This document shows positions 1 to 64,000 of a DNA stretch of 64,000 nucleotides, one piece after another; position 1 is the stretch's first letter, and each line of letters opens with the position of its first letter. The position numbers and the translations under genes were made by a program. This stretch comes from Enterococcus sp. DIV0212c (lineage in GTDB: Bacteria; Bacillota; Bacilli; Lactobacillales; Enterococcaceae): the NCBI RefSeq assembly GCF_017377505.1, contig NZ_JAFREN010000003.1, positions 124,001 to 188,000 of the forward strand, read 5' to 3'. The notes under the pieces were generated by a model. That model was given only the letters and a program-made list of their open reading frames with translations. It did not search any database and had not been told where the DNA came from.

Positions 1-51
1 GGTATTATGTATCTAAACTAAAACCAACATCTTTTATGAACATATCCCACT

Positions 52-171
52 TTAATTTTTTAGAAGTTGTGTCGCATGATATTGCATTACACTTTCATTC
101 GGCGTATTAAAGTGATTTGTCCCAAAATTTCTTCCAGATACAGCAACGTTATCAATAGGGAATCTAGGTTA
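52..171 (-). pseudogene. Decayed coding remnant, C-terminal fragment
   Basis: On the minus strand an open stretch of about 39 codons ends at a TAA at 52-54 and is closed upstream by a stop at 172-174. The peptide (containing NVAVSGRNFGTNHF and then NTPNESVMQYHATQLL) has the composition of a real protein end, but there is no start codon or ribosome binding site. I do not recognise the family. The surrounding DNA is AT-rich and full of stops, so this is read as a decayed gene. Confidence 0.3.
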
Positions 172-177
172 CTATGT

Positions 178-327
178 TCATAAATCTTTAAATTCTGCTT
201 CTGTACATTTTATTAGATAGGACTTAACACTCATAGTCTGCTCTTCATCATCTAGCCTATCATATATTGCCTGGTCAACTTGTTCTTCCTCTACCACTGC
301 AATAGCAGCTCTTCTTAATTAACCCAT
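178..327 (-). pseudogene. Decayed small ORF with early stop
   Basis: An ATG at 325-327 is followed after two codons by TAA (319-321). The same frame then stays open for 46 codons to a TGA at 178-180. The peptide (RRAAIAVVEEEQVDQAIYD, then an acidic stretch and SYLIKCTEAEFKDL) looks protein-like and amphipathic. The likely story is a small gene inactivated by a nonsense mutation. The family is not recognised. Positions 328-620 show only AT-rich sequence with no supportable feature. Confidence 0.3.
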
Positions 328-668
328 AACGTTTGTGAATATAAAATTCTAATCATTCTTTTTCATCTCTCCCAAAAACCATCATTTTTAGTAAATAAAA
401 CATAACTCTCAATTATCTGCTAATCTACTATCTATCATTCTCTTTCTAGAATCTATGCTCAAATTAATGTACCAATAAACTACAATAAAACGTTAAATCC
501 TCTTGTAGACACAAAAAGTTACCCACAGAACAATACCAGAAAAACTGTTAATTTCTAATCTATCCCCATATATAATAAAAAACATGATAAACTATTATTG
601 TTAGTCTTTTTATACTTAGGGTGATAAATCAAAAGAAAAAGACAGCAAAAAAATTAAAGGAGTTTACT

Positions 669-1535
669 ATGGAAATTAAAGTAAGGGATCTAGTTATGCG
701 CTATGGTCGTGCAGAAGTTTTGAACATTCGTTCATTGGACTTTGAAAAAGGCACGTCATATGGATTAGTTGGTCACAATGGTGCTGGTAAAACAACGTTA
801 TTTAAATGTATGACAAATATCATTGCCAATTACCAAGGAGAAATTTTGATTGATGATACTTCTGTGAAACTGCACAATGAAGTGTTATTAAATGTGGGCA
901 TTGTTTTAGATGGTATGTCTGTCTATTCGAATCGTACAGGTTGGTTCAATATCCAGTATTTTTCTGGATTACGTGGTAATTTTGACGAAGAAAAAGCGAA
1001 AGAATTGGCAAGAGAGTTAGATTTATTTACTGTGTTGGACCAAAAAGTAAAAAGTTATTCTTATGGGATGCAGAAAAAATTGATTTTATTGATTGCGTTG
1101 ATGCATACACCAGAAGTCTTGATTTTAGACGAACCGTTTCGTGGGTTAGATATTGATACCGTAAAATGGTTTAAGAAGTATTTGAAGCAATTGACAGAAA
1201 AAGGATTAACATTAGTGATTTCCAGCCATGTCCAAAATGATTTAGAGGCATTATGTGATATCGTGTATGTGATCGACCGCGGCCGAATCTCAGAAACGAT
1301 CGATATCAATGCTGAAAAAGAAAAACAAATTCGCCGGATTGATACGACCAATAATGCTCGTCTAATAGAAATTTTAGATGAAGCCAATTATTATTATCAA
1401 ACAGATGATGAAGGCGGCGTCAAATTGGATATCTCCGATGAACGTTGGGCACTTATAAAACAACGTTTAACAGAGGAAACAATTGAAATTTCAGAGTTAT
1501 CTAAAGTGAAAATTTTAGATGAGAAATTGAATTAG
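669..1535 (+). CDS. ABC transporter ATP-binding protein
   Basis: ATPase subunit of an ABC-2 type export system, acting at the inner face of the membrane with the permease encoded 11 bp downstream. Seen: Walker A GHNGAGKTT near residue 37, a degenerate signature (SYGMQKK), Walker B LILDEP, and the switch histidine in ISSHV. After about residue 215 there is a charged C-terminal extension. The ATG at 669 was chosen because AAAGGAG lies 6 bp upstream; an upstream GTG at 621 has no ribosome binding site. Length 288 residues is normal for this class. The substrate is unknown; antimicrobial peptide or lipid export is possible. There is no adjacent regulator upstream. Confidence 0.85.
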   Translation: MEIKVRDLVMRYGRAEVLNIRSLDFEKGTSYGLVGHNGAGKTTLFKCMTNIIANYQGEILIDDTSVKLHNEVLLNVGIVLDGMSVYSNRTGWFNIQYFSGLRGNFDEEKAKELARELDLFTVLDQKVKSYSYGMQKKLILLIALMHTPEVLILDEPFRGLDIDTVKWFKKYLKQLTEKGLTLVISSHVQNDLEALCDIVYVIDRGRISETIDINAEKEKQIRRIDTTNNARLIEILDEANYYYQTDDEGGVKLDISDERWALIKQRLTEETIEISELSKVKILDEKLN

Positions 1536-1546
1536 GAGGGGCGAAA

Positions 1547-2308
1547 ATGACTGGAAAACTGATTTTTAAAATGGAGTTATTTAAATTTTTACGAGATAAA
1601 AGCTTTTTGATCACCGCTGGAGTGATTGGTGTTTTGAATATTGTTGTAACATTGCTTTCATTAAATTTAACATCAATGTTTTCAGATTCGTATTATGAAT
1701 CAACTGCTACAGCATCAATGATAGGGACAATCGTAATTGTTGGTGTGATTGTCTTTATTGGGAATATTATTTTTGCTTACGTTTACCCATTTCACATGAT
1801 TTCTATGGATTATAAGAATAATGTTATGGCCATGATGGTTGCTTCTGGTGTGAACCGACGAAAATTATTTTTTGCCAAGATTGGTGCTATTTTTATTTGT
1901 ACAATTGCATTGATGCTAATGATCGCATTGATTCCTACGATTTTATTCTTGATAAAATTAGTACAATTAGATGCTTGGGATGGTTTTGCGGAGGGGTTTA
2001 ATTCAGTATTTTATTATACAGATTTAAGCTTTGTGAAATTTATTTTTTCAGGATTACTTGGTTATTTAAATATGCTGATGGTGATTGCAACGGCTTGTAT
2101 CATCATGAAAGGCAAAAACCTTTCGTTTTTACTGTTTATGGGATTTAATATTCTTAGCAGTCTAGTCACTGGACTGTTGCAAACTTTGGCGTATTCATTT
2201 AATTTTAGTGAAACTGGAAGTTATATTTTCCAAATATTCTTGACCGTTCTTTCGATTGTTGTCTTTGGCTACATCTCTTTAAGAACACTAGAAAAACAAA
2301 ATTTATAA
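1547..2308 (+). CDS. ABC-2 type transporter permease
   Basis: Integral membrane partner of the preceding ATPase: 253 residues with about six hydrophobic segments (for example residues 19-40, 62-83, 105-130, 170-190, 192-215 and 225-245). The gene starts at ATG after a GGAGGGG ribosome binding site that overlaps the stop of the ATPase gene, so translation is probably coupled. A good hairpin terminator follows, which closes a two-gene operon. No substrate can be assigned from sequence. Confidence 0.8.
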   Translation: MTGKLIFKMELFKFLRDKSFLITAGVIGVLNIVVTLLSLNLTSMFSDSYYESTATASMIGTIVIVGVIVFIGNIIFAYVYPFHMISMDYKNNVMAMMVASGVNRRKLFFAKIGAIFICTIALMLMIALIPTILFLIKLVQLDAWDGFAEGFNSVFYYTDLSFVKFIFSGLLGYLNMLMVIATACIIMKGKNLSFLLFMGFNILSSLVTGLLQTLAYSFNFSETGSYIFQIFLTVLSIVVFGYISLRTLEKQNL

Positions 2309-2319
2309 AAGCAATTTAC

Positions 2320-2359
2320 AGATAAAGTTGGGTGCGATATTCCAGCTTTATCTTTTTTT
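2320..2359 (+). terminator. Rho-independent terminator after ABC operon
   Basis: A 12-bp stem (AGATAAAGTTGG pairing with CCAGCTTTATCT, one G-U) with a short loop is followed by a run of seven T. Confidence 0.8.
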
Positions 2360-2441
2360 ATTTGATGATAGGATCATTGATTCTCTAAATGCCGATTAAC
2401 TGGTACAATAAAAGTAATTAAGAAATTAAAGGTGCAGACAA

Positions 2442-2984
2442 ATGACAGGATCATTGATTACGAAAAAGAAAATTGCAAAGGTCTTTAAAAAACTGGTTGC
2501 AGAGATCGGCTTTGAAAAAGTGACGATCGCAAAAATCATGCAGGAAAGCAAGATGCGTCGCCAAACATTTTATGATTATTTTCAGGATAAATATGAACTG
2601 GCTGATTGGATTTTTCAACAAGAGGCAATTGAAAAGATTGAAGACAATCTAGCTTATGAAGGTTGGCAGGTTATTGTAGAAAACTTATTTGTCTATTTTG
2701 AGGAAAATCAGATTTTTTACCGAAAGATTCTTCTTTTTGAGGGGCAAAATTCGTTTCAAGAGTATTATACTCAGCATCTAAAATTATTGATCAGTCAAGT
2801 TCTTGTGGTTAAACAAAAACCAGATACTCTTGAAGAATCTGATCGTTTATTTTTAGAAGAATTTTATGCGAATGCATTTGTTTCTTTAACGACAAAATGG
2901 ATCATTGAAGGATGTAAGGTCGATTCGCATCAATTTGCAGAGCAAATGAAAATAGCCTTTTTAATGGCTTTTGAAGAAAAATAA
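2442..2984 (+). CDS. dhaS: TetR-family regulator of the dha genes (DhaS-like)
   Basis: A 180-residue TetR-type DNA-binding protein. The N-terminal helix-turn-helix spans about residues 8-55 (KVTIAKIMQESKMRRQTFYDY), followed by an all-helical ligand/partner domain. Its place beside a DhaK paralogue (dhaQ) and dhaKLM matches the Lactococcus lactis arrangement, where DhaS is an unusual TetR-family activator that works with DhaQ bound to dihydroxyacetone. The matching operator is present at 4136-4157. Assignment as DhaS rests on this context plus the DhaS-like length. The gene is convergent with dhaQ and shares its terminator. Confidence 0.8.
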   Translation: MTGSLITKKKIAKVFKKLVAEIGFEKVTIAKIMQESKMRRQTFYDYFQDKYELADWIFQQEAIEKIEDNLAYEGWQVIVENLFVYFEENQIFYRKILLFEGQNSFQEYYTQHLKLLISQVLVVKQKPDTLEESDRLFLEEFYANAFVSLTTKWIIEGCKVDSHQFAEQMKIAFLMAFEEK

Positions 2985-3031
2985 TGAGCAATATGTGTAA
3001 GTGAGGGTTACACGATTGCTCATTATTTTTT
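2983..3031. terminator. Bidirectional terminator between dhaS and dhaQ
   Basis: A long stem (AATGAGCAAT continuing into GTGTAA, pairing with TTACACGATTGCTCATT) has T runs on both strands. It overlaps the dhaS stop and lies just beyond the dhaQ stop, so it serves both convergent genes. Confidence 0.8.
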
Positions 3032-3050
3032 GCTATTTCATATTATTTTT

Positions 3051-4043
3051 TCATTTCCACCCAAAGGCATCGGTTGGGGCATTAAGATATTCCAGCCACT
3101 TTTCTTCTTTGATTGTTAACAATGTTAGCGAAAGTCCATTAGTATTATAAGCAGTTAGAAAATTCCCCATTCGTTTGTAAACCACTTCGATATCTTCAAT
3201 ATCTAATAATTGTTGGACATCATTCATAAAAATACCAAGTTCAAGTAGGGGAAGCCCACCTAAACCGTTTACTAAGACAGCAGCTTGCTTCAGGGTTTTA
3301 CGGTCGTATTGCTGTTTTAATTTATTGACAAGTTCTATTGCGATTCGCTCAGAAGACTGCATTGTTTCGATGCGGTAGCCAGGCTCTCCATGAATGCCGA
3401 TTCCAAAGTACATTTCATCTTCTGCTAATTCATATTGCTGAGGAATGATGCCAATAGGAGAAGCGGGAGAAAAAGCAACACCCAACGTTTTAATTAAAGG
3501 AATCAGTTGTTCACCCAACGCTTGGAGTTCATTCAACGATTTTCCTTCTGAAGCAGCGGCGCCAAGTATCTTATGAACAAAAACTGTACCAGCCACTCCG
3601 CGACGTCTTTTTTTGAATGTGCCGCTTTCGATAGAGCAATCATCGTCTACGATCACATGAGCAACGGACAAACCTTTTGCTATGGCTAAACGTTCTGCTT
3701 CGAGAAAGCTTGCTAAATCCTTTTCAAAGTTCTTGATAATCAATAAGGTGCCGCATCCGTTGTATGTTTGTTCGATGGCTTGAAGAATTTCAGCACTGGC
3801 CGGTGGTTCAAAAATAGCGCCCATTACGGCACAATCCAACATATTTTCACCAATATAACCGACATGCGCTGGTTCATGACCGCAACCACCACCACTGATC
3901 AGAACTACTTTATTATCAGTAATTGATTTTTTTGTGACGATACCTGTTTTTGTTTGCCAGTTTAGTTTATCGTTATATGTATACGCAAGTCCGGCCAGCA
4001 ATTGTTGGCGAATCTGTCTATTAGAATTGATCAATTGTTTCAT
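3051..4043 (-). CDS. dhaQ: DhaK paralogue, DhaQ-type coactivator
   Basis: A 330-residue DhaK-fold protein. It keeps the substrate-binding histidine in GIHGEPG (about residue 219). Two catalytic surroundings differ from the true kinase next door: GGGCGHEP instead of GGGSGHEP, and KNFEKD instead of the KNYSGD that carries the catalytic aspartate. In L. lactis, DhaQ is a paralogue that senses dihydroxyacetone and, with DhaS, switches on the dha operon. The solitary gene here, divergent from dhaKLM across the operator, fits that role. The start is an ATG after AAAAGGAG. A second active DhaK subunit is the alternative, but there is no DhaL next to it. Confidence 0.8.
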   Translation of the reverse strand: MKQLINSNRQIRQQLLAGLAYTYNDKLNWQTKTGIVTKKSITDNKVVLISGGGCGHEPAHVGYIGENMLDCAVMGAIFEPPASAEILQAIEQTYNGCGTLLIIKNFEKDLASFLEAERLAIAKGLSVAHVIVDDDCSIESGTFKKRRRGVAGTVFVHKILGAAASEGKSLNELQALGEQLIPLIKTLGVAFSPASPIGIIPQQYELAEDEMYFGIGIHGEPGYRIETMQSSERIAIELVNKLKQQYDRKTLKQAAVLVNGLGGLPLLELGIFMNDVQQLLDIEDIEVVYKRMGNFLTAYNTNGLSLTLLTIKEEKWLEYLNAPTDAFGWK

Positions 4044-4078
4044 TGAGCCTCTGCTCCTTTTCAGTAATATCTGTTTCT

Positions 4079-4084
4079 ATTATA
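4079..4084 (-). promoter_or_regulatory. Putative -10 box of dhaQ
   Basis: A perfect TATAAT on the minus strand, 36 bp upstream of the dhaQ start. No good -35 box lies 16-18 bp further up, which would suit an activator-dependent promoter; the DhaS operator lies about 50 bp upstream of this -10. Confidence 0.5.
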
Positions 4085-4135
4085 CGCTGTCTTCTTGGTG
4101 AAAACTATAGTTTGAGAAAAGAACAAAATGAAAGC

Positions 4136-4157
4136 GGACACATAAACTAGTTTGTCC
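4136..4157. promoter_or_regulatory. DhaS operator
   Basis: The sequence reads GGACACAT, six bases, then GTTTGTCC. The operator I recall for L. lactis DhaS is GGACACAT-N6-ATTTGTCC, so this differs at one base. It ends one base before the -35 hexamer of the dhaK promoter, a position that suits an activator contacting RNA polymerase rather than a roadblock repressor. It lies between divergent dhaQ and dhaK, so it could serve both. Confidence 0.8.
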
Positions 4158-4158
4158 G

Positions 4159-4187
4159 TTGCAACTTTTTTTATAAGCGAGTATTGT
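4159..4187 (+). promoter_or_regulatory. dhaKLM-gldA promoter
   Basis: TTGCAA, a 17-bp spacer, then TATTGT. The -10 is poor, consistent with dependence on DhaS bound immediately upstream. A half cre-like sequence (ATGAAAGCG) overlaps the left edge of the operator, but its second half does not match. Confidence 0.65.
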
Positions 4188-4254
4188 AAACGTATACAAA
4201 AGGTAAAAGCTTATCGAGCTCGTCCAACTTCGGCAGAAAACAGGAGGGAATATC

Positions 4255-5238
4255 ATGAAAAAAATTATCAATCAGGCACAAAATGTCGTTCCAGAAATGG
4301 TTCAAGGATTTGTTCGTGCTCATCATGAAAAAATCCAGCAAGTACCAGAAACGTTTGTACTAAAACAAAAAGAAATTGGTAAACAAGTTGCTTTGATCAG
4401 CGGTGGTGGTAGCGGACATGAACCTGCTCATGCTGGTTTTGTTGGATCAGGTATGCTCCAAGCTGCTGTTTGCGGACAAGTTTTTACATCCCCAACCCCA
4501 GATCAAATTTTTGAAGGAATCAAAGCGGTTGATCAAGGACAAGGCGTTGTGATGGTCGTGAAAAATTATTCTGGTGATATCATGAATTTTGATATGGCGA
4601 AAGATTTAGCAGAGATGGAAGATATCAAAGTTGGAACAGTTGTTGTAGATGATGATATTGCGGTTGAAGATAGTACGTATACCCAAGGAAAACGCGGTGT
4701 GGCTGGTACGATTTTGGTTCATAAGATTCTTGGCGCCGCTGCACGTAAAGGAGCAACGGTGGAAGAATTAGTTGCTTTAGGGGAAAAAGTTGTTGAGAAT
4801 TTAAAAACGATTGGTGTAGCTTTAACGGGTGCGACCGTTCCGGAAGTAGGCAAACCAGGTTTTGTTTTAGGGGATGATGAGATTGAGTTTGGTGTAGGTA
4901 TTCACGGAGAGCCTGGCTATAAACGAGAAAAAATCAAACCGTCTAAAGAGATGGCTGAAGAATTGATTTCTAAACTAAAAGCGGCATTTCAATGGAGCAA
5001 AGGTGACAAGTTTGCTATTTTAGTCAACGGGTTAGGTGGCACACCTTTGATGGAACAATATATTTTTTATGATGATGCAATGCGTTTGTTGGATGCAGAA
5101 GGTATAGAAGTTTCATTTTCAAAAGTAGGTAATTATATGACATCTTTGGAAATGGCGGGGATTTCTGTAACATTGCTGAAAGTGGAAGAAGATTGGATAG
5201 AAGCGCTGAATGAAGTGGTTGATACAGTGGCTTGGTAA
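4255..5238 (+). CDS. dhaK: PTS-dependent dihydroxyacetone kinase, subunit DhaK
   Basis: Substrate-binding subunit of the phosphoenolpyruvate-dependent dihydroxyacetone kinase (dihydroxyacetone to dihydroxyacetone phosphate). 327 residues, normal length. Seen: GGGSGHEPAH near residue 48, KNYSGD (catalytic aspartate) near residue 105, and GIHGEPG with the histidine that forms the covalent hemiaminal with substrate. ATG follows AGGAGG. First gene of dhaK-dhaL-dhaM-gldA, controlled by the DhaS operator upstream. The product acts in the cytosol with DhaL and phospho-DhaM. Confidence 0.95.
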   Translation: MKKIINQAQNVVPEMVQGFVRAHHEKIQQVPETFVLKQKEIGKQVALISGGGSGHEPAHAGFVGSGMLQAAVCGQVFTSPTPDQIFEGIKAVDQGQGVVMVVKNYSGDIMNFDMAKDLAEMEDIKVGTVVVDDDIAVEDSTYTQGKRGVAGTILVHKILGAAARKGATVEELVALGEKVVENLKTIGVALTGATVPEVGKPGFVLGDDEIEFGVGIHGEPGYKREKIKPSKEMAEELISKLKAAFQWSKGDKFAILVNGLGGTPLMEQYIFYDDAMRLLDAEGIEVSFSKVGNYMTSLEMAGISVTLLKVEEDWIEALNEVVDTVAW

Positions 5239-5273
5239 TGGCTGATATAGTTTGAAAAACGGAGGGGACTTTA

Positions 5274-5861
5274 ATGTTTACTGTAGATAATTTAAAGAAA
5301 ACACTAGACTTATTCAAAGAAAAAATCGACAAAAATAAAGACTATTTGAGTGAATTGGATACGCCGATCGGTGATGGCGATCATGGGAATAACATGGCTC
5401 GAGGAATGGAAGCTGTGAGTGAAAGTTTGCAGAGTAAAGATCCTGAAACGGTACAAGATATTTTCAAATTGACTGCAATGGCTTTGATCAGTAAAGTAGG
5501 CGGCGCTTCGGGTCCGCTTTATGGAACAGCGATGATGGAGATGGCTAAAGCTTCGGCTACAACTTCAGAGGTGTTACCGATTTTAGAAGCTGGTTTGGCG
5601 GGGATCGAAAAACGTGGAAATAGTCAGCCTGGTGAAAAAACAATGTTGGATGAATGGGCCCCAGCAATTGATGCAATCAAAAATAGCAAATTAACAGAAG
5701 CATTACTCGAATCCGCTGTAGAAGCAACAAAAGATATCGCGGCAACGAAAGGGCGTGCCTCTTATGTAGGTGAACGTTCGATCGGTCATATTGATCCTGG
5801 TGCAATGTCTAGCATGTATTTCTTTCAATCATTAATGGAAGCAGGTGTATTCGATGAGTAA
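5274..5861 (+). CDS. dhaL: Dihydroxyacetone kinase subunit DhaL
   Basis: ADP/ATP-binding subunit that carries phosphate from DhaM to the substrate held in DhaK. 195 residues. The Mg-ADP binding motif DTPIGDGDHGNN lies near residue 28 and the glycine-rich GGASGPLYG near residue 78. A strong GGAGGGG ribosome binding site precedes the ATG. The last codons overlap the start of dhaM by 8 bp, so the two are translationally coupled. Confidence 0.95.
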   Translation: MFTVDNLKKTLDLFKEKIDKNKDYLSELDTPIGDGDHGNNMARGMEAVSESLQSKDPETVQDIFKLTAMALISKVGGASGPLYGTAMMEMAKASATTSEVLPILEAGLAGIEKRGNSQPGEKTMLDEWAPAIDAIKNSKLTEALLESAVEATKDIAATKGRASYVGERSIGHIDPGAMSSMYFFQSLMEAGVFDE

Positions 5862-6222
5862 TGGTGTAGTGATTGTGTCACATGTCAAAGAAATCGGCGA
5901 AGGGGTCGATCGTCTAATCAAAGAAGTGGCAAAAGATGTACCAATAACTGTTGCAGCAGGACTGGAACAAGGAGAAGTCGGAACGTCATTTGAAAAAATC
6001 ATGGATGCTTTTGAGAAAAATCCAGCAGAGACTTTACTAGCATTTTATGATTTGGGTAGTGCGAAAATGAATTTGGAAATGGCTATGGATATGACGGAAA
6101 AAGAAGTGTTACTGTTTGATACGGCTTTAGTAGAAAGCGCTTATACGGCAGCAGCTTTACTGCAAGTAGATACACCGATTGAAACCATAAAGGAGCAATT
6201 AGCCCCTTTAAAAATAAAATAA
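5854..6222 (+). CDS. dhaM: Dihydroxyacetone kinase phosphotransfer subunit DhaM
   Basis: Single-domain EIIA-Man-like phosphocarrier, 122 residues, of the Gram-positive type (the E. coli protein has extra HPr and EI domains that are absent here). The phosphorylated histidine is in VSHVKEIGEG near residue 9. It receives phosphate from HPr, linking the kinase to the general PTS. The ATG at 5854 starts the protein at MSNGVV; an in-frame GTG nine bases earlier is less likely. Confidence 0.93.
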   Translation: MSNGVVIVSHVKEIGEGVDRLIKEVAKDVPITVAAGLEQGEVGTSFEKIMDAFEKNPAETLLAFYDLGSAKMNLEMAMDMTEKEVLLFDTALVESAYTAAALLQVDTPIETIKEQLAPLKIK

Positions 6223-6240
6223 GAATAGGAGTTTGTAAAC

Positions 6241-7371
6241 ATGAGAAAAGCATTTATCAGTCCAACGAAATACGTTCAAGGTGAAGATGAATTATTGAAT
6301 TTAGGTTATTTTGTCACAACATTTGGGAAAAAAGCATTATTGATTGCACACGCAGATGATGTGAATCGAGTAAAAGACAAACTAGATAAAACTGCTGCAA
6401 CTTTTGATATTTCTTTTGTAGAAAGTAATTTCCATGGAGAAGCATCACGAGTGGAAGTAGCTCGTCTGCAAAAAGTAGCCAAAGAAAATAATTGTGATTG
6501 TGTGATTGGTCTTGGCGGCGGTAAAGCAATCGATACAGCAAAATGTGTAGCCGAAGGTCATAACCTGATCATTGTACCAACGATCGTTGCGACAGATGCC
6601 CCAACGAGCCATTCAGCAGTTTTGTATACAGAAGACGGTCAATTTGATGATTATGCTTATTTCGTTCAAAGTCCAAGCGTGGTTTTAATTGATACAGTGG
6701 TTATTGCCAATGCGCCAACACGTTTCTTAGTTTCTGGGATGGGTGATGCGTTATCAACTTATTTTGAAGCAAGAGCGACGCATAATTCTTATTCCAACGT
6801 CAATGCTGGCTTGCCTTGTGGCGCGCGTGAAGGAGTCTGTCCACCAGCGAAAGGCACAAATACTGCGTTAGCATTAGCTAAATTATGTTATGAAACGATT
6901 TTAGAAGATGGGTTAAAAGCCAAAGAAGCCTCAGATAATAATGTAGTAACACCAGCATTGGAAAATATCATTGAAGCCAATATCTTACTTTCAGGTTTAG
7001 GTTTTGAAAGTGCGGGACTAGCTGCGATTCATGCGATCCACGACGGCTTGACTGTTTTACATGATGCACATGGAGCAACACATGGTGAAAAAGTTGCTTT
7101 TAGTACGATTTGCCAGTTAGTTTTAGAAAATGCACCAAAAGCGGAGTTGTATGAAGTGTTAGATTTTGCTTTATCGATTGGGTTACCCGTTTGTTTAGCA
7201 GATTTAGGGGTGAAAGAAATTTCGGATGCAGAGCTTACAGAAGTCGCTGAGAAATCTTGTATTCCAGAAGAATCAATTCACTCAATGCCGTTTCCGATTA
7301 CGATAGATCAAGTGAAAGCAGCAATTATTGTAGCTGATAAAATTGGTCAGGAATATAAAAATAAGAAATAA
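6241..7371 (+). CDS. gldA: Glycerol dehydrogenase (NAD-dependent)
   Basis: Iron/zinc-type alcohol dehydrogenase family member, 376 residues, converting glycerol to dihydroxyacetone. NAD-binding GGGKAIDTAK lies near residue 92. Candidate metal ligands are D169 in GMGDALSTYFEA, H264 in HAIHDG and H281 in GATHGE. Its place directly after dhaKLM gives a complete oxidative glycerol route: glycerol to dihydroxyacetone to dihydroxyacetone phosphate. A cysteine-containing insert (PCGAREGVCPPAKG, about residues 192-205) stands out. Ribosome binding site AATAGGAG. The operon ends at the strong terminator at 7473. Confidence 0.93.
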   Translation: MRKAFISPTKYVQGEDELLNLGYFVTTFGKKALLIAHADDVNRVKDKLDKTAATFDISFVESNFHGEASRVEVARLQKVAKENNCDCVIGLGGGKAIDTAKCVAEGHNLIIVPTIVATDAPTSHSAVLYTEDGQFDDYAYFVQSPSVVLIDTVVIANAPTRFLVSGMGDALSTYFEARATHNSYSNVNAGLPCGAREGVCPPAKGTNTALALAKLCYETILEDGLKAKEASDNNVVTPALENIIEANILLSGLGFESAGLAAIHAIHDGLTVLHDAHGATHGEKVAFSTICQLVLENAPKAELYEVLDFALSIGLPVCLADLGVKEISDAELTEVAEKSCIPEESIHSMPFPITIDQVKAAIIVADKIGQEYKNKK

Positions 7372-7404
7372 TGCTATAAACACGTGACTGGGACAAAATT
7401 TATT

Positions 7405-7530
7405 CGAGTTGTATTAACGTTATCCAAAATTCGAATAAATGGGTTAGAAAAGTCAGGAGTTTCAGCAATTTACTAAAAACCCCGCAATGCGCTTTATGCA
7501 TTGTGGGGTTTTTAGTCCAATTGCTTGATT
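7405..7530 (+). repeat. Dispersed intergenic repeat, copy A (contains a terminator)
   Basis: About 120 bp closely related to 12241-12360 on the opposite strand. Shared parts in order: TTAACGTTA, CCAAA, AATAAA, AAAAGTCAGG, GGCAATTT/AGCAATTT, a CTAAAAAC hairpin with loop sequence and then TTTTTAGTCCAATTGCT. This suggests a mobile or repeated non-coding element that doubles as a transcription terminator. Confidence 0.6.
7473..7515. terminator. Terminator after gldA
   Basis: An 18-bp stem (CTAAAAACCCCGCAATGC pairing with GCATTGTGGGGTTTTTAG) with a 7-nt loop. The T run is within the 3-prime arm. It closes the dha operon and is part of the dispersed repeat. Confidence 0.85.
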
Positions 7531-7604
7531 CCAAATGATTTTTTAATAACCTCATTTTGTTGTTAAAAAATCAAATACAAGAGCCAAACTGGAAAAAAAA
7601 CGCG

Positions 7605-7652
7605 TTATACGCTAACATATAAAAGAAAACGTATTGAGAAATTAGCGTATAA
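7605..7652. promoter_or_regulatory. Long-spaced inverted repeat upstream of mprF
   Basis: TTATACGCTAA at 7605-7615 is repeated perfectly in inverse orientation at 7642-7652, with 26 bp between. The right arm contains a TATAAA -10 candidate about 55 bp upstream of mprF. It could be two operator half-sites or an mRNA hairpin. There is no T tract, so it is not a terminator. Confidence 0.4.
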
Positions 7653-7706
7653 AATTGAGCATTTGACTATTTTCTTTATCTGTAGCAATAGAAAGGCGGT
7701 GAGCAG

Positions 7707-10298
7707 ATGAAAGGTAAAATAAACCAGCTATTCCAATGGATGAAAGCACACAGTTTATTATTAAAATTGATTTTTCTTGGCTCTGTTTTAATCTTTGTAG
7801 CCAACCAAGTGACACATATTGTTCAAGGCATGACTTGGCAAGATGTATTTCATACGATGGGACAACAAAGTCGTTTTCGGATCATCGGAATGATTTTAGC
7901 AGGCTTAATCGGTGTTTTGCCGATGCTGTTATATGATCTAGTGGTGGTGAAGGTACTTGAAGAGCAAGGAAAGCCAAAGATGAATCGCTGGGAATGGTTT
8001 GTTTCTGCTTGGGTCACGAATACGATCAATAATCTTGCAGGTTTTGGCGGTGTAGTTGGAGCAACGCTGCGAGCTAATTTTTATGGGAAAGATGCACCGC
8101 GTAAAAAAGTTGTGGCAACTGTTTCTAAAGTAGCCTTGTTTATGATTTCTGGATTATCTATTCTAGCTTTTATAGCCTTTATCGATGTTTTTTTTATTCG
8201 TCCAGATAGCTCATTTAGAGAGTATTGGGTTTGGCTGCTTGCAGGAAGTTTGATTGCGCCAGCGTTGTTGTTATTTACTCAAATCAAAAAATATACACTG
8301 TTTAAAGATTTTTTCCCGAAAGGTATTTTTCTTTTGTTTGGCGCATCTTTAGGGCAGTGGCTGGGCGCAATGTTTGTTTTTTTAAGCGTAGGTGCTCTGA
8401 TGAAAGTGGATGTTTCACTCATTTCGGTTTATCCAATGTTTGTGATTGCCACATTGATCGGGATGCTGACGATGGTGCCAGGTGGTATGGGAACCTTTGA
8501 TGTGTTGATGATTTTAGGTTTGTCTCAGTTAGGCGTAGGCCAATCAACCGCAGTTGTCTGGCTGATTTATTATCGGTTGTTTTACTACGTATTGCCTTTT
8601 ATTACGGGAATTATTTTATTTATTCATCAAACTGGAATCAAGATCAATCGATTTCTTGATAATTTGCCACGAATTTTTTCACAAAAAGCAGCACATTTTA
8701 TTTTAGTGGCAGCTCTTTATTTTGCTGGGATCATGATGGTTTTACTATCAACGATCACGAATCTATCCAATGTGAGTCGCTTGTTTAAATTTTTATTGCC
8801 ATTCTCTTTTGATTTCTTAGACCAAACATTCAATATGCTGATTGGATTTTTACTGTTGGGATTAGCTAGAGGCATCTCGATGAAAGTGAAAAAAGCTTAT
8901 TGGCCAACGATTTGCTTATTGATTTTTGGCATTATCAATATGATTTCTAGAACATCATCGTGGCAGTTGATTCTTGTTTATTTAGTGATTCTTTCAGCTG
9001 TTTTTCTAGCGAGAAAAGAGTTTTATCGGGAAAAATTTGTTTATTCTTGGGGTGCTTTAGCAGTCGATGGGGTTTTATTTAGTTTCTTATTTATCATTTA
9101 TGCTGTCGCAGGCTATTACAGTTCTCATCCAGATAAAACGGGCCCGCTGCCTCATATGTTTTTACTGTTTCCATCGGATGATGTTTGGTTTTCTGGTTTG
9201 ATTGGATTAGGGATTTCAATGATTGGTCTGATCACGCTGTATCAATATTTGGCTGATACAGATAAGCGCTTAGGGGAAACGTTTCAGGAAGAACGGTTAA
9301 CGACGTTGATCAACAAATATGGTGGAACGGAAGGCAGTCATCTGCTTTACTTAAAAAATTATGCTTATTTTTATTATCAGGAAAATAGCGAGGATGAAGT
9401 GCTATTCGCCTATCAAACCAAAGCAAATAAATGTTTTATTTTAGGAGACCCGATTGGAAATAAACAAAAGTGGGTTCAAGCGACTTTGGCATTTATGGAT
9501 GCAGCAGATTTGCTTGGGTATCAAGCCGCATTTTATCGAATAAGTGAAAGTTATACAATGATTTTGCATGATCTTGGGTTTAACTTTATGAAAGTTGGCG
9601 AAGAAGGGATCGTTGATTTTTCTAGTATGGATTCGACTCCAATTTCGTTAGCAACAAATAGTATGGAATTACAGCACTTAACCAATTTAGGTTATCGATT
9701 TACAATGTATCATGAACCTGTTTCTCAAGAGGTGTTCCAAGCGCTGGCAAGAGTGTCAGAAAACTGGCTAGGCACTCAGCGAGAACGGAATTTTGTGAGC
9801 GGTGGGTTTGATCAAGACTATTTACAGTTGAGTGATATTGGTATTTTGCGGAATCCAGATCATGAAGTAATTGGCTTTATTAGCACAAAACCAATCGTTG
9901 AAAATGACGAGGTTTCCTATGATTTATTACGTTATTGTGAAGCAGCACCAGAGCATGTCACAGATTTCTTGTTAACACATTTTATTGCTGACTATCAAAA
10001 ACGAGGATATTCTTGCGTGAATTTGGGAACGGCGCCTTTGTCCAATGTTGGTGAAACGAAGTATGCATTTTTAAATGAGCGCTTGATCAATATTTTTTAT
10101 AAATATGGCGATCAAATATATGGATTCAAAGATGCGAGAAAAGAAAAAGAGCAATATGTGACTAACTGGGAACCTAGATATTTTGCTTATTCTAAACAGA
10201 GTAATGTTCTTTTTGCATTTATCCAGTTAGCGTTATTGATCGAACGAGGCAAAGGAAAAGGTGTTTCTTTGGTTGAAGAAGTACTGATCGTAACATAG
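7707..10298 (+). CDS. mprF: Phosphatidylglycerol lysyltransferase / flippase MprF
   Basis: 863-residue membrane enzyme that transfers lysine (or another amino acid) from aminoacyl-tRNA to phosphatidylglycerol and flips the product outward, lowering the negative surface charge and giving resistance to cationic peptides. The N-terminal half has about 13-14 membrane segments (flippase and linker, residues 15-520). The C-terminal soluble DUF2156 synthase domain starts near residue 530 (YGGTEGSHLLYL, then FILGDPIGNK and FMKVGEEGIVDF). Ribosome binding site GGCGGTGAG. E. faecalis has two mprF paralogues; which one this corresponds to was not tested. Confidence 0.93.
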   Translation: MKGKINQLFQWMKAHSLLLKLIFLGSVLIFVANQVTHIVQGMTWQDVFHTMGQQSRFRIIGMILAGLIGVLPMLLYDLVVVKVLEEQGKPKMNRWEWFVSAWVTNTINNLAGFGGVVGATLRANFYGKDAPRKKVVATVSKVALFMISGLSILAFIAFIDVFFIRPDSSFREYWVWLLAGSLIAPALLLFTQIKKYTLFKDFFPKGIFLLFGASLGQWLGAMFVFLSVGALMKVDVSLISVYPMFVIATLIGMLTMVPGGMGTFDVLMILGLSQLGVGQSTAVVWLIYYRLFYYVLPFITGIILFIHQTGIKINRFLDNLPRIFSQKAAHFILVAALYFAGIMMVLLSTITNLSNVSRLFKFLLPFSFDFLDQTFNMLIGFLLLGLARGISMKVKKAYWPTICLLIFGIINMISRTSSWQLILVYLVILSAVFLARKEFYREKFVYSWGALAVDGVLFSFLFIIYAVAGYYSSHPDKTGPLPHMFLLFPSDDVWFSGLIGLGISMIGLITLYQYLADTDKRLGETFQEERLTTLINKYGGTEGSHLLYLKNYAYFYYQENSEDEVLFAYQTKANKCFILGDPIGNKQKWVQATLAFMDAADLLGYQAAFYRISESYTMILHDLGFNFMKVGEEGIVDFSSMDSTPISLATNSMELQHLTNLGYRFTMYHEPVSQEVFQALARVSENWLGTQRERNFVSGGFDQDYLQLSDIGILRNPDHEVIGFISTKPIVENDEVSYDLLRYCEAAPEHVTDFLLTHFIADYQKRGYSCVNLGTAPLSNVGETKYAFLNERLINIFYKYGDQIYGFKDARKEKEQYVTNWEPRYFAYSKQSNVLFAFIQLALLIERGKGKGVSLVEEVLIVT

Positions 10299-10307
10299 AA
10301 GAATAAG

Positions 10308-10347
10308 GTGAGGTGAAACCAGAAAAAGGGTTGATCCTCACTTTTTT
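10308..10347 (+). terminator. Terminator after mprF
   Basis: GTGAGG pairs with CCTCAC around a 22-nt interior with a small inner CC/GG stem, followed by six T. Moderate strength. Confidence 0.55.
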
Positions 10348-10414
10348 AAGTCCTAAGTCCCACTAGTAAAATTATCGGAATAGCGTATAATATTTGTAAA
10401 AGGAGGTTTTTGAG

Positions 10415-10747
10415 ATGAAACTTAGACAAGTAACCGTGAGAACTAAAGCAGAACTAGCAGCGGAGTTAGATAAGCAGACAGATGAGATTATTATTGAAGG
10501 CGATTTCAGTCAAATCATCGCAGAAATCAAAAAGGGACAATTAAATGATACGGAAACGATGGGCTTTGCAGTTGGCAGCGGCGGTATTGGTATTTTGGCA
10601 GAGTACGGAGCTAGCAAGTTGATGGATATTTTTGATCCGACTACTAAAGAAGACAAAAAAATCCGCAAGCAGATCGAGCGTTTATACACGATCAAGCGTT
10701 TGACATCCGAATCATTTTTACTACATTTAAAACAGTTAGATTATTAA
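10415..10747 (+). CDS. Unknown small cytosolic protein
   Basis: 110 residues, family not recognised. A basic/acidic N-terminal half (KLRQVTVRTKAELAAELDK) looks like a strand-helix unit. In the middle there is a glycine-rich stretch (GFAVGSGGIGILAEYGASK, residues 50-68), then a charged helical end. No signal peptide or convincing membrane span. A perfect TATAAT lies at 10386-10391 and AAAGGAGG precedes the ATG, and a good terminator follows, so it is an expressed single-gene unit. Confidence 0.75.
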   Translation: MKLRQVTVRTKAELAAELDKQTDEIIIEGDFSQIIAEIKKGQLNDTETMGFAVGSGGIGILAEYGASKLMDIFDPTTKEDKKIRKQIERLYTIKRLTSESFLLHLKQLDY

Positions 10748-10760
10748 AAAATAGAAAAAC

Positions 10761-10798
10761 GCGGGAGAGCAGTTACTTTTTCTGTTTCTCGCTTTTTT
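10761..10798 (+). terminator. Terminator after the 110-residue gene
   Basis: GCGGGAGA pairs with TTTCTCGC (two G-U), with an inner CAG/CTG extension, followed by six T. Confidence 0.8.
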
Positions 10799-10889
10799 AT
10801 ATAAAAAAGGGGATCTTTAGCTACCTAAAATCAGTGGAGGAGAACCGCTTTTTTTAGGCAATTAAAGTCTGAAGGAAGGATAAAGTAAA

Positions 10890-11813
10890 TTGAAAAAAAC
10901 AAGAAAGATCATCATCGATACAGATCCTGGAATCGATGATGCTGTTGCGATTGCTGCTGCGTTATTTGATGAAAGGTTGGACATCAAGTTGTTCACTACA
11001 GTCGCAGGCAATGTCAGTGTGGATAAAGTGACGAAAAACTTACTTAAGCTACTCGCTTTCTGGAAGAAAGATATTCCTGTGGCGATCGGTTCTGATCGTC
11101 CTTTACTTCGTGAAGCGATCAATGCGAGTGATATTCACGGAAGCACAGGTATGGACGGATATGAATTTCCAGAATCAAAGTATGAATTACTAACAAAAAA
11201 CCATGCAGTGATCGACATGTACAAAGTACTGATGGATTCTAAGGAAAAAACGACGATTGTTGGGATCGGACCGCTAACGAATATTGCGCTCTTACTTAGA
11301 ATGTATCCAGAGTGTGTAGAAAAAGTCGAAGAACTGATCATTATGGGTGGTTCTTTAGCCAGAGGTAATTATGGTGTTCTATCAGAGTTTAATATCGCTG
11401 CTGACCCAGAAGCCGCAAAAATCGTTTTCGAAAGCAAAATACCTTTAACGATGGTTGGGTTAGATGTTGGAGAAAAAGCACTGATTTTACCTAAAGAACG
11501 TGAGCAAATCCAGAAGATGAACAAAACAGGTGATATGATCGATCATTTGTTTAGTCATTATCGCGGTGGAAGTTTAGATACGGGCTTGAAGATGTATGAT
11601 GGCTGTGCAATCGGGTATTTGTTGGCGCCTGAGATGTTTGAGGTAAAAGAGTCTTATGTTGGGATTGAAACGCAAGGAACGATGACTGCTGGGGCGACAT
11701 TGGTTGATTTAGATGGGTATTTGGGGAAAGAGTCTAATTGTCGGGTTTGTGTGGATCTTGATGAAGAACAATTTAGGCAGTGGTTTTTAGAAGTGATTGG
11801 GAAATGTGGATGA
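10890..11813 (+). CDS. Inosine/uridine-preferring nucleoside hydrolase family protein
   Basis: 307-residue N-ribosyl hydrolase that would cleave ribonucleosides to base and ribose in the cytosol. The calcium-binding signature DTDPGIDDAVAI is at residues 10-21. A second conserved stretch, VGIGPLTNIALLL, is near residue 123, with EFNIAADPEAA near residue 165. The start is a TTG at 10890, nine bases after AGGAAGGA; no ATG is available before the catalytic motif. Purine or pyrimidine preference cannot be told. Confidence 0.88.
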   Translation: MKKTRKIIIDTDPGIDDAVAIAAALFDERLDIKLFTTVAGNVSVDKVTKNLLKLLAFWKKDIPVAIGSDRPLLREAINASDIHGSTGMDGYEFPESKYELLTKNHAVIDMYKVLMDSKEKTTIVGIGPLTNIALLLRMYPECVEKVEELIIMGGSLARGNYGVLSEFNIAADPEAAKIVFESKIPLTMVGLDVGEKALILPKEREQIQKMNKTGDMIDHLFSHYRGGSLDTGLKMYDGCAIGYLLAPEMFEVKESYVGIETQGTMTAGATLVDLDGYLGKESNCRVCVDLDEEQFRQWFLEVIGKCG

Positions 11814-11840
11814 ACGCTACTGATGGGAAGGTAGGAAATT

Positions 11841-12227
11841 ATGACTGAAAATAAGTTTAAAAATGCTACAAAGATAGATAATGCTAATTTAGTCAGGAAT
11901 ACGATGGCAGCGGATCCATCACAAAATGGCACTCCTGTTCCGTTTCAAAGTGGTTATTCTGAATATGAAGCTAAAAAACAAAGTCAAAGTAGCAGTGAAA
12001 TCATTTTGTTTTACACTTTAGGTCTTCTTTTTTCTGTCTTAGCTTATTGCTGGTTGATTAATTCTTCTGTTTTAAATGAAGAATGGCAAAATGAGGGAAT
12101 TAAAGTAGCGATAGTTATATTTTCGATAGTGGCAATCAGTTTTGTTTTTTCTAAAATTCTGATTATGTTGGGTATAAATGTAAAAAGAAGATTTTTAAAT
12201 AGGTATAGTCATAAAAAGAGAATGTAA
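11841..12227 (+). CDS. Unknown small membrane protein
   Basis: 128 residues, not recognised. A polar, serine/glutamine-rich N-terminal part (1-50) is followed by two membrane helices (about residues 54-76 and 87-110) and a basic tail (KRRFLNRYSHKKRM). It begins 27 bp after the nucleoside hydrolase gene with a GGAAGGTAGG-like ribosome binding site, so it may be co-transcribed. It ends just before the dispersed repeat copy B. Confidence 0.65.
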   Translation: MTENKFKNATKIDNANLVRNTMAADPSQNGTPVPFQSGYSEYEAKKQSQSSSEIILFYTLGLLFSVLAYCWLINSSVLNEEWQNEGIKVAIVIFSIVAISFVFSKILIMLGINVKRRFLNRYSHKKRM

Positions 12228-12240
12228 AAAAAGTCGTTTA

Positions 12241-12360
12241 GGTTCGAGCAATTGGACTAAAAACCGTCCAATGCGTTTTATGCATTGGGCAGTTTTTAGG
12301 AAATTGCCGAAGAACCTGACTTTTTCACATCGTTTATTTGGATTGTTATTAACGTTACTT
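12241..12360 (-). repeat. Dispersed intergenic repeat, copy B (inverse of copy A)
   Basis: Read on the minus strand it matches 7405-7530: GTTAATAAC, CCAAATAAACG, AAAAAGTCAGG, GGCAATTT, the hairpin, then TTTTTAGTCCAATTGCT. The stem has several paired (compensatory) differences from copy A, which supports selection for the hairpin. Confidence 0.6.
12257..12299. terminator. Bidirectional terminator within repeat copy B
   Basis: CTAAAAACCGTCCAATGC pairs with GCATTGGGCAGTTTTTAG (G-U pairs included) around a 7-nt loop. It lies between the convergent small membrane protein gene and the anti-sigma gene. Confidence 0.8.
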
Positions 12361-12415
12361 TCTGTTTTTTTAGAAATGTATTTGTAGACCATGTGCATAG
12401 AGCATAAACGGTAGT

Positions 12416-13507
12416 TTATTCATTTTGAATATCAAAATATCCAATTTCTTCAATTGGTTCACCAGTAAAATCGTCAACATAGTTTAATTGAATTTTATAT
12501 ACAGATGTTTTGTCTAGTGCGCTTAGACTGAAAGAAATCGTTATTTCTCCTGTTTCAGTGTTAAACATCTCTGTAAAAATTTGATTTTCGGTTTTCATAC
12601 CATCTTTATAAAGTGTTACTGCTGGATAGCTTTCTTCTTGAAGAAGTGCAGTAAATTTAACAGTTGTTTGTAATGGATCATTACTCACTTTTATATCAGA
12701 GATATTACTCACATTGCTGATTTTGGTCTTCGCAGTTTGGGTCAATGGTTTGTAATCAATATCAAAACGCCAATCACCTTCATATTCCAAAGCGTTATCT
12801 ACACCAAAAGGACTATTAGTCTTTGAAGCTTCCAGAAATGCTTGATCAAGTTCGTCCGCATCTTGCCAAACTAGTTTATAGATGTGAAGGGTCAATTTAG
12901 CATCCTCAGGAATTTTTTCCCGAGTAAATGTTGCTACGACGGAACCATAAAAAGTATCTCCTTCTATGCGAAAAGTAGACTGTGATGAAACACCGCCGAA
13001 CATGTCTTCATCGCTATCATTAACAAACAGACCAAGCTCAATATGTTGAGCATTTGGCGCATTTTTAGTAAATATCCGATCAGGGGAACTTTGTTTTTTC
13101 AGTAACTCTTTTAGTTTTTCATCATCTAATTTAAATTGATAATCAAAAGCAAATTTTTTCTTTGTTGATACAAATTTTGTTAGTGTAATCTCACGCCCAT
13201 TTTGTATACTAGTTAAATGAAGATCACTTGGTATATCGTTATTTTCTATCATAGCCACACCTGCATCTTGACTAATTCCTAAAGCATTTTTGATTGCTGT
13301 ATTGCTTTGTGGGTTTATTATGACCATTAAGATTAATATTGCTGCTATTGCAAGCGTAAATACAATTTGTTTCTTATATTTGATTTTCTTTTTATCTTGC
13401 TTGATTTTGTTGTGTAAGATATTTTCTCGATTCTGAACTAATGTTTTCATTACATCTTTTGGAATTTCCTTTTCTTGTTTAATCATATCAATCTTCTTTT
13501 TACCCAT
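12416..13507 (-). CDS. DUF4179-type anti-sigma factor
   Basis: 363 residues. A cytoplasmic N-terminus (1-48) would bind the sigma factor. One membrane helix spans about residues 49-66 (VFTLAIAAILILMVIIN), and a large extracytoplasmic domain of the DUF4179 kind follows. It overlaps the upstream sigma gene by 8 bp with its own GGAGGG site, the classic coupled sigma/anti-sigma pair. It likely holds the ECF sigma factor inactive until an envelope signal triggers its removal. The signal is unknown. Confidence 0.8.
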   Translation of the reverse strand: MGKKKIDMIKQEKEIPKDVMKTLVQNRENILHNKIKQDKKKIKYKKQIVFTLAIAAILILMVIINPQSNTAIKNALGISQDAGVAMIENNDIPSDLHLTSIQNGREITLTKFVSTKKKFAFDYQFKLDDEKLKELLKKQSSPDRIFTKNAPNAQHIELGLFVNDSDEDMFGGVSSQSTFRIEGDTFYGSVVATFTREKIPEDAKLTLHIYKLVWQDADELDQAFLEASKTNSPFGVDNALEYEGDWRFDIDYKPLTQTAKTKISNVSNISDIKVSNDPLQTTVKFTALLQEESYPAVTLYKDGMKTENQIFTEMFNTETGEITISFSLSALDKTSVYKIQLNYVDDFTGEPIEEIGYFDIQNE

Positions 13508-14018
13508 TTTCTTCTCCCTCCAATAAAATTTTTAACTTCACTCTACCTCGTGCAAGTCTTGTTTTAACTGTGTTTTTAGATAGATTCAATTGTTCTGAAA
13601 TTTCATTAATGCTAAATCCAGCATAATAGTGCAAAATGATTGGGAGCTTATATCTTTCTGGCAGTTTATTAAATTCTGTTTCTAATTCAACTTTTTCGAA
13701 GTTGCTCTCTGTCGTGCTCATATAGCTTTCTTCAAATTCAACCAATTCAACTCTCTTCTTTAAAATATCCTTAGCGATGTTGATCATTATTCTAAAAATC
13801 CAAGTATTGAATGCTGCTTCATTGTGTATGTTGCTAATTTTTTGCCATGCGCGAATTTCAGTTTCTTGTAGACAATCAGCAACATCTTGATTATTTAAAA
13901 GCAATTTATAAGCAGAATTGTATAATACAACCTGATAGGCTTCACAAAGTTTTATAAACGCTTGAGCATCACCATTTTTTGCTTTTTTGACCAAACTTAT
14001 TTGTAACCCCTTTTCCAT
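13500..14018 (-). CDS. ECF-type RNA polymerase sigma factor
   Basis: 172 residues. Region 2 spans about residues 14-80 (CLQETEIRAWQKI and WIFRIMINIAKD). Region 4 is at the C-terminus (LPERYKLPIILHYYAG, then INEISEQLNLSKNTVKTRLAR, the promoter -35 binding helix-turn-helix). It directs transcription in response to envelope stress in this class. A matching ECF-type promoter lies directly upstream, so it probably activates its own gene. Which named sigma factor it corresponds to is not clear. Confidence 0.88.
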   Translation of the reverse strand: MEKGLQISLVKKAKNGDAQAFIKLCEAYQVVLYNSAYKLLLNNQDVADCLQETEIRAWQKISNIHNEAAFNTWIFRIMINIAKDILKKRVELVEFEESYMSTTESNFEKVELETEFNKLPERYKLPIILHYYAGFSINEISEQLNLSKNTVKTRLARGRVKLKILLEGEENG

Positions 14019-14046
14019 AAATTTCTCCTTCCCGTTTATAGCTATT

Positions 14047-14074
14047 AGACTCTAATTTTGCCAAAAAGGTTTCA
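14047..14074 (-). promoter_or_regulatory. ECF-type (autoregulatory) promoter
   Basis: On the minus strand TGAAAC (14069-14074), 16 bp, then GAGTCT, 28 bp upstream of the sigma gene. TGAAAC with a 16-17 bp spacer and a CGTC-like -10 is the form used by ECF sigma factors in Firmicutes. Confidence 0.6.
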
Positions 14075-14121
14075 TTGAAATTGATTTTTATTTGTTTTGT
14101 AGAAATTTACGATTAACAGTA

Positions 14122-14162
14122 CAAAAAATCCATAAAAAGTGTTTGTCTAACGCTTTTTATGG
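14122..14162 (-). terminator. Terminator downstream of the amidase gene
   Basis: CCATAAAAAG pairs with CTTTTTATGG; read on the minus strand it is followed by ATTTTTTG. Confidence 0.6.
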
Positions 14163-14215
14163 AAATATATGAACTATTAATTAATGCTTATAAAAGCAAT
14201 CAAAACTATAAAGTT

Positions 14216-14252
14216 ATAATTAGTATGAGCTGAAATACTAATTATGTTTTTT
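14216..14252. terminator. AT-rich perfect hairpin
   Basis: ATAATTAGTAT and ATACTAATTAT pair perfectly over 11 bp around an 8-nt loop, with a six-T run on the plus strand. The minus-strand side is A/T-rich but lacks a clear T run. It lies 47 bp past the amidase stop. Confidence 0.5.
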
Positions 14253-14298
14253 CATTGCATATCATTATATAAATTTAGTTTGCATCATAAATACTTTT

Positions 14299-15321
14299 TT
14301 AAGTAAATCTGATTGATATAATTTGGTTATAATTGCTCCAGACATTAATGTTTTTCCAAGTATCATCATATCGTGCACCTGAATGCTGTGAAACACGTAT
14401 ATTACCATTCCCATCTTTTCTATTAACATAGGTAATATGGTTGATTTGGTATGTTCCTCTTGTGAAGTAAGCAAGAAAATCACCTGCTTTCGCATAACTA
14501 TTTACTTGATTAGTTTGTCTATCACCAAAGGTTCTAGTTGGATAACCCTCTGCTGTCCAATACAATGCCCATGAATGTGCTAATCTCCAAGCAACAGTAG
14601 TATTAAAATTACCATCACAATACCATACTTGACCAGAGTCATTTCTTTTATTAACAGACATTAACCCGCTTCTTTCTAAAATTTGTGAAGCAAAATTTGT
14701 ACAATCTCCATTGGTGTATTTAGGATATTGCATGCTATTATAACCCATAGCAAACTTCTTAGCATAGCTGTTCATTGCTGATAAATTTGGTTTTTTTCTG
14801 TTGAAAACAGCTGCTCTAGATCTATTTTTCTGAGAATTAATTTTATCTGCTTCTAAAAGTTGCATCATATTCTCTTGTTTAATACTTTCAAAAGTTCTTT
14901 GTAACAATTCGGTTCTATTATTTACAAATAAGTTATAGGACTCTGTATTTGTTGTTTGATCAGCTTGATAAGGGGCAATACGAGCCTGATAAACAGAAAT
15001 ATATTCATAAATCTCCTCTTTATTACTGAAGTCTAAAATAATTTCTTCCGAGATTATTTTATTTAAAACATCTAAGTATTCTAGATTAGTCGGGTCAACC
15101 ACAATAGAATGAGAACTTAACTCATTAATAAGACTTTCTTCTGTCTCAGCAATTGTTTTCATCATGTAGCTATTGAAATTTGACCTAGTTCCTTTTTTCT
15201 TTTGGATTTCTAATTGTTGGATAGTCTCGCTAATTGATTGGCCATCTTCAGCATTTGCTTCATTCCAATTATAAGACAACATTATACCTACTAGTAAAAT
15301 AGTGAATAAGATTTTCTTCAT
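14299..15321 (-). CDS. Secreted amidase-domain protein (Amidase_6-like)
   Basis: 340 residues. Signal peptide at 1-24 (ending NEANA), then a helical region (25-180), then a C-terminal putative amidase domain. The likely catalytic cysteine is in NGDCTNFASQILE near residue 207 and a histidine is in QINHITYVNR near residue 300. The domain is a papain/NlpC-like fold seen in exported Firmicute proteins and could hydrolyse amide bonds in peptidoglycan or peptides. Substrate unknown. It lies upstream of the ECF sigma gene on the same strand, separated by hairpins. Confidence 0.8.
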   Translation of the reverse strand: MKKILFTILLVGIMLSYNWNEANAEDGQSISETIQQLEIQKKKGTRSNFNSYMMKTIAETEESLINELSSHSIVVDPTNLEYLDVLNKIISEEIILDFSNKEEIYEYISVYQARIAPYQADQTTNTESYNLFVNNRTELLQRTFESIKQENMMQLLEADKINSQKNRSRAAVFNRKKPNLSAMNSYAKKFAMGYNSMQYPKYTNGDCTNFASQILERSGLMSVNKRNDSGQVWYCDGNFNTTVAWRLAHSWALYWTAEGYPTRTFGDRQTNQVNSYAKAGDFLAYFTRGTYQINHITYVNRKDGNGNIRVSQHSGARYDDTWKNINVWSNYNQIISIRFT

Positions 15322-15382
15322 TTTAAACTCCTCCTTTTTTCATTATATTATCATAAGGGAAAAGTTGTTTCGATATTAAATG

Positions 15383-15808
15383 TTACATACCTTTAAATAT
15401 TACATACCATTTATCTGTATTTGATTTCTTCATAATCCACATATATCCCAATATTTTAGAATTTGGTGCAAAACTAGAATTCTTACCAGGATCATCTATT
15501 TTAAAATCTCCATACAATACAATATAATCTTTCAACTCATAGTCGTTAATGCTGTTTTCTTTCAAATAGTTTGTAATATCCTTAAGATATCTATTATAGT
15601 TAAAAGAAAGTTCTAACATTTCTCCACCTTTAAAGCCCTTAAAATCTTTTTTTACTGTATTAATTGCAGAATAAATTTCTTTTTTAGTAAATGATCCTGT
15701 ATCCTCATCTATAGATATTTTAGCATTATCTGTAGTACCACTTTTTCCACAACTACATAAAAATACAATTAATATTACGAGCAGAAGCCATCTAATTACT
15801 TTCCTCAT
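15383..15808 (-). CDS. Small lipoprotein of unknown function
   Basis: 141 residues from the ATG at 15808, chosen because AAGGAG lies 6 bp upstream. The N-terminus MRKVIRWLLLVILIVFLCSCG is a lipoprotein signal with the modified cysteine in LCSC. The mature domain (about 120 residues, with KKEIYSAINTVKKDFKGF and ending in WYVIFKGM) is not recognised. Sixty bases separate it from the amidase gene downstream on the same strand, so the two may be co-expressed. Confidence 0.7.
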   Translation of the reverse strand: MRKVIRWLLLVILIVFLCSCGKSGTTDNAKISIDEDTGSFTKKEIYSAINTVKKDFKGFKGGEMLELSFNYNRYLKDITNYLKENSINDYELKDYIVLYGDFKIDDPGKNSSFAPNSKILGYMWIMKKSNTDKWYVIFKGM

Positions 15809-16038
15809 AGAATTCTCCTTAAATGTCCATTTTATCAATTGTAACAAAATATCAGAAATAATTAAATAGGTAGTTATTTCTGTTTATGGAGTAAGAAACG
15901 ATAAAAAATTTTCTGTTATTTTATCTTATACATAAGGGAGCCATTTTTGATGTTATTTAATCAAGGAATGTAAGAATTCTTATTGCGAACAGATGTTTCT
16001 TTATGTATATTCAAATATGTAGGATAGAAATAATTAGC

Positions 16039-16107
16039 ATGAAGATAAATAATAGAATTGGCACTTTCTGGTACGGCTACCAACCTGCTCCTTTCAATAA
16101 TAAGTAG
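16039..16107 (+). other. Possible 22-codon micro-ORF
   Basis: ATG to TAG encodes MKINNRIGTFWYGYQPAPF plus three residues. It lies just ahead of a strong terminator (16137-16172) in an otherwise gene-free stretch, so a short transcript could end there. No convincing ribosome binding site was found. Family unknown. Confidence 0.2.
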
Positions 16108-16136
16108 AAGTAGAGTTTCTTTGCCTTGCCTGTTGT

Positions 16137-16172
16137 AGACGATTGCAGTCACATCTGTAACCGTCTTTTTTT
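16137..16172 (+). terminator. Terminator without an obvious gene
   Basis: AGACG, then TTGCAG, pair with CTGTAA, then CGTCT, around a 6-nt loop, followed by a seven-T run. No normal-sized gene precedes it on the plus strand, which implies a small RNA or micro-ORF between about 15850 and 16137. Confidence 0.65.
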
Positions 16173-16204
16173 GTTTTCTATCCTATAAATTTTGAGAAAA
16201 AGAA

Positions 16205-16452
16205 AAACAGGCACTTAGGCACTTCGTCATTGGCACCAACCAAAAGATGAAGCCTTAAAGGGAAAGCCATAACTCTCCATCTAAGTTGCCTGATTACTAG
16301 AACTGTAGCACTAGCTTCTTTATTTCACCTGATTTTTGTAAGAATTTCTAGACAGTTTTTGAAATTTTTCCGAAATCGGTGAAAGAATCTTGTTACAGGC
16401 TTATAATCAGATCAACGGTAGAGGCGGTAATCTCTATCGTTTTTTCTTTTTC
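16205..16452 (+). ncRNA. Candidate structured RNA / leader region
   Basis: Gene-free DNA with several pairable elements. AGGC plus TTCGTC (about 16218-16231) pair with GATGAA plus GCCT. A CTAG/CTAG hairpin follows near 16300. At 16415-16441 ACGGTAGAG pairs with CTCTATCGT, followed by T-rich sequence. A TATAAT (16402-16407) lies just before this last hairpin. No known riboswitch consensus was recognised. It may be a small RNA or a decayed leader. Confidence 0.25.
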
Positions 16453-16499
16453 TCATTTACTTTCAATCAAAAAAATCACTAAAAAAGGAGAAGTTACTA

Positions 16500-16679
16500 A
16501 TGAAAAATTCCGCTGTATGTATCAAAGCTGTTCTTTATCAAGAAGTCATCAATCTGAGAGAGACCTTTAAACGGTTGGCTTCTTAGCAAGAACCACTGAC
16601 AACAGCTGAAAAGCAATTAAACAGTGTCAGCTGGAACCAAGCAATAGCAAATATCTCAGAAGAAAAGAAGTCTGTATAA
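16500..16679 (+). pseudogene. Small decayed ORF
   Basis: ATG after AAAAGGAG opens a frame beginning MKNSAVCIKAVLYQEVINLRE. If two bases near 16562 are skipped, the reading continues as a helical peptide, interrupted by one TAG, to EKKSV and a TAA at 16677. The good ribosome binding site and coding-like continuation suggest a roughly 60-residue gene with a frameshift and a nonsense mutation. Family not recognised. Confidence 0.3.
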
Positions 16680-16728
16680 CAAAAAAATGAAGGAGCTTCA
16701 TAACAAAGCTCCTTCACAAAATATCAAA

Positions 16729-19365
16729 TTAACGTTTTCTACGTTTACGTTTATTAGGTTTTACTAACGTCAGTTTTGGTTTGTTCGTGAATCGTACATA
16801 AACAACAAACCCACTAATACAAACAATAAACAGAATCACACCAGGTACAAAACCTTCTGGCATATAGACAAATTCAATCGTATGTTCACCTTGTGTTACA
16901 GGAATGCTAACAAAGGCTTTTTTAAAGGCTTTGACGGGTACTTTTTTCCCATCTACATAGGCTTTCCAACCTTTGTCATAAGGGATTGTTGTCAAGAGAA
17001 CTTGATCTTTGTCAGCAGTCACGGTACCAATTGCTTTACGTCCGTTAGCCGTTAAATCAGCGCCTTTATCTTGAATTGCCTGAACGGAACGCTCAAAGGC
17101 TTTTGTATCTAAGCCGACCACTTTTGGCTCCATAAAGCTGACTGCAGTTGTCCCATAGAAACTCACCGTAAATGTAACGCTAGTCGGTTTATCATAATAG
17201 CCGATATTATAATATTGCCCGGTGATATTGATTTGTGATTTTTGACTAGTTCCATTTACAGATATTGTTGCAGACGAACTTTCTAATTGCCCAAAATCCG
17301 TTGGGAATAGGCTAAGATAAGCTTGTGTATTGGCAGGTACATCGACTGTCCAAGTAATATCTTTTGCGACATTGTTTTGTAGTTCCCGATAGGTCACTGA
17401 ATTCGCATTTTGTTCGATTTTTACATTCTTTTTATCAATGATTGTTGGTTGATAAAATGTGAAGTAATTTTCTTTTTGTCCAGACAGCGCATTGAATAAT
17501 TTAGTTTGGCTACTTAAATTATCATTAGCTGGTTGTTTGACTTTGTAGATATCTGTATCTGCTAAAAAGCCTAACGGTAAGGCATTGCTATTTTCATATA
17601 GTGAAAATTTGTTCGCTTTATCTGTTGGGAAAAAGCCGAATTTTAATGGATCACTCTCAGAAATATTGTATTTGATCCCGACTAGAGAATCCATCAATAG
17701 CGTATTGTTTGGATAACGAATGTTCAATCCTGTTCCTCTAGAGCGGAAGCCTAATTCATTCAAATAAGAAGAAGAATGACGATTTCTAATCGAAGAAAAC
17801 AAGCTGACTCCGCTGTAGCCGTAGTTGATACTGTCATTAGAAGAAACTGGATTTAAGTTCTCTAAACGATAAAAGGTATCATTGTCTTTTTTAGTCTTAT
17901 CAACGAGTTTTTTGATCGATGGGTAAGGCTCAGAGTAAAGACTGCGGGAAGCATAGTTCCAGTCGTCTAAAATGCCTTTTAACATCGTATTTGTATTGAT
18001 GAACGCTTCGGTCGAAACAAGTAACAACAGAAGGATGATCAAATAATGCATCGGAATTTTTTTCAATTGATAAAAAACGATCCCCGCTAGGTACAGCAGT
18101 AAAAATAAAATCGTGATAATAAACGCTGATATCGGAATATAGTCATAGCTTGTTACGCCTTTTGTCCCTTCAGCTAAAGCAAAGACTGCAATCAGCATAA
18201 TCGTGGAGCCCGCTAACAAACCTAAATCATCTAGTTTAAATTTCTCAAACCCGTAACCTGCCAACAGAACAACTAAGAAAGAAAATAAGAAGCTGTAGCG
18301 GAACAAGAACATGTTCGGTGCATGCATACCGTGCCAAAATAGATTTAACGGGGTGATATAAAAACTAGCGATCAAAATAAGAAATAGACTACCGAATAAG
18401 AACTTGTTTTTCCGCGGAATTTCTCTTGTGACAAAATAAAAGACACAGAAAATCAAGGGAAGTAGCCCAACATAGATAAACGGGATCGAGCCATATTTTG
18501 TTGTATCGTAGACACCGACCATATTTTTCATCACGATATCCCAAAAAGCAGTCGCTTCGGTTTTAAACTGAGTTACTTGAGATAAAGTTTCACCATTTGC
18601 CCGTAAATCAAGGACAGCTGGCAACACCAAGATCATCGAAGCGCCACCTGCTAAAAGGGAGGTGATCCCGTAAGGTAGGATTCGCTTTTTGTAAATCTTC
18701 CAGTTTGTCAACATTCGGGCGATAAAGTATAGGAAAGAGAAAACACCAATCATAAAGCCCATATAGAAATTGGAAATAAATAATAGCAAGTAACTGACAA
18801 ATAACAGTGTCGGTTTTCGTTCATCCATCAAGCGATGAATTCCAAGAATAACCAGTGGTAGGTAAGTAAAGGCATCTAGCCACATGATGATTTCTGAATG
18901 AGCCGTAGCAAACGACATCAAAGCATAAGGAACACTAAGCATAACATGGCCCCATTTTGGTATCTTGTAAGTATTTCTAGCAAAGACCCAAAAAGCCAAT
19001 CCAGCTGAACCGATTTTCAATAAAGTGATCAAGTATAGTGCATCAGGGATGTTCTGATTTTTAAAGAAAATGACGAGCGGTGTAAATAGTCCGCCCAGAT
19101 AATAAGAAATCAGCGAGAGATAGTTTAGCCCGAGGGAGGCATTCCAAGTATAGAAAATGCTTTGCTTTCCATGGAGAACATTATTAAAACTAGCATGAAA
19201 GTTGGAAAATTGTGAAAAAGAATCACTCGCCATCACACTACGGCTGCTGCCAGGATAAATGCCTAAACTTAAATAAACAATAACCATTACAAAAAAAGGA
19301 ATGAAAAAACTAGCGGTCATATAAGGCCAGTTTTCTTTGATAAATGCTTGTATTTTTTTCTTCAT
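16729..19365 (-). CDS. YfhO-family membrane glycosyltransferase
   Basis: 878 residues. A GT-C-type fold: about 12-13 membrane helices in residues 1-470 with an early extracytoplasmic loop (LGIYPGSSRSVMASDSFSQ near residue 40) that carries the acidic residue expected for the catalytic site. A large extracytoplasmic domain follows (about 480-840), then a last helix and a very basic end (KPNKRKRRKR). B. subtilis YfhO adds GlcNAc to lipoteichoic acid; a similar role in sugar decoration of a wall polymer is inferred. The ATG at 19365 was chosen for its GTGAGG site; the upstream extension has none. Monocistronic. Confidence 0.85.
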   Translation of the reverse strand: MKKKIQAFIKENWPYMTASFFIPFFVMVIVYLSLGIYPGSSRSVMASDSFSQFSNFHASFNNVLHGKQSIFYTWNASLGLNYLSLISYYLGGLFTPLVIFFKNQNIPDALYLITLLKIGSAGLAFWVFARNTYKIPKWGHVMLSVPYALMSFATAHSEIIMWLDAFTYLPLVILGIHRLMDERKPTLLFVSYLLLFISNFYMGFMIGVFSFLYFIARMLTNWKIYKKRILPYGITSLLAGGASMILVLPAVLDLRANGETLSQVTQFKTEATAFWDIVMKNMVGVYDTTKYGSIPFIYVGLLPLIFCVFYFVTREIPRKNKFLFGSLFLILIASFYITPLNLFWHGMHAPNMFLFRYSFLFSFLVVLLAGYGFEKFKLDDLGLLAGSTIMLIAVFALAEGTKGVTSYDYIPISAFIITILFLLLYLAGIVFYQLKKIPMHYLIILLLLLVSTEAFINTNTMLKGILDDWNYASRSLYSEPYPSIKKLVDKTKKDNDTFYRLENLNPVSSNDSINYGYSGVSLFSSIRNRHSSSYLNELGFRSRGTGLNIRYPNNTLLMDSLVGIKYNISESDPLKFGFFPTDKANKFSLYENSNALPLGFLADTDIYKVKQPANDNLSSQTKLFNALSGQKENYFTFYQPTIIDKKNVKIEQNANSVTYRELQNNVAKDITWTVDVPANTQAYLSLFPTDFGQLESSSATISVNGTSQKSQINITGQYYNIGYYDKPTSVTFTVSFYGTTAVSFMEPKVVGLDTKAFERSVQAIQDKGADLTANGRKAIGTVTADKDQVLLTTIPYDKGWKAYVDGKKVPVKAFKKAFVSIPVTQGEHTIEFVYMPEGFVPGVILFIVCISGFVVYVRFTNKPKLTLVKPNKRKRRKR

Positions 19366-19566
19366 AATCAACCTCACAACGTAATAAATAGAATATATAT
19401 AGTTTAGCATATCCACTGAAAAATTGATTGTCAGAAAGAAAAAATTAAAGAAAATCGAAAGGTTTCGATAGGGATAAATTGGGAAAACTCTTTAATTGGT
19501 TGTTTCTACAATAACATGTGTATAATAAATAATATAAAACAATATCAAGGAAAGTAAGGGATCATC

Positions 19567-20577
19567 ATGTGTACAGGTATTCATTTGACATCACTAGAAG
19601 GAAACAATTATTTAGGAAGAACGCAAGAATATAATATCGATTTTGATTATGTAGGTGTTCAAATTCCTGCGAAAATGGAAATCACAGAGAGTATTGAGAA
19701 GTGGCAGACTGTTTATTCCGTATTAGGTATAGGAGTAAAAGAAGGGGAAAATACAGCTGGTCAAAGTGTGATAGATGGCGTTAACCAATTTGGGCTTGGC
19801 GGGATTACACAATATTTTGCAGAATTTAATCGATACTCAACGGTACAAGAAATTAAGCAAGCTGGTAAGTTTCCACTAATAGCTGAGCAGTTTGTTTTTT
19901 GGGTGCTTGCTAATTGTAAGGATACACAAGAAATTGAAGAAAAGATTTCTTGTGTAGCGATAGCAGATCTTTCCACAAATGGTAAAGCATCTGGTTTGCC
20001 GCAACATTTTATGTTCACAGATGCTACTGGTAGAACGATTGTTGTTGAACCTTCGCAAAAATTAGGCTTTGATGTTTACGAAAATCCAATTGGTGTGATG
20101 ACTAACAGTCCTAAGTTTGACTGGCATATGACAAATTTGGAGAATTATACAGGGTTATCTGATGTAAATGCTAAAGATACGTTATTTCAAGAAAAGAATG
20201 TTCTTTCAGCTGGAAAAGGTTCTGGATTACATGGTCTTCCTGGAGACTATACAGCAACATCACGCTTTGTTCGAGCAGCGTATTTATTGAAATTTAGTGA
20301 TCCTGTTGGGGATAAAGAGATTATCAACAAAGGTTTTCACATTTTATCCACATCTGATATTGTCAAAGGTGTAATCAAATTAAATGAACCAGAAGGTCAA
20401 GATCGGCAATATACACAATATACTTCGATTTATGATTTAAGTCAGAGACAGATGTATGTGAAGATGTATGATAATTTTACGATTCAAACTATTCGTTTTG
20501 ATGAAGCTGCAGGAAATGCCGATCAAATCACGATGTATGAGCTAGTGAAAACGCCACAGTATAAGGTTTTAAATTAG
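19567..20577 (+). CDS. Choloylglycine hydrolase-family enzyme (bile salt hydrolase / penicillin V acylase type)
   Basis: 336-residue N-terminal nucleophile hydrolase. The nucleophile is Cys2, exposed after Met removal (MCTGIHL). R18 in YLGRTQEYN, the asparagine in GVMTNSPKFDWHMTN, and the arginine in PGDYTATSRFVRAAY match conserved active-site positions. Residue 21 is Glu where bile salt hydrolases usually have Asp, so bile-salt activity is uncertain and an acyl-homoserine or penicillin-type amide is possible. TATAAT at 19521 gives a promoter. Its end overlaps the convergent histidinol phosphatase gene by 9 bp. Confidence 0.85.
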   Translation: MCTGIHLTSLEGNNYLGRTQEYNIDFDYVGVQIPAKMEITESIEKWQTVYSVLGIGVKEGENTAGQSVIDGVNQFGLGGITQYFAEFNRYSTVQEIKQAGKFPLIAEQFVFWVLANCKDTQEIEEKISCVAIADLSTNGKASGLPQHFMFTDATGRTIVVEPSQKLGFDVYENPIGVMTNSPKFDWHMTNLENYTGLSDVNAKDTLFQEKNVLSAGKGSGLHGLPGDYTATSRFVRAAYLLKFSDPVGDKEIINKGFHILSTSDIVKGVIKLNEPEGQDRQYTQYTSIYDLSQRQMYVKMYDNFTIQTIRFDEAAGNADQITMYELVKTPQYKVLN

Positions 20578-21399
20578 AAAAAGCCTGATTTTCTCATAAC
20601 CTTGCCCAACATCAGCTAATGAATGAGTATCCGATCCATAAACCAAAGGAATCCCCATTTTATTAGCTTTTTCAGTTATCCACACCTGTGGATAACTCTG
20701 TTGATAACCTTGTTTATAAAATCCAGCTGTGTTTAAATCTAAGCTGTATTTTTCCTGTTGCACGCCAGTTAAAAGGGTGTGGACAAGTGCTTTGTTTTCA
20801 TCAGAATAAGTTATCTTCTCATCAAAAGAACGTTCGAATTTTTGGCACAAAGAAATATGTCCTAAGCGAGTCGGTTTAAAAGGACCTAAATCGGCGTTTA
20901 AAGAGGCTAAAACCTTTTGATAGTAACTATTCTGAGCCTTTTCAAAGCTGCCTAAATAATCAACGACACCTGTTTTATATTCTTCATAAGAGTAGTCAAT
21001 CCCACGCAATCCGCCTTCTCCTTCAAGAAAGTGCACAGATAACACGCCATCGTCTGTTTGGGGCCCGTATTCAGATAAGAAATCACGCGTCCAACTTTCA
21101 AATTCCGAAAAATAATCCAATTCAAAGCCAATGTGGATAATTATGTCAGCAGCGTATTTTTTCCGCAAGGCACTCATTTTTTTTAAATAGTTATCCACAT
21201 CATTCAAAGCCATTGACACGGTTGTCCACACTTTGGGCTCTCCAGCGGCTATTTTTTCTATGCCTGTGGGTAACGGTGCATGTTCTGTGATGCTGTATTC
21301 TTTAAATCCAAGGCTGATTGCACGCTGAATCAGTAACTCTGTGTCCTCGACTTTTCCATGTGGACAAAATTCTGTATGGGTGTGGCCATCGCGTTTCAT
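20569..21399 (-). CDS. hisK: PHP-family histidinol-phosphatase
   Basis: 276-residue metal-dependent phosphatase of the PHP fold (HisJ/HisK type). Metal ligands are in DGHTHTEFCPHG near residue 4, EHAP near residue 40, HIGFELDYF and the late YGSDTH. It would dephosphorylate L-histidinol phosphate. No other his genes are nearby, so it may be a solitary housekeeping copy or act on another phosphate ester. Ribosome binding site AAAGGAGG. Confidence 0.82.
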   Translation of the reverse strand: MKRDGHTHTEFCPHGKVEDTELLIQRAISLGFKEYSITEHAPLPTGIEKIAAGEPKVWTTVSMALNDVDNYLKKMSALRKKYAADIIIHIGFELDYFSEFESWTRDFLSEYGPQTDDGVLSVHFLEGEGGLRGIDYSYEEYKTGVVDYLGSFEKAQNSYYQKVLASLNADLGPFKPTRLGHISLCQKFERSFDEKITYSDENKALVHTLLTGVQQEKYSLDLNTAGFYKQGYQQSYPQVWITEKANKMGIPLVYGSDTHSLADVGQGYEKIRLFLI

Positions 21400-21683
21400 G
21401 AGAAAACCTCCTTTGAATTGTGCATAACTTTATATTTATAAATAGTTTATCAAAATGAATTCTAATTGTATATCTGGAGTGAGTTTTATTGTTCATAAAA
21501 TAAGTAGCAGAGTTAAAATAAGCACATGAAATGCCGCTTCTTTTTTGTATAATAAAAGAATGAGAAAATGTTGATTTATCAGGACTCTACAAAACATAGA
21601 CTATATAATCTCTTTGTCTACAAAGACAAGGTAGTGTAATGAATCTTCTTATTATAAATTATAATCAGAAAGGAGCTTGGATA

Positions 21684-22232
21684 GTGGAACTAAAGACACA
21701 GTTAAAAAAATACCGAAGTACAAATGAATGGACACAAAAAGATTTAGCAGAAAAATTGAATGTTTCAGATAAAACGATTTCTAGTTGGGAAACTGGTCGT
21801 ACATATCCAGATGTTCAAATGTTGATTAGTCTCAGTGAGCTATTTGGTATTACTTTAGATGAATTTATGAGAGGAGATTCAAAGATGGTAAAAAGGATTG
21901 ATACTGATTTAAAGTTAAAAAAAGTATATAAATATGGCTTGCTGACTACTATGTTGGTTTTGATTGGCGCTGTGATTTTTTTGAATGTTTATCAATACCA
22001 AAATCAATGGATAGATAGATTTAATCCGTTTATGGAAATGAAAATAGGTTATGCTACTTTACCTACAAAAGTCACCTATAATGGAGGAAAAGAGTATCAA
22101 AATAGTGAGGAGTTACAAATTCCAGATCCCTATGAAGATATATGGGTTTTAGATGATCCTTTTGGTGAAGGAAGGAAGCTGAATTTTTTCGGAGGTCAAG
22201 CACCTGAAGGGAGAAATTATGCGTTAGTGTAG
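21684..22232 (+). CDS. Membrane-anchored XRE regulator, apparently truncated by a TAG
   Basis: Start GTG at 21684 after AAAGGAG. A helix-turn-helix of the Xre/Cro type fills residues 1-62 (WTQKDLAEKLNVSDKTISS). One membrane helix spans about residues 83-102, followed by an extracytoplasmic tail. The frame stops at TAG (22230-22232) after 182 codons. It then remains open for 33 more codons (beginning HKGLYVRRISFVSWES) to a TAG at 22332-22334 that sits inside the terminator stem. The original protein was therefore probably about 216 residues. Confidence 0.7.
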   Translation: MELKTQLKKYRSTNEWTQKDLAEKLNVSDKTISSWETGRTYPDVQMLISLSELFGITLDEFMRGDSKMVKRIDTDLKLKKVYKYGLLTTMLVLIGAVIFLNVYQYQNQWIDRFNPFMEMKIGYATLPTKVTYNGGKEYQNSEELQIPDPYEDIWVLDDPFGEGRKLNFFGGQAPEGRNYALV

Positions 22233-22323
22233 CATAAAGGACTCTATGTGCGCCGGATATCGTTTGTTTCTTGGGAGTCTATTCCAGGGATGTATAGAGA
22301 TATAATGCATAAAGAATATGTAA

Positions 22324-22360
22324 AAATTCCTTAGAGGCATCTGTCCCTAAGGAATTTTTT
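22324..22360. terminator. Bidirectional terminator between XRE gene and proA
   Basis: A perfect 11-bp stem (AAATTCCTTAG with CTAAGGAATTT) with a 12-nt loop and T runs on both strands. It serves the XRE gene and the convergent proBA operon. Confidence 0.85.
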
Positions 22361-22373
22361 TATATTTTATTGG

Positions 22374-23621
22374 TTATTTTCGATACTGTCCGTCGCCATA
22401 AACAATATATTTCGTAGAAGTAAGTTCCGCTAAGCCCATCGGTCCACGAGCATGTAATTTCTGTGTACTGATGCCGATTTCCGCCCCAAAACCAAAAACA
22501 AATCCATCGGTAAAGCGTGTAGAAGCATTGGCATAAACGGCCGCTGCATCAACTTGCTGTAAAAATTGTTGTGTAGCAAAGTAATTATCGCTAATGATAC
22601 TTTCAGAATGTTTCGTGTTGTAACGATTGATATGTTGGATGGCTTCTTCTAAAGAATCTACAACTTTAACCGCTAAAATGTAGTCATTAAACTCAGTTTC
22701 CCAATCTTCTTTGGTTGCGGGAATTGAGTTATCAAAAATCGCTGCTGCCCGTTCGTCTGCCCGTAATTCTACATTGTATTCGTTCAGCGCTTTTTCGATA
22801 ACAGGTAGGAAATCTGCTGCAACTGCTTGATGGATCAATAATGTTTCTGCTGAGTTACAAACAGAAGGACGTTGGCATTTGGCATTGACGATGATATTTG
22901 TGGCCATTTCTAATTGTGCATCTTTATCAATATATACGTGGCAATTGCCAGTTCCTGTTTCGATTACTGGAACGGTTGCAGTTGTTAACACAGTTTTAAT
23001 CAAGTTAGCGCCGCCGCGAGGGATCAAAACGTCTAGATAGTCATTTAATTTCATCAATTGTTGAGCAGTTTCTCTAGAAGTATCATCCACGAATTGGATC
23101 GCAAAAGGAGAAGCGCCTTTTTGTTCTAATGCTTGTTGTAAAACAGTTACTAAGATTTGATTTGAATGAAAAGCTTCTTTGCCACCGCGTAAAATTACTG
23201 CGTTACCTGTTTTAAAACAAAGACTTGCAGCATCGGTCGTTACATTTGGACGGGATTCATAGATGATGCCAATCACGCCTAGTGGCACACGTTGTTTACC
23301 GATCATCAAGCCATCTTCATTTTTCCACATCTTATCGACTTCACCGATTGGATCAGGTAAAGTTGCAACTTGGCGGATTCCGTCAGCCATTTCTTTAATG
23401 CGTTCGTCTGTTAAACGTAAGCGATCCAGCATGGTGTCAGTAATGCCGTTTTCTTTGGCTGCGGCTAAATCTTTTTGGTTTTCTAGTAAGATTTTAGCCG
23501 TATTTTTTTCTAGTTCATCCGCCATGTGCAGTAACAAATCATTTTTTGTTTTTGTATCCATCAAACCTAGTTGATAGGCGGTTTCTTTAGCTTGTTTGCC
23601 AAGTTTTGTTAAATCAGTCAT
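22374..23621 (-). CDS. proA: Glutamate-5-semialdehyde dehydrogenase (gamma-glutamyl phosphate reductase)
   Basis: 415 residues, normal length. NADPH-dependent reduction of gamma-glutamyl phosphate, the second step of proline synthesis. Aldehyde-dehydrogenase fold with the catalytic cysteine in [13 protein letters not shown] near residue 255 and the ProA-typical [15 protein letters not shown] near the end. Follows proB by 21 bp with GGAGGA as ribosome binding site. Confidence 0.95.
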
Positions 23622-23642
23622 GAAGCGTTCCTCCTTTTTTAA

Positions 23643-24437
23643 TTAAATAAATAATGTCCCGATCATTTCGCCAGCTAAAATATCAAAAATGATTTTAGGC
23701 TGCTGTCCATTAGCTAAAATCATGGCGCCATTATGTGCTAATACACGTTCTGCGGCTTTTAATTTGCTGTACATTCCGCCCGTTCCAAAGCGACTGCCTT
23801 TACCTCCTGCTACTTGTAAAAGCTCGTCGTTGATTTCATTGATTTCAGAGAACAAGGTGGCGTCTTTATTGGTATTCGGATTATCAGAGAAAAAACCGTC
23901 GATATCGGATAACATAATCAACGCATCTGCTTGGATCAGTTGGGCTACAATCGCCGATAGTTGGTCATTATCACCAAATTTTGTTAAATGATCCAATTCA
24001 TCGATTGCTACAGTATCATTTTCATTGATGACAGGAATGATGCCCATTTGCAGGAGTTGTTCTATTGTGTTGGTTACATTTTTGCGGCTCTCAGGATATT
24101 CGATTACGTCTCTTGTCAATAATAATTGGGCGATTTGCTGGCTGTAAGTCAAAAAACGCTGATTGTAAATGTTCATCAACTCCGCTTGACCTACTGCTGC
24201 TACAGCCTGTTGTTCTGGAATGGTCGGGGGTCGTTTATCCATGTTTAACTTGTTTAAACCTACACCAATCGCGCCAGATGATACTAAGATGATCTCTTTG
24301 TCTTGGTTACGCAAATCGGATAAGGTAAATGCCAATTGATCGATGGCGCTTAAATTGATATTTCCATTGGGGTAAATCAAGGTACTTGTCCCAACTTTGA
24401 TGACGATTCGTTTTGCTGCTTTTAATTGTTTTCGCAT
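23643..24437 (-). CDS. proB: Glutamate 5-kinase
   Basis: 264 residues, an amino-acid-kinase domain only; the C-terminal PUA domain of the E. coli enzyme is absent, as in many lactic acid bacteria. IKVGTSTL at residue 13 and ENDTVAIDEL (about residue 144) are typical. First step of proline synthesis, feedback-inhibited by proline in this family. The ATG at 24437 is preceded by GTGAGG; an in-frame GTG four codons earlier lies within that ribosome binding site and is less likely. Confidence 0.94.
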   Translation of the reverse strand: MRKQLKAAKRIVIKVGTSTLIYPNGNINLSAIDQLAFTLSDLRNQDKEIILVSSGAIGVGLNKLNMDKRPPTIPEQQAVAAVGQAELMNIYNQRFLTYSQQIAQLLLTRDVIEYPESRKNVTNTIEQLLQMGIIPVINENDTVAIDELDHLTKFGDNDQLSAIVAQLIQADALIMLSDIDGFFSDNPNTNKDATLFSEINEINDELLQVAGGKGSRFGTGGMYSKLKAAERVLAHNGAMILANGQQPKIIFDILAGEMIGTLFI

Positions 24438-24460
24438 GGTTGACCTCACTTATTTCCTAA

Positions 24461-24515
24461 CTTTTCCAGTTTATTTTAGATAAGGCTATTATCTAGTCTT
24501 TTCAGTTTATTTGCA
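24461..24515 (-). promoter_or_regulatory. Repeat-rich control region of proBA
   Basis: On the minus strand, two direct copies of AAATAAACTG(A/G)AAAAG flank a palindrome (TAGATAA, five bases, TTATCTA at 24477-24495) just upstream of proB. The arrangement suggests an operator but matches no box that I know. Confidence 0.35.
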
Positions 24516-24518
24516 AGA

Positions 24519-24553
24519 AAGCTTGGACAAAAATTTGGCTTTTGTCCAAGCTT
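24519..24553. terminator. Terminator after the serC operon
   Basis: A 14-bp perfect stem (AAGCTTGGACAAAA with TTTTGTCCAAGCTT) 27 bp past the stop of the DUF1015 gene. T-rich on the minus side. Confidence 0.7.
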
Positions 24554-24579
24554 AGATTTTATTCTTCTATTTTACAGTT

Positions 24580-25824
24580 TTATGCGTCTTTTGTCTCTAA
24601 ATCATGAACAAATAATCCACTTAACAATTTAGGTTCAAACCAAGTTGATTTTGGCGGCATGATTTTGCCTGCGTCTGCAACATTTAATAAATCATCCATG
24701 GTTGTTGGATAAACAGCGAAAGCTACTGTCCACTTGCCGCTATCAACTAATTGCTCTAATTCCTGCATTCCTCTAATTCCGCCAACAAAATCGATCCGTT
24801 TATCTGTACGAACATCTTGAATGTCAAAAATATCAGCAAATACATGATTTTGCAGTAATGAAACATCTAAGCCATCAACAGGATCATCAGATAGAATCGT
24901 ATCTTTCGCAGTCAGATGAAACCACTGACCGTCCAAATACATGCCGAAAGTTTTTGCTTGAGTCGGTTTTCCAGTGTCTGTTTTTATGACTGTGAAATTC
25001 TTTTCCAAACGTTCAAAGAAATCTGTTTCGATTGGTACATTCAAGACCCGATTATAATCTAAAATTTCCAGTTCTTCTTTTGGAAAAATCACGGATAAGA
25101 AGTAGTTGAATTCAGCCGTGTCAGTTGCATTAGGTCGAGCTGCTTTTTTCTTTTGTCCAACTTTTACCGCTGATTCTGTTCGGTGATGACCGTCTGCGAT
25201 ATATAAAGCGGGCACATCTTGAGCAAAAGTCGCAACTAGCTGTTCGATTACTTCTGGTTGATTAACAAGCCAAACACGGTGAGTGACTTCATGAAAACTA
25301 GTGAAATCGTAGACTGACTCATGTGATTTTTTCCAATTATCCATCAACGCTTGAATCTGTTCATTTTTACGGTACGTCAGGAAAATCGGGCTAGTATTCG
25401 CATCACATGCTTCAATATGACGGATACGATCGACTTCTTTTTCTGGTCGGGTAAATTCATGTTTTTTGATTTTACCTTCTGTGTAATCAGTGATCGATGT
25501 ACAAGTCACAAGACCTGTTTGAGCGCGTCCATTCATAGTTAGTTCATAAAGATATAACAGCGGTTGGTCATCTTGAATCAGCCATTGTTTTTGTAAGAAG
25601 CTTTGTAAATTATTCGCAGCTTTTTCGTACACTTGATCATCGTAAGGCGAAAGTGTCTCAGGTAAATCAATTTCTGCTTTGTCGATATGCAGGTAAGAAT
25701 AAGGATTATTTTCGCCTAGTTCACGTGCTTCTGCAGAATTTAAAACATCATAAGGCAATGTGGCAATCTTTTCGCTAAACTCAGCTGCTGGTCGAATGCT
25801 TTTAAAAGGATGAATCATAACCAT
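24580..25824 (-). CDS. DUF1015 family protein (possible serine kinase-like)
   Basis: 414 residues of the DUF1015 family, which includes the archaeal/bacterial serine kinase-like SerK proteins. A conserved IADGHHRTESA lies near residue 205 and RPAAEFSEKIATLPYDV near the start. It is joined to serA by a TAATG overlap, so translation is coupled, and it is the third gene of serC-serA-DUF1015. This placement suggests a role in serine or phosphoserine metabolism. The function in enterococci is not established. Confidence 0.85.
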   Translation of the reverse strand: MVMIHPFKSIRPAAEFSEKIATLPYDVLNSAEARELGENNPYSYLHIDKAEIDLPETLSPYDDQVYEKAANNLQSFLQKQWLIQDDQPLLYLYELTMNGRAQTGLVTCTSITDYTEGKIKKHEFTRPEKEVDRIRHIEACDANTSPIFLTYRKNEQIQALMDNWKKSHESVYDFTSFHEVTHRVWLVNQPEVIEQLVATFAQDVPALYIADGHHRTESAVKVGQKKKAARPNATDTAEFNYFLSVIFPKEELEILDYNRVLNVPIETDFFERLEKNFTVIKTDTGKPTQAKTFGMYLDGQWFHLTAKDTILSDDPVDGLDVSLLQNHVFADIFDIQDVRTDKRIDFVGGIRGMQELEQLVDSGKWTVAFAVYPTTMDDLLNVADAGKIMPPKSTWFEPKLLSGLFVHDLETKDA

Positions 25825-27011
25825 TAATAACTCACCGCCTCTGTATTTTTAATTGTGCGTACTCGAATGATGTTTTCTGCCGCTTGAATTTTTTTAGCTG
25901 CGGCATTGATTTTGGCTTCGTCCGTTTCAGAAATATCAACGATCGTATAGGCGTAATTGTCACGACTGCGGTTGATCATTGTTTCGATATTGATATCCAA
26001 GTTTGCAATACCAGTTGAGATTTGGCCTAACATATTTGGAACGTTTCTGTGTACAATTGTGAAACGGAATGGTGAATTGAAGGCCATTTCAACTGTTGGG
26101 AAATTGACAGAGCGTTTGATATTGCCTGTTTCTAGGAATTTTTTTAGTGTACGAGCAGCCATTTTTGCACAATTGATTTCAGCTTCTTCTGTTGATGCAC
26201 CTAAATGAGGGAGCACTAAGATTTTTTCGTTGTGCAATAAACGTTCATCGGCAAAATCTGTTACAAAATTACTGATTTCTCCTTGAGCCAGAGCATCTAT
26301 TACGGCTTGTGTTTCAACTAATTCACCACGAGCAAAGTTAAGCAAAACAGCATTCTCTTTCATTAATGCCAGTTGTTCTTTGCCAATCAAATGATGGGTA
26401 TTTTCAGATAAAGGAACGTGAACAGTGACGAAATCGCAGGTTTTTAAGACTTCTTCCATACTTTGCGCTCGTTTGACCCGACGTGAGATACTCCAAGCCG
26501 TATCGACTGAGACAAAAGGATCAAAGCCTGTAACTTCCATACCTAAACGATAGGCATCATTGGCAACCATCGCACCGATCGCACCAAGACCGATCACACC
26601 TAATTTTTTTCCTTCTAATTCAGTACCAGCAAATTGTTTTTTCTGCGCTTCAGCTTGTTCTTCAGTGTCTGTACCAGTTAATGTCTGAACCCAGTTTGAG
26701 CCTTTTAAAATTGGACGAACTGATAACAATAAACAAGCAATGACTAATTCTTTTACAGCATTCGCATTGGCACCTGGCGTATTAAAAACAACGATGCCGT
26801 CTTCCGTACATTGTTTAACAGGAACGTTATTGGTTCCTGCACCAGCGCGAGCTACAGCTAAAACAGAAGCAGGAAAGTCATAATCATGGAGTTTTTCACT
26901 ACGTAAGATGATACCAGCGGGTGTTTCAGTTTGGTTGATCGTAAAGTTCTCTTCATTAAAACGAGCTAAACCAACAGGTGCGATTGCGTTGAATGTTTTA
27001 ATATCATACAT
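25824..27011 (-). CDS. serA: D-3-phosphoglycerate dehydrogenase
   Basis: 395 residues. NAD-binding Rossmann motif GVIGLGAIGAMVA near residue 137, the catalytic histidine in LPHLGAST near residue 270, and a C-terminal ACT domain (about residues 320-395, HRNVPNMLGQISTGIA) for regulatory binding of serine. It oxidises 3-phosphoglycerate in the first step of serine synthesis. It starts immediately after the serC stop codon; its GGAGG site lies inside serC. Confidence 0.94.
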   Translation of the reverse strand: MYDIKTFNAIAPVGLARFNEENFTINQTETPAGIILRSEKLHDYDFPASVLAVARAGAGTNNVPVKQCTEDGIVVFNTPGANANAVKELVIACLLLSVRPILKGSNWVQTLTGTDTEEQAEAQKKQFAGTELEGKKLGVIGLGAIGAMVANDAYRLGMEVTGFDPFVSVDTAWSISRRVKRAQSMEEVLKTCDFVTVHVPLSENTHHLIGKEQLALMKENAVLLNFARGELVETQAVIDALAQGEISNFVTDFADERLLHNEKILVLPHLGASTEEAEINCAKMAARTLKKFLETGNIKRSVNFPTVEMAFNSPFRFTIVHRNVPNMLGQISTGIANLDINIETMINRSRDNYAYTIVDISETDEAKINAAAKKIQAAENIIRVRTIKNTEAVSY

Positions 27012-28103
27012 CTATTTTTTTCCTCCATTTTCCGCTTCAAATTTTTTCATCAAGTCAACTAAGGCAAGAACACCTGCTTTTGGGAAGGCGTTATACAAAC
27101 TTGCTCGCATGCCGCCGACAGAACGGTGTCCTTTTAAGTTTTCAAAACCTGCTGCTAGGGCTTCTTGGTTGAATTTTTTATCTAATTCATCATTTCCAGT
27201 AATAAAAGGAATATTGTTGATTGAACGGTCTTTTGGATTGACAGGTGAAGAAAATAGGGCAGATGAGTCGATCTCATCATATAGAATGGCTGCTTTTTCT
27301 TTGTTTTGTTTTTCCATTTGACTAACGCGGCCTTGTTCTTTGATCCATTCAAAGACAAGCTTTGCCATGTAAATACTGTAGGTCGGCGGAGTGTTATACA
27401 TTGAGCCATTTTTGGCGTGAATCTCATAATCCAACATGGCGCTAAGGACATCCGCTTGTCCAATCAAATCGTCACGAACGATAACAACCGTTAAACCGGC
27501 AGGTCCGATATTTTTTTGCGCACCTGCATAGATTAAACCAAAATCAGCTACATTGTAGTCGATTGATAGGATATTAGAAGACATGTCAGCCACGATTGGA
27601 ACATCTCCCGTATCAGGTAAATCATAAATCGTCGTGCCTTCGATCGTATTGTTGGTCGTGATGTGAACATAGGCTGCATCTTGAGGGATATCTTCTTTAC
27701 GGATTTCAGGAATATACGTGAAATTCTTGTCTTCGCTTGAAGCAATCACTTCAACATCGATATTACCTAGTTTTTGCGCTTCACTAATTGCTTTTTTCGC
27801 CCAAGAACCAGTGTTGACGTACAACGCTTTTTTATTTTGCGCTAAATTCAACGGAACCATAGTAAATTGCATACTAGCGCCGCCTTGTAAAAAAAGTACT
27901 TTATAGTTATCAGGAATATTCATTAATTCTCTGAGTAAGGTTTCAGCATTTTCAATGATCGATTCAAAAAGGGAGGAACGATGACTCAACTCCATCACGG
28001 ACATACCGCTGTTCTCGTAATTCACCAATTCGGATTGAGCTTTTTCCAATACACTTTTAGGTAAAACGGCGGGACCAGCTGAAAAATTGTAAACAGTTTT
28101 CAT
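27012..28103 (-). CDS. serC: Phosphoserine aminotransferase
   Basis: 363 residues, class V PLP enzyme converting 3-phosphohydroxypyruvate to phosphoserine. The PLP lysine is in [12 protein letters not shown] near residue 196, and NFSAGPA at the N-terminus is typical. First gene of the serine operon. The ATG is preceded by AAAGGAG. No serB is present nearby. Confidence 0.95.
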
Positions 28104-28168
28104 ACATCTATCTCTCCTTTGATATTCTCTTTCATCTACTAGGTTATTGTATAGTAAATGTGAAAACC

Positions 28169-28197
28169 ATTATAACAGAAAGCTTAAATTAAAAAAA
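28169..28197 (-). promoter_or_regulatory. serC promoter (extended -10)
   Basis: TGTTATAAT on the minus strand gives an extended -10 (TATAAT at 28169-28174) about 66 bp upstream of serC. The -35 region is only a T run. Confidence 0.5.
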
Positions 28198-28253
28198 GAT
28201 TAAAAGTAAATTTCGTAAAATTTTTCACAGAGATTTTCATTTTGAGTTAAACA

Positions 28254-28281
28254 AACATGTTTACAAATCGGTAAACATGTT
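28254..28281. promoter_or_regulatory. Perfect 28-bp palindromic operator-like site
   Basis: AACATGTTTAC, six bases, GTAAACATGTT: both 11-bp arms match perfectly. It lies between the serC promoter and the end of the RpiR gene. A weak terminator for the RpiR gene is possible (minus strand continues TTTGTTT), but the low-GC stem and perfect symmetry favour a protein-binding site. Confidence 0.5.
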
Positions 28282-28291
28282 CACATTTGAC

Positions 28292-28305
28292 TGAAAGCGC
28301 TTTTT
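28292..28305. promoter_or_regulatory. Candidate CcpA (cre) site
   Basis: TGAAAGCGCTTTTT matches the core cre consensus TGAAARCGYTTW. It lies 10 bp from the 28-bp palindrome in the serC upstream region. This suggests carbon catabolite input to serC-serA. Confidence 0.55.
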
Positions 28306-28362
28306 ATCGGCGTTTTTTTCTACTATAATACGTCATGAAGAGACATCGGCCGAATCGTTCTT

Positions 28363-29058
28363 CTAGTGTAAATTTTGAAGTGTATAACTCATTAGTAATT
28401 CAAATTGAATTAGAACCGTACCAAAAAATAGTTGGGGATAAAAATCTTGATGGGAGCTTGGAGAGTAGGTATTTGTACTGATAGAAAGCGTAGAAAGTTT
28501 GCTGATGGCAGACTGATCACTGCCGACAAAGCAGATGCTTTCTAACTCATTCGTCTGAGCAATTTCTGCTAGTTCAAACATCCTACCAGTATTACCAGAA
28601 TTACTGATGAAAATCAGTAATACATCATCCTTATGACTTTCTCTTAAAAATTCTAAATGACTATTAGAAGTAGCTCTAAATCCGTAAAGGTTCAGGTATT
28701 CAGAAAAGTAATTCGCTAAATTTTGCGAAAATCCGGAACCTAAGATCATGATGTTTTTATCCTGATATTTTTTCAAAAGTGTCAAAAAATTATCGCCGTA
28801 AGCTTTAATTACATCATGTTTTTCCAGACGTTCTTGGTTGAGATTGAATTCACTGATGTAAAAAACGAGTTCACTGTATCCTGTGAAATTCATTTTTTTC
28901 GCCATATTGATGATCGTTGCAGTTGAAACAAAGCTTTGTTTAGCAATTTCTCGGATACCCAAATTTTTTAATTCCAGACGATGGTCGGTCATATACCGTA
29001 AAATTTGGATTTCTGTTTTATTCAATTGGTATTTTTCAGCAAGACTATCAATGTTCAC
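28363..29058 (-). CDS. RpiR-family transcriptional regulator (HTH plus SIS domain)
   Basis: 231 residues from the GTG at 29058, chosen because AAGGGTGA lies directly upstream. The N-terminal helix-turn-helix is in residues 1-75 (IREIAKQSFVSTATIINMAKK). The C-terminal SIS domain starts near residue 100 (IMILGSGFSQNLANYFSEY) and would bind a sugar phosphate. It is divergent from the MgsA-C-like gene and PTS EIIC 43 bp away, so it most likely controls them in response to the transported sugar. Confidence 0.85.
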   Translation of the reverse strand: MNIDSLAEKYQLNKTEIQILRYMTDHRLELKNLGIREIAKQSFVSTATIINMAKKMNFTGYSELVFYISEFNLNQERLEKHDVIKAYGDNFLTLLKKYQDKNIMILGSGFSQNLANYFSEYLNLYGFRATSNSHLEFLRESHKDDVLLIFISNSGNTGRMFELAEIAQTNELESICFVGSDQSAISKLSTLSISTNTYSPSSHQDFYPQLFFGTVLIQFELLMSYTLQNLH

Positions 29059-29100
29059 TTGAATCACCCTTAAAATCAATTTAGTTAGGAGTATTATAAC

Positions 29101-29718
29101 ATGACAGAACAAGAATATATCAATGATCCGTGGGCAAGAGTTAAAACCAGAAATAATTTAAATGGCGATGAGGTTGTTTCTGCTTTGCAAAAATCGATTC
29201 GTAGAGGCAATGAACGTGCAGCGTGTGATTTTGCTTATGAAATGTACATTACATCTCCGCAGTTTGAAGAAAAATTATGGCGCAGATTACTAGCAATTTC
29301 GGTAGAAGATATTGGGATGGGTAACGATCAAGCTGCGATCATGGTCAATAATTTAAATCAAATGCGTAAAGAATTTCAATATAATGAATCTGATCGTGCG
29401 ATGTTCTTTTTCCACGCGATCCGCTATTTATGCAATTCTGAAAAAGACCGTTCGTCTGATTTATTAAAAAATATCGTGATCAAAAGTTTTGCGATGGGAC
29501 ATGTACCGGAGATTCCAGATATCGCTTTGGATAAACACACAACTCGAGGTAAGGAAATGGGGCGTGACTCAAAGCATTTCTTAAATGAAGCAAGTATTGT
29601 TATTCCACAGGCAGAAGTAACTAATAACTACAAAGAAGAATATGCAAAAATCATTGACCGTTATGACCCGAATGAAGTCGTTGAATCGGCTTTTGAATTT
29701 AATTCTTGGCAAGTCTAA
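29101..29718 (+). CDS. Stand-alone RarA/MgsA C-terminal-domain protein
   Basis: 205 residues. EVVSALQKSIRRGNERAAC (near residue 24) and RRLLAISVEDIGMGNDQAA (near 60) strongly recall the C-terminal tetramerisation region of the RarA/MgsA AAA+ ATPase family. No AAA+ domain, Walker A or Walker B is present. It starts at ATG after TTAGGAG and is followed 13 bp later by a PTS EIIC gene, divergent from an RpiR regulator. The role is unknown; sugar-operon context argues for something other than replication repair. Confidence 0.7.
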   Translation: MTEQEYINDPWARVKTRNNLNGDEVVSALQKSIRRGNERAACDFAYEMYITSPQFEEKLWRRLLAISVEDIGMGNDQAAIMVNNLNQMRKEFQYNESDRAMFFFHAIRYLCNSEKDRSSDLLKNIVIKSFAMGHVPEIPDIALDKHTTRGKEMGRDSKHFLNEASIVIPQAEVTNNYKEEYAKIIDRYDPNEVVESAFEFNSWQV

Positions 29719-29731
29719 GGAGGATCATCTG

Positions 29732-31048
29732 ATGAATAACTCAGCAAGTGATAAAGGATCTGTTGTAAATCGATTAAATGATATTTTAAGCCCGTTTGCA
29801 AATAAAATTGGCAATCAGCGGCATCTTAAAGCGGTTTCTACTGGAATGATGTTTGGATTACCGTTTATTGTGATTGGTTCTTTTTTCTTGATATTTGCCA
29901 ATCCGCCCATCAATATAGATCAGTATGATCCAGCTCATGCTGGGATGTTTATGAAGTTTTTGGCTGCGTGGAAAGAATTCGCTGTTGCTAATTATGATGT
30001 GATTACAGCGCCATATAATCTAACGATGGGAATTATTGGGTTGATCAGTGTTTTTGGCATTGCCTATTCACTATCAAATGAGTACAAACTAAACGCTGCT
30101 ATGAATGGGATGGTCAGTATGGTGACGTACTTATTGGTTTGTACACCAGTTAAGGATGGCACGATTTCTCTAGCATATTTAGGGACAAATGGACTGTTTG
30201 TAGCAATTATTTTAGGACTGTTAGTTGTTGAAGTCAGTCGTTTCTTTGAAGTGAAAAACATTAAGATTTCACTGCCGGATACGGTACCGCCGATGGTCGT
30301 AACGTTCATTAATACGTTGATTCCTTTGTTGACGAATATTGTTTTATTTTATGGCTTGAATTTGGTATTTCTAGGTTTGATCGATCAATCGTTTCCTGAT
30401 GCAGTTATGTCAGTGCTAACGCCGGCTGTGAATATTGCTGGGAGTTTAGGTGGCTTGTTATTGATCGTGACACTAGGAAATGTTCTCTGGTTGTTTGGTA
30501 TCAACGGTTCATCGATTATTTTTCCGATTGTCTTTACATTAGGCGTAGCTCAGACTGGCTTGAATGCAGAACAAGCAGCTAATGGAGAAGTGATGACGCA
30601 TTTGATGAACTTGCAGATGTTTCGGATTTCTGTTTTAGGCGGCGCGGGGAATACGTTAGGTTTAGTTATTTTGATGATGTTCAGTAAAGTACCGCAATAT
30701 CGAACGATCGGTAAACTATCTTTTGTACCGGGAATTTGTTCCATAAATGAACCAGTTATTTTCGGGTTACCAATTGTGTTTAATCCGATTTTAGGGATTC
30801 CGTTTTTGATCATGCCGGTTATTTCACTGTTTTTAACCTATTTTGCTCAAAAAATAGGTTTGATTTCACTTGGATTTATCGTTGATCCATCTTTCACACC
30901 ATTTTTTGCTCAAGCATATTTAGCAACGATGGATTGGCGGAATATTATTTTCTACGTTTTCTTAGTGATTTTGAGTATATTTGTTTATTATCCATTCTTT
31001 AAAGTTTTTGAGAAAAATCAAACGAAATTAGTGGATGAAGTGTTGTAG
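29732..31048 (+). CDS. PTS EIIC component, lactose/cellobiose family
   Basis: 438 residues with about ten membrane helices, the membrane channel of a sugar phosphotransferase system. CSINEPVIFGLPIVFNPIL near residue 330 is the conserved substrate-binding loop of the lactose/cellobiose/N,N'-diacetylchitobiose EIIC family. The ATG at 29732 follows AAGGAGG. No EIIA, EIIB or glycosidase gene lies beside it, so it must share soluble components encoded elsewhere. The substrate cannot be named. Confidence 0.88.
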   Translation: MNNSASDKGSVVNRLNDILSPFANKIGNQRHLKAVSTGMMFGLPFIVIGSFFLIFANPPINIDQYDPAHAGMFMKFLAAWKEFAVANYDVITAPYNLTMGIIGLISVFGIAYSLSNEYKLNAAMNGMVSMVTYLLVCTPVKDGTISLAYLGTNGLFVAIILGLLVVEVSRFFEVKNIKISLPDTVPPMVVTFINTLIPLLTNIVLFYGLNLVFLGLIDQSFPDAVMSVLTPAVNIAGSLGGLLLIVTLGNVLWLFGINGSSIIFPIVFTLGVAQTGLNAEQAANGEVMTHLMNLQMFRISVLGGAGNTLGLVILMMFSKVPQYRTIGKLSFVPGICSINEPVIFGLPIVFNPILGIPFLIMPVISLFLTYFAQKIGLISLGFIVDPSFTPFFAQAYLATMDWRNIIFYVFLVILSIFVYYPFFKVFEKNQTKLVDEVL

Positions 31049-31085
31049 GAGTTTGAAGTAAAAAGTATTTTTTTAATAAAAAAGG

Positions 31086-31121
31086 ACGTCTATTGCATAA
31101 TTTATGTTATAGGCGTTTTTT
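31086..31121 (+). terminator. Terminator after EIIC
   Basis: A long stem (ACGTCTAT plus GCATAA pairing with a TTATGTTATAGGCGT arm), one mismatch, followed by six T. Confidence 0.75.
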
Positions 31122-31200
31122 AGTTGAGTGGAGGATTTTACTTTTCTTGTGAACGTGGTAGACTACCTACATAACAAACCGTTTTAAAGGAGATCAAGTA

Positions 31201-32586
31201 ATGTCTAAACTAAAAGAATTAGCCCGCAATTGTTTGCAAGTGGCACCTTTTATTCTATCGAATACAATTATTTTTATCCCTTATTTTTTATTTCTGAGTT
31301 TAAGTGATGGTACGACTTTAGAGAGAGTTTTACCGTTCGTTCTTTTTTATACATTCCGAATGACTGGGATATTCTTGTTAAAAAGCTTCAAATTGGCGTT
31401 AACGAGTTTTAATGTGCTGATTATTTCCATTCTGATTGGAGGCGCAGGCTGTTTGATTGGGATATTCGGACAATTTTATTTTCCGGCGTATCTATTTGCG
31501 GCAGTTTTATTAGGACTCAGCGCATCGTGGCTGCCAGCAGCTAATACCACGGTTAATTATCATGAGAAACGACAAGGTTATTCCGCTTTGACGGGTAGAA
31601 AATATCTGTTTATCTTATTGCTATTAGGTGGCGTGATCGCCTCGTTGATGTTGACGAAGGAGTTGCGAATCCCTTTAGTTTTAGGAGAATATACCTTGCT
31701 GTATATAGCGGCCTATCATACCGTTACTCATTATCCTGACTACGAAATCGATTTTAATGAAGTCGACAAACAGGTGATATCGATCAAAGAGTTCTTTTTA
31801 TTTTTGTTTTTCTTTGTATTGTTGTTATTTATTCGTTCGGCTCGACTGTTGTTTGATCCACAGCTTTTGGATGTTGGAATTATTGGCTTTTCTGTGTTAT
31901 TTGTGATCACTGCTTGGTATTTGAATCGCCAAAGGAAAACGTGGAAGCTTCCTTTGTGGTTGAATTTACTAACGTTTGCCAATGGGATGTGCATGAATTT
32001 TCTACTACTTTTTGGTACATTTTATGTGTCTCTTCGTTTGGGAATAGATCGTCTTACTGCGAATTTATATGTTCCTTATATTTTGGGGATCATTGGATCA
32101 GCAGTCGTTATTAAATTTTTGTATCGCCTATTTCCTAAAGTGGATGTTAGAATTGTTCATCTTGGAGGATTCATCTTTTCTTTATTCTTGTTACTGTTTC
32201 GTCCACTTTTTCCAATCGGGATTTTTCTATTAAGCTGTTTTATTAGTGCTACTGGTAATTTTCTGAATCAAAAGTATTACCAAGAAGAGGATTTGCCGCA
32301 AGATACTCGGATTATTACCAAGTATAGTACCCAAACAAAAGGCAGTGTGACACATCAGTTGCTATTGATGAGTGTGTTATGGTTGTTAGCCAAACAAGCA
32401 CAATTACCGGTCAAAACCGTTCTACAGATTACGGCTCATCGTACTAATAATCCTGTTGCCCTCCAAGTAGTTGAGCAGATTCATATAATTAGCATCGTTG
32501 GGTTGATGTTATTCTTTTCATTTATTCTTTATCAAGTAATAAAAAACAACAAAAGTCAAAATCATGAACAAAATAAGCCCAAATGA
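31201..32586 (+). CDS. Multi-pass membrane protein, MFS-like, function unknown
   Basis: 461 residues with about 12 hydrophobic helices and a short polar C-terminal tail (KNNKSQNHEQNKPK). The pattern of two six-helix halves joined by an acidic loop (residues 178-195, HYPDYEIDFNEVDKQ) resembles the major facilitator superfamily, but no diagnostic signature was found. Ribosome binding site AAAGGAG. It is separated from the PTS operon by a terminator and from dut by 111 bp, so it is probably transcribed alone. Confidence 0.6.
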   Translation: MSKLKELARNCLQVAPFILSNTIIFIPYFLFLSLSDGTTLERVLPFVLFYTFRMTGIFLLKSFKLALTSFNVLIISILIGGAGCLIGIFGQFYFPAYLFAAVLLGLSASWLPAANTTVNYHEKRQGYSALTGRKYLFILLLLGGVIASLMLTKELRIPLVLGEYTLLYIAAYHTVTHYPDYEIDFNEVDKQVISIKEFFLFLFFFVLLLFIRSARLLFDPQLLDVGIIGFSVLFVITAWYLNRQRKTWKLPLWLNLLTFANGMCMNFLLLFGTFYVSLRLGIDRLTANLYVPYILGIIGSAVVIKFLYRLFPKVDVRIVHLGGFIFSLFLLLFRPLFPIGIFLLSCFISATGNFLNQKYYQEEDLPQDTRIITKYSTQTKGSVTHQLLLMSVLWLLAKQAQLPVKTVLQITAHRTNNPVALQVVEQIHIISIVGLMLFFSFILYQVIKNNKSQNHEQNKPK

Positions 32587-32697
32587 TGTGTAAACATTAA
32601 AAAAACAGAAGAGAATATTAAAGATACTGTAAAAGTAAGCTGGGAATCAGCGTAGTATGTTAAAATAGAAATAGTTTACAAGTAGAGGAGATTTTTG

Positions 32698-33177
32698 ATG
32701 AAACAACGAGGATTTGAAATTATTACTGATTATACAGACCAAGGGATCGCAATCCCTGAGCGTGCTACAAAAGGCGCTGCAGGATACGACTTTGAAGCAG
32801 CAGAAACAGTTGTTATTCCAAGTATTTGGCAATTACAAGCACAAGGTGTAGCGCCAAAACCTGTTTTGGTAAAAACAGGGATTAAAGCTTACATGGCTGA
32901 AAATGAGTATCTAGAATTAGTGAGTCGTTCATCAAACCCATTGAAACGCTTTTTAATGTTAGCAAATGGCGTAGGTGTGATCGATCGTGATTATTATAAT
33001 AACGAAGGCAATGAAGGACATATCATGTTTCAATTTTTGAATTTTGGATATGAAGATATGGTCATCGAAAAAGGCGAACGAATCGGACAAGGTATTTTTA
33101 AACCGTTTCTTTTAGCAGATATTGATGATGTGGAAACTGAACGCACAGGCGGTTTTGGATCATCGGGCAAAAAGTAA
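32698..33177 (+). CDS. dut: Deoxyuridine 5'-triphosphate nucleotidohydrolase
   Basis: 159 residues. Trimeric dUTPase motifs appear in order: GAAGYDFEA, SRSSNP, GVIDRDYYNNEGNEGHI, GERIGQGIF, and the C-terminal ERTGGFGSSGK that closes over the active site. It converts dUTP to dUMP and keeps uracil out of DNA. The ATG at 32698 follows GAGGAG. A leading unit of the housekeeping block; radA follows after 103 bp. Confidence 0.93.
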   Translation: MKQRGFEIITDYTDQGIAIPERATKGAAGYDFEAAETVVIPSIWQLQAQGVAPKPVLVKTGIKAYMAENEYLELVSRSSNPLKRFLMLANGVGVIDRDYYNNEGNEGHIMFQFLNFGYEDMVIEKGERIGQGIFKPFLLADIDDVETERTGGFGSSGKK

Positions 33178-33280
33178 GATAAATTCACTGGAAAACTGCG
33201 TATTTTACAGTGGGAAGTCTTAGTCTAAGAGACCTATACTATGGTAAAATAAAGAATACATCAAAACGAGGGGATAGCAT

Positions 33281-34651
33281 ATGGCAAAAAAAGCAAAAGT
33301 TCAATTTGAGTGTCAAACATGCGGGTATATTTCCCCTAAATATTTAGGTCGTTGTCCAAACTGTGGACAGTGGAACACAATGACCGAAGAAATCATTCAA
33401 GATACAACGGATCGTCGTGCTAGAGTTAGTTTGACGGGTAAAAAAACACAGCCCCAACGTTTAGCTGAAGTGGTTCCTAAGAAAGAACCGAGAGTCAAAA
33501 CTAAATTAGTGGAGCTAAACCGTGTGTTAGGCGGCGGTGTCGTTCCTGGATCCCTTGTTTTAATCGGCGGAGATCCCGGAATCGGTAAATCAACGTTGCT
33601 ATTACAGGTGTCACAACAACTGGCGGAAATCGGCGGCAAAGTACTATATGTTTCAGGAGAAGAAAGTGCGGAACAAATCAAAATGCGTGCTGAGCGTTTA
33701 AGCTCGATCGATACGGAATTTTATTTGTACGCTGAAACGGATATGAATGAAATAAGCCGTGCAATCGAAAAATTGGAGCCAGATTATGTAATCATTGATT
33801 CCATTCAAACGATGACTCAACCAGACGTAACTAGTGTAGCTGGAAGTGTCAGTCAAGTACGAGAGACGACAGCTGAACTGTTAAAAATCGCTAAAACCAA
33901 TGGGATTGCGATTTTCATTGTAGGCCACGTGACAAAAGAAGGTTCGATCGCTGGACCTCGTATGCTCGAGCATATGGTGGATACCGTGTTGTATTTTGAA
34001 GGAGATAAGCATCATACATTCAGAATATTGAGAGCAGTAAAAAATCGTTTTGGATCTACCAATGAGATCGGTATTTTTGAAATGCGGGAACATGGACTAG
34101 AAGAAGTGGCGAATCCATCTCAGGTATTTTTAGAAGAGCGGTTAGCAGATGCTACAGGTTCAGCAATCGTTGTAGCTATGGAAGGAACACGTCCGATTTT
34201 AGTTGAGGTACAAGCTTTGATTACACCGACGATGTTTGGTAATGCAAAACGAACAACGACTGGACTGGATTTTAACCGAGTATCTTTAATCATGGCTGTT
34301 TTAGAGAAGCGTGCTGGATTGCTGTTGCAAAATCAAGATGCTTATTTGAAAGCAGCTGGCGGTGTGAAAATCAATGAACCAGCCATCGACTTGGCGGTAG
34401 CAGTAAGTATTGCTTCTAGTTATAAGGAAAATGGAACAAAACCAACAGAATGTTTTATCGGTGAAATTGGTTTGACTGGTGAAATTCGCCGTGTAAATAG
34501 TATTGAACAGCGAGTACGGGAAGCACAGAAATTGGGCTTTACCAAGATTTACTTGCCTAAGAATAATTTAGGCGGCTGGACACCACCAGAGGGAATCGAG
34601 ATCGTCGGTGTTGCCACAATTGGCGAAACATTAAGAAAAGTTTTCAAGTAG
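33281..34651 (+). CDS. radA: DNA repair protein RadA
   Basis: 456 residues. N-terminal zinc finger [19 protein letters not shown] (residues 11-29), RecA-like ATPase with Walker [11 protein letters not shown] near residue 98, RadA-specific KNRFGST near residue 257, and a C-terminal Lon-protease-like domain. It promotes branch migration in recombinational repair. Start ATG after GAGGGG. Confidence 0.95.
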
Positions 34652-34659
34652 TGAAAGTT

Positions 34660-34707
34660 AGAGATCGATACAAGATGTTAGGATCGATCTCTTCTTTCGA
34701 TTTTTAA
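34660..34707 (+). terminator. Terminator after radA
   Basis: AGAGATCGAT pairs with ATCGATCTCT around a 13-nt loop, followed by T-rich sequence (TTCTTTCGATTTTT). Confidence 0.65.
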
Positions 34708-34737
34708 ATAAGTATAATTATATTGGAGGATGAATCT

Positions 34738-35880
34738 ATGCAAAAACGTGTCATTACACTTCTGATGATCGTTGTTGGCGTAAGTTTAGGTATCTCATTG
34801 TTACCGATGGCTTGGGACATGGCGAAACAGGCAGATAATACATGGCTGAACAATAACTTTACTAACAGTTTGATTGGTGCACTTATTTTCTTTATATTAT
34901 CGTTAGGGTTAGCAAAGTATATTGTTTCAGGCGTTAAAAAAGTAGAAGCAGCACTAAATGAAATGAGTTTGACCTATCTTTTATTTGGGAGTGTCGGTGC
35001 AATTCTTGGATTGATCATTGGCGTTATTATTTCAATTCCGATGTATAACTTGAATATCCCGTTTGTAAATAGTGTATTACCGATATTGGTCATGATTATT
35101 TTCGGTTACCTTGGTTTTCGTATGGGAACAACTCGAATTGATGAGTGGCGCAAAATTTTTACTCCTAAACAAAAAAAGACTCCCGCTGAAAATGAAGGAG
35201 AGGTTTTGGAGCGTAAAGTAGAAGACCATTTCCATAAATATAAAATTTTAGATACGAGCGTGATCATTGATGGTAGAATCTATGACATTGCTAAAACTGG
35301 TTTTTTAGAAGGAGTTATTTTAATTCCTAATTTTGTCTTGTATGAACTGCAGTATATTGCTGATTCTGGTGATAGTTTAAAACGTGTTCGCGGACGCCGC
35401 GGGCTAGACATTTTAAACGCACTGCAAAAAGAAGACGGTATTTCTGTTGAGATGTATGATGGTGATTTTGAAGATATTTCTGAAGTGGATAGCAAATTGA
35501 TCAAATTAGCTAAACTACTAGACGGTGTTGTTGTAACCAATGATTATAATTTAAATAAAGTCTCTGAATTTCAAAATGTCCCTGTATTGAACATCAATGC
35601 CTTAGCGAATGCTGTAAAACCTGTTGTGATTCCAGGTGAAACGATGAACGTGATGGTTGTGAAAGCTGGTACTGAGCGACAGCAAGGTGTTGCCTATTTG
35701 GATGATGGTACAATGGTTGTAGTTGAAGATGGACAGCATTATATGAATGAACATATTCAAGTGGTCGTTACTAGTGCTTTACAGACAGCAGCAGGGCGGA
35801 TGATTTTCGCAAAACCAGCTCACTCAGGACGCGGGATTGATGATAGTAAAGAAAACCATAAAGCTAATGAGAAAAGCTGA
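34738..35880 (+). CDS. yacL: PIN/TRAM domain membrane protein (YacL)
   Basis: 380 residues from the ATG at 34738 with TTGGAGG upstream. Four membrane helices lie in residues 1-130. A PIN-type nuclease-like domain follows (about 170-290, starting KILDTSVIIDGRIYDIAK with acidic residues at DTS and later TNDYN). A C-terminal TRAM domain (about 295-360) is predicted to bind RNA. Conserved between radA and ispD in Firmicutes. Its physiological substrate is unsettled. Confidence 0.9.
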   Translation: MQKRVITLLMIVVGVSLGISLLPMAWDMAKQADNTWLNNNFTNSLIGALIFFILSLGLAKYIVSGVKKVEAALNEMSLTYLLFGSVGAILGLIIGVIISIPMYNLNIPFVNSVLPILVMIIFGYLGFRMGTTRIDEWRKIFTPKQKKTPAENEGEVLERKVEDHFHKYKILDTSVIIDGRIYDIAKTGFLEGVILIPNFVLYELQYIADSGDSLKRVRGRRGLDILNALQKEDGISVEMYDGDFEDISEVDSKLIKLAKLLDGVVVTNDYNLNKVSEFQNVPVLNINALANAVKPVVIPGETMNVMVVKAGTERQQGVAYLDDGTMVVVEDGQHYMNEHIQVVVTSALQTAAGRMIFAKPAHSGRGIDDSKENHKANEKS

Positions 35881-36592
35881 AAATAGAAACAAAGCACTGG
35901 ACTATGAAGTTATCTTGTTAGCTGCCGGACAAGGGAAAAGAATGAGGGCTAGCCGCAATAAGATTTTACTGCATTTAATTGGTAAACCAGTCATTTCTTA
36001 TTCGTTAAACACATTTTTAAATGATCCAGCATGCCGACATATCATACTAGTTACACAAGAAGATGAACAAGATTTACTAGCAGTGATGATCAAGAAAGAA
36101 GCCAAAAAGAAAAAGTGTCCTATAACGATCGTTTCTGGAGGAACTGAGCGGCAATATAGTGTTTATAATGGATTGAACGCCTTATTGAATCAGGAAAATA
36201 TCGTGATGGTACATGATGGCGCTAGGCCTTTTGTTACGTTGTCACAATTAAAATTGTTGCATCGTAAAGTGCAAGAAACCAGAGCAGCTATTCTAGGTGT
36301 TCCAGTCAAAGATACAATCAAACGAGTGATTGATGGAATCGTGCAAGAAACGGTTCCACGTGAAACATTATGGCAGATCCAAACGCCTCAAGCCTTTTAC
36401 GGCGAGGATTTACTGGCAGTTCATGAATGTGCACAACAAGATAATTATTTAGGAACAGATGATGCTTCACTCATTGAAAAATATAGCAATCTACCTGTCT
36501 CAATGGTGTTAGGAAGTTATGAAAATATCAAATTAACAACTCCAGAAGATATGCTGATCGGTGAAGCAATCGTGAAACGAAAAAGAAGCTAG
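35867..36592 (+). CDS. ispD: 2-C-methyl-D-erythritol 4-phosphate cytidylyltransferase
   Basis: 241 residues. The CTP-binding signature LLAAGQGKRMRASRNKILL is near residue 17, VHDGARPFV near residue 112, and TDDASLIE near the end. Third step of the non-mevalonate isoprenoid pathway. The start is uncertain: the ATG at 35867 overlaps yacL by 14 bp with only a weak ribosome site, and TTG/ATG codons 27-30 bases upstream are alternatives. ispF follows after 10 bp. Confidence 0.92.
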   Translation: MRKAENRNKALDYEVILLAAGQGKRMRASRNKILLHLIGKPVISYSLNTFLNDPACRHIILVTQEDEQDLLAVMIKKEAKKKKCPITIVSGGTERQYSVYNGLNALLNQENIVMVHDGARPFVTLSQLKLLHRKVQETRAAILGVPVKDTIKRVIDGIVQETVPRETLWQIQTPQAFYGEDLLAVHECAQQDNYLGTDDASLIEKYSNLPVSMVLGSYENIKLTTPEDMLIGEAIVKRKRS

Positions 36593-36602
36593 GTGAAAAA
36601 AT

Positions 36603-37076
36603 ATGATAAGAATTGGGCAAGGATTTGATGTTCATCAACTAGTAGAAGGACGTAAATTGATCATCGGTGGTGTGGAACTTCCGTTTGAAAAAGGTCTGTT
36701 AGGTCACTCAGATGCAGATGTGTTGCTGCATGCAATCACGGATGCAATTTTAGGCGCTGCAGGTCTTGGAGACATTGGTCATTTGTTTCCTGATACAGAT
36801 CCCGAGTTTAAAGATGCAGACTCAATTAAATTATTGCATGTTGCAAATCAAAAAGTTTTGTCTGGCGGCTTTACTATTGGCAATATTGATTGTACAATTT
36901 TAGCAGAACAACCAAAAATGAAACCTTATTTAGAACAAATGAAAGAAAACATCGCTAAAGCTTGTCAAATTGAGACAAGTCAAATCAATTTGAAAGCAAC
37001 AACGATGGAAAAAATGGGCTTCATTGGTCAAGAAGAAGGTATGGGAGCGATCGCGGTCGCTTTACTTGATAAATAG
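36603..37076 (+). CDS. ispF: 2-C-methyl-D-erythritol 2,4-cyclodiphosphate synthase
   Basis: 157 residues. Metal-binding GQGFDVHQLVEG at residue 5, GHSDADVLLHAITDA near residue 36, and FPDTDPEFKDADS near residue 61 are diagnostic. Fifth step of the methylerythritol phosphate pathway. Enterococci usually rely on mevalonate, so together with ispD and ispE this is notable, although these genes do occur at this locus in the genus. Confidence 0.94.
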   Translation: MIRIGQGFDVHQLVEGRKLIIGGVELPFEKGLLGHSDADVLLHAITDAILGAAGLGDIGHLFPDTDPEFKDADSIKLLHVANQKVLSGGFTIGNIDCTILAEQPKMKPYLEQMKENIAKACQIETSQINLKATTMEKMGFIGQEEGMGAIAVALLDK

Positions 37077-37091
37077 AAAGAGGAATGCACA

Positions 37092-38549
37092 ATGACAAAA
37101 GTACGTGTACGTTACGCACCAAGTCCAACTGGACACCTGCACATCGGGAATGCAAGAACAGCTTTATTCAATTATTTATTTGCCCGCCACAATGATGGTG
37201 AATTTATTATCCGTATTGAAGATACAGATCAAAAAAGAAACATCGAAGACGGTGAAAAAAGCCAATTAGAAAACTTAGCATGGCTAGGGATGGATTGGGA
37301 TGAATCTCCTGAAAAGCCAGGTGAATATGGTCCATACCGTCAATCAGAACGTAGTGAAATATACCAACCATTGATCGATCAACTGTTGGTAAGCAATCGT
37401 GCGTATAAATGTTATTGTACAGAAGAAGAATTAGAAGCTGAAAGAGAAGCACAACGCTCTCGCAGCGAAATGCCTCATTACTCTGGTAAATGTGCGAATT
37501 TGACACCTTCTGAACAAGCAGAAAAAGAAGCTCAAGGTCTTAAGCCTGTGATTCGTTTCCGCGTTCCAAGAAATACTTCTTACACATTTGAAGATATGGT
37601 TAAAGGTGAAATTGTTTTTGAATCAGACAATATCGGCGGCGACTTCGTTATTCAAAAACGTGACGGTATGCCAACATATAACTTTGCAGTAGCGGTAGAT
37701 GACCATATGATGAAAATCACTCACGTATTACGTGGTGACGATCACATTGCCAATACACCAAAACAATTAATGATTTATGAAGCATTTGGCTGGAAAGCAC
37801 CTGAATTTGGCCACATGACATTGATCATCAATTCTGAAACAGGTAAAAAATTAAGTAAACGTGACGAATCGATTTTACAATTTATCGAACAATACCGTGA
37901 ACTTGGTTATTTACCAGAAGCAATGTTCAACTTTACAGCTTTACTAGGCTGGTCACCAGTTGGGGAAGAAGAAATCTTCTCGCAAGATGAATTGATCAAA
38001 ATCTTTGATCCAGAACGTTTAAGCAAATCACCAGCAGCTTTTGATGGGAAAAAATTGGAATGGGTCAATAACCAATACATGAAACAATTAGACTTAGATG
38101 TCTTAACAGATATGTGTTTGCCTTATTTAGTAGCAGAAGGTAAAATTGAAGCTCAACCAAGCGGCGAAAAGCTAGAATGGCTGAAAAAAGTAGTCAGCTT
38201 ATACCAACCGCAAATGAGTTATGCGGCTGAAATCGTCAACGTATCTGAATTGTTCTTCAATGAACATCCAGTTTTAGATGAAGCAGCGAAAGAAGTCTTA
38301 GCTGGAGAAACTGTACCTACTGTTTTAGCAGCTTTCAAAGCACAATTAGAAGCAATGGACGTTGTTGATGTGCCAAGTATCAAAGCTGGTATCAAAGCAG
38401 TTCAAAAAGAAACAGGCGTAAAAGGTAAAAACCTATTTATGCCGATCCGTGTAGCTGTTTCAGGACAAATGCATGGACCAGAATTAGGCGATACGATCGA
38501 ATTATTAGGCAAAGAAAAAGCCTTGGATCATCTAAATAAAGTTTTATAA
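37092..38549 (+). CDS. gltX: Glutamyl-tRNA synthetase
   Basis: 485 residues, class I aminoacyl-tRNA synthetase. HIGH-type motif [14 protein letters not shown] at residue 10 and KMSKS-type [10 protein letters not shown] near residue 254. It charges tRNA-Glu and, in Firmicutes lacking GlnRS, usually tRNA-Gln as well. Ribosome binding site AAAGAGG, 15 bp after ispF. Confidence 0.96.
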
Positions 38550-38581
38550 TAAAAAATATGTAGATAAGAAGAAGTAAAAAA

Positions 38582-38790
38582 GGGTTTGTCTTTAGAGAGA
38601 CTGTGGGTGGTGAAAACAGTTGTCAGCACTTTTTGAAATGCATCTTTGAATAGTTTCAGTGATACGTAGCTGAAAACGGCCAACAACCGTTATCTGTTTT
38701 GAGGCAGGGAGACCTGTAAAAAAAAGTGGAACCACGCAAAAGCGTCTTTTAAACGGATTTATTTCGTTTAAAAGGCGTTTATTTTTTATT
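38582..38790 (+). promoter_or_regulatory. T-box leader (cysteine specifier) for cysE-cysS
   Basis: A conserved T-box core (AGTGGAACCACG, around 38725-38736) follows a stem-I region with GGTGG and a GAAATGCATC segment whose TGC (38639-38641) is a plausible cysteine specifier codon. A terminator follows at 38741-38787 (AGCGTCTTTTAAACG with CGTTTAAAAGGCGTT and a T run). Uncharged tRNA-Cys would stabilise the antiterminator and allow read-through into cysE and cysS. Confidence 0.88.
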
Positions 38791-38798
38791 ATGAGGAT

Positions 38799-38856
38799 GG
38801 GACAGAATAGGTTACTTCTGTTTCCACCGTTTACTCGTAGTCAGTGTTGGAGGAGC
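38799..38856 (+). repeat. Dispersed intergenic repeat, family 2, copy 1
   Basis: GGGACAGAATAGGTT, TTCTG, TTTACTCGTA and GTGTTGGA line up in order and spacing with 46593-46646 downstream of ispE. A short repeated non-coding element. Confidence 0.45.
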
Positions 38857-38900
38857 TTACTACGCTTTTATGTTTAAATTCAAATGAAAGGAGCAAAAAG

Positions 38901-39449
38901 ATGAGTTGGTTAAAAAGAGCTGTTAAGGCAGTCAAAAACAATGATCCAGCAGCACGTTCAACATTGGAAGCATTGCTTACATATCCGGGTTTGCATGCGC
39001 TGTTTTGGCATCGTTTTTCCCATTTTTTATATAGACACCGCTTGTTTTTATTAGCGAAGATTCACGCTCAATTTTGGCGTTTCTTAACAGGAATCGAGAT
39101 TCATCCAGGAGCGAAGATTGCACCCGGTGTTTTTATTGACCATGGGATGGGAATTGTTATCGGTCAGACAGCAGAAATCGAAGAGGATGTTGTATTGTTT
39201 CATGGTGTGACCTTAGGTGGAACTGGAAAAGATACAGGAAAACGGCATCCAACAGTAAAAAAAGGCGCCATGATCCATGCACATGCACAAATTCTTGGAC
39301 CAGTCACGATTGGTGAACGTGCCAAAATCGGTGCATCAGCTGTAGTTTTAGCAGATATTCCTGATGATGCAACCGCTGTAGGAATACCAGCAAAAGTTGT
39401 AAGAATCAAAGGAGAGAAGATGGAGGAAGCATATGATTCAAATTTATAA
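38901..39449 (+). CDS. cysE: Serine O-acetyltransferase
   Basis: 182 residues. Left-handed beta-helix acetyltransferase with [20 protein letters not shown] near residue 67, the catalytic histidine in DHGMG, and a glycine-rich [16 protein letters not shown]. It makes O-acetylserine for cysteine synthesis. The ATG at 38901 follows AAAGGAG. It overlaps cysS by 17 bp and is under T-box control with it. Confidence 0.94.
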
Positions 39450-40845
39450 TACATTAACGAGAGAAAAAGAAGTGTTCAAACCAATAGAAGCAGGAAAAGT
39501 CCGGATGTATGTCTGCGGACCCACTGTTTATAATTATATCCATATCGGCAATGCTCGCAGCTCAATTGCTTTTGATACGATCAGACGTTATTTTGAATAT
39601 CGGGGCTATGAAGTAAATTATGTATCAAATTTTACAGATGTAGATGACAAAATTATCCGAGCAGCTAAAGAATTAGGAATTACAGCACCGGAAGTCGCAG
39701 ACCGTTTTATCCATGCGTTTGAAGAAGATACAAATGCTTTAAATGTTAAACCAGCATCGTTGAATCCTCGTGTAATGGACCACATGCCTGATATTTTGAC
39801 ATTTATTGAGACTTTGATCGACAAAGGTTATGCTTATGAGTCGCAAGGAGATGTCTATTATCGAACACGGAAATTTGATGGGTACGGTAAACTTAGCCAC
39901 CAATCGATCGATGAGTTGGAAGTAGGCGCAAGTCAGCGTACTGGAGTAGAAAAAGAACTCAAAGAAGATCCATTGGATTTTGCCTTATGGAAAGGGGCAA
40001 AAGAAGGTGAAATCTCATGGGAGTCTCCATGGGGAGCAGGTCGTCCAGGCTGGCACATCGAGTGCTCTGTCATGGCAACAAAGCATTTAGGTGATACAAT
40101 TGACATTCATGGTGGGGGGCAAGATTTAGAATTTCCGCATCATGAGAATGAAATTGCGCAAAGTGAAGCGAAAACGGGACAAACATTCGCCAATTACTGG
40201 ATGCATAATGGTTATGTAACAATCGGTGAAGACGACGAAAAAATGAGTAAATCTTTAGGTAATTTTGTGACTGTTCATGAATTAGCCAAACAGATTGATC
40301 CTCAAATCTTACGTTTCTTCATGGCAACGACACAATATCGCCGCCCAATTCGTTATAGCGAGACAACGATGAAAGAAGCCGGGGTCAATTTACAAAAATT
40401 AAAAAATGCTTTTGAGAATACATCCTTTAGAAAAGCGGATGCGTTAGCAGAACTTGAAGAAGATGCTCAAAAATTACAAGAATTAGTAGAGTTAGAAACA
40501 CGTTTTACAACAGAAATGGATGATGATTTTAATGCTGCTAACGGAATTACTATCGTTTACGAATTAGCTAAGTGGTTGAACCAATACAGCGAGCAAGAAA
40601 ACGTATCAGCAACAGTCGTTGAAAAAGCCTTAGAACAATTTACGCAATGGCTGAGTATTTTTGGTATTTTCTTCTTATCAGAAGAGCTTTTGGATGATGA
40701 CATCGATCAATTGATCGAAGAACGTAACCAAGCTCGTGCTAATCGTGATTTTGCCCGCAGTGATGAGATTCGTGACTTGTTAAAAGATAAAGGAATAACC
40801 TTGGAAGACACAGCCCAAGGAACTAGATGGAGAAGAAGTGAATGA
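39433..40845 (+). CDS. cysS: Cysteinyl-tRNA synthetase
   Basis: 470 residues. [16 protein letters not shown] near residue 28 (zinc cysteine plus HIGH motif), zinc ligands in WHIECSVM and HHENEIAQ, and KMSKSLGN near residue 269. It charges tRNA-Cys. Second gene of the T-box-controlled pair; its start codon lies inside cysE, so translation is coupled. The stop overlaps the start of mrnC. Confidence 0.96.
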
Positions 40846-41240
40846 GAGATTACACGCAATTAAATGGTTTAGCTTTGGCTTATGTGGGAGATGCGATTTA
40901 TGAGATTTATATCCGTGACTACCTAGTCGAGCAAGGGCAAACCAAACCGAACACGTTACACCGCATGGCAACGCATTATGTTTCAGCGAAAGCTCAAGCT
41001 TTTTTGATTCAAGAAATGCTGGAAGAAAAATTACTAACAGAGAATGAAGAACTAATGTACAAACGCGGCCGTAATGCGAAAAGTCATACATCCGCTAAAA
41101 ACGCTGATATCACAACGTATCGAATCGCAACAGGTTTTGAATCATTGATGGGGTATTTGCATTTGACAAAACAAAGCGAACGTTTGGAAGAATTGATTGA
41201 TTGGTGTATAAAAAAAGTAGGTGAAAAAAATGAGAAATGA
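40842..41240 (+). CDS. mrnC: Mini-ribonuclease III
   Basis: 132 residues, RNase III catalytic domain without a dsRNA-binding domain. [18 protein letters not shown] near residue 9 holds the catalytic acidic residues; a second acidic motif is in the C-terminal half. It matures 23S rRNA ends. It overlaps cysS by 4 bp and rlmB by 11 bp, the usual gene order here. Confidence 0.92.
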
Positions 41241-42084
41241 TAAGAAACGTCCTTTTAAAGGAAATAAGCCGCAAAAAAATCAGCCGTTTAAAAAAGAACC
41301 GGTAAGAAAAGAAACAGTAAGAAAAGAGCGTGAAATGTCACAAGAAGAGCTCGAAGATAACTTTGTTTTTGGGAATCATGCAACGATAGAGGCGCTTCAG
41401 CAAGGCCGAGGAAATAAATTATTTCTTCAAGAAGACAGTAAAAGTGAAAAAGTTGAACATCTAAAATTATTGGCAAAAGAAAATGCTGTTCCAGTTAAAT
41501 GGGTGCCAAAACAAAAATTAGATGCAATGACAAATCACGGCGTCCATCAAGGGATCGTATTAGCGATTACAGCGTATGAATACTTGACGTTAGATGAATT
41601 ACTCGATCGTACGAAAGAAAAGACAGAGACACCATTTTACTTGATTTTAGATAGTATAGAAGATCCTCATAACTTTGGTTCTATATTGAGGACAGCAGAT
41701 GCAACGGGTGTAGATGGGATCATCATTCCCAAACATCGTGCAGTTGGTATCACACCAGTTGTGACAAAAGCTTCAACAGGTGCAGTTGAGTATATCCCGG
41801 TTGCTCGTGTAACCAATTTAGCACAAAGTATTGCTACGCTTAAAGAAAATAGTTTCTGGATTTTTGGAACGGATATGAAAGGAACGGATTATCGTCAATG
41901 GAATACCCAAGGGTCGATTGCGTTGATTATCGGCAATGAAGGCCGCGGTATGAGCCAAGGATTGCATAAAGAAGTGGATGAGTTATTGACGATTCCAATG
42001 ACTGGTCACGTTCAAAGTTTAAATGCTGGTGTGGCAGCTGGTTTATTGATGTATGAAGCTTACCGAGGACGAAATCCGCTTTAA
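41230..42084 (+). CDS. rlmB: 23S rRNA (guanosine-2'-O-)-methyltransferase RlmB
   Basis: 284 residues. A basic N-terminal extension ([18 protein letters not shown]) precedes the SpoU substrate-binding domain and the SPOUT knot: [14 protein letters not shown] near residue 150, IGNEGRGMS near residue 237, and [16 protein letters not shown] near the end. It methylates G2251 (E. coli numbering) of 23S rRNA. The ATG at 41230 is favoured over a GTG nine bases earlier that falls in the AGGTG ribosome site. Confidence 0.92.
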
Positions 42085-42165
42085 AACCTCAGAATAAAAG
42101 GCGATACAGAAGTTATATTTTCTTATTTTTATCCCAACCTCATTACAAAGAAGGTGACAGAGCAA

Positions 42166-42696
42166 ATGAAAAAGCAATTACTGATTGTTGATGGTTATAA
42201 CATGATCGGTTCTTGGCCGGAGCTGGTTCAGTTAAAAAACCAAAATAAACTTGAAGATGCTAGAGAAGCTTTATTGCAGCGTTTATCCAATTATGCAAAA
42301 TATGAAGATTTAGAAGTAATTGTTGTTTTCGATGCTCAACTAGTTCCTGGAATCCAGCAAACGTATAAAAAATATCATTTAACGGTCGTCTTTACTAAAG
42401 AAGATGAGACTGCTGATAGCTATATTGAACGGGTTGCTGGTGAAAAAAATGATCGATTGACTCAAGTCACTGTAGCAACAAGTGATCTAGCAGAACAATG
42501 GCTAGTTTTTTCAAAAGGAGCTTTAAGGGCATCGGCCAACGAATTGTATAAAAATGTTAAAAAATCTGAGCGTACCATTGCGATTCACGCAACGGATATC
42601 CATTTTCAGGATTTTCGACGAAATTCTCCATGGAATTTAGAACAATTGTCAAAATTGTCCAACAAATTGGACGAATTATCGAAAAAGAAAGATTAA
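42166..42696 (+). CDS. yacP: NYN-domain ribonuclease (YacP/Rae1)
   Basis: 176 residues. NYN/PIN-like domain: IVDGYNMIGSWPEL at residue 7 with the catalytic aspartate, a central VVFDAQ, and EDETADSYIERVA. B. subtilis Rae1 enters the ribosomal A site and cuts mRNA. The ATG at 42166 follows AAGGTGA. Gene order rlmB-yacP-sigma is conserved in Firmicutes. Confidence 0.88.
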   Translation: MKKQLLIVDGYNMIGSWPELVQLKNQNKLEDAREALLQRLSNYAKYEDLEVIVVFDAQLVPGIQQTYKKYHLTVVFTKEDETADSYIERVAGEKNDRLTQVTVATSDLAEQWLVFSKGALRASANELYKNVKKSERTIAIHATDIHFQDFRRNSPWNLEQLSKLSNKLDELSKKKD

Positions 42697-42791
42697 ACGT
42701 CCGTTCGCTTATACTTTTTTTAAAGAAAATGTTACTCTCTTGTCAAGCATTTAGCGCCTTAGTGGAGTGCTTGAAAGGAGAAGGTTGGGAT

Positions 42792-43352
42792 ATGAATAAG
42801 TATGAGGACATTTTAAAGGGAGATGCGTTGGTATTTGATCGTTTCTATCGGCAATATTATCCGATAGTCTACAAGTTTCAAAAAAAGTATTATTTGAAAG
42901 ATTTTGATCAAGAAGATTGGTTGCAAGAAGGCCGCATTATTTTTCATCGATCATTGGAAAAATACGATGAAGCACACAATGTTTCCATTGGAAAATTTTT
43001 CAAATCAAACTTTGAAAATCATATTCGCAGTTTAGTCAGAAAACAATGTGCTGTCAAACGAACGATTGATGTACAATCGATCTCGTTAGATCAAAAAGTA
43101 GAGAAACAGGGAGAATCTTTTTTTGATTATATCGGGATGGAAGAATCTGATGTGTTGGAACAGATGATTATTCGGGAGAAGCTGGAACAACTACCGATCA
43201 TGCTATCACCTTTTGAACGGGTAACATTTCAGGAATACATGAATGGCAAAGAGCTGGAGCAGATAGCTAAAGACACTGCTACTCATGAAATTACTGTCAG
43301 AAGTGCGTATGATCGAGCCAAAAAGAAACTAAAAGCGATTATTTATGATTAA
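42792..43352 (+). CDS. Sigma-70 family factor (SigH/ComX-like)
   Basis: 186 residues from the ATG at 42792, after AAAGGAG. Region 2 is recognisable (DQEDWLQEGRIIFHRSLEKYD near residue 40) and region 4 at the end (MNGKELEQIAKDTATHEITVRSAYDRAKKKL). The place after yacP is that of sigH in B. subtilis. Its role in enterococci is unclear; a competence-like or stationary-phase regulon is possible. Confidence 0.83.
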   Translation: MNKYEDILKGDALVFDRFYRQYYPIVYKFQKKYYLKDFDQEDWLQEGRIIFHRSLEKYDEAHNVSIGKFFKSNFENHIRSLVRKQCAVKRTIDVQSISLDQKVEKQGESFFDYIGMEESDVLEQMIIREKLEQLPIMLSPFERVTFQEYMNGKELEQIAKDTATHEITVRSAYDRAKKKLKAIIYD

Positions 43353-43437
43353 ATGAGAAATTATAAGATTTTCACATCAAATAATTATCCTTTTATAGAT
43401 TATAATTAGTTGCAATTCATTTTCTGCTATGGTAAAC

Positions 43438-43466
43438 TTGTTATTTTTATTAATATGTGGTATAAT
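43438..43466 (+). promoter_or_regulatory. veg promoter
   Basis: TTGTTA, 17 bp, TATAAT, 19 bp upstream of the veg start codon. Confidence 0.75.
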
Positions 43467-43485
43467 GGAAGTTGAGGTGAATGCA

Positions 43486-43731
43486 ATGCCAACAACTTTA
43501 GCTTCCATTAAAAAAGATCTAGAATGTCGTATCGGCAGCAAAATCACATTAGTTGCTCAGACCGGCAGAAAGCGTCAAACTGAACGTAAAGGTATTTTGA
43601 CAGAAACATATCCATCTGTCTTTGTTGTAGATTTAGATCCAGATGAAAACTCATTTGAACGAGTTTCTTATAGTTATTCAGATGTGCTGACACGCACAGT
43701 AGAGATTGAATTCGTCAGTGAAGCAGTCTAA
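43486..43731 (+). CDS. veg: Veg family protein
   Basis: 81 residues from the ATG at 43486 with GAGGTGA upstream. LASIKKDLECRIGSKITL and RKRQTERKGILTETYPSVF match the Veg family, small proteins conserved next to ispE in Firmicutes; in B. subtilis Veg stimulates biofilm matrix genes. Single-gene unit with its own promoter and terminator. Confidence 0.9.
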   Translation: MPTTLASIKKDLECRIGSKITLVAQTGRKRQTERKGILTETYPSVFVVDLDPDENSFERVSYSYSDVLTRTVEIEFVSEAV

Positions 43732-43740
43732 AGAATTTAA

Positions 43741-43782
43741 AAAGATTAGCTAGAGCGTTTGCGCCTTAGCTAATCTTTTTTC
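43741..43782. terminator. Bidirectional terminator between veg and the LPMO gene
   Basis: AGATTAGCTA pairs with TAGCTAATCT, inner GCG/CGC, followed by six T; A-rich on the left for the convergent gene. Confidence 0.85.
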
Positions 43783-43798
43783 TATTTATAGAATCTCG

Positions 43799-45319
43799 TT
43801 ACACTAACTTCCAAACACGAGAAGTTGAGGGTTGAGCTCCTTTAATCCACCATTTAGCTTGGTATGTTTTCCCTTGGAATGTGACACGTTCGCCTGCGTT
43901 GTACGCTTTTTTAGCATTCCATTCCAAAACAGAATTTGAGAGTGCTTTCCACACATCTGATTCTTCAGGTTTTTCATTTTGAGTCCACCATTTAGCTTGA
44001 TATTTTAATCCATTATAGAAGACTTCATCTCCAGAATTATAGACTTTTGATTTATCCCAAGTTGTTTTACCAGAAGAAACGATTTCTTTTTTAGTTGTTA
44101 CTGTAAATGGTGCGCTAAGTACAGAAGCATTTCCACCTAAACTGAAAGCTTTAACAGTATAAGTATATGTGGTGCCTGCTGTAAGTCCTGCATCTTTGAA
44201 GTTTGTATTAGCAATTGTGGTGATTTTTTTGCCATCACGGTAAACTTCATAATTTTTAATACCTAAGAAGTGTTCAGATTTTGTCCACATTAAGTCAACG
44301 GAAGTTTCTGTCGTAGCCATGCTGTGAATGCTTGTAGCTGCGGTCGGATTTTGGGTATCTTTTTGTTCAGCAGATTTAGTTAGGATAGTTACTGCATTTG
44401 ATTTTTCAGAAATTTGTCCATTTTGACCAACAGCCTCTACTTGATAGTTGTAGGTCGTATTTTCTTTTAAGTTGCCGTCAGTGATTGTATTTCCTGATGT
44501 TGTAGCGATTTTTTGGTTATTTCTATAGATATTATATTCTTGGACATTGTTACCGGCAGTCCATGTTAATTTTGCAGAAGTTGTTGTTATGTCTGTTGCT
44601 GTTACATTTGTGGGTGCAGTAGGTGCTTTTTCTGGTTTTGGAGGGATTGTTTCAGCTCCGCCTTTGATATTTACATCAACTGCTTGATAGAAAGCAGCAC
44701 CTGTATTGCTGACATCCCATACACCTAAAAGAACATGGTAACCTGTGTGGTCTGCTGGAATATCTACAGTGTGTGTTAAACTAGTATTCGCTTGAGCTCC
44801 AGTAAAAGGTACATTTTTGATCAACTGAAGGTCACTACGTTTGATTGGACTATTTGGGTTCCATCCGTTTTTCGTGATGTAGTAAGTCCAACGGCTTGTT
44901 GCATGAGTGGCAGTGTAATGCCAAGTGATATCCAATTTCCCCGGATTTATGTCATTCATTTTCCAATAATTATCTTTTTGAACACTGATTTGGCTGCCTA
45001 ACGCATCGTTTGCAGAAACAATCTTGCCATCAGCTGGACCATTTCCTGAAGCGCCTGTTTCCCATGGAACTAAATTGATTCCATAACCTATAGAAAATCC
45101 TTTTCCAGTTTCTAAACTTTGAGGCTCGTTGATAACTGCACCATATTTTTGTTGCGCTGCTTGATAACCAATCGTATTTTTTTCAAGTGCGCCGTAATAA
45201 GCTCGTGATGGTGGACTTGAGATATAACCGTGAGCGGATGCATCTTGAGAAGTTAGAACACCTAATCCACCTAGAATAATCGATGCAGCCAAAGTGATAC
45301 TTAAAACATTTTTCTTCAT
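43799..45319 (-). CDS. Secreted AA10 lytic polysaccharide monooxygenase, chitin-binding, multidomain
   Basis: 506 residues. Signal peptide 1-29 (ending QDASA) leaves His30 as the copper-binding N-terminus. The AA10 domain runs to about residue 225, with the second copper histidine in HYTATHATSRW. Two fibronectin III domains follow (about 232-315 and 322-408), then two CBM5/12-like chitin-binding modules (about 412-458 and 462-506, each with YQAKWW). It would oxidatively cleave chitin outside the cell. It is inserted between veg and ispE; monocistronic, ATG after GGAGGAAAG. Confidence 0.92.
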   Translation of the reverse strand: MKKNVLSITLAASIILGGLGVLTSQDASAHGYISSPPSRAYYGALEKNTIGYQAAQQKYGAVINEPQSLETGKGFSIGYGINLVPWETGASGNGPADGKIVSANDALGSQISVQKDNYWKMNDINPGKLDITWHYTATHATSRWTYYITKNGWNPNSPIKRSDLQLIKNVPFTGAQANTSLTHTVDIPADHTGYHVLLGVWDVSNTGAAFYQAVDVNIKGGAETIPPKPEKAPTAPTNVTATDITTTSAKLTWTAGNNVQEYNIYRNNQKIATTSGNTITDGNLKENTTYNYQVEAVGQNGQISEKSNAVTILTKSAEQKDTQNPTAATSIHSMATTETSVDLMWTKSEHFLGIKNYEVYRDGKKITTIANTNFKDAGLTAGTTYTYTVKAFSLGGNASVLSAPFTVTTKKEIVSSGKTTWDKSKVYNSGDEVFYNGLKYQAKWWTQNEKPEESDVWKALSNSVLEWNAKKAYNAGERVTFQGKTYQAKWWIKGAQPSTSRVWKLV

Positions 45320-45726
45320 AATCTTTCCTCCAATGACTAATATAGTTTGTTGATAAATCTTGTTTTGATTAGAACAATTAGAGTATAGCGCTATTTTTTA
45401 TCCCAATTAGGTCAATTATGTCCTTATTTTTCTGTGTTATATGTAGAAAATTTGTTTTTTATGATGGGAAATTTAATAACAATAGTTTTTTAATTACTAG
45501 AATTAAGTATAAAGTTCATTTTTATTCAAAAAATTTACCTGAAATGAACAGAAAAACAATACAGGCAAAAGTGTCTCAATCAAGGTAAGCTTGATTTCCT
45601 TTTTAACTTGATATGGGTATAAAAATCATATCAATTTTTATAGAATTATATACATCTTCAATAACATATGTTAGAATTTAAAAGATTGTGAAGTTGGTTA
45701 GGTAATGGATTAGATAGGTGAAAATA
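45320..45726. other. Intergenic region upstream of LPMO and ispE genes
   Basis: 407 bp of AT-rich DNA between divergent genes. TATACT on the minus strand (around 45377) may be the -10 of the LPMO gene. No clear -35, cre site or ORF was found. The rest shows nothing that I can support. Confidence 0.3.
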
Positions 45727-46578
45727 ATGGAAATCATAGAAAAAGCACCCGCAAAAATAAACTTGGGGTTGGATGCTCTCTATAAACGAAAAGATGGTTA
45801 TCATGAGCTAGAGATGATCATGGCAAGTGTAGATTTAGCAGATCGGCTGACTTTTACGTCGTTGCCGGAAAATAAAATAGTAATTGAAACAGACAGCTCT
45901 TTTTTACCAGTAGATAGAAGGAATCACGTGTATCAAGCAGCAGAATTGATGAAAAATACCTTCCATCTTACTCAAGGAGTCAAGATTAATATAGAAAAAA
46001 GAATTCCTGTCGCAGCTGGATTGGCTGGAGGAAGCAGTGATTGTGCTGCTGCTTTGCGGGGACTGAATCGGTTATGGAATTTAGGCTTATCTTTAGAAGA
46101 ACTAGCTGAGTTAGGCAGTAAGATTGGTTCCGATGTTCCTTATTGTATTCACGGAGGGACAGCTTTTGTCACAGGACGTGGGGAAAAAATTGAGTTTTTA
46201 CCATCGATGCCTCAGTGCTGGGTCGTTTTAGTGAAGCCTAAAATGAGTGTTTCTACCAGTTCAATTTTTGGTAGTTTATCATTCAATAGCATTCAGCATC
46301 CGGATATTTCTGGAGTGAGGTATGCAGTCGAAACAGATGATTATCAATTAATGACTGAAAAAATCGGTAATGCTTTAGAAGCTGTGACGATCAAACGTCA
46401 TCCAGTGATTCAGCAAATCAAAGATCGCATGATAAAATATGGTGCAGATGCCGCGTTAATGAGCGGCAGTGGTCCAACTGTTTTTGCGCTATGTGAGAAA
46501 AAGACGCGAGCACAACGGATTTATAATGGCTTAAAAGGTTTTTGTGATGAAGTCTATATTGTGCGGACATTGAAATAA
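45727..46578 (+). CDS. ispE: 4-diphosphocytidyl-2-C-methyl-D-erythritol kinase
   Basis: 283 residues, GHMP kinase. KAPAKINLGLDALYKR at residue 6, the ATP loop PVAAGLAGGSSDCAAAL near residue 94, and LMSGSGPTVFAL near the end. Fourth step of the methylerythritol phosphate pathway, complementing ispD and ispF. The ATG at 45727 follows TAGGTG. Confidence 0.94.
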   Translation: MEIIEKAPAKINLGLDALYKRKDGYHELEMIMASVDLADRLTFTSLPENKIVIETDSSFLPVDRRNHVYQAAELMKNTFHLTQGVKINIEKRIPVAAGLAGGSSDCAAALRGLNRLWNLGLSLEELAELGSKIGSDVPYCIHGGTAFVTGRGEKIEFLPSMPQCWVVLVKPKMSVSTSSIFGSLSFNSIQHPDISGVRYAVETDDYQLMTEKIGNALEAVTIKRHPVIQQIKDRMIKYGADAALMSGSGPTVFALCEKKTRAQRIYNGLKGFCDEVYIVRTLK

Positions 46579-46592
46579 TTAGTAGATAGATG

Positions 46593-46646
46593 AGACAGAA
46601 GAGGTTGGTTCTGATTTCTGTATTTACTCGTACTTAAGGTGTTGAA
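46593..46646 (+). repeat. Dispersed intergenic repeat, family 2, copy 2
   Basis: GAGACAGAAGAGGTT, TTCTG, TTTACTCGTA and GTGTTGAA match the copy at 38799-38856 in order and spacing. It merges into the ispE terminator. Confidence 0.45.
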
Positions 46647-46685
46647 CAAAAGTGATTTTTTCTTTTGTTTAACACTCTTTTTTTA
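46639..46685 (+). terminator. Terminator after ispE
   Basis: GTGTTGAACAAAAG pairs with CTTTTGTTTAACAC (one G-U) around a 9-nt loop, followed by a long T run. Confidence 0.85.
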
Positions 46686-46735
46686 TTATAAATAAGGAAC
46701 AATAAAAATACTTGTTTCTTTTTTTCTGTTTTCTC

Positions 46736-46764
46736 TTGACGTTCTCTTTTCCTTCTGGTAAATT
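46736..46764 (+). promoter_or_regulatory. adcACB promoter
   Basis: TTGACG, 17 bp, TAAATT. The predicted start site is about 8 bp before the Zur-like box, so a bound repressor would block initiation or escape. Confidence 0.65.
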
Positions 46765-46777
46765 AGTTCTTGCTACC

Positions 46778-46798
46778 AAATCGTAAATATTACGATTT
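46778..46798. promoter_or_regulatory. Zur-like zinc operator
   Basis: AAATCGTAA and TTACGATTT form perfect 9-bp arms around ATA. This is within one base of the B. subtilis Zur box. Located between the adc promoter and adcA; predicts repression by a zinc-loaded Fur-family protein. Confidence 0.85.
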
Positions 46799-46829
46799 AA
46801 ATAAGACAAATCGAAATGAGGACAAAAAG

Positions 46830-47798
46830 ATGAGAAAAAATAGCTGGAAATATATTGTCGGATTGCTACTAACAGCCGTGATTTTTACACTAACGGCTTG
46901 CGGTCAAACAAAAGAACAAGAAAAAGCTGGAAAAAGTGATACAATAAACGTTGTGACTACATTTTATCCAATGTATGATTTTGCTAAAAATGTGGTGGGT
47001 GACGCTGGAGATGTTCAGTTATTGATCCCGGCAGGAACAGAGCCTCATGATTATGAGCCAAGTGCCAAAGATATTGCGAAAATAACAGATGCAGACGTGT
47101 TTGTATATAATAGCCATGAGTTAGAGACTTGGGTCAAAGATGTTTTAGAAAATGTTGATGAGAAAAAAGTCGCTGTGGTTGAAGCGGCGGGGTCGATCAA
47201 TTTAATGGAAGGTGCTGCCCACGAGCATGATCATGGCGAAGAAGAGGCAGATCACGATGGACATGACCACGATCATGAATTAGACCCACATGTTTGGTTA
47301 GATCCAGTTTTAGCGAAAAAAGAAGTCGAAGCAATTCGTGATGCATTAGTGAAAAAATATCCAGATAAAAAAGAAACATTTGAGAAAAATTCAGCTGCGT
47401 ACCTAGAAAAATTATCAGACTTAGATAAAGAATACAAAGAAGCATTTACAGATGCTAAAAATAAAACTTTTGTGACACAACATGCTGCATTTGGCTATTT
47501 AGCTAAACAATACGGTTTAACGCAAGAATCGATTGCTGGAATTTCTCCAGATCAAGAGCCTTCACCAAGCCGTTTAGCAGAGTTGAAAAAATATATTAAA
47601 GAACATAATGTCTCAGTGATCTATTTTGAAACATCTGCTTCATCAAAAGTTGCCGAAACGTTGGCACGTGAAACAAATGTAGAATTAGCGGTGCTTAATC
47701 CGTTAGAAAGTATTACTCAAAAAGAACAAGACCAAGGCGAAGATTATATTTCAGTGATGAAAGCCAATCTTGACGCTTTGAAGAAAAGTATTAAGTAA
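46830..47798 (+). CDS. adcA: Zinc ABC transporter substrate-binding lipoprotein
   Basis: 322 residues. Lipoprotein signal with LTACG (cysteine near residue 24). ZnuA/AdcA cluster A-I fold with a histidine-rich flexible loop (HEHDHGEEEADHDGHDHDHE, about residues 130-150). Zinc ligands are expected at DYEPS-region His, HVWLDP, and VTQHAAFGY. The C-terminal ZinT domain of some AdcA proteins is absent. The ATG at 46830 follows GAGGAC. It captures zinc outside the cell for AdcB/AdcC. Confidence 0.93.
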   Translation: MRKNSWKYIVGLLLTAVIFTLTACGQTKEQEKAGKSDTINVVTTFYPMYDFAKNVVGDAGDVQLLIPAGTEPHDYEPSAKDIAKITDADVFVYNSHELETWVKDVLENVDEKKVAVVEAAGSINLMEGAAHEHDHGEEEADHDGHDHDHELDPHVWLDPVLAKKEVEAIRDALVKKYPDKKETFEKNSAAYLEKLSDLDKEYKEAFTDAKNKTFVTQHAAFGYLAKQYGLTQESIAGISPDQEPSPSRLAELKKYIKEHNVSVIYFETSASSKVAETLARETNVELAVLNPLESITQKEQDQGEDYISVMKANLDALKKSIK

Positions 47799-47802
47799 GT
47801 AG

Positions 47803-47842
47803 AATCGGGATAAAAGACATTCAGTTTTTTCTCCCGATTTTA
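47803..47842 (+). terminator. Attenuator-like hairpin between adcA and adcC
   Basis: AATCGGGA pairs with TCCCGATT around a 21-nt loop, followed by a short T stretch. Partial termination here would give more adcA than adcCB message. Confidence 0.5.
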
Positions 47843-47875
47843 AGCAGTTTATGAAGTTAAAGAAGGAGTAGAGTC

Positions 47876-48556
47876 ATGCATTATCTAGAAGTCAAAGACC
47901 TCACATTTTATTATGATGATGAGCCAGTCTTAGAAGATGTTTCATATTATGTTGATCCTGGCGAATTTGTGATTTTGACAGGTGAAAATGGCGCAGCGAA
48001 ATCGACATTGATTAAAAGTACTCTTGGGTTATTAAAACCAACCAAAGGTGAGATTACGATCGCTAAAGAAAATACCGTGGGCGAAAAACTGAGTATTGGT
48101 TATATTCCTCAGCAAGTTGCCTCATTTAATGCGGGATTTCCCAGCACTGTGATCGAGTTGGTTCGTTCAGGACGTTTTCCCCGTAATCGTTGGTTTAAAC
48201 CTTTAACAAAAAGAGACCATCAACATGTTGAAAAAGCATTAAAAGCAGTTGGTATGTGGGATATGCGGCATAAACGGATCGGAGAACTTTCTGGTGGACA
48301 GAAACAACGCATCAGTTTGGCTCGTATTTTTGCGACAGACCCTGATTTATTTATTTTAGATGAACCAACAACAGGGATGGATGAAACGTCTAGAAATGAA
48401 TTTTACCGCCTTTTACGGCATAATGCACATGATCATGGCAAAGCGATTTTGATGATCACACATGATCATGAAGATATTAAATCGTATGCGGATCGACAAA
48501 TTCGTTTAGTTCGGAAGGAGGATTCACAATGGAGATGCTTTCATATGAGTTCATGA
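47876..48556 (+). CDS. adcC: Zinc ABC transporter ATP-binding protein
   Basis: 226 residues. Walker A reads GENGAAKST (alanine before the lysine, as I recall from other AdcC proteins), signature LSGGQKQR near residue 138, Walker B LFILDEP. It powers zinc uptake through AdcB. Its end overlaps adcB by 28 bp. Confidence 0.93.
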
Positions 48557-49365
48557 GAAAAGCCTTCTTGGCTGCAACCTTTATCTCGGTAATCGCACCG
48601 ATGTTAGGTGTGTTTCTTGTGATCAGAAGACAATCTTTAATGGCGGATACTCTTTCACATGTATCGTTAGCCGGTGTTGCTTTAGGATTCTTCTTAAATT
48701 GGAATCCAGATATTATGACGCTAGTTGTCGTGATCATTGCCGCAATTATTTTAGAATATCTACGGATGATTTACAGTACGTACTCGGAAATTTCGATTGC
48801 GATTTTGATGTCTGGTGGACTTGCTTTAGCTCTGGTGCTGATGAATCTCAGCGGAGGGAACTCAGCGGCTAGTATTCAGTCCTATCTGTTTGGTTCGATC
48901 GTGACGATCACATGGCAACAGGTCGTTATTTTGGCTGTATTATTTGTAGTATTAGTGATTTTGTTTGTCTTATTCAAACGTCCAATGTATGTGTTGACCT
49001 TTGATGAAGATACAGCACATGTAGATGGATTACCGATTCACTGGATGTCGATGTTATTCAACGTGATCACGGGTGTGGCGATTGCGGTGATGATCCCGAT
49101 TGCTGGAGCATTATTGATTTCGGCGATTATGGTTTTACCAGCTGCGATTGGGATGCGGATCGGCAAAGGGTTTAACACAGTTATTATTATTAGTGTTATC
49201 ATGGGATTGATTGGTATGTTAACAGGATTGACGGGATCTTATTATTTAGAAACGCCGCCAAGTGCCAGCATCACCTTGATTTTCATCGCTTTGTTCATCC
49301 TTGTCAGTATCGTCCGTAAAGTGGTAGTAACGATGCAACGAAATAAGAAGATGAGTCAGAGATAA
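48529..49365 (+). CDS. adcB: Zinc ABC transporter permease
   Basis: 278 residues with about eight membrane helices, ABC-3 family (ZnuB-like): [19 protein letters not shown] near residue 35 is the typical coupling region. ATG after AAGGAGG, inside adcC. It forms the channel of the zinc importer. Confidence 0.93.
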
Positions 49366-49381
49366 ATCCGTTTAAACGAAT

Positions 49382-49428
49382 AGAAGATAAGAGGAAAAAC
49401 GAAAGTTTCTTCTTTTATCTTCTTTTTT
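49382..49428 (+). terminator. Terminator after adcB
   Basis: AGAAGATAA pairs with TTATCTTCT, with additional inner pairing, followed by six T. Confidence 0.75.
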
Positions 49429-49436
49429 GTTTCTTA

Positions 49437-49449
49437 AATTGCGAACTAT
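49437..49449 (+). promoter_or_regulatory. Candidate PurBox upstream of purR
   Basis: AATTGCGAACTAT matches 12 of 13 positions of the lactic acid bacteria PurBox AWWWCCGAACWWT. A second, weaker match (AATAACGAACCTA) lies at 49557-49569. TATAAT at 49496-49501 is a possible -10. Suggests autoregulation of purR. Confidence 0.4.
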
Positions 49450-49632
49450 TTTGCGTTTTTTTCAAAAAATGCTCGATTTTTTTTGCAAAACACCCTATAA
49501 TAGGGAACGATAGATTGTAAGGGAGTATCATTTATTTTACCTATTGAAAAATAATGAATAACGAACCTATAAAAAATAAGGGATAATAATTATTCTAGTG
49601 GATAATAAACCTTAAAGGAAAGAGGAGAAGAA

Positions 49633-50460
49633 GTGACAGATTCTAAAATTCGGAGAAGCGAACGATTGATTGATATGACACAATACTTGTTGGATCATCC
49701 ACATACATTAGTTTCTTTGACCCATTTTGCACAGCGTTATAAATCAGCTAAATCATCGATCAGTGAGGATTTGGCGATCATTAAAAAGACATTCAAACAA
49801 AGAGGTACAGGAATCCTTGAAACAATTCCAGGAGCGGCCGGCGGTGTTCGGTTTATCCCAGAAATTCCCTATGAGGAATCAAAAGAATTAGTTATGGCTT
49901 TGTGTGAACGTTTATCAGAGCAAGATCGTCTGTTGCCAGGAGGATATGTCTATCTTTCTGATTTGTTAGGACAGCCGGAATTATTGCGCCAAGTGGGAAG
50001 AATCATTGCTTCTAAATATTTAGGTGAACAAATCGATGCAGTTATGACTGTGGCGACAAAAGGTGTACCAATCGCACAAGCTGTTTCATATTACTTGAAT
50101 GTTCCGTTTGTGATCGTTCGTCGTGATTCAAAAATCACTGAAGGTTCTACCGTTAGTGTGAATTACGTTTCGGGTTCATCTGAGCGTATCGAAAAAATGG
50201 AATTATCAAAACGTAGCTTGAAGCGTGGTTCAAGAGTGTTAGTCGTGGATGACTTCATGAAAGGCGGCGGAACTGTTAACGGGATGAAGAGCCTGATCGA
50301 AGAATTTGAGGCAGAACTTGTTGGAATCACTGTATTTGCAGAGTCTAAATTTAAAGGGCAACGTGCAATCGAAGATTATACGTCATTGCTTTATGTAGAA
50401 GATGTAGATACAAGAACGAAAACGATTAATGTAGTTCCTGGAAATTATTTTGATAAATAA
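49633..50460 (+). CDS. purR: Purine operon regulator PurR
   Basis: 275 residues. N-terminal winged helix (residues 1-75, SLTHFAQRYKSAKSSISEDLAIIKK) and a phosphoribosyltransferase-like domain with the PRPP loop VLVVDDFMKGGGTVNGM near residue 200. It senses PRPP and controls purine synthesis genes through PurBoxes. The start is GTG at 49633 after GAGGAG. Confidence 0.94.
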   Translation: MTDSKIRRSERLIDMTQYLLDHPHTLVSLTHFAQRYKSAKSSISEDLAIIKKTFKQRGTGILETIPGAAGGVRFIPEIPYEESKELVMALCERLSEQDRLLPGGYVYLSDLLGQPELLRQVGRIIASKYLGEQIDAVMTVATKGVPIAQAVSYYLNVPFVIVRRDSKITEGSTVSVNYVSGSSERIEKMELSKRSLKRGSRVLVVDDFMKGGGTVNGMKSLIEEFEAELVGITVFAESKFKGQRAIEDYTSLLYVEDVDTRTKTINVVPGNYFDK

Positions 50461-50468
50461 AATCTGAT

Positions 50469-50511
50469 ATAGTGAGGCAAAGCTGATACTTAGTTTTGTC
50501 TCACTATTTTT
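50469..50511 (+). terminator. Terminator after purR
   Basis: ATAGTGAGGCAAA pairs with TTTGTCTCACTAT (one G-U), followed by T-rich sequence. Confidence 0.8.
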
Positions 50512-50656
50512 AATTCAAGCGACTTTTAAAATAACCACTTTTAGTTAACGAAATTTAAAATTAGGTGTATAGTTAGTCTGTAAGCAATTTTATCCAGTTT
50601 TTCCCACACATGAGTCATTAAAGTCTGGATGAATCAAATGAAAGAAGGCCAACACC

Positions 50657-51802
50657 ATGGAAAAACAAGAAAAAATCCAAATCCTAAAAGACATTGTCGC
50701 AATCAAATCAGTCAACGGCAACGAAAAAGAAGTTGCTGAGTATTTAAGCAAACTATTCAAGAAACACGGGATCGACTCAAGCTTTTTAGAATATGACAAA
50801 GACCGTGACAACCTAATTGTTGAAATCGGCAATAAAAATAGTGAAAAAGTCTTAGCGTTTTCTGGACATATGGACGTTGTTTCAGCAGGGAATGAAGCTG
50901 ATTGGACTTCTGATCCATTTAAACCTGAAATTCGTGATGGCAAAATGTATGGTCGCGGCACTTGTGATATGAAGAGTGGTTTAGCAGCTATGGCAATCGC
51001 GATGATTGAATTAAAAGAAGAGAATGCTGCATTTAATGGACGCCTCCGTTTGATCGCTACAGTTGGTGAAGAAGTCGGAGAATTAGGAGCAGAACAATTA
51101 ACCAAAGAAGGCTATGTCGATGATGTGACCTCAATGGTGATCGGTGAACCTTCCGGCTACGCAGGTATCGTTTATGCGCATAAAGGATCGATCAATTTTA
51201 AAGTAGAATCCCAAGGTAAGAACGCTCATAGCTCAATGCCGCAACTAGGGGTAAATGCAATCGATCATTTGAATGATTTTTATTCAAGAGCCAACCAATT
51301 ATTCCGCAGTGAAATCCACACAGATGAAGTCTTAGGTGATTTTATCTATAATGTAACGATGATTTCAGGTGGAGAACAAATCAACAGTATTCCTAGTGAA
51401 GCAAGTCTTCAAGGAAATATTAGAACGATTCCTGGTTACGATAATGATCTTGTAATAAAAAAAATGAACGAATTGATTGATGAGCTAAACAAAAAAGATA
51501 CGTATCATTTAACATTGAGCATTGAAGCAAATAAAATTTCAGTGAAAAGTGAAAAAGATTCTGATATCGCAAAAATTGCCCAACAAGTAGCGAAAAAACA
51601 AGTCAATGTGGATATTCCAATGGTTGGTGTATCTGGAACGACGGATGCCGCTGAATTTACCAAAGGGAAAAAGGCTTTTCCAGTGATTATTTTTGGTCCA
51701 GGAAATGAAACACCGCATCAAGTGGATGAATATGTAGATGTGGATAACTATTTGGAAATGGTAGATATTTATAAAGAAATGGCAACGACTTATTTAGCTT
51801 AG
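50657..51802 (+). CDS. M20-family metallopeptidase / ArgE-DapE-type deacylase
   Basis: 381 residues. Metal-binding motifs appear in order: SGHMDVVSAG near residue 71, GRGTCDMKSGLAAM near residue 98, VGEEVGELGA near residue 136, and a late histidine in GNETPHQVDEYV. The dimerisation domain lies between. Could be succinyl-diaminopimelate desuccinylase, acetylornithine deacetylase or a dipeptidase; sequence reading does not decide. Single gene with a good terminator. Confidence 0.88.
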   Translation: MEKQEKIQILKDIVAIKSVNGNEKEVAEYLSKLFKKHGIDSSFLEYDKDRDNLIVEIGNKNSEKVLAFSGHMDVVSAGNEADWTSDPFKPEIRDGKMYGRGTCDMKSGLAAMAIAMIELKEENAAFNGRLRLIATVGEEVGELGAEQLTKEGYVDDVTSMVIGEPSGYAGIVYAHKGSINFKVESQGKNAHSSMPQLGVNAIDHLNDFYSRANQLFRSEIHTDEVLGDFIYNVTMISGGEQINSIPSEASLQGNIRTIPGYDNDLVIKKMNELIDELNKKDTYHLTLSIEANKISVKSEKDSDIAKIAQQVAKKQVNVDIPMVGVSGTTDAAEFTKGKKAFPVIIFGPGNETPHQVDEYVDVDNYLEMVDIYKEMATTYLA

Positions 51803-51815
51803 TTGACGTTTGAAA

Positions 51816-51857
51816 AGAAGCTAGAATTGGCTATTCCCATTCCAGCTTCTTTTTTTG
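51816..51857 (+). terminator. Terminator after the M20 gene
   Basis: AGAAGCTAGAAT pairs with ATTCCAGCTTCT (one mismatch), followed by seven T. Confidence 0.8.
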
Positions 51858-51908
51858 TCGTTTTAAGTTGATTTAACTTGTTCATTCAATTGATAAAAAA
51901 AGTAATCA

Positions 51909-52823
51909 CTACAAAACTATTTGCTGGATTCCTTCTTCAATCGTTGTGATCTTAAATTCAGGGAACCGTTTTTTAAATTTATCTGAAACGAAGATATTAT
52001 CTTCTTTATAGCGCGGAAGCAGCTCTTTTAATTCTTTCAATTGATGACTGAACAGACTTCCTAAGTTAAATTGCCACATTTTTAGAACCGTATATGGAAG
52101 TTTTTTATTTAAAATCTGTTCGGATAAATTGATTATTTCAGAATACGTTTTGCTATCATCACAAGGTAAGTGCCACGTCTGACCGTAAGCATCTTCGGTG
52201 TTTCCGATCAAAGCCATTGCTTGACTGGCATCTGGTGTCCAAATCAGTGTTCGTAAGCTTGAATCGCTGAGAGGAACTCGAAGCTTCTTCCCTTGATTTA
52301 TGTTCTCAAAAATCATGGTATTCGTGATACTTTGTGTTTTACCAGGGCCATAAAATTCAGGTGCGCGACAAATAACTGCATCTATTTCTTTAGCGTTCAT
52401 CTTATCAAGTAACATTTGCGCCATATTTGCTCGTACAACTGCTTTTCTGCCTACTGGTCGAAAGGGGCTGTCATCTGTTTGAGGGGTACTATTTTTGGCA
52501 TACATATACGTATTATCGAAAAAAACTAATTTCGTTTGATTTTCGATACAAGATTTCATCACATTTGCCATCATTATGAGGAATTGTTCTTCCCACATGT
52601 GACTATCCATTGGAAGTCCAGCGGTAAAATAGACAATCTCACTTCCAGCGATTGCTTGATTCGTTTCTTCATAATTAAGCAGATTGGCTGGGAAAAGTTG
52701 ATCGCTTTCGTTGACCTTTTTAGGACTACGACTCACTAAGCGAAGATCTGTAGTAAAATTTTTGTGCAACTCCTTGGCGAGTTCTTGCCCGATTTGTCCA
52801 TTACTTCCTAAGATTGTTTGCAT
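51909..52823 (-). CDS. NAD(P)-dependent epimerase/dehydratase-like (atypical SDR)
   Basis: 304 residues from the ATG at 52823 (AGGAGG, 8 bp spacing; another ATG two codons earlier is too close). N-terminal Rossmann motif GSNGQIGQELAKEL. An N-terminal NAD(P) domain and a small C-terminal domain suggest an extended/atypical short-chain dehydrogenase. It overlaps the DJ-1-like gene by 23 bp and is last in an ArsR-controlled operon. Substrate unknown; quinone or reactive carbonyl detoxification is a reasonable guess. Confidence 0.8.
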   Translation of the reverse strand: MQTILGSNGQIGQELAKELHKNFTTDLRLVSRSPKKVNESDQLFPANLLNYEETNQAIAGSEIVYFTAGLPMDSHMWEEQFLIMMANVMKSCIENQTKLVFFDNTYMYAKNSTPQTDDSPFRPVGRKAVVRANMAQMLLDKMNAKEIDAVICRAPEFYGPGKTQSITNTMIFENINQGKKLRVPLSDSSLRTLIWTPDASQAMALIGNTEDAYGQTWHLPCDDSKTYSEIINLSEQILNKKLPYTVLKMWQFNLGSLFSHQLKELKELLPRYKEDNIFVSDKFKKRFPEFKITTIEEGIQQIVL

Positions 52824-53514
52824 GGTCATTTCCTCCTAAATCTACTTGATTCAATAGTAATTTTGCGACAGAACGAACAGAGAACGGGTTTTGTCCAGTG
52901 ATGATTCGTCCATCTTTTATAGCATAATCTTTATAAAAACGTTTCTTTTTAAAAGTCGCACCATTTTTTTCAGCAACCTCTTTATTTAAGAAAGGGACAA
53001 CAGATTTTTTTCCAGCAATTATTTCTTCAGTCGTTGTAAAACCTGTAATGGCTTTATTTGCGATCAGATAGTTTCCATTATCGTCCTTAATATTTAATAA
53101 ACCTGCAATACCATGACAAACGGAAACTAAATAACCGTTGTGCGCATAAATTTCTTTAGCGATTGTTTGTAGTTCTGTATTATCTGGAAAATCCCACATC
53201 ACACCATGTCCGCCAGTATAATATATCGCAAAATAGTCATCTGCATTTACTTCAGCTGGTTTTAGGGTATTCGTTAATCCTCGATAAACAAAATCAGGAT
53301 CTTCGTACACGCTTAAGATCGATTCATCCGTGTATTTCATACTTCTAGTGTCTAAGGGAATAAAACCGCCTTTTGGACTGACAAAATCATAGGCGATACC
53401 AGCTTTGTTTAACTCATCTACAAATTCAGCAGATTCACCTAACCATAAGCCAGTAGGTTCTTTGGTTCCTTGATATCTAGTAACATTTGTTTCTACGATC
53501 AATACTTTCTTCAA
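52801..53514 (-). CDS. DJ-1/PfpI family (Hsp31-like) protein
   Basis: 237 residues from a TTG at 53514 with AGAGGA six bases upstream. Class I glutamine-amidotransferase-like fold: LWLGESAEFVDEL near residue 22 (acidic partner) and the nucleophile cysteine in VSVCHGIAGLL near residue 130. Relatives act as chaperones or glyoxalase III/deglycase-like enzymes. The start lies one base past the ArsR stop, indicating an operon. Confidence 0.82.
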   Translation of the reverse strand: MKKVLIVETNVTRYQGTKEPTGLWLGESAEFVDELNKAGIAYDFVSPKGGFIPLDTRSMKYTDESILSVYEDPDFVYRGLTNTLKPAEVNADDYFAIYYTGGHGVMWDFPDNTELQTIAKEIYAHNGYLVSVCHGIAGLLNIKDDNGNYLIANKAITGFTTTEEIIAGKKSVVPFLNKEVAEKNGATFKKKRFYKDYAIKDGRIITGQNPFSVRSVAKLLLNQVDLGGNDHANNLRK

Positions 53515-53515
53515 T

Positions 53516-53845
53516 TTATTTCCTCTTTTCTGTAAAATCAATAATTTGGTCTATTAGCTGTTTCAATTGATTGATTTCTCCCAATTCATGGGTTAAATAG
53601 TAGAAATTTTTTGTACCTTCTCGTCGATAATCAACAATATTGGCATTTTTTAATACCTTTAAGTGATGAGAAACAGCAGGTCTTGATAAGCCGGATGCTT
53701 CAATCAAATCGGGTACTTGCAATCCTTGGCAAGCTTGATCTTCCATAAGTCGAAGGATGATTGTTTGGCGTTTTTCGTCACCTAAAGCGGTTAAAAAAGG
53801 ACTAAGTGCGGCGAAGCTTTCTTTTAATTCAGTCATTTTATTCAT
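53516..53845 (-). CDS. ArsR-family transcriptional regulator
   Basis: 109 residues, winged helix (QVPDLIEASGLSRPAVSHHLKVLK near residue 38, then a wing). No CXC-type metal site is evident (only one cysteine, in DQACQGLQ), so it may sense oxidation or electrophiles through that cysteine rather than metal. A perfect palindrome overlapping its promoter is the likely operator. First gene of ArsR-DJ-1-SDR. Confidence 0.85.
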   Translation of the reverse strand: MNKMTELKESFAALSPFLTALGDEKRQTIILRLMEDQACQGLQVPDLIEASGLSRPAVSHHLKVLKNANIVDYRREGTKNFYYLTHELGEINQLKQLIDQIIDFTEKRK

Positions 53846-53874
53846 AGGTAAACTCCTAGTTTTTTATTTAGAAA

Positions 53875-53912
53875 ATGCATTTATAGTTCGTTGGTTTAAA
53901 CTATTAAACCAA
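53875..53912 (-). promoter_or_regulatory. Operator and promoter of the ArsR operon
   Basis: TTGGTTTAA and TTAAACCAA (53891-53912) are perfect 9-bp arms around ACTA. On the minus strand TTTAAT, 17 bp, TATAAA forms a promoter whose -35 lies within the operator, so binding would repress. Confidence 0.7.
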
Positions 53913-54018
53913 AAGGACGAAGCTTTGTCAAACAATCCGCATCCTTTCAGAATGAAGTTGTTTTTCTAAGAGGGAATCGTCAATATATGTCCTGTCCATT
54001 GACCTTCATTCATCATAT

Positions 54019-54089
54019 TAACTATCAAGAAAATGAATTGTAACGATTCAAAATTAATATTGTTTTTTATAAAAAAAAAGCTCTATAAT
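54019..54089 (+). promoter_or_regulatory. Promoter A with paired LytTR-type repeats
   Basis: TAACTATCA (54019-54027) and TAACGATTC (54041-54049) start 22 bp apart. TTGTTT, 18 bp, TATAAT (54084-54089) follows. Two 9-bp direct repeats two helical turns apart are the form of LytTR-family binding sites. Spacing to the -10 box is identical in promoter B at 56815. Confidence 0.6.
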
Positions 54090-54121
54090 GAGTGTATATT
54101 ATGACGAGCAAGGAGAAGAAA

Positions 54122-54298
54122 ATGAGTACAGACGTGAAAAAGAAACGTGAACAATTGCATTTAACGCAGCAAGAATTAGCAGATATATTATATGTAACAA
54201 GACAAAGTATTTCGAATTGGGAAAATGGGAAAAGTCATCCGAATAGCGATATTCTTAAAATGTTAAGTAATATTCAGATAGATTGCCATAAACAATGA
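54122..54298 (+). CDS. Mini XRE-family protein, possibly truncated
   Basis: 58 residues from the ATG at 54122 after AAGGAG. It consists of little more than one helix-turn-helix (LHLTQQELADILYVTRQSIS). Relatives of this type usually continue with a linker and membrane or ligand domain; here the frame ends soon after LKMLSNIQIDCHKQ. Either a functional single-domain repressor or a truncated gene. The LytTR-like promoter directly upstream suggests it is expressed under control of the neighbouring two-component system. Confidence 0.6.
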   Translation: MSTDVKKKREQLHLTQQELADILYVTRQSISNWENGKSHPNSDILKMLSNIQIDCHKQ

Positions 54299-54379
54299 AA
54301 CTAAATCCCTTTTGAAAACGAGTCAGAAAACAAGTAGTAGCTTATCAAGTGCTAAAATAAAACTACTCCTTATAATAGA

Positions 54380-54449
54380 AGGTGTTTTGAAAATAATGCA
54401 TTTAGAAACAAGTATGAGATTTCTAAATGCACTATCTTCAAATACACCT
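54380..54449. repeat. 70-nt imperfect palindrome
   Basis: An inner perfect 12-bp stem (TGCATTTAGAAA with TTTCTAAATGCA, 11-nt loop) is enclosed by an outer stem (AGGTGTTTTGAA with TTCAAATACACCT). There is no T run on either side, so it is not an ordinary terminator. It could be the 3-prime structure of an RNA from promoter A or a miniature repeat. Confidence 0.45.
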
Positions 54450-54546
54450 GTAAAATGAGAATAACGAAACAAAAGAAGATAAAGCTTAGTATTTTTAGGA
54501 TGAATAGTATCTAGAATGTATCAGTTGGGTAAAGTTTTATTATAAG

Positions 54547-55860
54547 CTATTTTTTTAACCGGTTTGTAGGCAAAGTAAATGAGGCTACAAAAAAATTGTT
54601 TTCTCTAGAAAAAGAATAAGTTACTTTTCGATATTGTTTCAATAGTTTAACAAAAATAGGGATTCCTTTTCCTTGATGTCCCTTCTTAGTTGTAAAATTA
54701 TTTTTAAAAATTTTTTCAATCACAATTGGTGCTTCGGACTTATTTTTGACTTCAATAAACAAGTCTTGGTTTTTATGTATCATTGTCAGCTGAATTAGTG
54801 GTTTTTCTACGGCAACAGAAGCTTCTACTGCATTGTCTAAAAGAATGGATAGGCAACGAATAAAATCAACTAAATTGATTGTTAGATCAAAATCAGAAAT
54901 ATTTTGATCTGTAAAAAACTGAACGGGTATCTTTAGATTTGCACATTTTTCAAAAAAATGGAGCAATAATCCTTGTACAGCAGGAATATTGATTGTGGAG
55001 ATTTGGGCATAGTAGTTCGTTTCAGTAAAAGATTTAGAATAGTTGATAATAGACGATAGATACGTACTTGCTTGTTCAAATTGTTTTTGATCAAGATACG
55101 TATTTAAACTTAAAAGAATATTTCGATAATCATGTCTAAACTCATTAGCTAAGTCGATGTTTTGTAATTCTCTTGCCGTTTTTTTAGAAAGAAGAGAAAT
55201 TTGTGTTTGTTGTTGATAAAAGCGGCTAATTATATATATTAGATAACAAAAAACAATTGAAAGAGCTAGTAATATAAGTGTTAACTGGAAAAAAGGTAGG
55301 AGTCCAAACTGAACAATACTACCTTGTCTGAGAATATTTAAAGAATAAAGTAAAACGAAACCAAAAACGGATGTAGCGATATATTTCTTTTGAAGTTGCG
55401 CAATAGAATTAAAAATTGAGTACTTACTACTAATCTTTTTTACTATTAATAATAGAGCAACCTGCAATAGCTGCTGCGAAAAAATAGCTATGGGCTTAAA
55501 GTAGAGAAATTGTTCTGGTGAAATTATATCTTTCAACCGTGAAATATAAATAATATCCCACGTAAATAGCCAAGAAATAAGCATGACCATATTTTGTAAT
55601 ATTGAATAAAGTAAAGTCAAAGCCCAGCTTTTTGTGAAATAGAGTATAAATCCTAATTCAATTAAAATAAAAGGAATAAGTAGACTGAAACTGAAATTAG
55701 TACTAATAAAATAATTGATAAGTAAAAGAAAAAACATGTATCCCGTTAAAATAAATGTTTGCTGGGGCGAAAAGTATTTTTTATAGCCGACAATCCAACA
55801 TGTTTGCAAAAGATTGACTGCAAATAAAGTAGTTACAATAGTTAATACTGACGCTTCCAT
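54547..55860 (-). CDS. GHKL-family sensor histidine kinase (AgrC-like)
   Basis: 437 residues. Six to seven membrane helices fill residues 1-215. The phosphorylated histidine is in EFRHDYRNILLSL near residue 240, the N box in SILLDNAVEAS near residue 345, and a glycine loop in HQGKGIPIF near residue 400. This is the architecture of peptide-sensing kinases paired with LytTR regulators. No AgrB or AgrD homologue is adjacent, so the signal is unknown. Starts 29 bp after the regulator gene; ATG after GGAGG. Confidence 0.87.
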   Translation of the reverse strand: MEASVLTIVTTLFAVNLLQTCWIVGYKKYFSPQQTFILTGYMFFLLLINYFISTNFSFSLLIPFILIELGFILYFTKSWALTLLYSILQNMVMLISWLFTWDIIYISRLKDIISPEQFLYFKPIAIFSQQLLQVALLLIVKKISSKYSIFNSIAQLQKKYIATSVFGFVLLYSLNILRQGSIVQFGLLPFFQLTLILLALSIVFCYLIYIISRFYQQQTQISLLSKKTARELQNIDLANEFRHDYRNILLSLNTYLDQKQFEQASTYLSSIINYSKSFTETNYYAQISTINIPAVQGLLLHFFEKCANLKIPVQFFTDQNISDFDLTINLVDFIRCLSILLDNAVEASVAVEKPLIQLTMIHKNQDLFIEVKNKSEAPIVIEKIFKNNFTTKKGHQGKGIPIFVKLLKQYRKVTYSFSRENNFFVASFTLPTNRLKK

Positions 55861-55889
55861 GATTTACACCTCCAGTGGTTCTTGCTTTA

Positions 55890-56639
55890 CTATAAAACTT
55901 TATTTAACTTATCAATGATGCTAAGCCCAACCTCTAACTCATAGCCGCCATTAAATATAATTAACCCAATTGAACGATTCAATGATTGAAGCTGATTTAG
56001 ATTGATAATATACGATTTCAAACCAGTGTAAAGATAAGGGGTAGTGATTTCTTTTCTTAACTTGCTAATGGAACCTTCAACTATCTGTTCAGAATTGATC
56101 GTATGGACTGCCAATGTACCTCGCATTCCGGATACAGAAGTAATGTAGAGAATGTCTTCGTATTTAATGAAGATAATTTCACCAAATTTTTTAAAAGAGA
56201 TGTAATTATCTTTATTTTGTATACGTTTAATGATTTCCATTTTTATAGAATGAAATAGGCTTTCAAAGATGGAAGTATCTAAGCTAGTACCTTTAATAAT
56301 GTATGATTTTGCATTAATATCTTGATTAATGATTTCTAAGGCTTTATCTTCTAAGTTTGTTAAAAATAGAATAAAACAGTTCTTATTTTTCTGACGAATT
56401 TCTTTAGCAAGTTCAATACCAGAATAATAGGATTGTAAATCAATATCGACAAGAAAAATATCATTATCTAAGATGATTAAATTATTTAGTGTAGAGAAAA
56501 AAGAGTCAAAATTCTCCACAGCAATCACTTCCAAAGAAAAGTAGTCGTCTGATAATGGCAATGACTCAACAATATCGTGAGTTTTCTTCCGAAATACAAA
56601 ATCATCTTCAATGATGTAAACGCGAATGACTCCATCCAC
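55890..56639 (-). CDS. LytTR-family response regulator (AgrA-like)
   Basis: 249 residues. Receiver domain (residues 5-125) with acidic pair IIEDD and the phospho-acceptor aspartate in FLVDIDLQ near residue 61. LytTR DNA-binding domain (about 145-249, DILYITSVSGMRGTLAV). The GTG at 56639 has GAGAGG nine bases upstream; the ATG at 56648 abuts that site and is less likely. Forms an operon with the kinase. Candidate targets are promoters A (54019) and B (56815). Confidence 0.87.
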   Translation of the reverse strand: MDGVIRVYIIEDDFVFRKKTHDIVESLPLSDDYFSLEVIAVENFDSFFSTLNNLIILDNDIFLVDIDLQSYYSGIELAKEIRQKNKNCFILFLTNLEDKALEIINQDINAKSYIIKGTSLDTSIFESLFHSIKMEIIKRIQNKDNYISFKKFGEIIFIKYEDILYITSVSGMRGTLAVHTINSEQIVEGSISKLRKEITTPYLYTGLKSYIINLNQLQSLNRSIGLIIFNGGYELEVGLSIIDKLNKVL

Positions 56640-56675
56640 TATACTCATCCTCTCTTTTTTATATTTTTCTCATTT

Positions 56676-56713
56676 ATTATATACACAGTGTACATTTTCA
56701 TAAAAATATACAC
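56676..56713 (-). promoter_or_regulatory. Promoter and inverted repeat upstream of the two-component operon
   Basis: On the minus strand TATAAT (56676-56681) lies 37 bp before the regulator gene. Just upstream, GTGTATATTTT and AAAATGTACAC form an inverted repeat (10 of 11 positions) around 4 bp at 56688-56713, covering the -35 region. A repressor or autoregulation is suggested. Confidence 0.45.
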
Positions 56714-56814
56714 AAGGAAAAAACATATTCCAAAAATTAACGTAGTATTATAGAAGCAAAAGCTTGAAAAAATAAATTTGAATGAGAGAAACAACGTTTA
56801 ATAATGAATCGTTT

Positions 56815-56885
56815 TAACTATCAAAAAAAGTAATAGTAACAATTCAGATAGGATATTGTTGTTTTTTTTAAAATCGTTTTATAAT
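56815..56885 (+). promoter_or_regulatory. Promoter B with paired LytTR-type repeats (ldh)
   Basis: TAACTATCA (56815-56823) and TAACAATTC (56837-56845) start 22 bp apart; TTGTTG, 18 bp, TATAAT (56880-56885) follows. The repeat-to-(-10) distance equals that in promoter A, and similarity to A extends over about 95 bp. A 170-nt leader precedes ldh. Confidence 0.6.
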
Positions 56886-57059
56886 GAATTTATATTAATG
56901 TAAGCAAGAAAGTGAAAAAGAGACTGAATACAAGAGTTAAAAAAGGACAATAATTGAAGTTAAGCTAATAAAAAAGATACAAATTAAGTAAAAGTGCCAA
57001 TGAGCAGGATACCTTATTTTCTCATTGTTACGATTAAATTAGAATTGAGGCGAACATTG

Positions 57060-58007
57060 ATGAAAAAAACCAGTAGAAAAGTAGTTGTAGTAGGAACAGG
57101 ATTTGTAGGAACGAGCATAGCCTATTCTATGATTAATCAAGGAATCGTGAATGAACTTGTTCTCATTGATGTAAATCAAGAAAAAGCTGAAGGTGAAGCT
57201 TTAGACTTATTAGATGGAGTTTCTTGGGGACAAGAGAATGTAGATGTATGGTCAGGAGGGTATGAAGAGTGTCACGATGCTGATGTAGTAGTCATAACAG
57301 CAGGTGCCAATCAAAAGCCAGGACAGACGCGTTTAGAGTTAGTTGATATCAATGCATCAATCATGAAATCAATTGTTCAGAAAATAATGGATACAGGCTT
57401 TGATGGGATATTGTTAGTTGCTTCCAATCCAGTAGATGTTTTAACATATGTTGCGTGGAAAACATCTGGCTTCCCAGCTAATCGAGTACTGGGTACAGGA
57501 ACAACACTAGATACAACTCGTTTTAGAAAAGAACTGGCTGCAAAATTAAAAATCGACCCACGAAGTATCCATGGGTATATAATTGGGGAACACGGTGACT
57601 CAGAGGTAGCCGTATGGTCTCATACTACAGTTGGCGGTAAGCCTATTTTAGAATTTATTGTAAAAAATAATCGTTTGGGTATTGAAGACTTAGCTTTAAT
57701 TTCAGATAGAGTAAAAAATGCTGCTTATGAAATTATTGATCGCAAACAGGCTACGTATTATGGAATTGGAATGAGTACAGCAAGAATTGTAAAGGCTGTT
57801 TTAAACAATGAACAAGCAGTTTTACCAGTTTCTTCCTATTTAAATGGTGAATACGGGGAATCAGGTCTATTTACTGGTGTACCTTCAGTGGTAAATCAAT
57901 CTGGTGTTAGAGAAATTATTGAGCTGAATATCGATGCTAATGAGCAGCTGCAATTCAGAGAATCTGTTAAACAACTTAGACAAGTAATTGAATCATTAGA
58001 ACACTAA
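57060..58007 (+). CDS. ldh: L-lactate dehydrogenase
   Basis: 315 residues. NAD-binding VVVVGTGFVGTSIAYSM near residue 8, ITAGANQKPGQTRLELVD (substrate arginine on the mobile loop) near residue 82, and the catalytic histidine in IIGEHGDSE near residue 177. It reduces pyruvate to lactate. The ATG at 57060 has TGAGGCG upstream. An in-frame ATG at 57000 would add 20 residues without a ribosome site. It is not in a glycolytic operon and lies under the LytTR-like promoter B; enterococci often carry two ldh genes and this may be the secondary one. Confidence 0.92.
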   Translation: MKKTSRKVVVVGTGFVGTSIAYSMINQGIVNELVLIDVNQEKAEGEALDLLDGVSWGQENVDVWSGGYEECHDADVVVITAGANQKPGQTRLELVDINASIMKSIVQKIMDTGFDGILLVASNPVDVLTYVAWKTSGFPANRVLGTGTTLDTTRFRKELAAKLKIDPRSIHGYIIGEHGDSEVAVWSHTTVGGKPILEFIVKNNRLGIEDLALISDRVKNAAYEIIDRKQATYYGIGMSTARIVKAVLNNEQAVLPVSSYLNGEYGESGLFTGVPSVVNQSGVREIIELNIDANEQLQFRESVKQLRQVIESLEH

Positions 58008-58097
58008 GGAATAAAGTTTACGAGAAAAAAACGTCTCATATTAGAGAACTTAGCCTGGTTTAATAGTAATACTAGGCATGAACAATCCTTTTAAAAG

Positions 58098-58130
58098 TAA
58101 GGCACAATTTATTTTGTGGCTTATTTTTTT
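58098..58130 (+). terminator. Terminator after ldh
   Basis: TAAGGCACAA pairs with TTGTGGCTTA (one mismatch), followed by seven T. Confidence 0.65.
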
Positions 58131-58278
58131 GTTTTTAGGTTGGATTGTATTTATATAAAAAGATATCGATAAAATGAAAAAACGCACCAAACTGATTTGG
58201 AAGCGTTTCATTTCAAGTCGTTTATATTTTAGTTTAAGTATACTAATGTTGTTGATGAAACAGAGGTGAAAAAAATTC

Positions 58279-58304
58279 TTTTTCTCAGAATTAGTCCTTC
58301 TAAG
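58279..58304 (-). repeat. Left inverted repeat of putative invertible segment
   Basis: Perfect 26-bp inverted copy of 59724-59749. Read on the minus strand it contains CTTAGAA and TTCTGAG as near-symmetric 7-bp arms around the 7-bp GGACTAA, the layout of a tyrosine-recombinase core site with crossover region. Confidence 0.75.
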
Positions 58305-58359
58305 AAGAAGAATCAATAGGGTAATCACATTGTTTAGCTCAAAAACATTCACAAAATTT

Positions 58360-58388
58360 ATTATAATATAAAGAAAAAGAAAAGTCTA
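58360..58388 (-). promoter_or_regulatory. Outward-facing promoter inside the invertible segment
   Basis: On the minus strand TAGACT, 17 bp, TATAAT. It points left through the left repeat toward the 3-prime side of ldh. After inversion it would point right, through the right repeat, at the regulator at 59822. Confidence 0.5.
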
Positions 58389-58470
58389 TAGTAAAATAAT
58401 GTGAATTATTTAATTTTTATCTCCTTATATCATGGGAATAATGTTGAAAAACAACAATTTATTTATTTAA

Positions 58471-58490
58471 AGCCGTCAAATACATGGTCA
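58471..58490 (+). repeat. Direct repeat DR1 left of the recombinase gene
   Basis: AGCCGTCAAA, three bases, ATGGTCA; repeated at 59659-59678 with 17 of 20 positions identical. Possible arm-type binding site of the recombinase. Confidence 0.6.
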
Positions 58491-58509
58491 AGCAGAAAGG
58501 AAGTAACTC

Positions 58510-59625
58510 ATGGCTAAAAAGGGAGAAAATATTTATAAAAGAAGAGACGGCCGCTGGGAAGGTAGATACCGTAAAGGTCGAAATAAGCAGGGAAAACTAG
58601 TGTATGGCTATGTATACGGACAAAAATACAGCGAAGTCAAAGTAGAATTAGAACGAATCAAATCACATTATCGTTTTCAAATGCAACACGCTGATTTTTT
58701 TCAAGGAACAGTAGAAGAATGGTTGGTTTATTGGCTAGATCACTTGATTATCCGACAAATCAAACAGTCCACGTACGCGTCTTATCAAACTAAAATGCAC
58801 AATCATATCCTTCCCTATCTAGGGAAGAAAAAGCTGAGTAAACTCAGTAAAAAAGACATCCTTGAAGTGTTGTTTCTTTTATCAGATAAAGGTTTAAGTA
58901 CAACAAGTATCCACAATACCTTGACGATTTTTAAAAGTGCTATCAATAAAGCATATACGGAAAAAGCAATCTTAGATAATCCTTTTGATGGTGTTGTCTT
59001 TCCTCCAATTAAGAAAAAAGAGATTGGTGTATTATCCGTTGAACAACAAAGAAAATTAGAAAAAGTAGCTTTACAAAACACCGAGTGTTCACCCGTCATT
59101 ATTGCTTTATATACCGGACTTAGGATTGGAGAAATCAGTGGTCTAACATGGTCAGACATTGACTTAGAAAATAAAATTATTCATGTCGTCCGGACAATCC
59201 AAAGGGTTTCTGTCACTGGTAAATCCGCAAAGACCGAAGTGATTTTCGATTTACCAAAATCAAAAAATTCTGTTAGAAAAATACCGATAGCTCAAAATCT
59301 ACTAACGTACTTAACGGAAAAGAAAAAAATATCTGTTGGAAACTATGTAGTGAACAATAAAAACTCTTTTGCAGAGCCGCGACTGATCAATTATCACTTT
59401 AAACAAACCGTGGAACAGGCAAAGATTCCCTCGATCCATTTCCATGCGTTACGGCATACATTTGCCACACGTTGTATTGAAAATGGCATCGACATTGCGA
59501 CGTTAAGTCGATTACTGGGGCATCAGTCAATTAAACTAACGCTTGATACGTACGCAGGATCCCTATGGGAAACAAGAGAACAAGCAATGTCGATAGTAGA
59601 TGCGACATTAAATTTAAATGGCTAA
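58510..59625 (+). CDS. Tyrosine recombinase (phage/Tn916-type integrase)
   Basis: 371 residues. N-terminal arm-binding (AP2-like) domain with IYKRRDGRWEGRYRKG near residue 9, a SAM-like core-binding domain (about 65-150), and a complete catalytic domain: arginine in ALYTGLRIGEISG, HALRHTFATR, LGHQS and the nucleophile tyrosine in LDTYAG. It starts at ATG after AGAAAGGAAG. No excisionase, relaxase or phage genes are nearby. The gene lies between direct repeats and, further out, perfect inverted repeats, so it may act as a DNA invertase. Confidence 0.92.
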   Translation: MAKKGENIYKRRDGRWEGRYRKGRNKQGKLVYGYVYGQKYSEVKVELERIKSHYRFQMQHADFFQGTVEEWLVYWLDHLIIRQIKQSTYASYQTKMHNHILPYLGKKKLSKLSKKDILEVLFLLSDKGLSTTSIHNTLTIFKSAINKAYTEKAILDNPFDGVVFPPIKKKEIGVLSVEQQRKLEKVALQNTECSPVIIALYTGLRIGEISGLTWSDIDLENKIIHVVRTIQRVSVTGKSAKTEVIFDLPKSKNSVRKIPIAQNLLTYLTEKKKISVGNYVVNNKNSFAEPRLINYHFKQTVEQAKIPSIHFHALRHTFATRCIENGIDIATLSRLLGHQSIKLTLDTYAGSLWETREQAMSIVDATLNLNG

Positions 59626-59658
59626 CTAGTCAGGAAAAAGCACTAGGCTCGATTTGGT

Positions 59659-59678
59659 AGCCGTCAAAAAAATGGTCA
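59659..59678 (+). repeat. Direct repeat DR2 right of the recombinase gene
   Basis: AGCCGTCAAA, AAA, ATGGTCA; partner of DR1 at 58471-58490. The pair flanks the recombinase gene closely. Confidence 0.6.
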
Positions 59679-59723
59679 CTTTAAATAAGAAGTGTTGCTG
59701 TAAAAAGAGCGAGTATGATTCAA

Positions 59724-59749
59724 CTTAGAAGGACTAATTCTGAGAAAAA
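59724..59749 (+). repeat. Right inverted repeat of putative invertible segment
   Basis: Perfect 26-bp inverse of 58279-58304, with partial similarity continuing on both sides (GATTC before it, AATTT after it). Lies 72 bp upstream of the winged-helix regulator gene. Confidence 0.75.
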
Positions 59750-59821
59750 ATAATTTAGGGAGATTAATTTCCATACACGTAGTATAACGTAAAAATAAAA
59801 ACGAAGAAAGTAGGATGAATT

Positions 59822-60538
59822 ATGATAAACATAGGGATTATTTCAAACAAACAAGATACATATTCCTCATACATAGAAGTACTTCATGAAAAAAAATTAT
59901 CACTTTTGAAATTAGACGATGAATTTAATAGTGTAGCTGATTCTTCTATAGACATTATAATCATTGACTATTCCGAACAATCTAGTGAAGAGGTGATGTT
60001 AAATATATGCGAACTTTTAGTTAGTAAGAAAGTAAGTAATCCTGAGATTATTTTTGTGATAGTCAAGGAATCAAAAAAAATAGACCGTATGGTACTTCTC
60101 CAATTGGGCGTGACTCAAGTATTTGATCAGCAAACTGCTCCGGATGAATTTTCTCTTTTACTATCGAATCTATTGAATACAAAAAATATGGGACAGTTAG
60201 AACCGGTAGAAGTAGAACCGGAAGAAAGTAATCGTTCTATTGAATTGTTGCCAAACCGCTTTGTTATCAGAGTAGATGGCAGAGGGGAAATATTTCTTAC
60301 TAAGTTAGAGTTTAAATTACTAGATCATTTAAACAAAAATGAAGGACAATTCTCTAGCTACAGCGAACTTATGAAGGCTCTATGGATGGAACCTTTAACA
60401 CTAGAAAACGGCCGTTCACGGATTGCAAATATTGTGTTTCATATTAGAACAAAAATAGAAGAAAACCCATCAAATCCAGTCTATCTTAAAACTGTACGTA
60501 ACAAAGGGTATTTTCTCTCTGTAAAAGAAGATCAATAA
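59822..60538 (+). CDS. Orphan winged-helix regulator with receiver-like N-terminus
   Basis: 238 residues. Residues 1-115 fold like a response-regulator receiver but are degenerate: an aspartate is present in IIIIDYSEQ, while the usual acidic pair after the first strand is missing (GIISNKQD). The C-terminal OmpR-type winged helix spans about 140-235 (FLTKLEFKLLDHLNKNEG, SRIANIVFHIRTKIE, LKTVRNKGYFL). No histidine kinase is adjacent. It precedes the WxL operon and is the likely local regulator. It lies just outside the invertible segment. Confidence 0.82.
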   Translation: MINIGIISNKQDTYSSYIEVLHEKKLSLLKLDDEFNSVADSSIDIIIIDYSEQSSEEVMLNICELLVSKKVSNPEIIFVIVKESKKIDRMVLLQLGVTQVFDQQTAPDEFSLLLSNLLNTKNMGQLEPVEVEPEESNRSIELLPNRFVIRVDGRGEIFLTKLEFKLLDHLNKNEGQFSSYSELMKALWMEPLTLENGRSRIANIVFHIRTKIEENPSNPVYLKTVRNKGYFLSVKEDQ

Positions 60539-60590
60539 GGAAGTGAATTCAATAATCGACAATAAAGCCATTATAAATAAAAAAACATCC

Positions 60591-60697
60591 GAACCATTGC
60601 GGACCAATGTAATGGGCCCAATAGGGATGGTTCATAAATATTGCAAATAAAAGGCACCTCTAGTCTCTATCTCTAAACATAAAGAGACTAGAAGGTG
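60591..60697. other. Two hairpins in the leader of the WxL operon
   Basis: Hairpin 1 (60591-60633): GAACCAT with ATGGTTC plus an inner GG-CC stem; the T run is on the minus strand. Hairpin 2 (60655-60697): CACCT and CTAGTCTCT pair with AGAGACTAG and AGGTG, no T run. They occupy the 327-bp gap between the regulator and the next reliable start and may be mRNA control elements. Confidence 0.4.
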
Positions 60698-60865
60698 GTA
60701 GGTAATATAAAAAAATCATCTATCTATTGCATGATAGACAGTTGTTCTCAAAAAACAAGTGTATCAAGTGAAGCATTAAAAACGAATAGTTTTTTTGAAG
60801 AGAAAAAAATTCAGTATGTATTGATAGAGATTAAGAAAAAAAAACAAAGGATTGATGAGGTAGTT

Positions 60866-61522
60866 ATGGTCCAACCAATAGAAACGACCCAAACCCAAAA
60901 TAAATTTATTTACCTATTCGTAGGATTAGCATTAGCTGCGATGGCTCTATACGTGAGTAAATTTTATCTTTTTTATCAAGATGCGTATTTTTATATTGAC
61001 AAGAGTCGCACACTTTTTTACCAAATTATTTCTTTTTTGAATGATAACTGGATAGAATCACTGATGTATCTTAGTTTAAGTTTTTTAGTATATGTTGCTC
61101 TATTTTTCTTCAGCACAATTGGCCATTTTTTTAAAAAGAATCACAAAGAGCAACGACTTTATTACTTTTTTTACGGTGTAAGTATTCTAACCGTAGTTGC
61201 TTCATTCTTTACCATATTGTGGCCAATTTTTCTAGTGATTATTGTGTTAAGTATGAGTGTTGTTTACATCATCTTTGTTCTTAGCTTCACGATGGCTAAA
61301 AAGACAGCGAACGATGAAGAAAGGGATCTGCTTGAAATTATAGGGCCTTTTCAAACAGAAACAGAAGCGGAAGAAAGAGCCCAAATGTTTATACATGATT
61401 TTTTCGATAAGAAAAGTTTGGTCGCAGAAAAGGAAATTTATTTAGATGAAAACAACCACTATTATGTAGAGCTGTTTTACCATATGGATGTTCCTCATCA
61501 ATCAAGTAAGGAGAAGCAATAA
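60866..61522 (+). CDS. WxL-locus membrane protein, unknown function
   Basis: 218 residues from the ATG at 60866, chosen for TGAGG six bases upstream; the frame is open back to a GTG at 60695 but without a ribosome site. Three to four membrane helices (about residues 12-32, 62-84, 98-118, 120-142) and a charged cytoplasmic C-terminal domain (FQTETEAEERAQMFIHDFF) follow. Not recognised. It lies between the regulator and the DUF916 gene, so a role in surface-protein assembly or signalling is inferred only from position. Confidence 0.6.
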   Translation: MVQPIETTQTQNKFIYLFVGLALAAMALYVSKFYLFYQDAYFYIDKSRTLFYQIISFLNDNWIESLMYLSLSFLVYVALFFFSTIGHFFKKNHKEQRLYYFFYGVSILTVVASFFTILWPIFLVIIVLSMSVVYIIFVLSFTMAKKTANDEERDLLEIIGPFQTETEAEERAQMFIHDFFDKKSLVAEKEIYLDENNHYYVELFYHMDVPHQSSKEKQ

Positions 61523-61526
61523 CAAG

Positions 61527-62609
61527 ATGAAAACAAATAAAATACTGTATGTCCTTTTGCTGCTAAGTTTTTTTTCCTTTGTCTTCCCACAAAAAGTGAA
61601 TGCGAAAGAAGAAACAAATTTAGGGTACACTGTTTCAGCAGTTCGTAGTAGCAAACAAATAGATCCAGAAAAAAGTTATTTCTATATTCAAACATCTCCA
61701 GGTGTGGAAGAGGAATTAAAAGTAAAAGTAAAAAGTACACAGAAAGAAAAAGTACGTATTAAAATTTATGCCGAAGATGCTTTTACTGGTGACGGAGGAA
61801 CGATTGAATATACCACAGATTCAAAAGCATTGGACGAGACCTTAAAAGATCCTATCCGTTCATTGACAACAATAGAAACACCAAATATCTCTGTAGAGAA
61901 TTATGAAGAAAAAGAAGTAGTCATCAAAGTAAAACCTCCCAAACTACCGTATGACGGGATAAAAATGGGAGCGCTCGTTTTTCAATTAGAGAATAAAGAC
62001 GAGGGGGAAACTGTCGGCAATAAGTTTTCGTATCGAATAGGGCTTTTTGCATCAGAAACCGGTGATGATTACAAAAATTCAAAAACATTAAATTTAACTG
62101 AGGTAAAAGCAAGTATTAAACGAGGCAAGAAAATGGTTTTGGGAACGCTACAAAATCCAGAGTCTAAGATTTTGACGAATTTACAACTAATGGCAACAAT
62201 TCAGGAAAAAGGAAAAACAGACATCGTTAAAGAAAAAAAAGTTGAAAATTACATGCTTGCGCCAAATAGTCACTTTGATTTGGAAATGGATTGGGGAACC
62301 AATCAAATAAAGGCAGGAACGTATATACTTAAAATAAAAGGAAACAATCAGTTAAATGAGTGGTCATTTGAAAAAGAGTTTATTATAAGCGGTGAACAAG
62401 CAAAAAAAATGAACGAAGAAAGTGGTTTTAAAATTATTACTCCGACATGGGTAAAGATTGCGACAATTCTATCCTTTATTGGAGTAGTTTTACTGGTCAT
62501 AGGACTTGTCATACGTCGGAAAAAACTGACGAAAGAGTGGCAAAAAAGAAAAAATAGACGAAAAAGAAAGAGAAAAATGAAAGAGGGACAAAAAAATGAA
62601 AAAATATAG
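61527..62609 (+). CDS. WxL-interacting protein (DUF916/DUF3324)
   Basis: 360 residues. Signal peptide 1-27 (ending KVNA), a DUF916 immunoglobulin-like domain (about 30-160, GYTVSAVRSSKQIDPEKSYF), DUF3324 (about 165-300), a membrane helix (about 310-332, IATILSFIGVVLLVIGLVI) and a very basic tail. In enterococci such proteins bind WxL proteins and may bridge them to peptidoglycan or host matrix. AAGGAG precedes the ATG at an unusually long 13 bp. Confidence 0.88.
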   Translation: MKTNKILYVLLLLSFFSFVFPQKVNAKEETNLGYTVSAVRSSKQIDPEKSYFYIQTSPGVEEELKVKVKSTQKEKVRIKIYAEDAFTGDGGTIEYTTDSKALDETLKDPIRSLTTIETPNISVENYEEKEVVIKVKPPKLPYDGIKMGALVFQLENKDEGETVGNKFSYRIGLFASETGDDYKNSKTLNLTEVKASIKRGKKMVLGTLQNPESKILTNLQLMATIQEKGKTDIVKEKKVENYMLAPNSHFDLEMDWGTNQIKAGTYILKIKGNNQLNEWSFEKEFIISGEQAKKMNEESGFKIITPTWVKIATILSFIGVVLLVIGLVIRRKKLTKEWQKRKNRRKRKRKMKEGQKNEKI

Positions 62610-62925
62610 CATTATCGTTCTTTGTCTGATGGGAATGAGTAGCTTCCTTTTTTGTACGAATGTGCAGGCAACGGAAAAGTCTGACCAAACGAATGTGGGT
62701 ATTTCCTTTTTGAAAGAAGAAATGTCATTGAATCCAACGAAACCTGTCGTTCCATCGTCAGTAGAGACTTTTCCTCTAGTAAAGCCTAGTGGGAAATTAC
62801 CTTCTACAGGGGAGCTTGTAACCTCTGTTATGATGACGTTTATTGGACTTTCTTTTGTCATCATTTTTGTAGGGATCTATAGTCTAAGACGCGTCATGAT
62901 AAGTAGTGCATGGGAGGGAGTATAA
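62596..62925 (+). CDS. Small sortase-anchored LPXTG surface protein
   Basis: 109 residues. Signal peptide 1-26 (ending VQA), a short mature part, LPSTGE sortase motif near residue 70, membrane helix (about 75-97) and a positively charged end (LRR). The C-terminal tail is longer than usual. Small LPXTG proteins of this kind are typical members of WxL operons. It overlaps the DUF916 gene by 14 bp. Confidence 0.85.
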   Translation: MKKYSIIVLCLMGMSSFLFCTNVQATEKSDQTNVGISFLKEEMSLNPTKPVVPSSVETFPLVKPSGKLPSTGELVTSVMMTFIGLSFVIIFVGIYSLRRVMISSAWEGV

Positions 62926-62929
62926 AGAA

Positions 62930-63151
62930 ATGGATTATATTTGGTTATTCTATTTGGGAGGAATAGCGACTGTGTCGCTTCTAATTTTTTTGATGACCTT
63001 GTCAAAAGACACATTTTTACTTACGAAGTTAAGAAAATCAAAGAGTGGGTTTCTTTTAAATTTTAGTTTATTATTCATCACGTTAGGTGATTTGGGAATT
63101 ATAATTTACCTCTTTAATCTTTTACGTGAACAAATAGATCTGCTTAGCTAA
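62930..63151 (+). CDS. Small two-helix membrane protein
   Basis: 73 residues from the ATG at 62930 after GGGAGGGAG. Two membrane helices (about residues 4-23 and 43-64) are joined by a basic loop (TKLRKSKSG). Not recognised. Its place between the LPXTG and WxL genes suggests an accessory role in this surface complex. Confidence 0.65.
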   Translation: MDYIWLFYLGGIATVSLLIFLMTLSKDTFLLTKLRKSKSGFLLNFSLLFITLGDLGIIIYLFNLLREQIDLLS

Positions 63152-63224
63152 TTCGTATTGAACAACTTAAAACAGTAACTGTCCCCAATCTATTTCTATC
63201 ATATTAAAAGGATGGTACTAAAAA

Positions 63225-63944
63225 ATGAAAAAAACAATAATGATTTCTTTACTTTCAACAGCAGCAATGATGATGTTTGCGACTTCAGCAGACGCAAAAT
63301 CTTTTGATGACAACACTGATGTAGGCGTAAGCTTCAAATCAGATGAACCAACAACACCAGGTGACAACAAACCTTACAAAGATAATTTATCACTAGTGTG
63401 GAAACCATCAAGTTTTGAATTTGGTCAACAAAAAGCTGTAGGTGGGGTTGCGACGTTTAACAATACTGTTGAAGGCAAACAATATTTAGTTGTCAATGAC
63501 GATCGTGGGGACGAAACATTGTCAACATGGGATTTAAAAGCAAAGTTTTCAGAAATGAAATCAGCAGATGGAAAAACAAAATTAACATCTAAATTGGTTT
63601 ATGGTTTAGGAGATTTACAAAGCTATGACATTGGGACTACTATTGATCCAGAGACAAATGATTTTATCGCACCAAATCCAGCAACAGATGAAGGAGCTTC
63701 ATCATTAGGAACGTTACCATCAGATTCTAAAGTAGTTTTAGGTGGAAACACGATGACATTAGAAGCTGGCAGTACAACAGCTACAACAGTGATGAATAAA
63801 ACTGAAGCGACTAAGACAAAAGGTGGATATGCGACTCTGATAAAAGATGTAAAATTAGTGGCAACAGATGCAAAGAAAAATTTAGCATCAGGTAAATCTT
63901 TTACAGGTCAAGTAACTTGGACATTGGATGATCTACAACCATAA
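63225..63944 (+). CDS. WxL-domain surface protein
   Basis: 239 residues. Signal peptide 1-24 (ending SADA). The mature N-terminus is followed by the WxL domain covering most of the protein, with the first motif near residue 58 (in NLSLVWKPSSFEFG) and the second at the very end (GQVTWTLDDLQP). WxL domains bind peptidoglycan non-covalently and DUF916 partners. Ribosome site AAAGGATGG. Last gene seen; the operon may continue past 64000. Confidence 0.92.
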   Translation: MKKTIMISLLSTAAMMMFATSADAKSFDDNTDVGVSFKSDEPTTPGDNKPYKDNLSLVWKPSSFEFGQQKAVGGVATFNNTVEGKQYLVVNDDRGDETLSTWDLKAKFSEMKSADGKTKLTSKLVYGLGDLQSYDIGTTIDPETNDFIAPNPATDEGASSLGTLPSDSKVVLGGNTMTLEAGSTTATTVMNKTEATKTKGGYATLIKDVKLVATDAKKNLASGKSFTGQVTWTLDDLQP

Positions 63945-64000
63945 TGGATCTTTAACATAAAAACAAAAAAATATATAAAGAATAAATCATAGAAATAGAT

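Follow-up and report, generated by a model that had tools for sequence, protein, structure and literature searches.

The Hin switch of the Salmonella flagellar system works by promoter inversion, and in the fim (FimB/FimE), RecV and Mpi systems short inverted repeats flip a promoter for surface genes, as we propose for the enterococcal family described here. The FimB/FimE and RecV recombinases are encoded outside the inverted segment, and RecV serves several sites. The Mpi recombinase also lies outside the inverted segment and serves several sites, as described in an excerpt of PMC5903667; unlike in these three systems, each enterococcal segment encodes its own enzyme. Hin shares with the family a recombinase gene that lies inside the invertible segment (PMC5903667, same excerpt), but it is a serine recombinase (PMC11868660, in the part available), whereas the family consists of tyrosine recombinases with an arm-binding-type domain and, unlike Hin, is present in many copies in the genus, with differing sites. 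The Tn916 and Tn1549 integrases have the same arm-binding-type N-terminus and are the closest solved structures by both sequence and fold; in contrast to them, the family is tied to no conjugative element, and its two cores are inverted, not direct, and bound the enzyme gene itself. Rci of the R64 shufflon is an inverting recombinase that is grouped with the arm-binding integrases yet has no arm-binding domain (both from an excerpt of PMC8138268), whereas the enterococcal enzymes keep the domain together with candidate arm sites and would flip a promoter where Rci shuffles coding segments. Among open-licence PMC papers, the scope of our literature search, no description of an enterococcal inversion switch at surface operons was found; the available parts of PMC2530867 and PMC4522977 do not contain the word 'recombinase', and that of PMC11868660 does not contain the term 'enterococc'.

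The window, a stretch of 64,000 nucleotides from Enterococcus sp. DIV0212c, very probably carries a self-contained invertible-promoter (phase-variation) cassette run by its own Tn916/Tn1549-type recombinase. In the proposed mechanism, the recombinase encoded inside the segment would recombine two inverted core sites and thereby flip the whole segment, and an outward promoter would ride along between the left repeat and the recombinase start. This promoter would be directed away from the regulator and the operon in the present orientation of the window (OFF), and after inversion would drive transcription across the repeat and on into the regulator gene and the surface operon (ON). We infer that the window copy is active and that its flip alters expression. 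The anatomy drawn in an earlier note on this DNA holds up; the outward promoter, the candidate arm-type repeats, the genus-wide family and the orientation bias described below were missing from it.

The left repeat (IRL, 58279-58304, forward strand) and the right repeat (IRR, 59724-59749, reverse strand) are perfect 26-bp inverted copies of TTTTTCTCAGAATTAGTCCTTCTAAG in the window sequence, and imperfect pairing extends to 58272-58309/59719-59756 (38 nt, 87%). With up to three mismatches allowed, this repeat occurred twice in the window and never in 100 shuffles, and only at two places in the 3.54-Mb assembly, namely IRL and IRR, so the perfect pair that the earlier note had pointed out is confirmed and found nowhere else in the genome. 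The repeats bound 1,419 bp holding the recombinase gene, with 205 and 98 bp of non-coding DNA inside them, somewhat less than the roughly 350 bp previously placed there. The core-site layout with a 7-bp crossover was rightly recognized, and 9-bp arms were now resolved: in IRL, the arms TTCTCAGAA/TTCTAAGAA (58282-58290 and 58298-58306) flank the asymmetric spacer TTAGTCC (58291-58297; GGACTAA on the other strand), and the inverted core site of IRR has a less perfect inner arm, TTCTAAGTT. These sites bound the recombinase gene alone, with no direct att sites around conjugation or cargo genes as in an integrative and conjugative element, and no target-site duplication was seen by eye beside the window repeats.

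Past IRR, the first gene and presumed switch target encodes an OmpR/PhoB-type winged-helix regulator (59822-60538; this and the following genes are all on the forward strand). It precedes a putative operon that comprises a protein of unknown family, whose Pfam matches are all sub-threshold (60695-61522), a WxL-interacting protein with WxLIP_PGBD and WxLIP_HBD domains (61488-62609) and a small LPXTG protein of the EF2685/EF0750 family (62596-62925), both by curated-family match, as well as a small 81-aa protein of unknown family (62906-63151) and a 239-aa protein with a signal-like N-terminus (63225-63944). The operon had been called a WxL surface-protein operon, and the matches to the WxL-interacting and small LPXTG families bear this out in part; the 239-aa protein, for which the WxL call had been made, has no Pfam match, and a genome-wide search for the WxL domain (PF13731) listed no match on the window's contig. 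The same genome (G000, 3.5 Mb) contains 67 PF13731 matches and 25 homologues of the regulator.

The recombinase ORF (58510-59625, forward strand, 371 aa) is intact and enclosed by the repeats, as had been claimed, and matches Phage_integrase with E=1.1e-24. Its residues R205, K250, H312, R315, H338 and Y348, which we take to be the catalytic six of tyrosine recombinases, do not vary in alignments with 18 and with 44 relatives; a cruder test for the catalytic motif was passed by 107 of the 119 repeat-bounded family members introduced below and failed by 12. In the AlphaFold2 model (mean pLDDT 86.2, pTM 0.70), the N-terminus forms strands at residues 8-10, 16-24 and 30-37 followed by a helix at 40-60, and three strands plus a helix constitute the arm-binding fold of the Tn916 subgroup (PMC8138268, in excerpt). 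The model thus displays the arm-binding domain, for which the Pfam search of this protein gave no match, and the best PDB match, by sequence and by fold, is the Tn1549 integrase. The best reading of the family enzyme is a Tn916-type arm-binding tyrosine recombinase. Candidate arm-type sites were located on the forward strand just 5′ of the recombinase start (AGCCGTCAAATACATGGTCA, 58471-58490) and between its stop and IRR (AGCCGTCAAAAAAATGGTCA, 59659-59678). Across the family, the motif GCCGTCAAA, with at most one mismatch, is present upstream of the recombinase in 107/119 cassettes, downstream in 74/119 and on neither side in 7, against a background of 0.035 per 200 bp, and it is often tandem, at a distance of 11-12 bp. 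These direct repeats are probably the arm sites, and those near the recombinase start could also govern recombinase expression.

The element belongs to a family spread through the genus. The window's own genome encodes nine full-length family recombinases, the other eight being 40-53% identical to that of the window, and all but one (L123) are enclosed by inverted repeats of their own and adjoined by a regulator of the same type. Of the 83 recombinases fetched first, 75 were enclosed by a repeat of score ≥17, against 0/83 control ORFs of 300-450 aa, taken from the fetched loci and tested identically; the inverted-repeat score, like the promoter matrix and the terminator score used below, is a simple measure devised for this analysis. 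When the survey was extended to 22 Enterococcus genomes, 119 of 149 distinct related recombinases were inside their own inverted repeats, the family comprising at least 149 members, since ORFs below 300 aa and identical copies had been dropped beforehand; further places lie outside the survey, for example G014:C23:263, contig-end copies in G002, and several in G018, G015 and G022. A homologue of the window regulator is located within 1.5 kb of the recombinase in 109/119 repeat-bounded members and about 2.3 kb downstream in L118, L140, L146 and L154, and was absent from the 6.5 kb scanned at L131, L200, L207, L230, L241 and L244. Within stretches of limited length, 87/109 had a homologue of the WxL-interacting protein or of the small LPXTG protein at a distance of up to 6.5 kb. 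Conversely, 8 of the 25 regulator homologues in the window's genome stand beside a family recombinase; regulators without a cassette are under-sampled in the survey because loci were picked by recombinase similarity. No short invertible segment of score ≥18 was found next to these 25 homologues, in a scan to which a full-size cassette, including the eight known ones, is invisible because its loci span just 1.5 kb each way.

In 75 repeat pairs, the core sites comprise a spacer of 5-9 bp between two arms of roughly 10 bp. The spacer is the same in both copies of a cassette in 72/75 pairs (exceptions L091, L112 and L143), core-site sequences vary between cassettes, and 44 pairs match without fault throughout the reported stretch. 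Spacer agreement by position comparison (634 versus 240 comparisons) is taken as supporting evidence only, as the pairs are non-independent and the repeats were selected for identity. The eight cores of the window's genome are all different, the closest being L124/L126 (85%), L127/L128 (80%) and L125/L127 (75%).

Among the 30 relatives without repeats of score ≥17, five have an adjoining regulator, including L246 with a repeat score of 16, and no convincing farther repeats were found within 4.5 kb, the matches at L156 and L198 being AT-rich. One such locus is L123 (G000:C23:20675-21751), and similar ones include L132, L190, L192-L196, L198, L199, L202-L206 and L208, which lie near WxL-interacting/LPXTG genes with no adjoining downstream regulator; L123 and L132 are positioned after a WxL-interacting gene and one further ORF. 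These recombinases may form a branch that is locked or serves a different use.

Inversion was traced by comparing orthologous cassettes. In L160 (G017, the same place as L157), the segment from repeat to repeat is flipped against both flanks in blastn alignments with L161 (91% aa identity) and L162 (89%), and in L231 (G003), the flanks are reversed around the segment relative to L125 of the window's genome, L201, L233, L238 and L240. In both cases the breakpoints fall at the repeats. To judge from these alignments, the two family loci have been inverted in the past, and both orientations occur in nature there, between species, which supports the self-contained inversion earlier proposed from the window alone. 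L133, L137 and L247, which align in reverse to L231's right flank with no orthologous cassette demonstrated, were not counted. A comparison of orientation in related genomes had been suggested for the window segment; it yielded the flips at those two other loci, and for the window locus itself a near-identical cassette in one other genome (L129, G018), in the same orientation in both genomes. Over the whole family the orientation is strongly biased: the regulator is downstream of and co-directional with the recombinase in 107/109 cassettes, and on the other side and divergent in two (L157 and L231). The recombinase-start end points away from the regulator in 107, which we read as OFF, and toward it in two, read as ON. 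The bias could come from selection in culture, a low rate or feedback, and the dominance of OFF is presumably brought about by selection or regulation.

The assignment of OFF and ON was based on the location of promoters and terminators. In the strip from IRL to the recombinase start, the best outward sigma-A-like promoter had a mean score of 10.24 versus 7.23 for shuffled strips and exceeded its own shuffle mean in 116/119 repeat-bounded cassettes, whereas the inward strand exceeded shuffles in 46/119 and was not enriched. Scores above shuffles were obtained in 42/119 for the right and 68/119 for the left end (D_left) of the strip between the recombinase and IRR, the latter slightly above shuffles, and in 32/93 for the strip between IRR and the regulator, in which neither promoter enrichment (93 cases) nor a terminator (92 cases) was found. 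Over a fixed 240 bp, the outward score was higher than the inward in 110/119 repeat-bounded cassettes versus 15/30 relatives without repeats. Since the reverse of the arm motif looks like a -35 box, and the motif was the best outward match in some cassettes, scoring was repeated with the motif masked, which gave mean scores of 10.19 outward, 6.69 inward and 6.54 shuffled; the outward score was then above its shuffle in 117/119 and above the inward in 108/119, compared with 14/30 relatives without repeats, and the -10 element was within 90 bp of IRL in 112/119. In the window, the predicted outward promoter TAGACT-17-TATAAT (58360-58388, reverse strand) reads toward IRL and would face the regulator once inverted; it is put forward on family conservation and is not significant alone (5 sites versus 8.3 expected in 2 kb). 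At the level of the family and in silico, the promoter faces its target in one orientation only.

In the present orientation, transcription from the window promoter would head for the end of ldh and cross a hairpin followed by a T run (58160-58222, reverse strand; -16.7 kcal/mol, z -3.7), a possible terminator for outward transcription that is absent from the consensus terminator scan and below threshold in a second simple scan. Downstream of the recombinase, terminator-like hairpins are present in 51% of the 119 cassettes versus 2% of shuffles; left of IRL they occur in about one third, in both directions. With an outward promoter, hairpins after the recombinase, and neither element between IRR and the regulator, the simplest assignment is therefore OFF for the common orientation and ON for the rare one. 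The opposite assignment, in which the common orientation is ON and the regulator is co-transcribed with the recombinase, would suit the co-directional arrangement in 107/109 and the window itself, where the terminator scans detected none between recombinase and regulator; we consider it very unlikely, given that inward promoters are not enriched while outward ones are, and that hairpins after the recombinase are so frequent in the family.

The outward promoter was also considered as a general driver of the left neighbour and rejected in that role, as the nearest left ORF of at least 120 aa is leftward in just 37/107 cassettes. In certain groups (L080-L086, L089, L090, L130 and L137 with a ~250-aa gene, L149-L152 with a ~500-aa gene), the left gene is leftward and about 70-330 bp from the repeat. 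In all of these groups, the outward promoter might therefore drive this gene in the common orientation; such service to a left neighbour is possible in some groups, and the cassette might act there as a two-way switch.

The cassettes are found before WxL-type operons and before other putative targets. On an E. raffinosus megaplasmid the target is a helix-turn-helix gene followed by secA2/secY2; at L146, an operon that encodes a prepilin-type protein and a glucosaminidase along with the regulator; and at L131, a GA-module/ChW surface protein. A VWA-domain protein is the target at L286, a locus from a single genome that belongs to a different family of the order. In an order-wide sample, 3/118 genomes gave a match at E≤1e-70, two in the genus and one outside. 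A protein search scored 8000 entries, of which 2003 were relatives at E≤1e-60, and within the best 120 of these the organism-named entries were all Enterococcus except one labelled Erwinia sp. A plasmid search with the window DNA as query gave no match; in seven named plasmid stretches, repeats reached a score of ≥17 in five (L251-L254 and L256) and of 15 in L250 and L255, the L254 recombinase not being an intact ORF. An outward promoter distinct from the arm motif, together with the CCGTCA motif, was present at five of six further loci (L286, L250 and L252-L254), the best outward match at L251 being the arm motif itself. Between L253 and L254, on E. raffinosus megaplasmids of two strains, the cassettes are 78% identical and the flanks 98.6% and 88.7%; because the cassettes diverge more than their flanks, they may be exchanged.

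Such exchange, the IS-like look of a single recombinase gene between inverted repeats, and the Tn1549 integrase as closest enzyme would all fit a small mobile element, either IS-like or the remnant of an integrative element, in which the repeats are terminal or att sites and inversion is incidental. This explanation is extremely improbable in view of the specific placement beside the same regulator type in 109/119, the inverted core sites with identical spacers, the conserved outward promoter and the lack, by eye, of a target duplication at the window repeats. Equally poor is the prospect that the repeats are now fixed operators and inversion a rare, historical event of no regulatory use, which the minority orientation in just 2/109 cassettes would favour, but for which an identical asymmetric spacer, agreeing within and differing between cassettes, would be needless, and which leaves the retained catalytic residues and promoter polarity unaccounted for.

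The self-inverting promoter cassette is hence the reading that we carry to the genus. There, we consider it reasonably likely that an integrase of ICE type, together with its arm-binding domain and its candidate arm sites, has been turned into a portable self-inverting promoter cassette, which was placed, kept and occasionally exchanged before many surface systems, such as WxL-type and prepilin operons, accessory Sec and a VWA protein, each copy with its own site; several independently addressable switches per genome (eight here) would then produce combinatorial clonal repertoires, mostly OFF in laboratory culture. If this is true, enterococci gain heritable, reversible variation of their cell-surface proteins, and the switch may explain the apparent silence of such surface operons in culture. 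The elr operon of E. faecalis, which is reportedly poorly expressed in vitro (PMC4522977, in the part available), offers a comparison, its Rgg-like regulator differing from the OmpR-like regulator of the cassettes. The family would further provide naturally occurring pairs of tyrosine recombinase and site that differ in their spacers, and an example of how an arm-binding integrase has been put to new use in inversion.

Two minor observations were made besides. Genome G019 (L133, L134 and L135) carries four cassettes with similar cores, three of them within ~31 kb on one contig, and recombination between these cassettes could lead to larger rearrangements. In the window, a pair of genes encoding a GHKL-type histidine kinase and a LytTR response regulator (54547-56648, reverse strand) is situated upstream of ldh.
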